Shown piece by piece: positions 1 to 37,714 of a stretch of DNA of 37,714 nucleotides. The position numbers were made by a program, and so were the translations under genes. The first letter of the stretch is position 1. The number at the start of each line of letters is the position of its first letter. A model generated the notes under the pieces. That model had not been told where the DNA came from. It did no database searches and was given only the letters and a program-made list of their open reading frames with translations. This DNA comes from Deltaproteobacteria bacterium (GTDB lineage: Bacteria > Myxococcota_A > UBA9160 > UBA6930), in the NCBI GenBank assembly GCA_002687015.1, contig NYZB01000188.1, forward strand, positions 1-37,714. Reading direction: 5' to 3'.

Positions 1-17
1 CCCGTAGGGGGGCGCCA

Positions 18-108
18 GGGGCCGCGCAGCGGCCCCGTCCAGCCGCTTTGAGCGGCTCACCTGATGCCCCCGGCTTTGCCGGGGGAGCAGTCACCGGTGA
101 TCGCCGGT
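18..108. repeat. Cluster of four short hairpins
   Basis: Four inverted repeats stand back to back. Stems are 18-25/29-36 (8 bp, loop GCA), 41-47/51-57 (7 bp, loop TTG), 67-74/78-85 (8 bp, loop TTT) and 93-97/104-108 (5 bp, 6-base loop). All stems are perfect. The cluster lies upstream of the methyltransferase at 177 and may be the end of a transcript entering from the left or a REP-like intergenic element. No T-run follows, so an ordinary intrinsic terminator is not clear. Confidence 0.6.
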
Positions 109-176
109 CCGGTCTTCCATCGAGGCCCGCTGGAAGCGAGCTCCGCCCGGGGCGCGGATGCAGAAAGGGGTCGACG

Positions 177-1122
177 ATGTCAGCAGCGAAGGCGCTTCCG
201 GACCTGCTCGGGCGAACCCACGAGGTCCGAGGGGACGAGGTGGTCTACCGCTTCGCGAACGGTCTCGAGATCAAGACCGAGATCTTCTCGAAACGGGATC
301 CGCTGAGGATCCTTCCGCTCGGGACTCCCCAGGGAAGCTTGATGAACCACGCTGCTCGCCTTCCCGGAGTCCGTCGATGGCAAGCGGGTCTTCGAGCCCT
401 TCGCCGGCTCGGGGGCTCTCGGCTTCATGGCGCTCAAGGCCGGAGCCGCTCACGTGGACTTCGTGGACGTGAATCCGCGGGCTGCAGATTTCCAACGCGA
501 CAACGCCGCCCGAAACAACTTCCCGGCGAGCCTCCTGACCTCGATCACCGGTGACATTGCCGAGTTCACTCCCGAAGGGAGGTACGATCTGATTCTCGCC
601 AACCCGCCCTTCGTCCCGACTCCGGACGGGATCGAGGGGACGCTCACCTCCAATGGCGGTCCCGAAGGCAACCGCCTGGCCGAGATCCTCCTCGCCCGCC
701 TGGACGAGCTCCTCGAGCCGGGCGGGAGGGCTCTGATCTATCTCTTCCAGGTCACGAAGGAGGGCCAGCCCCTGATCGTCGAGCAGCTGACCCGCTTCGT
801 GCCACGGCGACCGGTCGCGCTCACGCCTGCGCAGGAGCGGCCGATCCCCTTCGAGGTGTACGGTGAGGCCTACCGCCGTCTCTTTCCGGAGGCCGTCGAG
901 GCCATCGATCGGTGGTGCTCGGACCTGGCCGAGCGTTGGGGCCGTCACCTGGCCCTCAGCCACTACGTGGTCGACATGGGACCGCAATCGGAGGGTCCCT
1001 CCGGCTGCGTCATCCGGGAGGACTTCGCCGAGAAGTTCGGAGAGAGCTTTCTCGCGCCCTTCGAGAGCGACGAGAAGCTGGCGTTCGCCCGGGTCTTCGA
1101 GAACTTCGTTCCCGACTCCTAG
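177..1122 (+). CDS. SAM-dependent methyltransferase (NPPF type) with an apparent frameshift
   Basis: Class I methyltransferase of the group that carries an N-P-P-F active loop, as in HemK/PrmC, RsmC and other N-methylating enzymes. The substrate cannot be told. The first part reads from ATG 177, which has an AGGGG ribosome site 6 bases upstream, to about codon 55 (GTPQGSLMN). The rest is in the next frame and carries motif I (VFEPFAGSGALGF, about 394-432), the acidic end of strand 2 (DFVDVNPR) and motif IV (NPPFVP, about 601). The switch lies near 341-350, where one extra A in GATGAACC would explain it. In the second frame a TGA at 343 precedes the homology, and the first ATG is at 427. A protein starting at 427 would lack motif I. 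This is either a real pseudogene or a one-base sequencing error. Confidence 0.75.
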
Positions 1123-1170
1123 CCCGTCGGGAGTCCCCCCGGCAGCACCGGGGTAACTCCCGACGGGCTA
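1120..1170 (+). terminator. Hairpin terminator-like inverted repeat
   Basis: A perfect 15-bp inverted repeat (1120-1134 with 1156-1170) starts inside the TAG stop of the methyltransferase. It has an inner GC-rich stem (CCCCGG with CCGGGG) in its loop. It ends 14 bases before the VOC start codon. There is no T-run, so termination efficiency is uncertain. The right arm also contributes the TA of a possible -10 box at 1169-1174. Confidence 0.6.
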
Positions 1171-1184
1171 GTCTCTCGCGAGCC

Positions 1185-1577
1185 ATGGACGCCGATCCGT
1201 CGCGCTTGATCTTCATCGCGTTGAACGTCAGCGACCTCCCCCGCTCGCTGGCCTACTACGAGGCCGCCTTCGCGATCGGGTTCCATACGGGCGACAACGA
1301 GCCGCAATCGGACCCCTGGATGGGCGGCCACCACGCGGCGTATTCCTGGACCGACGGGGCCTTCCTTCACTTCGCCATCTTCCCCGCGCACGAGCCGGAA
1401 CGGCCCGTCTCGCGAGACGCACAGGTCGGCTTCCGGGTCCCCGATATCGCCGCTGCGCATGCGAGGGCGGTGGCGGCCGGCGCGGAGACCGTCCACGAGC
1501 CCCGGCCGGAGCCGTGGGGCGTGACCGCCCGGTATCGCGACCCGGATGGAAACCTCGTCAGCCTAACAGAGGCGTAG
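1185..1577 (+). CDS. VOC (glyoxalase/bleomycin-resistance fold) family protein
   Basis: 130-residue single-domain vicinal-oxygen-chelate protein. It shows the N-terminal signature for one beta-alpha-beta module (FIALNVSDLPRSLAYYEAAF). The C-terminal signature is RYRDPDGNLVSLTEA, whose DPDGN turn and following strand are typical of the family. VOC proteins bind a divalent metal and act as isomerases, dioxygenases or drug-binding proteins; the substrate here is unknown. The ATG at 1185 is chosen because the domain begins a few residues later; there is no good Shine-Dalgarno site. A TAGTCT box lies 10 bases upstream. The gene stands between a hairpin and the HAD hydrolase gene, with 16 bases to the latter. 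Confidence 0.85.
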   Translation: MDADPSRLIFIALNVSDLPRSLAYYEAAFAIGFHTGDNEPQSDPWMGGHHAAYSWTDGAFLHFAIFPAHEPERPVSRDAQVGFRVPDIAAAHARAVAAGAETVHEPRPEPWGVTARYRDPDGNLVSLTEA

Positions 1578-1593
1578 CCCACGGTTCCCGCGC

Positions 1594-2292
1594 GTGACGA
1601 CCCACCTTCTCTTCGACTTCTTCGGAACTCTCGTCGACTACTCCCCAAGTCGAACGGAGCAGGGCTACGGGCGCTCCTTCGGCCTGCTCCGCGAGGCCGG
1701 CATGGGCCTCGACTACCCTCGCTTCCTCGCCCTGTGGTCCGAAGTCTCGGAAGAGCTGGATGCGAGGGCGGAGGAAACCCATCGGGAGTTCTCGATGATG
1801 GAGGCCGGTCGAGCCTTCCTGAGCCGTGCGATGGGCTCTTGGGAGGATGGGCTGGTCGGCGACTTCGTGCGGACCTATCTCGTCGAGTGGAACGAGGGCG
1901 TGACCTATCACCCGGGGCTTCCGGCTCTGTTGCAGAAGCTGGGCGAGCGCTACGCCCTCGCGGTCATCACGAACACCCACGACGCGGGGCTGGTTCCCGC
2001 ACACCTGGAGCAGATGGGGATTGCGCACCACTTCGACGCCGTCGTCACCTCGATCGGGTTCGGCATGCGAAAGCCCGCGCCGGAGATCTTCCAGCACACC
2101 CTGCGCCTCCTCGGCGCCGAGGCCGACCAGTGCGTCTACGTCGGTGACGACTACGACGCCGACTACTGCGGTGCCCGATCCGCAGGCCTCAGGCCCCTGC
2201 TCGTCGATCCCCTCGGCGAGGTCCGGGTGCCGGAATCCGACCGCCTCGGATCGATCCTGGCGCTTGATCGCCACCTGCTGGACCCTGCGTAG
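1594..2292 (+). CDS. HAD-family hydrolase
   Basis: 232-residue haloacid dehalogenase-like phosphohydrolase. Motif I is FDFFGTLVDY at residues 6-15; the first Asp is the nucleophile and the second catalytic Asp of the classic DxD is replaced by Phe, as in several dehalogenase-type members. Motif II is VITNTHD, motif III is the Lys of KPAPEIF, and motif IV is YVGDDYDADYCGA. The helical cap lies between motif I and II, as in subfamily IA enzymes. Likely cytoplasmic, acting on a small phosphorylated or halogenated substrate. GTG 1594 is the start, 16 bases after the VOC stop, so the two may be co-transcribed. Confidence 0.85.
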   Translation: MTTHLLFDFFGTLVDYSPSRTEQGYGRSFGLLREAGMGLDYPRFLALWSEVSEELDARAEETHREFSMMEAGRAFLSRAMGSWEDGLVGDFVRTYLVEWNEGVTYHPGLPALLQKLGERYALAVITNTHDAGLVPAHLEQMGIAHHFDAVVTSIGFGMRKPAPEIFQHTLRLLGAEADQCVYVGDDYDADYCGARSAGLRPLLVDPLGEVRVPESDRLGSILALDRHLLDPA

Positions 2293-2334
2293 GATGGAGC
2301 GGGGGCACTGGAGCCTCCGAGGAGAGGACACGAA

Positions 2335-2919
2335 GTGGCTGCGGCCCCGCCTTCGGACGCCCGCGACGTCGCGACGCTGTGCAAATGCGTTGCGCGCGGC
2401 GCACGTCCGAAGTTCGTCTTCTTCTGGAGCCATCGGGCGCCGCGGCAGGGTGGCGTGGCGGCGAGCTGCCTCAGCCAGTGGTACCCCGCGCCCTTCACCC
2501 TCGCGGGCGATCGCTACCCCACGGCGGAGCACTTCATGATGGCCGAGAAGGCGAGGATCTTCGGCGACGAGAAGGCGGCGGGCCGGATCCTTGCGGCGAA
2601 GGCCCCGGGCCATGCGAAACGGTTGGGGCGCGAGGTGCGTGGGTTCGACGAGGCGGTCTGGGTGGAGCGGCGCTTCGAGGTTGCCGTCACCGGGAACCTC
2701 GCGAAGTTCGGGGGGAACCCGGCGCTCTGCGAGTTCCTCCTCGGGACCTCGCGCCGCGTCCTGGTGGAGGCCAGTCCCACGGATCGGATCTGGGGCATCG
2801 GGCTCGAAGCCAACGACCCGGCCGCCGCGAATCCCTCCAGGTGGCGAGGCGAGAACCTGTTGGGCTTTGCGCTGATGGAAGCCCGCGCTCGCCTCGCCGC
2901 ATCGGGAGGTTCGCCGTGA
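2335..2919 (+). CDS. NADAR family protein (YbiA-like N-glycosidase)
   Basis: 194-residue NADAR domain protein. Seen: FVFFWSHRAPRQGG, then SQWYPAPFTLAGDRYPTAEH-FMMAEKA, then WGIGLEANDP and NPSRWRGENLLGFALM, in the order found in YbiA and COG3236 proteins. Family members hydrolyse the N-glycosidic bond of riboflavin-pathway intermediates or of ADP-ribose-like substrates. The GTG at 2335 follows GAGGAGAGGA. The stop overlaps the start of the next gene by 4 bases, so the two are probably translated together. A possible -10 (TAGGAT) lies at 2290-2295. The exact substrate is inference. Confidence 0.88.
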   Translation: MAAAPPSDARDVATLCKCVARGARPKFVFFWSHRAPRQGGVAASCLSQWYPAPFTLAGDRYPTAEHFMMAEKARIFGDEKAAGRILAAKAPGHAKRLGREVRGFDEAVWVERRFEVAVTGNLAKFGGNPALCEFLLGTSRRVLVEASPTDRIWGIGLEANDPAAANPSRWRGENLLGFALMEARARLAASGGSP

Positions 2920-3626
2920 TCGTGCTCCACCAGTTCGCGCGCGTCTGGGGCATCCCCAACCTGAGCCCCTTCTGCAGCAAGGTCGAGACCTATCTCCGGA
3001 TGACCGGCCTGCCCTACGAGGTGGTCGACTCCATCCCGATCCGGGCGCCCCGGCGGAAGCTCCCCTACATCCGCGATGGCGACGAGGTGGTGAGCGATTC
3101 GCGCCTGATCCTCGAGTACCTCGCCGATCGCTACGAAGCAGATCTCGATCGGGATCTCTCGCCCTCGGACCACGCGGTGTCGCTGGCCTTCCAGAGAACG
3201 ATCGAAGACGACCTGCACTGGGCGGTGATGCACTCGCGTTGGAGCCAGGCCTCGAACTGGCCCGCCAACAAGCAGGCGATCTTCGGCCCAATCCCTCCCC
3301 TGCTGCGCGACCTGGTCGCGGCCTACGCCCGCAAACAGATGCAGCGCGAGGTCTGGGAGCAGGGGATGGGCCGCCGCTCCGAGAGCGAGATCTTCCGTCT
3401 CGGTGCGCAGGACCTGACGGCGCTCTCGGACTTCCTGGCCGACAAGCCCTTCTTCATGGGCGAGGAGCCGACCCGGCTGGATGCGTCCGCCTTCGGGCTC
3501 CTGAGCAACATTCTCTGGTGTCCGACCGAGTCCCCGCTGAAGGAGCATGCGGGTCGCTGCGGAAACCTGGCTTCCTTCTGCGAGCGCATTCGCAGCCGCT
3601 ACTTCGAGGACTCGTCCGAAGGCTAG
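2916..3626 (+). CDS. Glutathione S-transferase family protein, Fax/metaxin-like
   Basis: 236-residue two-domain GST-fold protein. The N-terminal thioredoxin-like domain has RVWGIPNLSPFCSKVETYLR followed by PRRKLPYIRDGDEVVSDS and ILEYLADRY. This is the pattern of the GST_N_4/failed-axon-connections group rather than classic GSTs. The Cys in SPFCSKVE sits where the catalytic residue would be. The C-terminal all-helical domain follows (DKPFFMGEEPTRLDASAFGL). GTG 2916 is preceded by GGGAGG and overlaps the NADAR stop. Probably a detoxification or dehalogenation enzyme; substrate unknown. A hairpin follows the gene. Confidence 0.85.
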   Translation: MIVLHQFARVWGIPNLSPFCSKVETYLRMTGLPYEVVDSIPIRAPRRKLPYIRDGDEVVSDSRLILEYLADRYEADLDRDLSPSDHAVSLAFQRTIEDDLHWAVMHSRWSQASNWPANKQAIFGPIPPLLRDLVAAYARKQMQREVWEQGMGRRSESEIFRLGAQDLTALSDFLADKPFFMGEEPTRLDASAFGLLSNILWCPTESPLKEHAGRCGNLASFCERIRSRYFEDSSEG

Positions 3627-3637
3627 GGAGGGATCGC

Positions 3638-3663
3638 CCCGCCCACCGCGAGAAGTGGGCGGG
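3638..3663 (+). terminator. Hairpin after the GST gene
   Basis: A 9-bp perfect stem, CCCGCCCAC (3638-3646) with GTGGGCGGG (3655-3663), encloses an 8-base loop and lies 12 bases after the stop at 3626. No strong T-run follows. The remaining bases up to 3904 hold no convincing gene; TATCCT at 3879-3884 is a likely -10 box for the GFA gene. Confidence 0.55.
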
Positions 3664-3904
3664 ACGTTGATCCGCTCGGCGCCTGTCCCGCCTGAGGGGC
3701 TCGACTCGGATGACCCTTGCGGCGTCGTGGAGCATCTCGCGCGACCGCGGCTGCCCGGGTCGCAAGGTGGGTGCGCCCACGAGGCGCGGAGGTTCCGGGT
3801 TTCCGGCGCATTCCCTCTCTCCGCTCCTCCCCGTCTCCCGGGGGTCGATCGCCGCGCCTGGATGAGACCAGGTCGCGTTATCCTCGGTCGGGGAGGAGGA
3901 CGGC

Positions 3905-4339
3905 ATGGGCGACAAGACGGTGGACGGTTCCTGTCTCTGCGGTGCGGTGAAGTTCCGCATCGAGCTTCCAACCCTGTTCTGCGGGCACTGTCACTGCTCG
4001 ATGTGCCGGCGGAACCACGGCTCGGCCTACGTGACCTGGCTCGCCGTCGATCGAAGCCAGCTGAGCCTCCTGGAGGGAGAAGAGGCGCTGCATCGCTACG
4101 CATCCTCGGAGCACGGATCGCGCTCCTTCTGCGACCGCTGCGGTAGCTCGCTCTTCTGCGTCTCCGACGAGCACCCCGAGCGGGTGGACATCCCCCTGGC
4201 GAACGTCGAAGGACCCATCGACCGCCCGCCCCAGCTCCACGTCTACTTCGACGATCGAGCCGACTGGGCCTTCGTGGACGACGGGCTTCCCAGGCTCGGC
4301 GGCGGGAGTGGGATGGAGCCGGTGAAGTCCGAGGAGTAG
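3905..4339 (+). CDS. GFA (glutathione-dependent formaldehyde-activating/CENP-V) family protein
   Basis: 144-residue zinc-binding protein with the full GFA cysteine set: C10 and C12 (GSCLCGAVKF), C29, C31 and C34 (HCHCSMCRR), and C76 and C79 (FCDRCGSSLF). These cysteines bind structural and catalytic zinc in the Gfa fold. The founding member was described as forming S-hydroxymethylglutathione; most relatives have no proven reaction. ATG 3905 follows GGGGAGGAGGA. It is one of three GFA sequences in the window (another intact one at 16573 and a remnant at 6937). The gene appears monocistronic, with its own TATCCT box 20 bases upstream of the start codon. Confidence 0.9.
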   Translation: MGDKTVDGSCLCGAVKFRIELPTLFCGHCHCSMCRRNHGSAYVTWLAVDRSQLSLLEGEEALHRYASSEHGSRSFCDRCGSSLFCVSDEHPERVDIPLANVEGPIDRPPQLHVYFDDRADWAFVDDGLPRLGGGSGMEPVKSEE

Positions 4340-4376
4340 GCGCGAGGCGGTCTCGCAAGCGGTGAAGGAGCGGGCC

Positions 4377-4985
4377 ATGCCCCGGCGCGCCTGGTCGAGA
4401 AGCGATCCCCGGGACTACCTCGCCCTGGACCTTCACGTACACGCGGTCTTGGCCGGCGTTCCGGTCCACGACGTCTGGCAGGTCGACCTGCCGGGGGGTG
4501 GTGAAGGGCGAACCCTGGTCGATCTCGAGCCCTTCATGAGCTTCGGCGAAGTGGCGGAGGCCCATCCGGTCGTACGCTTCCTGTTCTGGCTGCGGGGCTG
4601 GCTGGGGTCGCTGTTCGGATGGGACGACGCACCCAGGGAGGGCGTCGCAGAGACGCGCCTGGCGCGGGTGCCCCAGGAGATCCTCGATCGCTCGTCGAGG
4701 CCGCCCGGCTCCTCGGACGGTCCCTTCGAGATCCTCTATGTCCTCGACCACGAGAGGGTGAGCGAGATCCGCAATGCCACGGTCCAGGCGTACTCGGTCC
4801 TGGTCATGGAGCCCACAAAGGGAGGCTACCGCGCGCTCTGGGCCATCCACGTGGCTCCAGTCGGACCGATCACCCGTTTCTACATGGCTCTGATCACGCC
4901 CTTCCGGCGCTCCCTCATCTACCCCGCGGTCCTCCGACAGGTTCACCGCAAGTGGGTCGCCGCGTATGGCACCCAGGGCAGGTGA
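4377..4985 (+). CDS. DUF2867-like protein
   Basis: 202 residues. It shows HDVWQVDLPGG early, a hydrophobic VRFLFWLRGWLGSLFGWDD stretch near the middle and a C-terminal RFYMALITPFRRSLIYPAVL-RQVHRKW region. This layout matches the DUF2867 family, whose members often occur beside NAD-dependent epimerases and SRPBCC proteins and have no assigned function. ATG 4377 is preferred over GTG 4362 because AAGGAG lies 6 bases before it. No catalytic motif is visible. The next gene begins 53 bases after the stop and has its own TACCGT box, so it may be transcribed separately. Confidence 0.7.
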   Translation: MPRRAWSRSDPRDYLALDLHVHAVLAGVPVHDVWQVDLPGGGEGRTLVDLEPFMSFGEVAEAHPVVRFLFWLRGWLGSLFGWDDAPREGVAETRLARVPQEILDRSSRPPGSSDGPFEILYVLDHERVSEIRNATVQAYSVLVMEPTKGGYRALWAIHVAPVGPITRFYMALITPFRRSLIYPAVLRQVHRKWVAAYGTQGR

Positions 4986-5038
4986 GCGCCAGCTCCCACT
5001 CCCTTGCGCCTGGGTTACCGTTCGGAAGCAGGGGGCCA

Positions 5039-5491
5039 ATGCCGGCCAGAATCTCCACGCCGAACCTGGAGGTCGAGTTCTTCCGGATGCTCAACCGGGT
5101 CGTCGAGCCCATGGTTCGCGTGGGAGTGGGCTCGCCGCGCATCGTCCCCACTGGCTTCGTCGTCGTCGAGACCGTGGGGCGCAAGAGCGGCACGCCGCGC
5201 CGCAGCCCGCTCGCAGCGACCCGCATCGGCGAGCACGTCATCGTCGCGACCTTCCGGGGCAACCGATCCCAATGGGTGAGAAACCTGGCCGCCAGACCAC
5301 GGACCCGGTATTGGATCCGCGGCCGCGTGCGCGAAGCGCGAGCCTTCGTGATGTTCGAAGGCAAGCGGTTTCGCGTGCCCAAGTCGCTGCCCCCCTCGAT
5401 GCAGCGCGTCGTGCGCCTTCTCGCTCCCTACACGCGTGCGGGGTGGGCCTTCGCCGTGCTCTCGCCGCCGCGTTCCGCGGGGCGTTCATGA
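5039..5491 (+). CDS. Nitroreductase/quinone reductase-like protein, deazaflavin (F420)-dependent DDN family
   Basis: 150 residues, the usual size for the family. The signature TVGRKSGTPRRSPL (about residues 43-56) corresponds to the GRKSG loop that contacts F420 phosphate. The later FRGNRSQWVRNLAARPRTRY matches the 'W-x-x-N-L-x-A-x-P' motif. Family members reduce quinones or nitro compounds with reduced F420 or bind related deazaflavins. ATG 5039 follows a purine-rich GCAGGGGG. The gene is followed by a PPOX-like and an LLM gene, all flavin or F420-type folds, which suggests one redox operon. Use of F420 itself is inference; no F420 biosynthesis gene lies in the window. Confidence 0.82.
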   Translation: MPARISTPNLEVEFFRMLNRVVEPMVRVGVGSPRIVPTGFVVVETVGRKSGTPRRSPLAATRIGEHVIVATFRGNRSQWVRNLAARPRTRYWIRGRVREARAFVMFEGKRFRVPKSLPPSMQRVVRLLAPYTRAGWAFAVLSPPRSAGRS

Positions 5492-5606
5492 GCGAGCTCC
5501 GACGGCGGTTTCGCCACGAGCTCGAATCCGGGCTCCCGGTCGACGGCTGGCGCGGGTCCGGGCCCGCGACATTGCGAGGGTGCTCCTGTGTGGGAGCCCG
5601 CTCCGC

Positions 5607-6089
5607 GTGCTGAGCTGGGTGGAGTTCGAGCGAGCGGCGCCGGAGTTCGCGGCGGCCGGTCGGCGGCTCCTGGTCGGCGAGGACGGCGTCGCGATCGGGT
5701 TCCTCGCCACGGGGGGCTTTGCCGGGCCCCCCCATCTCTCGCCGGTGTGTCCGATCTTCTCAGGCGACCACCTCTACCTGAGTGCTGGCGCGAACACCCC
5801 GAAGGTGCGAGACCTCCGCGATAGCCACGGGTACGCGCTGCACGCCTTCCTGGGACAGAACGACGAGGAGTTCCAGATCCGCGGCTCGGTCCAGGAGGTG
5901 ACGAGTCCGGCCGAGCGTTGGGCCGTTCACGAGGCGATCCCCTTCCCGGCTTTCGACGTCGAGGATCCCATCTTCCAGCTCGCGGTGGCCGGCTGCCTCT
6001 GGGTCTCCTGGGAGCGGGTCGGCCAACCGGGGACGCGGGCGCTTCGTCGGCGGTGGCCCGACGCCCCACCGGATCTCCTGGAGCTCTGA
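5607..6089 (+). CDS. Pyridoxamine 5'-phosphate oxidase-related (flavin/F420 split-barrel) protein
   Basis: 160 residues. LSWVEFERAAPEFAAAGRRL is the typical N-terminus of this group, then FLATGGFAGPPHLSPVCPIF, SGDHLYLSAGANTPKVRDL and EEFQIRGSVQEV follow the split-barrel strands. Members bind FMN or F420 and act as oxidases, reductases or sensors. GTG 5607 is chosen because homology begins at its second codon; the frame stays open further upstream to 5436, where it reads antisense-like nonsense. The stop TGA overlaps the ATG of the LLM gene (TGATG), so the two are almost surely co-translated. Confidence 0.8.
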   Translation: MLSWVEFERAAPEFAAAGRRLLVGEDGVAIGFLATGGFAGPPHLSPVCPIFSGDHLYLSAGANTPKVRDLRDSHGYALHAFLGQNDEEFQIRGSVQEVTSPAERWAVHEAIPFPAFDVEDPIFQLAVAGCLWVSWERVGQPGTRALRRRWPDAPPDLLEL

Positions 6090-6925
6090 TGCGCATCGGT
6101 CTCGTGATCCTCCCCCACGAGCCCTGGGCCGTCGCGCGCGAGCGGTGGAAGGCGGCCGAGGATCTCGGCTTTCACCACGCGTGGACCTACGACCACCTCA
6201 CCTGGCGGGGCTTCCGGGATCGCAGCTGGTTCGGGGCGATTCCGATCCTCACGGCGGCGGCGACGCTCACGAGTCGGATCCGCCTGGGGACGCTGGTGGC
6301 GACGCCGAACTTCCGACATCCCGTTCCCCTCGCGAAGGAGGTGATGACCCTCGACGACATCAGCGGGGGGCGCCTCACCCTCGGCCTCGGAGCGGGAGCG
6401 ACGGGCTTCGATGCATCGGCTCTGGGCGAGCCACCCTGGTCGCCGCGTGAGCGGGCCGACCGCTTCGGAGAGTTCGTCGAGCTGCTCGATCGACTCCTGG
6501 TCGAGAGGGCCACCAGCGCCCGGGGCCGCTTCTACTCTGCGGAGGAGGCGCGCTCGATCCCGGGCTGTGTGCAGCAGCCGCGGGTCCCCTTTGCCCTCGC
6601 GGCCACCGGCCCGAGGGGGTTGCGGCTGGCCGCCCGCCTCGGCCAGAGCTGGGTGGCCGTGGATCGGCGGGGGGTGGACCGCGCGCTCGTCGACCGCCTG
6701 GAGGAGGCCTGCGCCGAGGTCGGGCGCGACCCCGGGAGCCTCGATCGAATCGCGTTGCTCGGCCTGCGGGAGCGTCCCTTGGACTCGATCCAGGCCTTCC
6801 GGGACGTGGTCGGCCACTACCGAGAGCTGGGCTTCACGGATCTCGTCGTACACTGGCCCGAGGGTCCTTTCACGGGCTCGCCCGCGCTCTTCGAGACCAT
6901 CGCCGCGGAAGGCTGGCTCGCCTAG
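6089..6925 (+). CDS. LLM-class flavin/F420-dependent oxidoreductase
   Basis: 278-residue luciferase-like TIM-barrel protein. Visible features: AWTYDHLTW (His after strand 2), LTSRIRLGTLVATPNFRHP, EVMTLDDISGGRLTLGLGAG (the classic SGGR-LGLGAG stretch), and the late FTDLVVHWPEG near the last strand. Family members oxidise or reduce organic substrates with FMNH2 or F420. The ATG overlaps the stop of the preceding PPOX gene by one base. Its position after DDN-like and PPOX-like genes suggests a shared deazaflavin or flavin redox task. The reaction is unknown. Confidence 0.88.
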   Translation: MRIGLVILPHEPWAVARERWKAAEDLGFHHAWTYDHLTWRGFRDRSWFGAIPILTAAATLTSRIRLGTLVATPNFRHPVPLAKEVMTLDDISGGRLTLGLGAGATGFDASALGEPPWSPRERADRFGEFVELLDRLLVERATSARGRFYSAEEARSIPGCVQQPRVPFALAATGPRGLRLAARLGQSWVAVDRRGVDRALVDRLEEACAEVGRDPGSLDRIALLGLRERPLDSIQAFRDVVGHYRELGFTDLVVHWPEGPFTGSPALFETIAAEGWLA

Positions 6926-6936
6926 AGGAGACCAGG

Positions 6937-7152
6937 GTGCCGGAGACCATGCGATCGGGGGGCTGCCTCTGTGGTCGGGTGCGCTACGAGGTGCGGGCCC
7001 GACCTTCCACGAGACGAACGGCCACTGCTCGAGTCTCCTCCTTGGATGACCCGGAAGGCCTTTGCCCGCGCGATCACACGCGCGTGTCGTCGAGCCTGGC
7101 CTGGGTCGAGCTGGGGGAGCGGCTCCGGGTGTTTTCGGAGGGGCGCGACTGA
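6937..7152 (+). pseudogene. Internally deleted GFA family gene remnant
   Basis: The 71-codon frame begins like a GFA protein (GGCLCGRVRYEV, first cysteine pair intact) and ends like one (LDDPEGLCPRDHTRV then LGERLRVFSEGRD). The whole middle is missing: the second cysteine cluster appears only as a vestige, NGHCSS, readable in another frame near 7013-7030, and the third C-x-x-C pair is absent. The zinc site therefore cannot form. It lies 11 bases after the LLM gene, in the same direction. Compared with the intact copies at 3905 and 16573, about half the length is lost. Best read as a decayed third GFA gene; a chance small protein is less likely because both ends match in one frame. Confidence 0.7.
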
Positions 7153-7171
7153 CGGCCCTGGGGCTTGCGCG

Positions 7172-7396
7172 TCAGCCCCCGGCCCCGGCTTGCTCGCGGA
7201 TGCAGCGCTCGACCTCGCGCCGCACGCAATCGAGCTGCTCGGCGCGTTGGAACTCGCGGCACAGCTCGATCACTTCGGCGCTGCAACGAGCCCGCAGGGC
7301 CGCAGCCGGGTCCCCCGCATCGGCGGGAGCCTCGTCGTCACTTCCCGAGCAGGCGAGCCCGGCGCACAGGGCCAGCACGATCCACCACTTGCTCAT
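7172..7396 (-). CDS. Small secreted Cys-containing lipoprotein
   Basis: 74 residues. A hydrophobic leader (KWWIVLALCAGLAC) ends in a lipobox-like GLAC with Cys16 as the likely lipidated residue, followed by an acidic linker (SDDEAPADAGDP). The mature part has four cysteines (CSAEVIELC, then two more), which could form two disulfides in the periplasm. ATG 7396 is chosen over GTG 7399 because AGGAGG ends 4 bases before it. The gene converges on the GFA remnant. No homologous family recognised. Signal peptide and lipidation are inference from sequence pattern. Confidence 0.7.
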   Translation of the reverse strand: MSKWWIVLALCAGLACSGSDDEAPADAGDPAAALRARCSAEVIELCREFQRAEQLDCVRREVERCIREQAGAGG

Positions 7397-7565
7397 CACC
7401 CCTCCTGGCGTGGCAGGAGTCTAGGGAGTCGGGGGCGCGATCTCCCGCGCCGTGCGGATGGGCTCGGGCAAAATGGCTGAGGCAGGGCCGATCCGCTCCC
7501 GATCGAGCGCAGCGGCCGACCTCGCGGGGGAAAGGTACCCTGGGACCCACCGCGCGGAGATCCGC

Positions 7566-8471
7566 ATGGAGAGTTGGCCGTACCGCGGAGCCCGGGATCT
7601 GCGACTCGTCCAGGAGCTGTGTGCACGGCTCTGGTCGACGAGCTCCTACTGGCACGCGGGAGGTCTGGCCTGGCACCGCTGCTCCCACGCCGATCGCGAA
7701 GCCGAGTGGCCGACCCGCCTGTGGGGCGAACCCGACCGGCTCTCGGCGTGGGCATGGTTGGAGCTGCCCGGTCATCTGATGGCCCAGCTCGACGAGGTGC
7801 ACCCCGAGCTGGCAGCGCAGATCGTCGATTGGTTCGAGGGGACGGCGACCGGCCCCGATCTCCTCGCGACCGTACCCGACGGGTACGAGGTCCTGACCGA
7901 AGCCCTGCGCCGCGCAGGCTTCCGCGAGCGCGAGGATGCGCCCTACTCGCTCGACATGCGATGTGCGCCCTTGGAGCGGAGCGCCGTGGAGGTCCCGGCT
8001 GGCTACGCCTTCCGGCCCGTGACCCGTGCCGAGGTCGGCCGGCGGGTCGGACTCCACCGCGCGATCTGGAGCCGTCTGGCCGACGGCGCTCACGTCACCT
8101 CACGGGTCACGGTGGAGCGCTTCCGCCAGGTGAGCCGCACCTGGCCCTTCCGCCAGGACCTCGACCTGGTCGCTGTGGCGCCCGACGGCTCCTTTGCGGC
8201 TTCGTGTCTCGCCTGGCTCGATCCCGATACGCGCACCGCCGAGCTCGAGCCCGTCGGCACGCACCCCAAGCACCGCGGGCGCGGGCTCGCGACCGCGCTC
8301 TGTGTCGATGCCCTGCAACGCCTGGGGGTGGCGGGTGCGGAAGACGTCACGGTTCATCCCCGGGGCGACCCGGGCTATCCCGCACCGAGACGGATCTACG
8401 AGCGCGCCGGCTTCAAGGTCGTCAACCGGACCCGTATCTTCGAGCGTCTGCGCGACGAGTCGGCCGGCTGA
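7566..8471 (+). CDS. GNAT family N-acetyltransferase (long, two-domain)
   Basis: 301 residues, about twice a single GNAT domain. The C-terminal half holds the acetyl-CoA loop: LEPVGTHPKHRGRGLATALC (the R/Q-x-x-G-x-G/A signature is HRGRGLA), followed by RRIYERAGFKVVNRTRIF. The N-terminal half has degenerate GNAT-like secondary structure without a clear CoA loop, as in mycothiol-synthase-like proteins. ATG 7566 is preceded by GGAGATCC, and TACCCT at 7536-7541 is a likely -10. The acceptor is unknown. Confidence 0.85.
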   Translation: MESWPYRGARDLRLVQELCARLWSTSSYWHAGGLAWHRCSHADREAEWPTRLWGEPDRLSAWAWLELPGHLMAQLDEVHPELAAQIVDWFEGTATGPDLLATVPDGYEVLTEALRRAGFREREDAPYSLDMRCAPLERSAVEVPAGYAFRPVTRAEVGRRVGLHRAIWSRLADGAHVTSRVTVERFRQVSRTWPFRQDLDLVAVAPDGSFAASCLAWLDPDTRTAELEPVGTHPKHRGRGLATALCVDALQRLGVAGAEDVTVHPRGDPGYPAPRRIYERAGFKVVNRTRIFERLRDESAG

Positions 8472-8486
8472 GGAAGGACGGGCCCG

Positions 8487-9005
8487 ATGCGCGGAGAGGA
8501 GGTGCTCGAGATCCGGTGCCCGGGCTGCGAGGGAAGGGCGACCTGCGACGAGCCCTTCCTCTTCTTGAACGAAGCGCCGGGCCCCGAGGAGCAGCGCCCC
8601 ACCCATCGCTGGGGCGGCTGGACCGTCGTCGAGAAGTTCCCATCCCTGGTGCCGTGGCAGGCGCCGCGCGGCTCCGGCCAGTTTCTCGAGTCGGGTGGCT
8701 CGGGCGAGAGCTTCGGCTACCGCCTTGGCTCGAAGGGCGTCGTGCACTGCGCCCGTTGCGTGACGCCGCGAATCCACGAGCTCTCCTGGCCCGGGGATGC
8801 CTACTGGAAGTGGCAGATCCGCGGCGAGACCCTGTGGGCCCGCAACCGCGCCCATGCCCGCAAGATCCTGGACTTCGTCCGGGCCGAGCATCGGCCCCGC
8901 CGGGTCTCGCTCGTGCTGCGCCACATTCCGTCGAGCTTCCTGGCCGCGAAGGTGCGAGACGAGGTGGTCAAGAAGATGTCGGCCTCCCTGGGCAAGGCCG
9001 GGTGA
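8487..9005 (+). CDS. Protein of unknown function with two C-x-x-C motifs
   Basis: 172 residues. Two knuckles, CPGC near residue 11 and CARC near residue 88, could bind one zinc ion as a split ribbon. Between them is an aromatic and glycine-rich region (WGGWTVVEKFPSLVPW). The C-terminal half is basic and helical (WARNRAHARKIL, then VLRHIPSSFLAAKVRDEV). The pattern suggests a nucleic-acid or protein adaptor, but I do not recognise a family. ATG 8487 has GAGGAAGG about 10 bases upstream and lies 15 bases after the GNAT gene, so the two are likely co-transcribed. Confidence 0.75.
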   Translation: MRGEEVLEIRCPGCEGRATCDEPFLFLNEAPGPEEQRPTHRWGGWTVVEKFPSLVPWQAPRGSGQFLESGGSGESFGYRLGSKGVVHCARCVTPRIHELSWPGDAYWKWQIRGETLWARNRAHARKILDFVRAEHRPRRVSLVLRHIPSSFLAAKVRDEVVKKMSASLGKAG

Positions 9006-9106
9006 CCTCGCGTCGGCTCGCCGCCGTTCCGACGGGGCGCTTGCCACCGGATCGTGCACCGCGCGAATGGGCTGGTTAGGTTTGGAGTCCCGCCAGAGGA
9101 ACCACC

Positions 9107-9514
9107 ATGCGCTCCCTGACCCAACGGCTCGTTCTCCTCGCCCTGCTCGGCTTCGCCTGCGCGGGCGCGGGAGGGGAAGACGCAGGGCTCGTGCCGGAGC
9201 TCTGGGCCCTTGCATCGACCGGCGAGCATCGGCTGGCCATCGAGAGGGTCTGCAGCCCTGAGCACTGCGCGAGCCGGGGGCGCCTCGAGTGGCTCTCGAT
9301 CACACCGGAGGGTGAGCGGGTCGTGGAGCAGAGCGCTTCGATTCGCGAGCTCGCGGACGGGGGCTCTCTCTTCGTGCGCAGCGTCTCGGTGCTCGATCTT
9401 CCCGACGGCTCGACGGGTTTCCGCCTCGACGCGATCGACACCTACAGCCACAGCCCGGCGCGGATCCACGTCCTGCCGGGGCCCGCAGGTCGGTATCGCT
9501 TCGAGTCGCAATGA
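9107..9514 (+). CDS. Small secreted protein, probable lipoprotein
   Basis: 135 residues. The N-terminus has two arginines and a hydrophobic core ending in LGFACAG; Cys18 is a possible lipid attachment site, though Phe at -2 is not typical. The mature part is beta-rich, with one close Cys pair (VCSPEHC) and no known domain that I recognise. ATG 9107 is preceded by AGAGGAACC, and a TAGGTT box lies at 9077-9082. It sits 100 bases before the lipoprotein signal peptidase gene, a suggestive but unproven link. Confidence 0.68.
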   Translation: MRSLTQRLVLLALLGFACAGAGGEDAGLVPELWALASTGEHRLAIERVCSPEHCASRGRLEWLSITPEGERVVEQSASIRELADGGSLFVRSVSVLDLPDGSTGFRLDAIDTYSHSPARIHVLPGPAGRYRFESQ

Positions 9515-9602
9515 GGGACCTGCCATGAACGGGCTTCAGAGGCATCGAGCGGGCGCGCGACGGAGGCCCCACGAGGGGCGGGCCCGGATGCCGCGGGTTT
9601 CG

Positions 9603-9608
9603 TAAGGT
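9603..9608 (+). promoter_or_regulatory. -10 box of a probable leaderless promoter (signal peptidase gene)
   Basis: TAAGGT ends 6 bases before ATG 9615, which has no Shine-Dalgarno site. Transcription would begin at or next to the start codon. Three other genes show the same geometry. Confidence 0.45.
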
Positions 9609-9614
9609 CTCCGG

Positions 9615-10130
9615 ATGGGACGCCGACAGGCCTTCGTCTTCGTGCTCCTGCTGGTGACGTCGATCGGCTGCGACCACGCGGCGAAGGAGCTGGCGCGCAG
9701 CGCGCTCCAGGGCGCTGCGCCGATCTCCTGGGCCGGTGACGCGATTCGCTTCGAGCTGGCCCTGAACCCGGGCGCCTTCCTGAGCTTGGGATCGGCCCTG
9801 CCCGAGGCCGTGCGCAAGGCTCTCTTCGTCGGGCTGGTGCCGGTTCTCCTGGCCCTGGTCTGCAGCCTGGCGGTGCGGGCCGGCCTTCCTTCCTGGCTCG
9901 CGCTCGTCGGTCTGGCCCTCGTGGCCGGGGGCGGGCTCGCCAACTGGCTCGACCGCATGCTCCACGACGGCGCGGTCACGGACTACGTGAGCCTCGGCGT
10001 GGGGGGCTTGCGCACCGGGATCTTCAACCTCGCCGATCTCGCCATCGTCGCCGGGGTGGCGGCCTTCCTGCTCGCAGGGGGCGCCCAGGAGCCAGCGGAG
10101 CCCGAGGCGGAGGCCACCCTCGACGAGTGA
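9615..10130 (+). CDS. lspA: Lipoprotein signal peptidase (signal peptidase II)
   Basis: 171-residue inner-membrane aspartyl protease that cleaves prolipoprotein signal peptides after diacylglyceryl transfer. Motifs: D20-x-x-x-K24 (CDHAAKEL), NPGAFLSLG at 51-59, then GGGLANWLDR (105-114), the catalytic D123 in VTDYVSL and catalytic D141 in FNLADLAI. Four hydrophobic segments match the LspA topology (about 7-19, 68-88, 95-110, 139-155). The C-terminal tail is acidic. The loop before the second Asp is somewhat divergent, so this may be an additional LspA rather than the main one. It has no Shine-Dalgarno site; TAAGGT lies 6 bases upstream. Two probable lipoproteins (7172, 9107) lie nearby. Confidence 0.9.
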   Translation: MGRRQAFVFVLLLVTSIGCDHAAKELARSALQGAAPISWAGDAIRFELALNPGAFLSLGSALPEAVRKALFVGLVPVLLALVCSLAVRAGLPSWLALVGLALVAGGGLANWLDRMLHDGAVTDYVSLGVGGLRTGIFNLADLAIVAGVAAFLLAGGAQEPAEPEAEATLDE

Positions 10131-10247
10131 CCGGCCCTCCGGAGCACCGGGCCGCCGGACGGGCCCCAGCCGTGGCGACCGCGTAGCATGTACGCTGAGT
10201 CGGACCCGCGTCTCCACCGCGGTCGTTCCGACGGGAGGACCGTGGAC

Positions 10248-10595
10248 ATGGCCCATGAATACCTGAAGCCCGCCGGGCTCTTCGACAGCCAGAAGTTCGG
10301 CTTCACCCAGGTCGTCACTTCTCCACCCGGCAAGCTGGTCTTCGTGTCCGGACAGACGGCATGGACCGAGACCCTGGAGATCGCGGGTGGTGACGACCTC
10401 CAGGCCCAGACCGCCCAGGCCCTCGAGAACCTGCAGCAGGCGCTGGCCGCGGCCGGCGCCAGGCCGGCGGACGTGACCCACCTGCGCCTCTTCATCGTCG
10501 ACTACAGTGGACAGCGTGGCTACACGCCTGGCTACTACGCCGCGTTCTTCGCTGACCCGGATGGCCTCAAGCTCGAGGTGGCGCACATCCCCTAG
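10248..10595 (+). CDS. RidA-like N-terminal region joined to a VOC-like C-terminus (apparent chimera)
   Basis: 115 residues. Residues 1-86 follow the RidA/YjgF fold: an early VFVSGQTAW strand, a helix with AQTAQALENLQQALAAAGA, then DVTHLRLFIVDY. From about residue 91 the sequence no longer matches RidA, which should continue to the conserved Arg and the IEVEA strand. It reads PGYYAAFFADPDGLKLEVAH, the textbook end of a VOC protein. The RidA enamine/imine deaminase site is therefore incomplete. ATG 10248 is chosen because GGGAGG ends 9 bases before it; GTG 10242 is possible. Most likely a deletion between two adjacent genes, or an assembly join, made the fusion; a working hybrid cannot be excluded. 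Confidence 0.75.
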   Translation: MAHEYLKPAGLFDSQKFGFTQVVTSPPGKLVFVSGQTAWTETLEIAGGDDLQAQTAQALENLQQALAAAGARPADVTHLRLFIVDYSGQRGYTPGYYAAFFADPDGLKLEVAHIP

Positions 10596-10635
10596 CGCTC
10601 TCCAACCGCGGCGGGGTGCCTCCTCCCCGCGGCGC

Positions 10636-10641
10636 TAGCCT
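10636..10641 (+). promoter_or_regulatory. -10 box of a probable leaderless promoter (ABM gene)
   Basis: TAGCCT ends 6 bases before ATG 10648, and no ribosome site lies between. Same spacing as at 9603 and 11749. Confidence 0.42.
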
Positions 10642-10647
10642 CTCTGG

Positions 10648-10953
10648 ATGATCCTCGAAGTCGCCGTGCTCGACGTTCGCGAAGGCGAGGGGGATCGCTT
10701 CGAGGCGGCCTTCGGTGAGGCCCAGGCCCTGATTTGCCGCCAGCGCGGATACGGGCGCCACGAGCTCCGACGTTGTGTGGAGAGCCCCCGGCGCTACCTC
10801 CTGCTCGTCTGGTGGGACACCCTGGAAGACCACACCGAGGGCTTCCGGCGCTCGGCGGACTACCGGCGCTGGCGCGAGCTCCTCCACCACTACTACGAGC
10901 CCTTTCCCACCGTCGAACACTACACGCCGCTGCTCGCCGGCGAAGCGCCGTGA
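10648..10953 (+). CDS. Antibiotic biosynthesis monooxygenase (ABM) family protein
   Basis: 101 residues, one dimeric alpha-beta barrel domain. ILEVAVLDVREGEGDRFEAAF at the start, GYGRHELRRCVESPRRYLLL-VWWDTLEDH in the middle and RRWRELLHHYYEPFPTVEHY at the end give the ABM pattern of strands and helices, including the conserved W-x-x-x-E-x-H motif. Members act on quinones, heme or small aromatics, or only bind them. The ATG lacks a ribosome site but has a close -10 box. The stop overlaps the next start by 4 bases. Confidence 0.85.
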   Translation: MILEVAVLDVREGEGDRFEAAFGEAQALICRQRGYGRHELRRCVESPRRYLLLVWWDTLEDHTEGFRRSADYRRWRELLHHYYEPFPTVEHYTPLLAGEAP

Positions 10954-11591
10954 GGCTGTGGGGGCGGCGCAGCGCCTTCAACGTGCAGAAGGCGCTCTGG
11001 ACCCTCGGCGAGCTGGGGCTCTCCTTCGAGCACGTCGATGCGGGTGGCGACGCGGGTGGCCTCGATCGCCCGGCCTTCCTGGCCATGAATCCCCATGGCC
11101 GCATTCCCGTGCTGGAGGACGGGGACGTCGTGGTCTGGGAATCCCACGCGATCGTGCGCTACCTGGCCGCGCGTCACGCTGTGGGGACGCTCTGGCCCGA
11201 GGATCCCGCCGCGCGTTCCGAGGCGGACCGCTGGATGGATTGGAGCCAGACGACCCTGCAGCCGGACTTCATGGCGCTCTTCTGGGGCTACTACCGGACG
11301 CCGGAGTCCCAACGGAACGAGCAACGCATCGCGGCGGCCGCGCAATCTTGTGCGGCCCACTTCGAGAAGCTCGATGCGCATCTGGCGGGTCGGCGCTTCG
11401 TGGCCGGTGACTCCTTCACGATGGGAGACGTGCCCGCAGGAACCGCCCTGCACCGCTACTTCGAGATGGGATATCTCGTGCCGGAGCCGCCCCATGTGCG
11501 CGCCTGGCACGCTCGACTGGCCGAGCGCGAGCCCTTCCGGACCCACGTGCAGCGGCCCTTCGACGAGCTGCGTGGGCGGCTCGACTTCTGA
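10950..11591 (+). CDS. Glutathione S-transferase
   Basis: 213-residue canonical GST. The N-terminal domain has LWGRRSAFNVQKALWTLGEL, with Ser8 as the likely catalytic residue, NPHGRIPVLEDGDVVVWESH (cis-Pro and the E-S pair that binds the gamma-glutamyl group) and AIVRYLAARH. The C-terminal helical domain ends with FVAGDSFTMGDVPAGTALHR, containing the N-capping box. It conjugates or reduces electrophiles with glutathione in the cytoplasm. GTG 10950 overlaps the ABM stop, so the genes are translationally coupled, which suggests joint handling of a quinone or aromatic substrate. Confidence 0.92.
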   Translation: MRLWGRRSAFNVQKALWTLGELGLSFEHVDAGGDAGGLDRPAFLAMNPHGRIPVLEDGDVVVWESHAIVRYLAARHAVGTLWPEDPAARSEADRWMDWSQTTLQPDFMALFWGYYRTPESQRNEQRIAAAAQSCAAHFEKLDAHLAGRRFVAGDSFTMGDVPAGTALHRYFEMGYLVPEPPHVRAWHARLAEREPFRTHVQRPFDELRGRLDF

Positions 11592-11607
11592 GGGGTGCCG
11601 GTCAGCG

Positions 11608-11706
11608 TCACGCGGACGCCGCACTCCCGGGTGGACCCCGACGCTGCGGTCCCCGCTCGACGCCGAGCCGGCACAGGCGATCGAGGAACTCGTCCAGGCT
11701 GATCAT
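11608..11706 (-). pseudogene. Stub of a DUF2087-like gene
   Basis: The 32-codon minus-strand frame reads MISLDEFLDRLCRLGVERGP before turning into low-complexity sequence and a stop. That opening resembles the first residues of DUF2087 proteins, which continue with a basic PRRxRDR segment and a helical domain; both are absent. It fills most of the 169 bases between the GST and DUF2164 genes. I rate this as the 5' remnant of a deleted gene; a chance match is possible because the conserved stretch is only 20 residues. Confidence 0.4.
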
Positions 11707-11748
11707 GGCCGGAGACGATCGGACCCTCGGAGGCTGCGGTCGCGATGG

Positions 11749-11754
11749 TAGAAT
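11749..11754 (+). promoter_or_regulatory. -10 box of a probable leaderless promoter (DUF2164 gene)
   Basis: TAGAAT, AT-rich against a GC-rich background, ends 6 bases before ATG 11761. No Shine-Dalgarno site is present. Confidence 0.48.
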
Positions 11755-11760
11755 CAGACC

Positions 11761-12009
11761 ATGCAGGGCCCCATGCGCATCCGTCTGAGCGACGATCGGC
11801 GGGAGGAGCTGATCGAATCGCTGGCCCGGTTCTTCGAGACGGAGCTCGACCGTGAGCTCAGCCCCTTCCAGGGGGGCCGGCTGCTCGATTTCCTGGTGCG
11901 CGAGCTCGGCACGCCGATCTACAACCAGGCCATCCAGGACGCCCGCGGATTCCTGGAGGAGAAGCTCGGCGATCTCGAGGGCGAGTTCTACGAGCCGGAG
12001 GAGCGCTGA
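11761..12009 (+). CDS. DUF2164 family protein
   Basis: 82 residues, full family length. The pattern LSDDRREELIESLARFFETE then GRLLDFLVRELGTPIYNQAI and ARGFLEEKLGDLEGEFYEPE is characteristic of DUF2164, small acidic helical proteins of unknown function. The internal ATG 11773 (MRIRLSD) could also serve as start. The stop overlaps the ATG of the next membrane-protein gene (TGATG), so the pair is coupled. Confidence 0.85.
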   Translation: MQGPMRIRLSDDRREELIESLARFFETELDRELSPFQGGRLLDFLVRELGTPIYNQAIQDARGFLEEKLGDLEGEFYEPEER

Positions 12010-12257
12010 TGTCCCCTGCCAAGGCTGCCGGTCTGGCCTTCCTGGCGACGGCCTTCGCAGCCTTCTTCGTCGACTCCAGCCACGGGCTCTTTGCCCTGCT
12101 CCGGGTGATCTTCTGGCTGATCCTCGCCGCGCACGCGATCGAGGCAGCGGTCTCGCTGCCCAGGCTGCGAGCGGCGCCGGGCTCCACCCTGGGCCACCTG
12201 GCCAAGGTGATGATCTTCGGTGTCTTCCACCTCCGGGAGCTGCCGAAGGCGACCTGA
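12009..12257 (+). CDS. Small inner-membrane protein, DUF1145-like
   Basis: 82 residues with two hydrophobic helices (about 6-24 and 29-45), then AIEAAVSLPRLR and a third amphipathic segment, LAKVMIFGVFHLREL. The spacing of the HAIE motif and the closing FGVFHL resembles DUF1145 membrane proteins; the match is moderate. The start overlaps the DUF2164 stop. No catalytic residue is evident. Function unknown. Confidence 0.65.
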   Translation: MSPAKAAGLAFLATAFAAFFVDSSHGLFALLRVIFWLILAAHAIEAAVSLPRLRAAPGSTLGHLAKVMIFGVFHLRELPKAT

Positions 12258-12304
12258 GGCCAGCCGGGCTGGCGCTCCGGCGCCGCAGGTGGCAAACACC
12301 TGTC

Positions 12305-12940
12305 GTGTTTCCGCTCTGGTCCTGTCTGCTCTGTGTCGCCGCTCTCCTGGTGGCGGAGGCGCGCGGTGCCCGCATCTGGATCGCCGTCGCGAAGCTCGGC
12401 GCTGCAGCCTCCTTCGTGGCGGCGGCCCTTTCCTGGGGTGCGCTCTCGAGCGACTACGGCCAGGTGATGCTCGCGGGTCTCCTGCTCTGTGCGCTCGGCG
12501 ACGCGTTGCTCCTGCCTCCCGGCCGGGGCGTCTCCTTCCAGCTCGGCATCGGCGCCTTCCTGCTCGGTCACGTGGCCTACGGTTGGGCCTTCCTCGGCCT
12601 GCCGAGCCAGGGCGGGGCCCTGGTGGCTGCGGCCGCGGCGCTCCTGGTCTTCGCCGTGGTCGTGCTTCGCTGGCTGCGCCCCCATGTCCCGGCGGACTTC
12701 CGCTTCTCCGTGGGCGCCTACGTCATCGTGATCTCCGCGATGGTCGTGACGGCGGTCGGCGCGGTGGCGGGCGGAGCGCCGTGGGTCGTGGCGATCGGCG
12801 CCATCGGCTTCGCCCTTTCCGACCTCTCCGTCGCCCGTGCTCGCTTCATCTCACCCGGTTTCGTCAATGCCGTCTGGGGGCTGCCGCTCTACTTCGGCTC
12901 GCAGCTCTTGCTGGCCTGGAGCGTCGCCTCGTTCTCCTGA
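12305..12940 (+). CDS. Lysoplasmalogenase (YhhN/TMEM86 family)
   Basis: 211-residue polytopic membrane protein, probably eight helices. Conserved family features: LCALGDALLLPP with Asp in a helix, FQLGIGAFLLGHVAYGWAF with the His, GAIGFALSDLSVARARF with the second Asp, and the final LPLYFGSQLLLAWS. Family members hydrolyse the vinyl ether bond of lysoplasmalogens. The start is uncertain: GTG 12305 is the nearest candidate to the homology, without a clear ribosome site. The last 90 bases overlap, on the opposite strand, the tail of the GNAT gene. Confidence 0.85.
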   Translation: MFPLWSCLLCVAALLVAEARGARIWIAVAKLGAAASFVAAALSWGALSSDYGQVMLAGLLLCALGDALLLPPGRGVSFQLGIGAFLLGHVAYGWAFLGLPSQGGALVAAAAALLVFAVVVLRWLRPHVPADFRFSVGAYVIVISAMVVTAVGAVAGGAPWVVAIGAIGFALSDLSVARARFISPGFVNAVWGLPLYFGSQLLLAWSVASFS

Positions 12941-13399
12941 AGGGTCGCTGGGCCGCCAACGGTACAGGACGTCCGGCTCGCACTCGGGGAGCGGGCTCAC
13001 CCCGAAGGCGACGGCCCGGAAGCCCCGCCGCTCGTAGAAGCGACGCGCTCGCAGATTGCGTTGATGGGTGTAGAGGGAGAGCTCGCGCGGGCTTCGCGTC
13101 AGCGCAAAGGCGAGCAGGGCTCCCCCCACCCCGCGACCCTGCTCCGGCGGGTCCACGTAGAGATGCTCGACGAAGCCCGGAGAGAGCGCCATGAACCCGA
13201 CGGCCCGGTCCCCCTCCACGGCGAGCCACACCTCGTGCTGCTCGAGGATCACCTCGCCGAAGAAGCGCCGGTCGCCTTCTCGCGAATGCCCCATGCGCGC
13301 CTCCAGCCAGGGCTGGACCTCGTCGCGGGAGCGGCGCCACAGGGCGACCACCGGCTCGAGCTCCGCCGGCTGCATGCGACGAATGGTTGGCGCGGTCAC
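12851..13399 (-). CDS. GNAT family N-acetyltransferase
   Basis: 182 residues. TIRRMQPAELEPVVALWRRS opens the domain, VEHLYVDPPEQGRGVGGALL holds the acetyl-CoA loop (Q-G-R-G-V-G), and NLRARRFYERRGF is motif B. The domain ends near residue 152 (DVLYRWRPSD); the last 30 residues read antisense through the lysoplasmalogenase gene and are unlikely to be conserved. The first 24 codons are duplicated at 16464-16537. The ATG lies 11 bases from the stop of the enolase gene upstream on the same strand. Acceptor unknown. Confidence 0.85.
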   Translation of the reverse strand: MTAPTIRRMQPAELEPVVALWRRSRDEVQPWLEARMGHSREGDRRFFGEVILEQHEVWLAVEGDRAVGFMALSPGFVEHLYVDPPEQGRGVGGALLAFALTRSPRELSLYTHQRNLRARRFYERRGFRAVAFGVSPLPECEPDVLYRWRPSDPSGERGDAPGQQELRAEVERQPPDGIDETG

Positions 13400-13406
13400 G
13401 GGGGCT
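13333..13406. repeat. Direct repeat, copy A (5' end of the GNAT gene)
   Basis: 74 bp that match 16464-16537 at 65 positions without gaps, by eye. This copy covers the first 22 codons or so of the intact GNAT gene and a few bases upstream of its start. Between the copies lie the enolase and GMC genes, 3.1 kb apart. Confidence 0.85.
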
Positions 13407-13409
13407 GGC

Positions 13410-14585
13410 TCATCGCTTCACCGCGTGCTTCTCGAGCTTTGCCTCATCCAGCTCGAATCCGAGGCCGGGACGGTCGGGTAGCAGGAGATCCCCGTCCTCC
13501 CAGACGAAGGGCTCCTTCAGGATCTCATCGAAGAAGAGATCCGACTTGTGGATGCTCTCCTGGATCAAGAAGTTCGGGATGGCCGCGTCGAGCTGGAGTG
13601 CCGCCGCCGTGATGATCGGCCCTCCCCACACGTGCGGTGCCATCAGGACGTAGTGGGCTTCTGCCAGCGTGGCGATCTGCCTCCCTCCGGTGATTCCTCC
13701 ACAGCTGCCCAGATCCGGCTGCGCGTAGTGGCAGGCACCGTGGGAGAAGAGGCGTTCGAAGTCATGGACGAACGCGAGTCTCTCGCCCGTGGCGATCGGA
13801 ATCGTCGTACTCGCGGCGATCCGTGCCATTTCTTCTGCGTTCTCCGGCGGGCAAGGCTCCTCCAGCCAGAGGGGATCGTATTTCTCGAGTCGCTTGGCGA
13901 GCCGGCGCGAGACGGAGGGTGTCATCTGGCCATGCGTGCCGATCAGGATGTCGGCCTGCGTTCCGATCGCCTCGCGAAGCGTTTCGATGGTCCGCTCCGC
14001 CTGGTCGTACTCACGAATGGAGAGCTCTCGCGGCGCAGCGGGGCCGGTGTAGGCTACCGGGTCCAATTTCAATCCGGTGAAGCCCTCGCCAACCAGTCTC
14101 CGAGCCGCTTCGGCAACCGCCTCGGGGTTGTCCTTCCAGTTCCCCGTGGTCGTCGCCATGTTGCCTTCGGCGAGGTCGGAGTAGATGTACGTGTAGGTCC
14201 GCATGCGCTCGCGATGGCGCCCGCCGAGCAGGTCGCACACGGGAGCATCGAAGTGCTTTCCGCAGATGTCCCACATGGCGAGATCGAAGGCGCTGATCAC
14301 GCCGGCCGAGAAGTAGCCAGCGTTCTGACTCGTGAGACCCTCGTACATGAGCTTCGTCAGGACCTCGCGGTTCAGGGGGTCCTGGTCCTTCAGGTACCGG
14401 TCGAAGTTGTCGTCCACGAGCTGGGCGAAGGACCGGTCGAGGCCGTACATGCTGAACAAGACGGCGCACTCGCCCCAGCCTACGCAGCCGGTATCCGTCT
14501 CGAGCCTGACGAAGAACCAGAAGACGCCACCCAGGTTGGGCGGCGGTGTCATGACGGCAATGGCCCTTGCGTTCTCGAGCTTCAT
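13410..14585 (-). CDS. Enolase-superfamily (mandelate racemase/muconate lactonizing type) sugar-acid dehydratase
   Basis: 391 residues. The N-terminal capping domain ends near residue 120; then the barrel shows GLKLD (Lys173, Asp175), IGTHGQM (216-221), WLEEPCPPEN (Glu242/243), ATGERL (Glu268), QPDLG (Asp291) and the catalytic His of APHVWGG (His318). This resembles acid-sugar dehydratases of the superfamily, which abstract a proton alpha to a carboxylate with Mg2+. The position where the first metal ligand (Asp) usually stands reads Gly-Thr-His; His218 may take its place. ATG 14585 follows GAGGAGA. The GMC gene, 91 bases upstream on the same strand, probably forms an operon with it: oxidation of a sugar to its acid, then dehydration. 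Confidence 0.85.
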   Translation of the reverse strand: MKLENARAIAVMTPPPNLGGVFWFFVRLETDTGCVGWGECAVLFSMYGLDRSFAQLVDDNFDRYLKDQDPLNREVLTKLMYEGLTSQNAGYFSAGVISAFDLAMWDICGKHFDAPVCDLLGGRHRERMRTYTYIYSDLAEGNMATTTGNWKDNPEAVAEAARRLVGEGFTGLKLDPVAYTGPAAPRELSIREYDQAERTIETLREAIGTQADILIGTHGQMTPSVSRRLAKRLEKYDPLWLEEPCPPENAEEMARIAASTTIPIATGERLAFVHDFERLFSHGACHYAQPDLGSCGGITGGRQIATLAEAHYVLMAPHVWGGPIITAAALQLDAAIPNFLIQESIHKSDLFFDEILKEPFVWEDGDLLLPDRPGLGFELDEAKLEKHAVKR

Positions 14586-14676
14586 GGTAGGTCTCCTCGT
14601 CCTGCAGAGGTCTCGTGGATCTCTCGCGTCTCTCGCACCCCTTCGCGGAGTGGCCGGTGTCCGGGTTCTCTCCTGC

Positions 14677-16284
14677 TCAGTCGAAGAGGTTCGCCAGACG
14701 CTTCTTCATCTGGTCGGCGACATAGAGGGCCAGGGCCTGGATCGTGCTGGTCGGGTTCACGCCGGCCGAAGTCACGAAGAGGCTCCCGTCCACGACGAAG
14801 AGGTTCTTGACGTCGTGGCAGCGGCCCCATTCGTTCACGACCGAGTGCTCCGGGTCGGTACCCATCCGCGCCGTACCCATCAAGTGCCACCCCGCATTGG
14901 ATAGCGGAGCCTGCACGAGAACCTCGCATGCGCCGGCCGCCTCCAGGGCCTCGGTCGCGCGTTCGGTGGCGTGTCTCAGCATCTTCTCGCTGTTGTCGCT
15001 CAGCCGGTAGCTGACCTTGGGTGCAGGAATCCCATCTGGGTCGACGAGGTCGGGATCGAGCGTGACGGTGTTGTGCAGCTCGGGGAGGTCCTCACAGATC
15101 GCTGACAGCGCCGCCACGTGGTTGAAGTAGGAGCCGAAGGAGTCGTGATGTGCCGACCCCCACTCGACTCTTCCGCTGTTCATGCCCATCAGGGCCGACG
15201 TCACGGGTGCGAAGCCGCGACTCGCCTGCAAGGTGTAGCCCCGAAGGAAATCGCGCGAGGAATCCGTTTCATAGAACTCCTGGCTCCACAGGGCACAGCC
15301 GATGGGGCCCATGTATCCGTCGAGGGGCTCGTCGAAGATCCCCTGGACGTAGGCGTAGGGGTGGAGCATGAGGTTCTTGCCGACGAGACCAGATCGATTG
15401 GCGAGTCCCTCCGGAAAGCGGCCAGACTTCGAGCCGAGGAGAAGCCGGGGGGTGCCGATGCCGTTGCAGGCGAGCACGACGAGCTCCGCGGACTCGCGAA
15501 CTTCATTCCCGTCAGCGTCGTAGTAGATCACCCCCGTGACCATGTCTTCGTCGTTGACGAGCAGCTCGCGAACCCGACATCGGGTCCGGAGCTCGACGCC
15601 CGGACGCTCGGCAAGAGGCCAGTAGGTGAGGTCGGTGCTCGCCTTCGCGCCCTGGGAGCAACCGCTCATGCACGGGCCGAGATTCGCGCATCGGTCCCGC
15701 CCCTGGTAGGGGCGCGTTGCGATCGCGCTCTCGGCCGGCCACCAGTGCCAGCCCAGCCGATCGAAGCCACGGGCCAGCGTTTCTCCCACGCGGCCGAGTG
15801 GGACCGGTGGGAGCTGGAGCTCCTTGGGCGGGTACGCGGGATCTCCGGGGAGCCCGGCGACGCCCATCATCCGGTCGTTCTCCGCATAGAAGGGCTCGAG
15901 GCGCCGGTAGTCGAGGGGCCAATCTTCCGCCACGCCGTCCAGGGAATGCACCCGGAAGTCCGACGGATGGAAGCGAGGGAAGTGCGCCGCGTAGAGCACG
16001 GTGCCTCCGCCCACCCCGTTGAAGTTCGCTATGGCAATCGGGGAATCGCTGACCTCGATCGGATAGTCCTCGGGCTGGCTCCGAAGATTGGGGTCGTAGG
16101 AGAAGGGACCGAATTGAAGGAGCTCCCACTGATGCCTGGTGGTTGGGTACGAGGTGGGATCCGGCCAGCCCCCTTGCTCCAGGCAGACGATCCGCATTCC
16201 GGTCTCGGCGAGGCTCCAGGCAACGGCCGCTCCGGAAGCTCCCGCACCCACGATGAGAACGTCGATGGGGTCTTCACGGGTCAC
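14677..16284 (-). CDS. GMC family FAD-dependent oxidoreductase
   Basis: 535 residues. VLIVGAGASGAAVAWSLAE near the start is the FAD-binding Rossmann loop with a following Glu (CLEQGG). NFNGVGGGTVLYAAHFPRF is the GMC signature-1 region. Near the end stand GWHLMGTARMG, with the active-site His, and SAGVNPTSTIQALAL, with the second catalytic position (Asn). CMSGCSQGAKAS resembles the Cys motif of gluconate-dehydrogenase-type large subunits. It oxidises an alcohol or sugar, probably in the cytoplasm as no signal is seen. GTG 16284 is preferred because GAGGA lies 6 bases upstream; ATG 16302 and 16317 are alternatives. The frame stays open upstream without homology. Confidence 0.88.
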   Translation of the reverse strand: MTREDPIDVLIVGAGASGAAVAWSLAETGMRIVCLEQGGWPDPTSYPTTRHQWELLQFGPFSYDPNLRSQPEDYPIEVSDSPIAIANFNGVGGGTVLYAAHFPRFHPSDFRVHSLDGVAEDWPLDYRRLEPFYAENDRMMGVAGLPGDPAYPPKELQLPPVPLGRVGETLARGFDRLGWHWWPAESAIATRPYQGRDRCANLGPCMSGCSQGAKASTDLTYWPLAERPGVELRTRCRVRELLVNDEDMVTGVIYYDADGNEVRESAELVVLACNGIGTPRLLLGSKSGRFPEGLANRSGLVGKNLMLHPYAYVQGIFDEPLDGYMGPIGCALWSQEFYETDSSRDFLRGYTLQASRGFAPVTSALMGMNSGRVEWGSAHHDSFGSYFNHVAALSAICEDLPELHNTVTLDPDLVDPDGIPAPKVSYRLSDNSEKMLRHATERATEALEAAGACEVLVQAPLSNAGWHLMGTARMGTDPEHSVVNEWGRCHDVKNLFVVDGSLFVTSAGVNPTSTIQALALYVADQMKKRLANLFD

Positions 16285-16463
16285 ATGGGGTCCTCGTACC
16301 ATCCGCCGACCCACCATCCTAGTTCGTTCGGGTGGCGGCTGCGAGCCGGGATGCGGCGAGGAAGGGTGTCGATCGGATCCAGAACTGACATGACATGCGT
16401 CAGATTGGCGATCTGCCTTCCGCGGCAACGATCGCAAGAGGGCTCCTTGTTGGCGGAAGCAAA

Positions 16464-16537
16464 GGCGCCAGGCGGTGACCACCGGCTCGAGCTTCGCTGC
16501 CTGCATGCGACGAATGGTCGGCGCGGTCATGGGGGCT
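16464..16537. repeat. Direct repeat, copy B (GNAT 5' remnant)
   Basis: Second copy of the 13333-13406 sequence. On the minus strand it encodes MTAPTIRRMQAAKLEPVV followed by unrelated residues, against MTAPTIRRMQPAELEPVV in the intact gene. It is a gene stub with no GNAT core. The rest of 16285-16572 shows no other gene; TATGGT at 16537-16542 may be the -10 box of the next gene. Confidence 0.85.
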
Positions 16538-16572
16538 ATGGTGGTGCGACCCCGGGATGGAAGGGAGTTCGC

Positions 16573-16983
16573 GTGTCGCTCGTCACCCATCGCGGCAGCT
16601 GCCACTGTGGCGCCGTGCGCTTCGAAGCCGACGCTCCTGCCGATCTCGAGGTGCACGAGTGCAACTGCTCGATCTGCCATCGGGTCGGGTACCTGCACCT
16701 GACACTCAGCCGCTCGCACTTCCGCCTGCTCTCGGGTCGAGAGCACCCGACGACCTATACCTTCGACACCGGCGTCGCCCAGCACACCTTCTGCTCGATC
16801 TGCGGCGTGAAGCCCTTCTATGTCCCGCGCTCCCACCCCGACGGCTACAGTGTCAATGCGCGCTGCCTGGAGACCGACACGATCCGCAGCCAGAGGATCA
16901 TTCCCTTCGACGGGGCCAACTGGGAGGAGCACGTGAGGGAGCTGCCTCCGCTAGCCGAGACACGACGCCGGGGGGACCCATGA
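16573..16983 (+). CDS. GFA (CENP-V-like) family protein
   Basis: 136 residues. Full zinc set: C10 and C12 (GSCHCGAVRF), C30, C32 and C35 (ECNCSICHR), C74 and C77 (FCSICGVKPF). After these comes YVPRSHPDGYSVNARCLE, which places it with the CENP-V-like branch. GTG 16573 follows AAGGGAG at good spacing. The frame is open far upstream through the GMC gene, but that part is antisense shadow. It is one of two intact GFA genes here; sequence between them differs enough that they are not a recent duplication. Confidence 0.9.
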   Translation: MSLVTHRGSCHCGAVRFEADAPADLEVHECNCSICHRVGYLHLTLSRSHFRLLSGREHPTTYTFDTGVAQHTFCSICGVKPFYVPRSHPDGYSVNARCLETDTIRSQRIIPFDGANWEEHVRELPPLAETRRRGDP

Positions 16984-17043
16984 CGATCCGAAGCCACCGG
17001 GATCTCCGCAAAGGGACCGTCACCGAGCCCTGAGCCGGTCGCC

Positions 17044-17589
17044 TCAGGCGTTCAGTCTCTCGTCGGCGTTCGGAGCCACCGGGTCGCGGTCGATGCTCTC
17101 GCGTCCCAGGAGCGCACGCTTGCGGGCCAGCCCTCCCAGGAAGCCCCCCAGGCTGCCGTCGCTGCGGATCACCCGATGGCAGGGCACGAGCACCGGGACG
17201 GGGTTGCTGGCGCAGGCTCGTCCCACCGCGCGCGCCGCTCCAGGGCGGCCCACCTGCCGCGCCAGCTCGGCGTAGGAGCGGGTCTCACCCGGAGGAATGC
17301 CGGCGAGAGCGGCCCACACCCGGCGCTGGAACTGGCTGCCGCGCACGTCGAGGGGGACTTCCCGTGCGGGCCGCTGGCCCTCGAGCCGCGCGACGATGGC
17401 GTCGACCCAGGCCCGCAGGCCCTCCGGGTCGCGGCGCGGCGTCGCGCAGGGGAACTCCTCTCGCAGCAGGGTCAGCAACGCGGGCCGGTCGTTGGCGAAG
17501 CGCACCAGACAGACGCCGCGAGCGCTGGCCGCGACGAGCAGCTCGCCCAGGGTGGTGGCTCGGAAGTCGTAGCGAAGCGTGGTCGTCAT
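17044..17589 (-). CDS. ogt: Methylated-DNA--[protein]-cysteine S-methyltransferase
   Basis: 181-residue suicide DNA-repair protein that takes alkyl groups from O6-alkylguanine onto its own Cys. The active site is PCHRVIRSDGSLGGF with Cys137. The helix-turn-helix with the Arg finger is TRSYAELARQVGRPGAARAVG. The N-terminal part (TLGELLVAASARGVCLVRFA) resembles the C-terminal half of Ada more than short Ogt proteins, but no Ada N-terminal domain is present. ATG 17589 is the natural start. It is divergent from the small membrane genes that follow. Confidence 0.92.
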   Translation of the reverse strand: MTTTLRYDFRATTLGELLVAASARGVCLVRFANDRPALLTLLREEFPCATPRRDPEGLRAWVDAIVARLEGQRPAREVPLDVRGSQFQRRVWAALAGIPPGETRSYAELARQVGRPGAARAVGRACASNPVPVLVPCHRVIRSDGSLGGFLGGLARKRALLGRESIDRDPVAPNADERLNA

Positions 17590-17683
17590 GGGGGCAGCTT
17601 CGCCCGCGTCGAGCCCCTGGGCTGGCGGCTCTCGGACCTGGTCCCCGATTCCCTGCAGGGCGTCGTCCAGAGCCCCCGTCGGC

Positions 17684-17689
17684 TAGGCT
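17684..17689 (+). promoter_or_regulatory. -10 box of a probable leaderless promoter (holin-like gene)
   Basis: TAGGCT ends 7 bases before GTG 17697, with no ribosome site between. Confidence 0.38.
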
Positions 17690-17696
17690 CGAACCC

Positions 17697-18071
17697 GTGG
17701 GCTTCCTCCTCCGCCTGGTCATCTCCGCGTTCGGCCTCTGGCTGGCGTCGCGGCTGCTCTCCGGCGTGTCGATCGACTCCGACCTGACCCTCTTCCTGGC
17801 CGCGCTGCTCCTGGGCTTCGTCAACGCGGTGGTACGGCCGATCGCCATCGTGCTCACCTTTCCCATCACCCTCGTCACCCTCGGTCTCTTCCTGTGGGTG
17901 GTGAACGCGGGGATGATCGCGCTGGTCGCGCGCCTGCTCGACGGCTTTGCCATCGCCGACCTGGGGTCGGCCCTGCTCGCCGCCGCCATCGTCAGCGTCA
18001 CCGGCTGGGTGGGCAACTCCTTCATCGGCCCCACGGGAAAGGTCGAGGTCCTGGTCGTTCGGCGCCGCTAG
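17697..18071 (+). CDS. Phage holin family 4-like membrane protein (YvlD-type)
   Basis: 124 residues with four hydrophobic helices. The motif ALLLGFVNAVVRPIAIVLTF then PITLVTLGLFLWVVNAGM is diagnostic of the widespread bacterial YvlD/phage-holin-4 family. These are chromosomal inner-membrane proteins of unclear role; no phage genes are nearby. The next gene starts 4 bases after the stop, so they form an operon. GTG 17697 is chosen because homology starts at once. Confidence 0.85.
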   Translation: MGFLLRLVISAFGLWLASRLLSGVSIDSDLTLFLAALLLGFVNAVVRPIAIVLTFPITLVTLGLFLWVVNAGMIALVARLLDGFAIADLGSALLAAAIVSVTGWVGNSFIGPTGKVEVLVVRRR

Positions 18072-18075
18072 AGGC

Positions 18076-18579
18076 ATGGACGGCGACATCGCCTACTGGG
18101 GCCTGCTGGTCCTTTCGTTCCTGCTCGTGCTGGTCGGTCTGCTCGGGATCGTGCTGCCCGCCATCCCCGGCGCGCCCGTGCTCTTTGCCGGCCTCCTGCT
18201 CGCCGCCTGGGTGGAGGGGTTCGCCTTCGTCGGGCCCCGGACCCTCGCGGCCCTCGGCCTCCTGGCCGGTCTCACCTACGCCGTCGATTTCGCGGCCGGC
18301 GCCTTCGGAGCCAGCCGTTTCGGCGCTTCCCGGAGCGGCATGGTCGGCGCTGCCCTCGGTGCGTTGGTAGGGCTCTTCTTCGGACTTCCCGGTGTGCTGC
18401 TGGGGCCCTTCGTCGGAGCGGTGCTCGGCGAGCTCTCGGCCCGGCGCAAGCTCGACGAGGCCGGGCGCGCCGGGATCGGAGCGTCCCTGGGTCTGGCTCT
18501 CGGGGCGGTTGCCAAGCTGGCCCTCGGCGTGACGATGCTGGCCCTCTTCCTGTTCATGCGCTTCGCGATCGGGCCCTAG
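18076..18579 (+). CDS. DUF456 family membrane protein
   Basis: 167 residues, about five helices. Family features: LVLVGLLGIVLPAIPGAPVL near the start (G-x-V-x-P-x-x-P-G), the glycine-rich LGALVGLFFGLPGVLLGPFV in the middle and VGAVLGELSARR after it. Function unknown. ATG 18076 follows TAGAGGC, 4 bases after the previous stop. The C-terminus is a helix (GVTMLALFLFMRF). Confidence 0.85.
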   Translation: MDGDIAYWGLLVLSFLLVLVGLLGIVLPAIPGAPVLFAGLLLAAWVEGFAFVGPRTLAALGLLAGLTYAVDFAAGAFGASRFGASRSGMVGAALGALVGLFFGLPGVLLGPFVGAVLGELSARRKLDEAGRAGIGASLGLALGAVAKLALGVTMLALFLFMRFAIGP

Positions 18580-18633
18580 CCCGACGCCTCGACGAAAGCG
18601 CGGTAGCCTGTGGCGCCCGCGCTCGGAGCACCC

Positions 18634-19290
18634 ATGACCCGACCCCGCACCCTCGGTGCCATCCTCTACGAGGGCTTCGAGCTCCTCGATCTCTACGGCC
18701 CCCTGGAGATGTTCGGAATCCTCGGCGAGGAGCTGCGCATCGTCACGGTGGCCGACCAGGCCGGGCCGGTGGCCTCGACGCCCGGCGTGAAGACCCACGC
18801 CGACGTCTCCCTCGCGGAGTGTCCCGATCTCGATCTGATCCTGATCCCGGGTGGCCTCGGGACCTTTCCGCAGCTCGCCAACCAGGCCCTGCTGGACTTC
18901 CTGCGCAGCCGTTGCCCGAAGGCCGAGCTCACCCTGTCCGTCTGCTCGGGCTCGGCCCTTCTCGCCAAGGCCGGTCTGCTCGACGGCCGCCGCGCCACCT
19001 CGAACAAGATCTTCTTCGATGCGATCACGGCCCAGGGCCGAGATGTAGACTGGATCGCGGAAGCGCGCTGGGTCGAGGACGGCCCCTTCGTCACCTCCTC
19101 CGGCGTGTCGGCCGGCACCGACGCGGCCCTGGCCGTGATCGAGCGCTTGTACGGAAGCGAACGCGCCGAGCAGATCGCCGTCTTCACGGAGTACGAGTGG
19201 CATCGCGACGCTTCCGAGGACCCCTTCTCGAAGTACCTGAATGACGGGCAGTTCGCCGACCTGATCGCCACCGCGGGCCGGTCCACGTGA
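18634..19290 (+). CDS. DJ-1/PfpI family protein (isonitrile-hydratase-like)
   Basis: 218 residues. ILYEGFELLDLYGPLEMF opens the fold; the nucleophile elbow is SVCSGSALLAKAGLLDGRRA with Cys104, and FVTSSGVSAGTDAAL follows. This arrangement matches the isonitrile hydratase/GATase1-like branch, with Asp19 in place to polarise the Cys. ATG 18634 is preceded by GGAG; an upstream in-frame ATG at 18610 lacks one. TAGCCT at 18604-18609 is a likely -10. The stop overlaps the next gene by 4 bases. Substrate not known. Confidence 0.85.
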   Translation: MTRPRTLGAILYEGFELLDLYGPLEMFGILGEELRIVTVADQAGPVASTPGVKTHADVSLAECPDLDLILIPGGLGTFPQLANQALLDFLRSRCPKAELTLSVCSGSALLAKAGLLDGRRATSNKIFFDAITAQGRDVDWIAEARWVEDGPFVTSSGVSAGTDAALAVIERLYGSERAEQIAVFTEYEWHRDASEDPFSKYLNDGQFADLIATAGRST

Positions 19291-19544
19291 AGAAGGCCTC
19301 CTCGTGGCGGCTCCTGCGGCCGTGGCATGCGATCCCGCTGCTGCTGACCGTCCTGGTCCTCGGAGGCTCATTGGCTCTCCGCGATCCCCGCCCCCTCCTG
19401 ATCGCATTCTGGTGGGTGGGTGTGTTCGCGATGATGGCCGCCGTCGCCCTCGGCGTGATCGGCGGAATCGTGGTCCTGATCGTCGGCATCCGTCGGCAGC
19501 TCGTGTCGGGGAGGAGCCGCGAGAGCGGGAGCAGGGAAGGGTGA
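19287..19544 (+). CDS. Small membrane protein of unknown function
   Basis: 85 residues with two hydrophobic helices (about 13-30 and 37-66, the latter perhaps two) and a basic tail, RRQLVSGRSRESGSR. No family recognised. GTG 19287 overlaps the DJ-1 stop, and its own stop overlaps the GrpB-like start, so it is the middle member of a tightly coupled trio. Confidence 0.65.
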   Translation: MKKASSWRLLRPWHAIPLLLTVLVLGGSLALRDPRPLLIAFWWVGVFAMMAAVALGVIGGIVVLIVGIRRQLVSGRSRESGSREG

Positions 19545-20080
19545 GCCTCGCGCTCGAGATCGTCCCCGCGGATCCTGCCTGGCATGCCCTCTTTGCGAGC
19601 GAAGCGGCCAGGCTGCAGCGAGCCCTCGGTCCGCTGGCCCTGCGGATCGACCACGTGGGCTCTACCTCGGTTCCCGGCCTTGCAGCGAAGCCGGTCATCG
19701 ACATCCAGATCTCGGTGGCGCAGCTCGACGCGTTGGAGCCGCTGTGTCGGGCCCTGGCCCCGCTCGGGTATCACCACCTCAGCCACCCCCACGACGCCCA
19801 CTATCCCTGCTTCCATCGCCCCGCAGCGTGGCCCCACAGCCATCACATCCACTTCTGCACGCCCGGAAGCATGGAGGAGAGGCGACACCTGGCCTTGCCC
19901 TCCTATCTGCGCGCGCATCCGGAGGTCGCCCGGGCCTATGCCGAGGAGAAGCTCCGCCTCGCACCGCGCTTCGACGCGGCCAGCACCGGGAGTCGCAACG
20001 CCTATGCCGACGCCAAGGGGGCCTTTCTCGAACCCGTCATCCAGCGGGCGCTCGCCGAAGGCTATCCTCGGCCCACCTGA
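19541..20080 (+). CDS. GrpB family protein (nucleotidyltransferase-like)
   Basis: 179 residues. RIDHVGSTSVPGLAAKPVID is the GrpB signature, equivalent to the G-S-T-S of the polymerase-beta fold; it is followed by HHIHFCTPGS and FDAASTGSRNAYADAKGAFL. GrpB proteins are minimal nucleotidyltransferase-fold proteins, some linked to glutamate-rich protein or CoA kinase contexts, with no general function. GTG 19541 follows GGGAAGG and overlaps the preceding stop. Confidence 0.85.
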   Translation: MSLALEIVPADPAWHALFASEAARLQRALGPLALRIDHVGSTSVPGLAAKPVIDIQISVAQLDALEPLCRALAPLGYHHLSHPHDAHYPCFHRPAAWPHSHHIHFCTPGSMEERRHLALPSYLRAHPEVARAYAEEKLRLAPRFDAASTGSRNAYADAKGAFLEPVIQRALAEGYPRPT

Positions 20081-20100
20081 GCCAACGGAGGAGGGGAACC

Positions 20101-20466
20101 GTGTCGCGAATCGTGCTGGTGCTTCTCACCCTGATCTGGTTGCCCTACGGGCTCTTCTGCCTGTTCCAACCCGGCTTCCTCGAGAACGGAGGCCTGCTCT
20201 TCGAGACGGCGACCGGTAGCACCGAGGTGCGCGCCATGTACGGCGGTCTCCAGGGCGCACTCGGCCTCTTCGCGGCCTGGGGTGCGCTTCGCCCGGAGCG
20301 CGCGACCCAGGTGCTGCCGGTCTTCGCAGTCCTCTGTGCCGGGCTCGGCACCGGGCGGCTGGTCGGTGTCGCGCTCGACGGGGGGATCTCGTCCTACACG
20401 GTAGGCGCCCTGGGGATCGAGTGGGTCACGGTGGCCGTGGTCATCGGAGTCCTGAGGGCCGGCGCA
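20101..20466 (+). CDS. DUF4345-like membrane protein, 3' end uncertain
   Basis: About 122 residues are recognisable. Four hydrophobic segments and the stretch TEVRAMYGGLQGALGLFAAW then LGTGRLVGVALDGG match DUF4345 proteins. GTG 20101 is preceded by GGAGGAGGGG. The frame does not stop where the family normally ends (about VVIGVLRAG); it stays open to 21183, antisense to the PilZ gene, with residues that no longer look like protein. A TGA in the +1 frame at about 20453 lies where a stop is expected, so a one-base indel is a likely cause. I give only the part that looks coding. Confidence 0.6.
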
Positions 20467-20589
20467 ACGGGCCCTGCTGCGAGTGCGGGCTGGTTTGGAG
20501 GGACCCCTTCCCAGGGTGCTGGGGGAGCATCCGATCATCGCGGGCGTGCTCTTCGGGGGCAGCCTCGCCGGAGCGCTGCTCGGCTTCCT

Positions 20590-21135
20590 CTACCTGGACC
20601 CGGAGTGGTTCGGGCTCAGCTCGAGGATGCGCCACTCGCTTCCACAGCGTGCGTCGGCCTTTCGCCGCGCGTCCTCCAGATCCCTGGCCTCGACGGAGAA
20701 GATCCGCGTGCGGGGGCCATTCGCTCGTCGCGCCCGTACCCGAAAGAGGAGCGGCCCCGCGGCTCCTGGCTGCGTGGGTGCCGGCGGCTCCGGATCGGCC
20801 GCGACCGGCTCGCGGCTCGCCACGCCCACCAGGAACTCGAAGTAGGAAGCTGCGGCATTGCGGATCTCGAGGCCGACGCCGGTCTTCGCGATGCTGCGAA
20901 GCTGCTGGGAGACCACCCGCTTCCAGACCACGCGGGCATCGATCTCGATCGGGTCGTCGCTGTCGCCAGGGCTCAGGTACACCCGAACGGGATCGCCGGG
21001 CCGCGCCACGGCGCTCGTCTGCACGAAGAGGCCACCGCGCGAGACGTTGAGCACCATGGTGGTGCTGCCATCCGCCTTCAAGCGGCACGGAATCCTCTTC
21101 TTGAAACGCGGCTCGACGTTCTTGGGCACCACCAT
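20590..21135 (-). CDS. PilZ domain protein
   Basis: 181 residues. The N-terminal PilZ domain has EPRFKKRIPCRLKADG (the R-x-x-x-R cyclic-di-GMP motif as RFKKR) and MVLNVSRGGLFVQT (N-x-S-x-x-G). Both halves of the binding motif are intact, so it should bind cyclic di-GMP. The C-terminal 60 residues hold FRVRARRANGPRTRIFSVEA and DLEDARRKADARCG, a short unassigned alpha-beta module. ATG 21135 follows GGGGGAG. Its 3' end is antisense to the open frame of the DUF4345-like gene. It may link second-messenger level to motility or envelope function. Confidence 0.85.
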   Translation of the reverse strand: MVVPKNVEPRFKKRIPCRLKADGSTTMVLNVSRGGLFVQTSAVARPGDPVRVYLSPGDSDDPIEIDARVVWKRVVSQQLRSIAKTGVGLEIRNAAASYFEFLVGVASREPVAADPEPPAPTQPGAAGPLLFRVRARRANGPRTRIFSVEARDLEDARRKADARCGSEWRILELSPNHSGSR

Positions 21136-21233
21136 CGGGCTCTCCCCCTCTCCCAATGTCGGATGTCGTCCGCCCGGCCTTGAGGGCACTCGCGGTGCTG
21201 GCCCGGATCCAGGCCAGGTGGCATGCTTGTGGG

Positions 21234-21776
21234 GTGACGCGGCTCACGGTGACAACCTTCGCGGCTCTCGCGATCCTCTCATCGCCCCTGCTCTTCGTCC
21301 CGATGGGCTGTGGCGCCGGCTCCTCGCCGGGCGAGGTGGCCGAGGACTTCTGGCGGGCCGTCGCCGAGGGCGAGCTCGACGAGGCGCGCCGCCTGGTGAT
21401 CGAGGACGACGCTCGCGGGATGAGGCGGCTCGCGGCAGAGGGGATCCGATCCGTCGAGGTCGGAGAGGTACTGACCGAGGACGACGCGGCCCGCGTCGAG
21501 ACGCGGCTCGAGCGCGAACGGGGCACTCTCTCCTTCCCCACGCATCTGCATCGCTTCGACCAGGGTTGGCGGGTCGATGCGCGCGCCAGCGGCCAGGCCT
21601 ACCGGCGCGCGGTGGTCGAGGCCTCGCTTGCCGAGCTGAGTGGAGCCTTCTCGGAGGGTGCGGGTGCCATCGGGGAAGCGGTGGAGCAGGGCTTGCGCGA
21701 GGCGTCGGAGGCCCTGCGTTCGGCTCTCGACGAGCTCGAGGGGGAGCGCCCCCCGAGCCCGCAGCCCCGGCCCTAG
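21234..21776 (+). CDS. Secreted protein with DUF4878-like (NTF2-like) domain, probable lipoprotein
   Basis: 180 residues. A hydrophobic leader ends in VPMGCGAGSS; Cys26 may be lipidated, though the lipobox is poor. SPGEVAEDFWRAVAEGELDE-ARRLV is the typical entry of DUF4878/lumazine-like NTF2-fold proteins. The C-terminal 40 residues are acidic and helical (SEGAGAIGEAVEQGLREASE). GTG 21234 is chosen so that the leader is at the N-terminus; the frame is open upstream to 21156. Divergent from the PilZ gene. Function unknown. Confidence 0.65.
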   Translation: MTRLTVTTFAALAILSSPLLFVPMGCGAGSSPGEVAEDFWRAVAEGELDEARRLVIEDDARGMRRLAAEGIRSVEVGEVLTEDDAARVETRLERERGTLSFPTHLHRFDQGWRVDARASGQAYRRAVVEASLAELSGAFSEGAGAIGEAVEQGLREASEALRSALDELEGERPPSPQPRP

Positions 21777-21781
21777 GCCGC

Positions 21782-22312
21782 GTGGCCACCGCCCTCAGTC
21801 ACGCCTTCGTCGGTGCCCTGCTGGGGAGCGGTGTCCGGGCGGCCGTGCCCCGCTGGCGGCTGCTCGCCCTGCCTGCGGTCCTGGCCGTCCTGCCGGATCT
21901 CGACGTCATCGCCTTCGCACTCGGGATCCCCTACGGCCATCCCCTCGGTCACCGCGGCTTCAGTCACTCGCTGCTCTTCGCCGTCCTGGTGGCACCGGTG
22001 GCTGTGCGTTGGGCGGCTCCGACCCTGGCCGTCGCGAGCGGCCCCTGGTGGAAGCTGGTCGCGGTCTGTGCGCTGGCCTGCGCCTCCCATGGAGTGCTGG
22101 ACGCCATGACCGACGCGGGCCGCGGGGTGGGCTTCTTCATCCCCTTCCACGACGAGCGCTACTTCCTTCCCTTCCGGCCGATTCGCACCTCGCCGATCGG
22201 CCTGGAGGGCTTCATGGCTCGCGCGATGCCCATCCTGCGAAACGAGCTCGTCTGGATCGTCCTGCCCTGCGCGGCCCTGGCGTCGCTGATTCGGCTGCGC
22301 CCCGGTCGCTAG
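21782..22312 (+). CDS. Membrane-bound metal-dependent hydrolase, YdjM/DUF457 family
   Basis: 176 residues, about four helices. SHAFVGALLGSGV, then VLPDLDVIAF with the metal-binding Asp pair, GHRGFSHSLLFAVLV (H-R-G-x-x-H-S) and ASHGVLDAMTDAGRGVGFFI are all conserved in the family. Members are inner-membrane proteins with a putative divalent metal site; a hydrolytic role is presumed. GTG 21782 is 5 bases after the previous stop, so it is likely in one operon with the DUF4878-like gene. Confidence 0.88.
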   Translation: MATALSHAFVGALLGSGVRAAVPRWRLLALPAVLAVLPDLDVIAFALGIPYGHPLGHRGFSHSLLFAVLVAPVAVRWAAPTLAVASGPWWKLVAVCALACASHGVLDAMTDAGRGVGFFIPFHDERYFLPFRPIRTSPIGLEGFMARAMPILRNELVWIVLPCAALASLIRLRPGR

Positions 22313-22346
22313 CCGACGCCGCTGGGCCCGGGTCGAAGCTCCGTGC

Positions 22347-23321
22347 CTAGCTCTCGCTCACACAGCAGCGGTTTCGACCCGCATCCTTCGCTTCGTAGAG
22401 GGCGGTGTCGGCCGCATTGACCACCCGCGTCCAGTCAACGTCCCCCCCCTCGACCTCTGCGATGGCCACGCCCAGGCTGACGGTCACGACCTCGTGAGCG
22501 GACAGGGCGTGGGGAATCTCGAGCGCTTCGATGGCCTCGCGAATCCGTTCCGCCGCCATGGCCGCTCCCTCCTTCGAGGTCTCCGGCATGCTGACGATGA
22601 ACTCTTCGCCTCCGTAGCGGTACAGCGCGTCGGCACCTCGGATCTCCCCCTGGGCCGCAGCGGCGATGTCGCCCAGCACCAGGTCCGCCGCGGGGTGGCC
22701 GTAGTGGTCGTTGAACTTCTTGAAGTCGTCGATGTCGAACATCACGACGGCGAGGCTGCGCCCGTAGCGCGATGCAAGCTCCTGAAGACGGAAGAGCTCT
22801 TGATCCATTGCCCGCCGGTTGCCGACGCCGAGCAGCGGGTCGACCAGGGCCATGTGTTCGAGGCGTTCGTTGACCCTCTGGAGCTGCTCGGTCCTCCTGA
22901 CGACGCTCGCTTCGAGCCGGTCGCGTTCGTGGGCCACCACGAGGGTCTGGGCTCGCACCAGGTCGGTCTGCGTCACGATGCCGATGAGCTCCCCTTCTCC
23001 ATTCACCACGAGGAGCTGGTGAGCCCGGCTCTCCTTCACGATCTCGACGGCCCGGTCCTGGGAGTCTCCGGGGCCGACAGTGACCGGAGGGGAGGACATG
23101 ATCTCTCCCGCCGTCCTGGGGAGCGCCTCTCCCGCCAGCACTGCGGCAAAGGCCCGAATCACCTCGCGGACACTGATCACGCCGATGGGTACCCGGCCCT
23201 CGACCACGGGCAGGCAGGAGCGGTCGCCATCTCTCATCTTCTCGAGGGCGGCGCACGATGAGAGATCGGCCTCGACCGAGTCGATCTCCGTGCTCATGAT
23301 GTCCTCGATCGTGACGATCAT
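22347..23321 (-). CDS. Diguanylate cyclase with N-terminal CBS pair
   Basis: 324 residues. Two CBS domains occupy about 1-130 (TIEDIMSTEIDSVEADLSSC and AGEIMSSPPVTVGPGDSQDR begin each). A short coiled linker (RDRLEASVVRRTEQLQRVNE) leads to the GGDEF domain with DPLLGVGNRRA, FDIDDFKKFNDHYGH and an intact GGEEF at 237-241. The I-site R228-x-x-D231 lies 5 residues before it, so product inhibition is expected. It makes cyclic di-GMP from GTP, tuned by an adenine nucleotide or ion on the CBS pair. ATG 23321 overlaps the stop of the PilZ gene (ATGA), so synthase and receptor are translated together. Confidence 0.92.
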   Translation of the reverse strand: MIVTIEDIMSTEIDSVEADLSSCAALEKMRDGDRSCLPVVEGRVPIGVISVREVIRAFAAVLAGEALPRTAGEIMSSPPVTVGPGDSQDRAVEIVKESRAHQLLVVNGEGELIGIVTQTDLVRAQTLVVAHERDRLEASVVRRTEQLQRVNERLEHMALVDPLLGVGNRRAMDQELFRLQELASRYGRSLAVVMFDIDDFKKFNDHYGHPAADLVLGDIAAAAQGEIRGADALYRYGGEEFIVSMPETSKEGAAMAAERIREAIEALEIPHALSAHEVVTVSLGVAIAEVEGGDVDWTRVVNAADTALYEAKDAGRNRCCVSES

Positions 23322-23725
23322 TCCTTCCGCTCCCTGCCACGACCCTGCTTTCCTGCTCGATGGCGTCGTGCTTCTTCCCGGTAGATCCAGCGGCGCAGGC
23401 TCGCTTGCTCGTCCGCTCCGATGTCCATGAACTCGAAGCCCACGATGCTCGGCTTCGATCCGGCCCGGTCTTCGATGACGCGGGCGACCCTTGCCGTCAC
23501 CTCGAAGTTGCCCACGCCAGGGAGACTGAACTCGCACAGCACGGCGTCTCCAACGCCGAAGTCGGTGCGGGTGCGGCCCGAGGTTCCCCCGGCGCTCACG
23601 TCGAGCATCGGGAGCTTCACCGGCTCTCCCTTGTCGACGAGCTCTTCGACGGGGGTCACGCCGAGTGCGACACCGTGGGTGCTGAGACGTACGTGGGAGC
23701 GGCGCTGGACGCGCTTCCAGGGCCC
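23318..23725 (-). CDS. PilZ domain protein, 5' end missing
   Basis: About 135 residues of a YcgR-type PilZ domain: WKRVQRRSHVRLSTHG (R-x-x-x-R), MLDVSAGGTSGRT (D-x-S-x-x-G), then SIVGFEFMDI and a C-terminal basic helix. Homology starts abruptly at the Trp near 23719. Relatives carry about 90 more residues before this, here replaced by sequence antisense to the sigma-54 activator. The only in-frame start further upstream is GTG 23812, which would add 29 unrelated residues. The cyclic-di-GMP motif itself is intact. Its stop overlaps the diguanylate cyclase start. Most likely a real truncation by deletion, or an assembly join. Confidence 0.72.
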   Translation of the reverse strand, partial: GPWKRVQRRSHVRLSTHGVALGVTPVEELVDKGEPVKLPMLDVSAGGTSGRTRTDFGVGDAVLCEFSLPGVGNFEVTARVARVIEDRAGSKPSIVGFEFMDIGADEQASLRRWIYREEARRHRAGKQGRGRERKE

Positions 23726-24222
23726 GGTGCGACCTGGCCCGCGAGGTCTCCGCCGGTCGCTTCCGGGCCGATCTCTACTACCGGCTCGACGTCGTGAGTC
23801 TGCACATCCCACCGCTTCGCGACCGTCCGGCCGACATCCCCCTCCTCGCGAACGCGTTTCTCGATCGCTTTGCGGGCGCTTCGGGTGGGGAGCCGGCCCG
23901 TCTCGACGAGGCGACCCTACGAGAGCTCAGCGCCCGTCCCTTCCGCGGCAATGTGCGGGAGCTCGAGAACCTGATGCGAAGGGCGGCCATCCTCTTTCCC
24001 GGCCGCACCGTCGAGCTGAATCGATTGCTCGCGCCGCAGCCCTCTTCCCAACGCGATTCCATGACCTCGGAGCTGCGCTCGTTGAACCTCCGCGAGCTGG
24101 AGCGCGCGGCCGTGATCCGCTCCCTCGAGTTCTCGGGCGGCAATCGAACGCTCGCCTCGCGGGCCCTCGGCATCAGCGTCCGCACCCTGCGCAACAAGAT
24201 CCGGGCCTACGAGCTGGCTTGA
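23722..24222 (+). CDS. C-terminal fragment of a sigma-54-dependent Fis-type activator
   Basis: Homology begins at ARCDLAREVSAGRFRADLYY, which corresponds to the ATNxDL sensor-1 area of the AAA+ domain. It continues through RLDVVSLHIPPLRDRPADIP, ARPFRGNVRELENLMRRA (sensor 2) and a complete Fis helix-turn-helix (FSGGNRTLASRALGISVRTL). Walker A, the GAFTGA loop and Walker B are absent, so it cannot activate sigma-54 holoenzyme. GTG 23794 is the first possible start (142 residues). The missing 5' part meets the missing 5' part of the divergent PilZ gene. Related full-length proteins (FlrC, FlbD) control flagellar operons such as the one 2.3 kb downstream. Confidence 0.75.
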   Translation, partial: ARCDLAREVSAGRFRADLYYRLDVVSLHIPPLRDRPADIPLLANAFLDRFAGASGGEPARLDEATLRELSARPFRGNVRELENLMRRAAILFPGRTVELNRLLAPQPSSQRDSMTSELRSLNLRELERAAVIRSLEFSGGNRTLASRALGISVRTLRNKIRAYELA

Positions 24223-24291
24223 GAGTGCCCGCCCGGTGTCGGGGTAGGCCGGGAGGCCCGACCTCGCCTCGCCGGACCCTGTGGCCGGGTT

Positions 24292-26319
24292 CTACTCGGT
24301 CGTGGCTTCCGCCCGGAGCTCGCGCTCCAGGACGGAGAGCTCCGCGTCGTCCGGGAAGAATCTCCGAGAGGCGAGCACCCGGCGGAGCGCCTTGTCGGCA
24401 TGGCCGGTGGCTCGCTCGGCTCGCGCCAGGCGTGCCGCCGCGGGGGGGAAGCGGAGGGCTCGGGCCGGCAAGGAGGTCCACAGCACCCGGGCCTCGGCCT
24501 CCCGGCCTGCCTCCATGTGCAGAGCGGCCAGACGCCAGGTCGCCTCGGACACGGGATTGGGCTGCTCGGAGGCGTCGCGGTAGTGGGCGAAGGCCTCGTC
24601 CAGGGCGCCGCGCCGCTCCGCAAGGCGGCCGAGACCTACACGGGCAGGCGCGTCTTCGGGGTCGTCCTCGAGCGCCCTCTCGTAGGCCTCCGCGGCTTCC
24701 CCGGCGCGCCCCGCCGCTTCTTCGACCCTCCCGAGATCGACCCACGAGTCGGCACCCGGGTTGGTCGCGATGCCGAGCCGTGCACTCTCGCGTGCGAGCT
24801 GCAGATCGCCGGCCAGCAGGGCGGCCTTGGCTCGCAGGTTGGTGACCAGCCGGCTCTCCCGGTGGAAGGGGGTGAGCAGCTTCAACGCCTCCTCGCCGCG
24901 GCGCGCCGCAATCGCGTTGATCGCCTCCCGCAGGTCGGCCATCAAGTGCAGCCCGTCCTTGGGGTCGATTCCCCCGACCCGACCGATCGCGATCTCACCG
25001 TCCGAGCCCTGCCCCGCCAGATAGCCCAGGGCCTCGAGCTGCGTGCGCTCCTCTGTGCTCACCGCGCCCTCGAGGACGACGCGGTGGATGCCCCCCGAGT
25101 GCTCCTCGACCCATGCGTCCAGCTCGGCGAGCCGCTCGGGAGCCTCGGCTGAGCGGTCGATCAGCTCCCCCGGATCGCCGGCGATCTCGTACAGCTCGGG
25201 TCGCGGTGCCCGGATGTACTTGTGGCTGCGCGTGCGCACGCCCAGCAAGGGGCTCCAGCTCATGTCGAGCTGCGTGGCCAGGGTCTCGACCCAGGCGGCT
25301 CGTGCCCTCGTCGGGGCATCCAGCAGCGAACGTCCGCTGGCTCCCGGCAGGGGGGCCAGCTCCGCGAGCGCCAGCAGGGTCGGGGCGACCGCTGAGAGGG
25401 GGGCGACCTCCTCGTCTACACCTCCCGCTTCGATTCCCGGGCCTTCCAGCAGCAAGGGGACCCGCTGGGTGGCGTCGTAGATGCTCATCGAGTGGGTGCG
25501 CTCGCCGTGCTCGCCGAGGGCTTCGCCGTGGTCACTGGTGACGGCGAGCAGGGTTCCGGCCGCCCCGAAGCCCTGGCGCAGGCCGCGCAACAGGCGACCC
25601 AGCTCGGCGTCCACGAAGGCGATCTCGCCGTCGTAGAGCCTTCCCTGGAAGCGGCGTCGATAGTCTTCCGGGGGCGTGTAGTCCCCGTGCGGGTCGTAGT
25701 AGTGGACCCAGAGGAAGAATCGGGCGGGCGCCGTGGCCAGCCAGGCGAGAGCCGCGTCGGTCGTCTCGTCGGCGCGTCGTGCGGGCACCACGCTCAGGGT
25801 GTGGCCCCGTGCATCGAGGCCAAGTTCGTCGTCGTAGTGGTCGAATCCCCGGGCCAGCCCGTAGCGATCATCGAGCACGAAGGCCGAGACGAAGGCGCCC
25901 GTCGCGAAACCCCGGGCCTTCAGGTGACTCGCCAGGGTCGGGATCTCGGGGCCCAGGCGAAACAGGCCGTTGTGCCGCACACCGTGCTCCGGAGGGTCGA
26001 GACCGGTCAAGAGGGTGGCATGGGAGGGCAGCGTGATCGGTGCCGGCGAGATCGCCTGGGAGAAGCGGAGACCGCGCGCGGCGATGCCATCGAGGGTCGG
26101 CGTCTCGGCGCGCTCATCGCCATAACAGCCCACGTGGTCGGCGCGCAGGGTGTCGATGGTCACCAGGACGATGCGTTCCACCGCCCCGGTCTCCGGGGCC
26201 GGGGGATGGGCCGGGGCGGCCGGCTCCGGGGCTTCGCCACAGGCCAGCACCGCCACGCTCACGGCTGCGAGCGCCCGGATCGCGACCCCCCTCTTCCGTG
26301 CTGCGTTGCTTCGGCTCAT
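24292..26319 (-). CDS. Sulfatase-fold (alkaline phosphatase superfamily) lipoprotein with C-terminal TPR repeats
   Basis: 675 residues. A leader with lipobox VLAC puts Cys27 as lipid site, followed by a Pro/Ala-rich linker. The hydrolase domain has VLVTIDTLRADHVGCYG (metal Asp56), SPAPITLPSHATLLTG and TSDHGEALGEHG (Asp263/His264). The nucleophile position of the sulfatase C/S-x-P-S-R motif reads T-L-P-S-H (Thr96), so formylglycine cannot form; a phosphoester or phosphonate substrate is more likely. From about 440 on, TPR-like helices follow (AYERALEDDPEDAPARVGLG and more). It would act at the periplasmic face. ATG 26319 is preceded by GTG 26322. Divergent from flgB. Confidence 0.85.
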   Translation of the reverse strand: MSRSNAARKRGVAIRALAAVSVAVLACGEAPEPAAPAHPPAPETGAVERIVLVTIDTLRADHVGCYGDERAETPTLDGIAARGLRFSQAISPAPITLPSHATLLTGLDPPEHGVRHNGLFRLGPEIPTLASHLKARGFATGAFVSAFVLDDRYGLARGFDHYDDELGLDARGHTLSVVPARRADETTDAALAWLATAPARFFLWVHYYDPHGDYTPPEDYRRRFQGRLYDGEIAFVDAELGRLLRGLRQGFGAAGTLLAVTSDHGEALGEHGERTHSMSIYDATQRVPLLLEGPGIEAGGVDEEVAPLSAVAPTLLALAELAPLPGASGRSLLDAPTRARAAWVETLATQLDMSWSPLLGVRTRSHKYIRAPRPELYEIAGDPGELIDRSAEAPERLAELDAWVEEHSGGIHRVVLEGAVSTEERTQLEALGYLAGQGSDGEIAIGRVGGIDPKDGLHLMADLREAINAIAARRGEEALKLLTPFHRESRLVTNLRAKAALLAGDLQLARESARLGIATNPGADSWVDLGRVEEAAGRAGEAAEAYERALEDDPEDAPARVGLGRLAERRGALDEAFAHYRDASEQPNPVSEATWRLAALHMEAGREAEARVLWTSLPARALRFPPAAARLARAERATGHADKALRRVLASRRFFPDDAELSVLERELRAEATTE

Positions 26320-26391
26320 CACTCCCGAGTCCGTGGCGGCGATCGAAGCTAGCGAACCGATTCAGGCAGCCGGCAGGAATTGCCCGGGCTC

Positions 26392-26404
26392 TTTCAGTCT
26401 GAAA
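26392..26404. promoter_or_regulatory. Palindrome upstream of the sigma-54 promoter, candidate activator site
   Basis: TTTCAG-T-CTGAAA is a perfect 13-base palindrome about 85-95 bases upstream of the -24 element of the flgB promoter. That distance is typical for enhancer binding by a sigma-54 activator dimer. No other strong palindrome stands in this intergenic region. The binder is not known. Confidence 0.4.
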
Positions 26405-26487
26405 CGGCCGTCTGCAACGTCTCCCGCCCCGACCGGGCCCTAGCGCGCTCTCCGGCCTTCTCGAGGGCCCTGGGCCGAAACCCGACG

Positions 26488-26503
26488 TGGCACTGGCCTT
26501 GCA
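26488..26503 (+). promoter_or_regulatory. Sigma-54 (RpoN) -24/-12 promoter of the flgB operon
   Basis: TGGCAC-N5-TTGCA, with the invariant GG (26489-26490) and GC (26501-26502) separated by exactly 10 bases, matches the RpoN consensus almost fully. Transcription should start near 26514, giving a leader of about 33 bases before flgB. Such promoters need an AAA+ activator; the fragment at 23722 cannot serve. Confidence 0.88.
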
Positions 26504-26546
26504 CATGTCCGGACCGACGCCCCACCTGCGGGGGCGGGAGGATGCA

Positions 26547-26939
26547 ATGCCGGAGATCGAGAAGTCTGCCGTGGTCCTGCTCGAGCAGGCCATGCGCTTC
26601 CGTGCGGCCCGCCAGGCCGTGCTCTCCAGCAACGTCGCCAACGCCGACACCCCGGGCTATCGCCGGGTCGAGCTCGAGTTCAAGAACCAGCTCGACGAAG
26701 CCGCCCATCGCCTCGCGCGCACCGATGCCAGCCATCTGGGCCCGGCCGGGGGTGGCCCGGCCGGCGACTACACGCTCCGGGTCGGCCCGCGAGGAACCCG
26801 TCCGGACAAGAACGGTGTGGAGCTCGACGCCGAGCTGGTCGCCTTGAACCGCAACGCCGGTGCCTTCCAGGACCAGGCTGCCGTCCTCGCGCGGTTGCAC
26901 GTCCTCCGCCGCATCGCCGTCACTGGGGAGGCCCGCTGA
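26547..26939 (+). CDS. flgB: Flagellar basal-body proximal rod protein FlgB
   Basis: 130 residues. AARQAVLSSNVANADTPGYR is the rod/hook family motif that opens all axial proteins; YTLRVGPRGTRPDKNGVELD (D-G-N/K-N-V-x-x-D) and a C-terminal heptad helix follow. FlgB forms the first layers of the rod above the MS ring. ATG 26547 is preceded by GGGAGG. First gene of the operon; the next start overlaps its stop (TGATG). Confidence 0.93.
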   Translation: MPEIEKSAVVLLEQAMRFRAARQAVLSSNVANADTPGYRRVELEFKNQLDEAAHRLARTDASHLGPAGGGPAGDYTLRVGPRGTRPDKNGVELDAELVALNRNAGAFQDQAAVLARLHVLRRIAVTGEAR

Positions 26940-27364
26940 TGAAGATCAGTGAGATCGTCGACATCGGGGTATCCGGCCTGCTGGCCCAACGCGCCCGCAT
27001 GGCCGCGACGGCCTCGAACCTCGCCAACGCCCAGACCACGCGGACGCCTGAGGGAGGCCCCTACCGCCGCCGCGATCCGGTCTTCACGACCAGCGCGGTG
27101 GGTGGGCCCTTTGCGGACCGGCTCTCCCGGGCCGTGCGCAAGGTGGAGGTGGCGCGGGTCGCCCTCGATCCGCGGCCCGCCCTCACCCGCTTCGATCCCG
27201 GGCACCCGGACGCGGACGATCAGGGTCATGTCGCGTTGCCCCGGGTGAACACGGTGGAAGAGCTCTCGAACATGATGTCCGCGAGCCGCGCCTACCAGGC
27301 CAATCTGCTGATCCTGCGCAAGGCACGCGAGATGGCCCGTGCCGCGCTCGGCATCGGTAGCTAG
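26939..27364 (+). CDS. flgC: Flagellar basal-body rod protein FlgC
   Basis: 141 residues. MAATASNLANAQTTRTPEGG then PYRRRDPVF is the FlgC-specific form of the rod motif. VNTVEELSNMMSASRAYQAN near the C-terminus is the conserved axial-protein ending. It builds the rod together with FlgB and FlgF/FlgG. The start overlaps the flgB stop by one base. The central region is rich in Arg and Pro and shorter than in enterics, as in many relatives. Confidence 0.94.
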   Translation: MKISEIVDIGVSGLLAQRARMAATASNLANAQTTRTPEGGPYRRRDPVFTTSAVGGPFADRLSRAVRKVEVARVALDPRPALTRFDPGHPDADDQGHVALPRVNTVEELSNMMSASRAYQANLLILRKAREMARAALGIGS

Positions 27365-27372
27365 GGGGACCC

Positions 27373-27678
27373 GTGGACGCCAGCCGCATCGCCGCTGCCC
27401 AGCTCTCGACGCCGCCCCTCTCCGCAGGAGTGGGGCGCGAGGCGAGTTCGTCGGCGCCCGAGGTTCCCTTCTCGCAGCACGTCAAGAACGCCCTGCAGGA
27501 GGCCAACCTGCAGCTGAACGAAGCCGAGACGCAGGCGCGAGATCTGGCCCAGGGCAAGGGCGACATCGTCGAAGCCATGCTGGCCCTCTCCAAGGCCGAG
27601 CTCTCGCTGCGAAACGTCGTGACGCTCCGCAACCGCGTCATGGAGGCCTACCAGGAAGTCATGAGGCTCCAGCTCTAG
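27373..27678 (+). CDS. fliE: Flagellar hook-basal body protein FliE
   Basis: 101 residues. A variable N-terminus is followed by FSQHVKNALQEANLQLNEAE, then GDIVEAMLALSKAELSLRNV and RNRVMEAYQEVMRLQL, the full FliE helical core. FliE joins the MS ring (FliF) to the rod and is the first substrate of the export gate. GTG 27373 is preceded by AGGGGGA, 8 bases after the flgC stop. Confidence 0.93.
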   Translation: MDASRIAAAQLSTPPLSAGVGREASSSAPEVPFSQHVKNALQEANLQLNEAETQARDLAQGKGDIVEAMLALSKAELSLRNVVTLRNRVMEAYQEVMRLQL

Positions 27679-27688
27679 GAAGCAGACC

Positions 27689-29260
27689 ATGGATTGGCTC
27701 ACCACACTGATCACACAGCTCAAGCAGCTCCCCGCCGGCCGTCAGGCCGTGCTCGGCATCACCGCCTTCGGCTCGCTCGCCTTCATCATGTGGGTCGCCT
27801 ACGGAGCGGCGACTCCCGACTACCGCACGGCCTACCGCGGCCTGCCCGAGGACGAGATCGCCCGCGTGGCCAGCGTCCTCCGGGACGAGCGAATCGACTA
27901 CAAGATTGCCGAGGGAGGCACCTCGATCATGGTGCCCGCACCCATGGTCTACGAGGCGCGGATCCGCGCGGCAGGGCGCGGGCTGCCCAACGGCGGGGGC
28001 AACGGCTTCGAGCTCTTCGATCAACCCGCCTTCGGCGTGACGGACTTCGTACACCGCGTGAACTACTCGCGCGCGATCCAGGGCGAGCTCTCCCGCAGCA
28101 TCGAGCAGCTCGAGCCGGTCTCCCGGGCGCGCGTGCAGGTCGTGATCCCCGAGCGGAGGAGCGTCCTGGCCGCCACCCAACGCAAGCCCCGCGCCGCCGT
28201 CATCACCAAGCTGCAGCCCGGCCGTCAGCTCCAGCCCGAGCAGGTGCGCGCGATCGTCCACCTCGTGGCCTCGAGCATCGAGTCCCTGGATCCCAGCGAC
28301 GTCACCGTCGTGGATGGCAGCGGCCGCCTGCTGACGGCCCAGGGCGAGGAGATGGCCGGTGGCGCCTTGCCCGCGGGTGGAGCGCCCTCCTACCAGCAGC
28401 GCGTCGAGGAGGATCTGGGTCGCCGCATCGAGGCGATCCTCGAGAAGACCGTGGGCCCCGGCGGAGTGATCGCCAAGGTGAGCGCCGACATGGACTGGAC
28501 CGAGCGCGAGACCACCGAGGAGATCTACGACCCCGACACCCAGGTGGCGCGCAGCGAGCAACGCAGCTCCGAGACCGTGGCCGAGGGTGGCGGCGGCGAG
28601 GGCGGCGTGCCCGGGGTCGCATCCAACACGCCGGACCTCGCGGCGGCCGGCGCCGCGGGCGCCGGCGGGTCGAACTCGAGCCGGAGCTCCGAGACCGTCA
28701 ACTTCGAGATCAGCAAGAAGGTGAATCATCTCGTCACACCCATGGGTCAGATCGAACGCCTGTCGATCGCGGTGCTCGTCGCCGACAAGACGCCGACCGA
28801 GGAAGGCGCTGTGCCGGTAGCCTGGGAGCCGGCCTCGATCACTCTCTTCACCGACCTGGCGAAGCAGGCGGTGGGCTTCGACGAGAAGCGCGGCGACCAG
28901 ATCACCGTCAACAGCGCGCCCTTCCGTTCGCCCTCGGAGGAAATCCCCGAGGACGGCCTGCTGACGCCCGAGCTCCTCTTCCTGATCGGAACGGTGGTGC
29001 GGGTGGTGGCGGTCGTGCTCGCCCTCTTCCTCTTCGCCCGTCTCGTGGTGCGACCCGTGCTCGACACCCTCGAAGCCGCGGCGCCGGCAGCCACGCTGCC
29101 CGCCACGGTCGCCGATCTCGAGGCCGGGGCTGCGGCTGCCCTGGGCCAGGGCGCCCAGGCGGCGCTCGCCGAAGGCGAAGCCATCGACGAAGGCCCGATC
29201 GCAGCCGTGCGCACCGACGAAGGCGTGCAGACCCTCCGCAACTGGTTGAATCAGAGCTAG
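27689..29260 (+). CDS. fliF: Flagellar MS-ring protein FliF
   Basis: 523 residues. Membrane helices lie at about 19-39 (AVLGITAFGSLAFIMWVAYG) and 429-455. Between them are the ring-building motifs: YRTAYRGLPEDEIARVASVL, PAFGVTDFVHRVNYSRAIQG-ELSRSIEQL and VSRARVQVVIPERR. A Gly/Ala/Ser-rich loop at about 295-335 corresponds to the variable part of the second periplasmic region. The cytoplasmic tail ends EGVQTLRNWLNQS, the FliG-binding site. It forms the ring that houses the export gate. ATG 27689 follows AGGAAGC. Confidence 0.95.
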   Translation: MDWLTTLITQLKQLPAGRQAVLGITAFGSLAFIMWVAYGAATPDYRTAYRGLPEDEIARVASVLRDERIDYKIAEGGTSIMVPAPMVYEARIRAAGRGLPNGGGNGFELFDQPAFGVTDFVHRVNYSRAIQGELSRSIEQLEPVSRARVQVVIPERRSVLAATQRKPRAAVITKLQPGRQLQPEQVRAIVHLVASSIESLDPSDVTVVDGSGRLLTAQGEEMAGGALPAGGAPSYQQRVEEDLGRRIEAILEKTVGPGGVIAKVSADMDWTERETTEEIYDPDTQVARSEQRSSETVAEGGGGEGGVPGVASNTPDLAAAGAAGAGGSNSSRSSETVNFEISKKVNHLVTPMGQIERLSIAVLVADKTPTEEGAVPVAWEPASITLFTDLAKQAVGFDEKRGDQITVNSAPFRSPSEEIPEDGLLTPELLFLIGTVVRVVAVVLALFLFARLVVRPVLDTLEAAAPAATLPATVADLEAGAAAALGQGAQAALAEGEAIDEGPIAAVRTDEGVQTLRNWLNQS

Positions 29261-29263
29261 GCA

Positions 29264-30265
29264 TTGGAATTCGAGACTCTCAGCGGACCCGAAAAGGTGG
29301 GCATCGTGATCCTCTCGCTCCCGAAGGATCGCGTGAAGGACTACCTCGCCCAGCTCTCCGACGACGAGGTCGAGAAGTCGCTCTCCGCCGTCTCCCGTAT
29401 GGAGAAGATCCCGCCGCGGATCCAGAAGCTCGTGATGAGCGAGTTCCAGGAGTGCCTCGGCCAACAGGACACCTCCCTGGCCGGGGGACGTGAGACCGCA
29501 CTCGCCATCGTCGAGAATGGACTCGACGACGAGCGCGCCACGGGCATCCTGGAGAAGCTGAGCCGCGACCAGCAACGCATCGACTGGACCCTGCGCTCCT
29601 ACCACCCGATCTTCATCGCAGAGCGCATCCAGAAGGAGCATCCGCAGACCATCGCGTTGGTGCTCTCGCAGATTCCGGCCGAGCGCGGTGCCCAGGTGAT
29701 CAACGCCCTGCCCGAGGAGGCCCAGCCCGAGGTGGTCCTGCGCCTGGCCAGCCTCCAGCCCGTGGCCACGGATGTCATGACCGATCTCGAGATCGGTGTC
29801 GCGGAGATCTTCCGGAGGCGCAAGGTCTCGACCACGCGCGCCGGTGGCACCAAGGCCGCTGCAAACATGCTGAACCGGGTTCCGAAGGAGGAAGGCTCCA
29901 CGATCCTCGACGGCGTCGACATGCGCGACGCCGCCGTGGCCGTCGACATCCGCAAGCGGATGCTCACCTTCGAAGACCTGATCAACATCGACAAGCGCGG
30001 CTTCCAGACCTTCCTGCGGGAGGTCTCCACCGAGGACCTGGCGGTGGCAATGAAGACGGCCTCCGAAGAGATGCAGGAGAAGATCTTCTCCAACCTCTCG
30101 TCCCGCGCGGTGGAGCAGATCAAGGAGGAGGTGGATCTGCTCGGGCCGATGAAGCTCGCCGACGTCGAGAAGGTGCAGGAGGAGATCGTGGACGTGGCCC
30201 GGCGCCTCGAGAGCGAAGGCCGCCTCAGCATCGAGATGGGGGGCTCCGATGACGTCCTCGTTTAG
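29264..30265 (+). CDS. fliG: Flagellar motor switch protein FliG
   Basis: 333 residues. The N-terminal domain starts LSGPEKVGIVILSLPKDRVK; the middle domain has YHPIFIAERIQKEHPQTIAL (EHPQ motif); the C-terminal torque domain has ILDGVDMRDAAVAVDIRKRM, FEDLINIDKRGFQTFLREV and EEVDLLGPMKLADVEKVQEE with the charged helix that meets MotA. The start is TTG, 3 bases after the fliF stop, and has only a weak ribosome site, so translation probably depends on ribosomes finishing fliF. No ATG or GTG fits the homology. Confidence 0.95.
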   Translation: MEFETLSGPEKVGIVILSLPKDRVKDYLAQLSDDEVEKSLSAVSRMEKIPPRIQKLVMSEFQECLGQQDTSLAGGRETALAIVENGLDDERATGILEKLSRDQQRIDWTLRSYHPIFIAERIQKEHPQTIALVLSQIPAERGAQVINALPEEAQPEVVLRLASLQPVATDVMTDLEIGVAEIFRRRKVSTTRAGGTKAAANMLNRVPKEEGSTILDGVDMRDAAVAVDIRKRMLTFEDLINIDKRGFQTFLREVSTEDLAVAMKTASEEMQEKIFSNLSSRAVEQIKEEVDLLGPMKLADVEKVQEEIVDVARRLESEGRLSIEMGGSDDVLV

Positions 30266-30902
30266 GCAGGAGCCCTCCGCCGGCTTCGGTTTCGAGCCGG
30301 ATCCCCTCTACGCAACACAGGGTGGTTTCGAACCGAGCGATGGGAATGCGAAGAGTGGCGCGGCCAGCTCGGAGGAGCAGCTGCAGGCCGCCTTCGAGAA
30401 GGGCCGCGAGGCGGGTCGAGCCGATCTCCCGTGGCGCGAGGCCGAGGGATTGGAGAGCGCGACGCGCGCTCTCCAGGATGCCGTCGCCCGATTGGCCGAG
30501 CGCAGCGACGAGGTGGCTCGCTCGGGTCGAGCGGCCATTGTCGAGCTGTCGCTCGCGATCGCGCGCCAGCTGGTGGGCCATGCTCTCGAGCTCGACCTAG
30601 ACGCCCTCTCCGCGAGGATCGGAGCGGCGTTGGAGGTCGTCGCGGGCCAGACGCCTCTCGTGCTCGAGCTCGCGCCCGACGACCACGCCGTGGTCCTCGA
30701 AGGCGGTGCGCCGGGCATCGGGCAGATCACGGGAGAGCTGGGCGTGCGCATCGAGGCGAGTGAAGAGCTCACCCTCGGTCAGGCGCGGGTCCGGGGCGGC
30801 GAGAGCCGCGTCGAGCTCGACCTGGATCAAGCCCTCGAACGCATCCGCCAGGAGCTTCTCACCCTGACCAGCACGCGGGATGCCGCCGAGGAGACGGAAT
30901 GA
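30249..30902 (+). CDS. fliH: Flagellar assembly protein FliH
   Basis: 217 residues. The disordered N-terminus is followed by a helical stretch EEQLQAAFEKGREAGRADLP (FliH/YscL type). The C-terminal globular part has VELSLAIARQLVGHALELD, LVLELAPDDHAVVLEG and GVRIEASEELTLGQARVRGG. It regulates the ATPase FliI and tethers it to the C ring. ATG 30249 lies inside fliG (17-base overlap). The stop overlaps the fliI start. The N-terminal region lacks the long GxxxG repeats seen in some homologues. Confidence 0.9.
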   Translation: MTSSFRQEPSAGFGFEPDPLYATQGGFEPSDGNAKSGAASSEEQLQAAFEKGREAGRADLPWREAEGLESATRALQDAVARLAERSDEVARSGRAAIVELSLAIARQLVGHALELDLDALSARIGAALEVVAGQTPLVLELAPDDHAVVLEGGAPGIGQITGELGVRIEASEELTLGQARVRGGESRVELDLDQALERIRQELLTLTSTRDAAEETE

Positions 30903-32326
30903 GCGTCGAAGATCTCCGCGCGGCCGCCGCAGCGCCGGGATTCGGCGCGCTGGATGGCGCCTTCCTGCGAGCCTGCGTAGAACGGGTCGAGGCCCTGCCC
31001 CGCGCGGAGCTGGAGGGCTCCGTGACGGCCGTGGTGGGGACTTCCATCGAGGTCGGTGGCTTGCCCGCCCGGGTGGGTGCGCTCTGCAGCCTCGAGCCTG
31101 CCGGACGCGTTCCCCTGGCAGCCGAGGTCGTAGGCTTCCGCGATGGCCGCACGGTGCTGATGGCCCTGGCCGAGGCCAGCGGGGTCGGGCCCGGCACGCC
31201 GGTGCGCATGCGCCAGGCCCTCTCCTCCGCTCCGCCCGCGAGCGCCTGTCTGGGCCGCATCATCGACGGCCTCGGTCGACCTCTCGACCACGGCCCGCCT
31301 CTGCCGACGACCGGCACTCGCTCGCTCAGCGCCCGGCCCGAGTGCCTCCTCGAGCGCGATCGTATCGATACGCCCCTGGATCTCGGCGTGCGCTCGTTGA
31401 ACGCCATGATGACGGTGGGCCGGGGCGCACGCATCGGCCTCTTCGCCGGCTCCGGAGTCGGCAAGTCGACCCTGCTCGGCCAGATCGCCCGCGCCACGGG
31501 GGCCGACGCGATCGTGGTGGGCCTGGTCGGCGAGCGCGGACGCGAAGTGCGCGAGTTCGTCGAGCGCGATCTGGGCGAGGGTCTCGAACGCGCTGCCGTC
31601 GTCGTCGAGACCAGCGACAAGCCGCCGCTCCTGCGCAAGCGTGCGGCGCTCCTCGCCACGACGATTGCCGAGCAGCTCCGGGATGAGGGGAGACACGTGC
31701 TGCTCCTCATGGACTCGCTCACCCGCTATTGCACGGCGCTCCGCGAGATCGGGCTCGGGGCCGGCGAGCCGCCTGCGACCCGGGGCTTTCCTCCCTCCGT
31801 CTGGGCCGAGCTCCCCAAGCTGGTCGAACGAGCCGGCACCAGTGCGCGTGGCGGCTCGATCACGGGCATCTACACGGTGCTCGTGGAGGGCGACGACATG
31901 AGCGAGCCCGTGGCCGACGCCGCACGGGCCCTGCTCGACGGGCACGTGGTGCTCTCCCGGGAGCTGGCCGAGCGCGGTCACTTTCCGGCGATCGATCCCC
32001 TGGCCAGCGTCTCCCGGGTCATGCCCGACGTGATCCCCGCCGAGACCATGGCGGCAGCCGAGCACGCCCGTTCTCTGCTCGCTTCCTATCGGAACGCCGA
32101 GGACCTGATCGCCATCGGCGCCTACGTCGAGGGCTCGAACGCCGAGATCGACGAAGCGCGCCGCCTTCGCCCGCCGCTGCTCGACTTCCTTCGCCAGGGC
32201 CGCGACGAGTCCGCGAACCTCGAGGAGAGCTGGCAAGAGCTGAGGCAGGCCCTCCAGACACCCGGTGCGTCCGTCGAGCCCACTCCGCTTCGAGCGGCCG
32301 AGCCGGGCGGGGAGGTGGCCACGTGA
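30899..32326 (+). CDS. fliI: Flagellum-specific export ATPase FliI
   Basis: 475 residues. Walker A is AGSGVGKST at 183-191, Walker B VLLLMD at 267-272, and GERGREVREFVERDLGEGL and ETSDKPPLLRKRAA are the family's catalytic and inter-subunit motifs. The C-terminal part has ARGGSITGIYTVLVEGDDM and NAEIDEARRLRPPLLDFLRQ. It powers unfolding and loading of export substrates as a hexamer below the export gate. ATG 30899 overlaps the fliH stop, and its stop overlaps the next start (GTGA). Confidence 0.96.
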   Translation: MSVEDLRAAAAAPGFGALDGAFLRACVERVEALPRAELEGSVTAVVGTSIEVGGLPARVGALCSLEPAGRVPLAAEVVGFRDGRTVLMALAEASGVGPGTPVRMRQALSSAPPASACLGRIIDGLGRPLDHGPPLPTTGTRSLSARPECLLERDRIDTPLDLGVRSLNAMMTVGRGARIGLFAGSGVGKSTLLGQIARATGADAIVVGLVGERGREVREFVERDLGEGLERAAVVVETSDKPPLLRKRAALLATTIAEQLRDEGRHVLLLMDSLTRYCTALREIGLGAGEPPATRGFPPSVWAELPKLVERAGTSARGGSITGIYTVLVEGDDMSEPVADAARALLDGHVVLSRELAERGHFPAIDPLASVSRVMPDVIPAETMAAAEHARSLLASYRNAEDLIAIGAYVEGSNAEIDEARRLRPPLLDFLRQGRDESANLEESWQELRQALQTPGASVEPTPLRAAEPGGEVAT

Positions 32327-33267
32327 AGCCTCGCTTCCGCCTCGCCGCCGTCCTCCGGGTTCGCCGTCACGAGCAGGACCGGGCCTCGGCTGCACTCGCC
32401 GTCTCCGAGCGCGCGTACCGCGAGGCCCTTGCCGCGATCGACCGTGCGCAGGAGCGCGTGGCCGACGCGCGCCGTTTCCACGTCGACCAGCTCTGCCTGA
32501 GTCTCGGGGCTCCAGCCCTGAGGGCGGCTGCCTCCGGGGTGGCCTGGCTGGAGAGCCAGGTCGAGGGGGCGCGCGAGCGCGAAGAAGGGGCGCGGCGCCA
32601 GGTTGCCGAGCATCGCTCCGAGCTGCTCGCCGCCCGCCAGCGGGTTCGAGCACTGGAGCAGCTGGAACGAGTTCATGCCCGGCGTGTTCGAGCCGAGCAG
32701 GACCGGCGTGAGCAACGAGTTCTCGATGAGGCCGGCGCGCACGGCTTCCGACGCAGGGCCCGCGCCCTCGCCTGTGCATGGCTCTGGCTGGGGCCCCTCC
32801 TCCTGGGCACGCCCCTTCGCGCGGAGGAGCCCGCGACCGCAGAAGACTACGGCGTGACGCCTCTCCTGACGGAGATCCGCGCCCGGCAGGCCGCGCTCGA
32901 CGATCGCGAGCGCAGCCTCGACGATCGCGAACGCAGCATCGAGGCCCTCGAAGCGGCGGCCACCGAGAGCCTGGCCGAGCTGGAGCGCATCGCGCGCACG
33001 GTCGAGGAGCGCATCGAAGCGTGGGAGGCCGACAACGGCGACTCGGTGCGCAAGCTCGCGAAGATCTACTCGGCGATGGCTCCAGGTCGGGCCGCCCAGC
33101 TCCTCGAGGAGCTGGAGGTGGGCTTGGCGACACAGATCGTCGCGAAGATGAAGGACAAGAAGTCGGCAGCCGTGCTGGCACAGCTCTCGGAAGACCGCGC
33201 CCTCGACATGTCTCGCCGCGTGGCCCACCCGCTCGCAATGGAGCCCGCGTCGCCCAGCGCGAACTAG
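32323..33267 (+). CDS. fliJ: FliJ-MotE fusion protein
   Basis: 314 residues in one uninterrupted frame. Residues 1-140 are FliJ: KPRFRLAAVLRVRRHEQDRA at the start and a long antiparallel coiled coil to EQRVLDEAGAHG. Residues 143-167 are RRRARALACAWLWLGPLLLG then TPLRA, a signal-peptide-like or membrane helix. Residues 168-314 match MotE/MgtE-N-like flagellar proteins: a coiled coil with the repeat DDRERSL-DDRERSI, then KIYSAMAPGRAAQLLEELEV and QIVAKMKDKKSAAVLAQLSE. In related operons these are two genes. No ATG, GTG or TTG stands in frame at the junction, so separate translation of the second part is not obvious. Topology would be N-terminus inside, C-terminus periplasmic. GTG 32323 overlaps the fliI stop. 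Confidence 0.88.
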   Translation: MKPRFRLAAVLRVRRHEQDRASAALAVSERAYREALAAIDRAQERVADARRFHVDQLCLSLGAPALRAAASGVAWLESQVEGAREREEGARRQVAEHRSELLAARQRVRALEQLERVHARRVRAEQDRREQRVLDEAGAHGFRRRARALACAWLWLGPLLLGTPLRAEEPATAEDYGVTPLLTEIRARQAALDDRERSLDDRERSIEALEAAATESLAELERIARTVEERIEAWEADNGDSVRKLAKIYSAMAPGRAAQLLEELEVGLATQIVAKMKDKKSAAVLAQLSEDRALDMSRRVAHPLAMEPASPSAN

Positions 33268-33277
33268 GAAGGACCCC

Positions 33278-34660
33278 ATGAACGTACAAGCCGTACCGAT
33301 CGACGTCGCCGAAGCCCCCGCCGAGGCGCATGGCTCCGGTGAGGCGGGCGAAGGGAGCGTCGACTCCGTCTTCGCGGGCCTGCTCTCCGACGAGATGGCC
33401 GGCGATGGGGACGAAGAGCTGGCGCAGGAGGGTGAACCCGAGGAGCTGTCCGGCGATCTGGTCGCGGCCGAGGAGCAGGAGCCGGGAGCCCAGCACGCCT
33501 ACGGCAACTTCGTCTTCCAGCACTTCGCCCAGGCCCTCATCACCCTCCTCAAGGGGGTGAGCGCCTCCGATCTTGCGGAACAGGCCGAGGCCGCCGAGCA
33601 GAGCGCAGCTCTGCCGACCGAGCCTGTGGACGCGGAGGCCTCGAGCCTGGAAGAGGCCGTCGCCGAGGCGATCGCCGTCCCGCAGGAGCAGCCCGAAGCC
33701 GAGCTCGAGGCGCAGGCGCAGAGCGGCGAGGGCGTGCCGATGGCCGACGCGCCGGAGGCGGCAGAGCCCTCGTCAACCGAGCTTGCCATGGCCCACGCGC
33801 CGCTCGAGGGAGCGCGGAGCGGCGAGCCCGCACCCGCACGAATCGCAGAGCCTGGATCCGCCCGGAGCGATACCGCTCTCGCGACCGAGGGTCGAGTCGC
33901 AGCCTCTGCCGCGGGGCACCAGGCAGGCCCGGGAGGCGATCTGGGCGACCAGGGGAACGCATCCGGGCAGAACGCACTCATGCGCGAAGCCTTGGCATCG
34001 GATCGCGAGCCGGGTCTCCCGCCGACGGTGGGCCGATCCGCTGAGTTCGAGACCCATCTGGAGGGTCGCCTCCAGGCGCCCACGACATCGAACGCACCCC
34101 AGCCCGAGCCCGTTGCGGTCGATTCGACCCTCGCGACACCCGGTGTGGCCGCGCCCGCAGCCAATGCTGCCCCGACGACCTCGACGGCCGTCGGCGCACC
34201 CGAGGAGGCTCTGCCGGTCCAGGTCGAGTGGCTGGCGGCTCGCGGCGGAGGCAACGCCCGCTTCCAGCTGCACCCGCCCAACCTGGGCGAGGTCAACCTC
34301 TCGGTCACCGTGCGCGGATCGGCCGTCGACATCGTGATCCAGGTCCAGGACCAGGCCGCCCAGCTCGTCGCGCAGACCCGCGACCTCCTGGCACAGGGCC
34401 TGGGCACCCGGGATCTGCACATCGATCAGTTCGAGGTGCGCACGGCCCAGACCGATCTCGGGACCAGCGACGGCTCACCCCGCGACGAGACCGCGGAGCA
34501 TACCGGGACCGGCGCGTCGACGGGGGAATCCGGTGATCGCAGCGAGCCCGGTGAAGGCGAGAGCCCGCTGGTCTCCGATCTTCCGCCCGAAGTCGCGGAT
34601 CTGACGATGCGCGAAGAGCTTCGCGTGGACACCACGACCAACGTAGATCTCAAGGTCTGA
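33278..34660 (+). CDS. fliK: Flagellar hook-length control protein FliK
   Basis: 460 residues. The first 300 are Ala/Glu/Pro-rich, acidic and low-complexity, as is usual for the FliK ruler. The C-terminal hook-length domain has VEWLAARGGGNARFQLHPPN then LGEVNLSVTVRGSAVDIVIQ and QLVAQTRDLLAQGLGTRDLH. It measures hook length and switches export specificity through FlhB. ATG 33278 follows AGGAAGGA, 10 bases after the FliJ-MotE stop. flgD begins 9 bases after its own stop. Confidence 0.93.
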   Translation: MNVQAVPIDVAEAPAEAHGSGEAGEGSVDSVFAGLLSDEMAGDGDEELAQEGEPEELSGDLVAAEEQEPGAQHAYGNFVFQHFAQALITLLKGVSASDLAEQAEAAEQSAALPTEPVDAEASSLEEAVAEAIAVPQEQPEAELEAQAQSGEGVPMADAPEAAEPSSTELAMAHAPLEGARSGEPAPARIAEPGSARSDTALATEGRVAASAAGHQAGPGGDLGDQGNASGQNALMREALASDREPGLPPTVGRSAEFETHLEGRLQAPTTSNAPQPEPVAVDSTLATPGVAAPAANAAPTTSTAVGAPEEALPVQVEWLAARGGGNARFQLHPPNLGEVNLSVTVRGSAVDIVIQVQDQAAQLVAQTRDLLAQGLGTRDLHIDQFEVRTAQTDLGTSDGSPRDETAEHTGTGASTGESGDRSEPGEGESPLVSDLPPEVADLTMREELRVDTTTNVDLKV

Positions 34661-34669
34661 GGAGCTTCC

Positions 34670-35317
34670 ATGATCTCGACGGACGTCATCACGGCGAACT
34701 CGTCCTCGGCCATCACCGGCTCGAGCGACGCAAGCGGGGAGCTGGGTCGGCAGGACTTCCTGACGATGCTGATCGCGCAGCTCGAGAACCAGGATCCCCT
34801 CAATCCGCAAGAAGGCACGGAGTTCACGGCGCAGCTCGCGCAGTTCTCGAGCCTCGAGCAGCTCCTGGGGATGCGCGAGTCGATCGACGCGCTCGCGGCC
34901 GTGCAGAGCCAGGCGCAGACTCTCGGTGCCGCCGGACTGATCGGCAAGAAGGTGCTGGTGCGAGGCAATGAGTTCGAGATCGACGCCAATGCGGCCGAGC
35001 TTCCCAAGCTCTCCTTCGAGCTCTCCGAGCCTGCTCAGATCCAGAGCATCGAGCTGATCGGTGAGAACGGCGCAACGGCCGCGATGATCTCGGACGTGGG
35101 TCTCAAGCCCTCCGGCATCACCGAGATCGACTGGAACGAGTTCGACGTCACGCCGGGCCCGGGTCTCTACCGGCTGCGGCTGAACCAGCTCACCGACGAC
35201 GTCGCGCCCCAGGCCCTGGTCGAGAGCCGGGTGACGGGGACGGCGATCCAGGACGGCATCCTCTACCTCGGCCGCGCACAGGCGAACCTGGCCGACGTCC
35301 GGGAGGTGCGGGAATGA
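34670..35317 (+). CDS. flgD: Flagellar hook capping protein FlgD
   Basis: 215 residues. LGRQDFLTMLIAQLENQDPL then NPQEGTEFTAQLAQFSSLEQ is the conserved FlgD export and cap region. The middle has LIGKKVLVRGNEFEID and a Tudor/Fn3-like beta part with PGPGLYRLRLNQL and ALVESRVTGTAIQDGILYLG. FlgD caps the growing hook and is later replaced. ATG 34670 is preceded by GAGGAGC. Its stop overlaps the next small gene by 4 bases. Confidence 0.95.
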   Translation: MISTDVITANSSSAITGSSDASGELGRQDFLTMLIAQLENQDPLNPQEGTEFTAQLAQFSSLEQLLGMRESIDALAAVQSQAQTLGAAGLIGKKVLVRGNEFEIDANAAELPKLSFELSEPAQIQSIELIGENGATAAMISDVGLKPSGITEIDWNEFDVTPGPGLYRLRLNQLTDDVAPQALVESRVTGTAIQDGILYLGRAQANLADVREVRE

Positions 35318-35496
35318 GCCTCCCGATCCTCTGGGCCCGGATCCGACTCCGCATGGCCGACTGGCTGCGCTGCGGGTCGTCTCCGGGCTTCCACTCCGTT
35401 CTCAAGGAGACCGTCGCCGAGCAGCGGCGCAGCTCCTTCCACTCCGCCTCCGATGAGTTCGAAGGCGCATTCGTCAACCCCCAGTCCCAGAACTAG
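35314..35496 (+). CDS. Small protein between flgD and flgE, possible remnant of a flagellar operon protein
   Basis: 60 residues. It fills the place where many deltaproteobacterial and Firmicute operons carry the conserved flagellar operon protein TIGR02530. Residues around GFHSVLKETVAEQ resemble the entry of that family (GFxxVLKExxxxQ). The conserved continuation FSxHAxxRLxxR and the long C-terminal half are absent. ATG 35314 overlaps the flgD stop, so it is translated if flgD is. It may be a shortened or eroded copy; the similarity is short and uncertain. Confidence 0.55.
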   Translation: MSLPILWARIRLRMADWLRCGSSPGFHSVLKETVAEQRRSSFHSASDEFEGAFVNPQSQN

Positions 35497-35505
35497 CGAG
35501 GAACC

Positions 35506-36810
35506 ATGTCCCTTTCAAATGCTCTCTTCAGTAGTGTCACCGGCCTCGAAACCAGCTCGACCGCGATCTCCGTGATCGGCGAGAACATCGCGAACGTCAA
35601 CACGCCCGGCTTCAAGCAGCGGCGCGTCGAGTTCTCCGACATCCTGGGCCAGGCCCTCGGAACCGGCGGCAGCTTCTCCCAGACCGGATCGGGTGCCCGC
35701 GTCGCGCGGATCATCCGCGTGGACGGTCAGGGCAGCTTCGAATCCAGCGAGCGGGCCACGGACATGGCCATCGAGGGTCAGGGCTTCTTCATGCTCGACG
35801 ATCCGATCGGTGGCCGGCGTTACACACGCGCCGGACTCTTCGGATTCGACAACCAGGGCTATCTGGTGGACAAGGAGGGCCTCAACGTCCAGGGGTTCAC
35901 GATCGATCCGCTGACCGGGACCTCCACCGGGCAGGTGACGGACATCCGGTTGATTCCGGGCATCGCGGCTCCCCAGGTCTCTTCGCTCGTGGACATGTCG
36001 CTGAACCTGGACGCCGACCCGACGAGCGCGCCCCCGACCGCGCCCTTCGCGCCGGCCACCGCCCAGGCCACCTCGAACTTCCAGCAGTCGGTGACCCTCT
36101 TCGATTCCCTGGGGGCCCCGCACTCGGCGACGATCTTCTTCAGCAAGACCGCGACCGCCAACACCTGGAACTGGAACGCGGCCCTGGATCCCTCGGATAC
36201 GACCACTCCGCCGGCCGCACCGGCCGATCCCTACGTCGTGATCGGCGGCGGCAATCTCACCTTCGACACGTCGGGCAACCTGACCGGATTGACGGGCAAT
36301 CCGGTCATCTTCAACTTCTCCGGTGGCGCGGCGGCGGGCCAGGCGGTGACCTTCAACTTCGGCCCGGTCGCTGGCGTGGGCACGGGCGAGCCGACCACGC
36401 AGTTTGCCGAGCAGTCGGCGGTCAACTCGATCACCCAGGATGGCTTCGCCCCGGGAGCCTTGCAGGCGATCACCATCGACACGGATGGCGTGATGGTCGG
36501 CAGCTTCTCGAACGGAGAGACGCGCAATCTCTCGCAGCTCGCCCTGGCCCAGTTCCCGAACGTCGAGGGCATGGCCTCGACCGGCAACAACAACCTGCTC
36601 GAGACCCGGGCCTCGGGGCAGCCGCTGGTCGGCAACCCGCGCAGTGGCCAGTTCGGCGCCATTCGCGCCAACAACTTCGAGCAGTCCAACGTGGACCTCG
36701 CCGACCAGTTCGTGAGGTTGATCATCAACCAGCGGGCCTTCCAGGCGAACACCCGGACCGTCTCGGTGACCAACGAGCTGATGGCCAACGTGGTGCAGCT
36801 CGGCCAGTAA
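35506..36810 (+). CDS. flgE: Flagellar hook protein FlgE
   Basis: 434 residues, normal hook-protein length. SNALFSSVTGLETSSTAISV then IGENIANVNTPGFKQ is the N-terminal D0 motif; ERATDMAIEGQGFFMLDDPI and RRYTRAGLFGFDNQGYLVDK follow. The C-terminus has NNFEQSNVDLADQFVRLIIN then QRAFQANTRTVSVTNELM. It polymerises to the universal joint. The variable central region is Thr/Pro-rich. ATG 35506 follows GCGAGGA. It is the last gene before a strong terminator. Confidence 0.96.
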   Translation: MSLSNALFSSVTGLETSSTAISVIGENIANVNTPGFKQRRVEFSDILGQALGTGGSFSQTGSGARVARIIRVDGQGSFESSERATDMAIEGQGFFMLDDPIGGRRYTRAGLFGFDNQGYLVDKEGLNVQGFTIDPLTGTSTGQVTDIRLIPGIAAPQVSSLVDMSLNLDADPTSAPPTAPFAPATAQATSNFQQSVTLFDSLGAPHSATIFFSKTATANTWNWNAALDPSDTTTPPAAPADPYVVIGGGNLTFDTSGNLTGLTGNPVIFNFSGGAAAGQAVTFNFGPVAGVGTGEPTTQFAEQSAVNSITQDGFAPGALQAITIDTDGVMVGSFSNGETRNLSQLALAQFPNVEGMASTGNNNLLETRASGQPLVGNPRSGQFGAIRANNFEQSNVDLADQFVRLIINQRAFQANTRTVSVTNELMANVVQLGQ

Positions 36811-36834
36811 GCCTCCGGATGAATTGAGGTATTC

Positions 36835-36872
36835 GAAGCCCCCGGGGAGCGGATTCCCCGGGGGCTTCCTTT
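36835..36872 (+). terminator. Rho-independent terminator of the flagellar operon
   Basis: Perfect 14-bp stem, GAAGCCCCCGGGGA (36835-36848) with TCCCCGGGGGCTTC (36855-36868), 6-base loop, then CTTTC. It lies 25 bases after the flgE stop. The strength of the stem makes it the clear end of the 10-kb transcript. Confidence 0.85.
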
Positions 36873-36934
36873 CATCGTGAACGGATCGATTTCAGCTCAA
36901 GTGCAAAGGGGGATGGGTCGAGAAGCATGATCGA

Positions 36935-36970
36935 GTCCCCACGGCCGGGGACACCCCCCGGTTTGGGGAC
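36935..36970 (+). promoter_or_regulatory. Alternative hairpins ahead of the poly-C gene
   Basis: GTCCCC at 36935-36940 can pair with GGGGAC at 36947-36952 or with a second GGGGAC at 36965-36970; both cannot form together. They end 13 bases before the ATG at 36984. A regulatory role is only a possibility; GC-rich DNA forms such pairs by chance. Confidence 0.3.
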
Positions 36971-36983
36971 GGAGTCGTCACGG

Positions 36984-37617
36984 ATGCCGGTATCCCCCCC
37001 CCACAGGACCTGCGCGAGCTGAATCCATCGACGCGATCCCCCGCGTCGATGTCGATCTCCGTTCGCCCTCCGCCGAAGCCCAGAGGCGCCATGCGCCCCG
37101 GAAGGCGGCCCAGGTCTCGATCTCGCTCGCCGGTCGCGAAGCCCTCACGCGCAGCGAGACGGCGGGTCGAGCCCTCGACTCGGCCGCCAGGGAGCTGGGC
37201 CTCTCGGATTCGAGGGCCGCAGAGGCCGGCCGCGACGACTTCCAGGACCGGTTCGGCTCCCCCAAGGACTTCTCCAGCGAGGCCACGGCACAGCGGATCC
37301 ACGACGGGATCATCACCTATCTGTATGGCGCCTTCCGGCTCGAGAACCCGGACTCGAGCCGCGAGCAGATGGAGAAGTTCGTGGACGCCTCGCTGCGTGG
37401 TCTCGACCGCGGGCTACGGGACGCCGCGAACCTGCTCGTGGCTTTCGGCGCCCGCCGAGACCAGGTTGCGGCCGAGCGGGCGGAGACCTTCCGCCAGGTG
37501 CGGGACAAGGTGACCGAGTTCGCCGAGCAGCAGATCGAGGAGGCCGGGCGCCAGCGCAGCGACCACCAGATCAACCTGCCCGAGCTCGACCTCCTGGGCA
37601 CCAAGGACTCGGACTAG
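36984..37617 (+). CDS. DUF5610-like protein, start in another frame across a C9 tract
   Basis: The downstream frame, open from 36931, encodes LTRSETAGRALDSAARELGL, FSSEATAQRIHDGIITYLYG, MEKFVDASLRGLDRGLRDAA and VRDKVTEFAEQQIEEAG. This fits DUF5610 domains, which often sit near flagellar genes. No ATG, GTG or TTG exists in that frame before 37369, which would cut the domain in two. ATG 36984 lies in the neighbouring frame, and a run of nine C at 36994-37002 separates them. With eight C the reading would be continuous. As written, translation from 36984 stops at 37022. Either the run is miscounted, or the gene is off by slippage. Last gene in the window. Confidence 0.65.
36994..37002 (+). repeat. 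Nine-C homopolymer tract
   Basis: Nine consecutive C four codons after ATG 36984. Loss of one base would join the start to the DUF5610-like frame. Such tracts are known as phase-variation switches in other bacteria, and are also a common place for sequencing error. Confidence 0.9.
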
Positions 37618-37714
37618 AGCCCACCTGCCCTTCCGGTCCTTTCTCCTCTGGCGGGGGCCGCTTCGCTCCTCCTCTTGGGATCGCGGGGCGGCGGGCACCC
37701 TACGCTCATGGCTC
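37618..37714. other. Window end, no complete gene
   Basis: The last 97 bases hold no recognisable gene. ATG at 37708 may begin the next gene, but only two codons are visible. No hairpin with a T-run is seen. Confidence 0.4.

Follow-up and report, generated by a model that had tools for sequence, protein, structure and literature searches.

The window (the whole 37,714-nucleotide stretch of DNA analysed here) carries a flagellar operon in which the export-stalk gene fliJ and the E-ring gene motE/flgY form one intact 314-codon frame (32323-33267, forward strand, no internal stop), and comparison with related sequences indicates that the two genes merged at least twice in this lineage of uncultured bacteria. 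We lean towards the view (probability of roughly 0.55) that the fused gene encodes a two-product precursor, which would be inserted in the membrane and cut by signal peptidase I. The gene order is fliE-fliF-fliG-fliH-fliI-[fliJ-motE]-fliK-flgD-flgE, with the FliJ part beside fliH-fliI and the MotE part adjoining fliK, and the relevant features are as follows:

30899-32326, forward strand: fliI, export ATPase (PF00006 and PF18269), directly upstream of the fusion.
32323-33267, forward strand: fused fliJ-motE open reading frame, 314 aa, GTG start on the fliI stop (GTGA), TAG stop.
32323-32742, forward strand: FliJ domain, residues 1-140 (PF02050, 3ajw, antiparallel helical hairpin in AlphaFold).
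32749-32763, forward strand: basic n-region RRRAR, residues 143-147 (sequence).
32764-32817, forward strand: 18-residue hydrophobic segment ALACAWLWLGPLLLGTPL, residues 148-165 (sequence; equivalent in 7/7 fused genomes).
32815-32829, forward strand: signal-peptidase-like site, LRA followed by EE (sequence; putative cut at 32823/32824).
32854-33072, forward strand: long helix of the MotE/FlgY domain, residues 178-250 (AlphaFold model).
33055-33225, forward strand: MgtE_N / ARM-like four-helix head, residues 245-301 (PF03448, AlphaFold helices 254-301, Foldseek).
33278-34660, forward strand: fliK, hook-length control (PF02120), directly downstream of the fusion.

The first-pass annotation had read residues 1-140 as FliJ and the C-terminal part as MotE-like, and profile searches bear out both assignments. 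Pfam FliJ (PF02050) matched residues 20-140 above its cut-off (E 1.4e-8; profile positions 2-121 of 123), the NCBIfam FliJ model (TIGR02473) matched full-length over residues 4-144 with 46.5-50 bits (just below its cut-off of 50.45), and the nearest solved chain by sequence was Salmonella FliJ (3ajw, profile positions 6-144). For the second part, Pfam MgtE_N (PF03448) matched residues 245-298 above its cut-off (E 6.5e-6) and NCBIfam FlbB gave a weak match to residues 183-273; the assignment can be narrowed, in that residues 178-314 are an E-ring protein of the MotE/FlgY/FlbB/YlxF type (COG3334). AlphaFold, run on four fused sequences, modelled the FliJ hairpin with an antiparallel helix pair, 7-58 against 63-156, whose residues 11-130 have a mean pLDDT mostly >90; a stretch of low confidence (156-176), a long helix (178-250) and a head of four short helices (254-301) follow. 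The top Foldseek row was 9a67 (FliF-YlxF), with FliG and MgtE also listed (E-values weak), while the model searched as a whole gave no match under E 0.001, which we attribute to its long helices.

Both parts thus resemble known proteins, the first by its sequence match (residues 4-144) to Salmonella FliJ (3ajw), its helical hairpin and its position after fliI, and the second by its signal-like segment, long helix, ARM-like four-helix head and location beside fliJ and fliK. The departure lies in how they are joined: known FliJ (whose stalk homologues in type III systems are YscO/EscO/CdsO) is soluble and free, about 150 aa in length, whereas here the open frame continues past its C-terminus through a signal-like helix to a second protein, leaving a free end only if the chain is cut. 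Likewise, known E-ring members have a signal peptide or membrane helix at their own N-terminus, but here that segment, as judged by sequence rules, is internal (residues 143-167) and lies behind a cytoplasmic domain. It reads RRRAR-ALACAWLWLGPLLLGTPL-RA and then EE, in agreement with the earlier description of a basic-then-hydrophobic stretch with an AxA-like end.

That a missed indel had joined two genes during sequencing or assembly was a doubt raised at the outset, and one that might have drawn strength from the source assembly being fragmented (279 contigs) and 82% complete; we now regard it, and likewise a missed stop, as excluded, since independent relatives keep the same frame. A look-up in related genomes, as the first-pass annotation had proposed, recovered the fusion in six other assemblies (35-56% identity where aligned): three are other species of the window's genus (G001, G003 and G004; full-length, 54-56% identity), two are species of a second genus (G037 and G052) and one is from a third (G040), giving 7 genomes in 3 genera with 0 internal stops. 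The separately deposited contigs that carry it include JAJDAR010000527, JAAELW010000085 and JANQRO010000121, and PF02050 and PF03448 were both matched in 6/6 fused proteins scanned. Moreover, in the close pair G003/G004 the differences in either half fall mainly on third codon positions of one frame, and the net length difference is 0, which argues that both halves are kept in a single frame. A basic start, a hydrophobic core of 14-18 residues and a signal-peptidase-like site are present in all fused proteins and also in most MotE proteins of split relatives; the quality of the site varies, the LRA of the window being weaker than its counterparts in relatives and that of G037 (PHA/AEG) poor. 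A scan of named genomes with the window protein as query gave no match, and with the fused alignment as query it gave four named records. A FliJ made separately by frameshifting was considered and rejected, as the fused genomes do not share their out-of-frame stops in the junction region (codons 101 to 217 are free of them in L006 and L007), and an apparent same-frame candidate (L065) proved false (negative linker).

Relatives with two separate genes do exist, in other genera, and represent the ancestral state and not an error in the window. Within the order, fliJ and motE are separate in 13 other genomes that have both, and in 13/13 the motE frame is offset from that of fliJ by phase 2, the offset expected of a 4-base ATGA/GTGA overlap (read directly as GTGA in G011 and ATGA in G015). 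The class sample comprised 91 genomes (28 with a hit), the survey being confined to one phylum; separate genes are likewise seen in the class outgroups and in most of the phylum sample, a few of these pairs being in phase 1 or farther apart. Given the phase 2 offset, it takes no more than a net change of one base to bring the two genes into one frame. Two changes of state (g1+g28, and g30) are required to account for the fused genes in the FliI+FliJ+MotE tree, and a single ancestral fusion, with all fused rows in one clade, was rejected at p-AU 0.019 for a group that had been chosen after the tree had been seen. Two changes were likewise needed in the FliI tree alone and three in the RpoB tree, both poorly resolved; change counts alone cannot separate gain from loss of the fusion, and it is the split state of the class outgroups that marks splitting as ancestral. 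Two departures from the usual arrangement were observed among split relatives: in L013 and L014 (G020 and G027, family f8) a MotE-like gene directly follows the fliG C-terminal end, with no FliJ found next to it, in contrast to other members of the order, whereas in L060 and L073 (G171 and G221) about 1.3 kb with something between separates fliJ from the MotE-like gene in place of the usual overlap.

How a protein of the periplasm would be obtained from such a frame depends in part on where translation can begin. The absence of ATG, GTG or TTG at the junction, remarked on earlier, extends further than the junction itself: in-frame start-like codons occur at positions 1, 46, 73 and 178, with none between 73 and 178, and a run of 104 codons lacking them has a chance of 0.003 at the operon's start-like codon frequency of 5.6%. 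Nothing conventional can thus start MotE together with its signal segment in the window. A separate MotE, translated from a non-standard internal codon, for instance CTG, or after re-initiation, which would make the fusion incidental, appears distinctly unlikely to us. It would accord with the translational coupling apparent in most split relatives and with G040, in which a GTG at codon 142 precedes a complete signal peptide, G004 (with a TTG) and G052 being weaker candidates; but in the window genome (G000), G001, G003 and G037 an in-frame start giving the whole signal peptide is absent from the approximately 75 codons upstream, the missing stop codon leaves no termination event to which re-initiation could be coupled, and FliJ would end in a hydrophobic segment anyway.

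A single fused chain has to span the membrane, and it would probably need cutting before it could function. On the precursor reading, the fused gene would have arisen from adjacent fliJ and motE/flgY, offset as in a 4-base overlap, when a net shift of one base within the overlap did away with both the stop of fliJ and the start of motE. The ribosome would then make FliJ first, the internal signal sequence next and MotE last; the MotE part would be translocated to the periplasm with FliJ staying cytoplasmic, signal peptidase I would cut at the AxA-like site, and FliJ, with a short hydrophobic tail by which it is anchored or which is clipped off, would act as the FliI stalk. We infer the topology, the cleavage, the fate of FliJ and the E-ring function. 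The weakest step of this cleavage model is the removal of the tail by a second protease, a step that may be needed since signal peptidase alone leaves the tail on FliJ.

The main competitor, which we hold to be doubtful, keeps the whole chain, with a permanent transmembrane helix between a cytoplasmic FliJ and a periplasmic MotE and the stalk tethered beside the MS-ring. The hydrophobic core of 18 residues, flanked by basic residues on the cytoplasmic side, is compatible with this, as is the AlphaFold FliJ helix that extends to residue 156, inside the hydrophobic segment (at low confidence from about 140). According to one review, MotE/FlgY forms a periplasmic ring around the MS-ring, and approximately two thirds of FlgY homologues (FlbB, with its transmembrane helix, among them) have an uncleaved membrane helix and not a signal peptide, which makes a tether possible (PMC13023049). 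Against it, both termini of the stalk homologue EscO enter the ATPase pore (PMC6367419) and the loop of CdsO, another such homologue, contacts the gate protein (PMC7584215); with a tether, the end of FliJ that inserts into the ATPase would be held at the membrane, the reverse of how its homologues are oriented in solved structures, and FliJ would lie outside the MS-ring at the E-ring radius and not under the export gate. With FliJ termini in the pore, its loop at the gate and MotE ringing the MS-ring, an uncut chain could hardly do both. This geometry, together with the signal-peptidase-like sites kept in the fused genomes, leads us to prefer cleavage over a permanent tether. The suggestion that the export chaperone is tethered beside the gate is therefore disfavoured, and proteolytic release of two products, the other outcome then envisaged, appears to fit the sequences better. 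An uncut chain in actual use, with FliJ coiled coils hanging from E-ring subunits below the membrane and around the MS-ring, seems unlikely; if true, it would provide a physical link between the complex of the export ATPase and the motor scaffold in the periplasm, a flagellar architecture undescribed before.

Precursors of this kind have a counterpart in the Bradyrhizobium cytochrome b/c1 precursor (fbcH), in which an internal signal sequence and a signal peptidase cut give two working proteins. The first part of fbcH is itself a membrane protein, whereas here it is a cytoplasmic stalk, and there is no sequence relation between the two systems. The FliJ-MotE fusion is without a published precedent that we could find in the open-licence literature, its parts being known; in the text searched, a 2026 review (PMC13023049) and a 2025 FlgY preprint (PMC11870540) mention adjacency to fliJ and no fusion. 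Identification of the E-ring protein is recent, and its gene adjoins fliJ in many phyla; that this lineage fused the two at least twice suggests that the pairing is functional. A link between export and stator assembly through the fusion, as proposed earlier, is speculative, and most relatives already have the two genes side by side with an offset that suggests translational coupling. We consider the fusion a natural construct for testing coupled production of export stalk and E-ring, and the prediction that follows is either a flagellar precursor cut by signal peptidase or a FliJ that works membrane-bound, the latter challenging the rotary-stalk orientation model.

As for the remainder of the window genome (279 contigs, 82% complete), a second FliJ or MgtE_N protein was not found in it, and at this completeness a second fliJ could be absent from the assembly. 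FlhA (PF00771) and the RpoB domain (PF00562) were also not found there, probably owing to missing contigs; the FlhA absence fits the 82% completeness, and FlhA is present in 6/6 other fused genomes, which indicates that the lineage has the export gate. A further member of the window's genus (G002, 90% complete) gave no FliJ-MotE match and no FlhA, and may thus have lost its flagellum. Elsewhere in the window, the listed GTG start of a flgB-like open reading frame (26487-26939) is probably too early, and the ATG at about 26547 (MPEIEKS) looks to be the true one.
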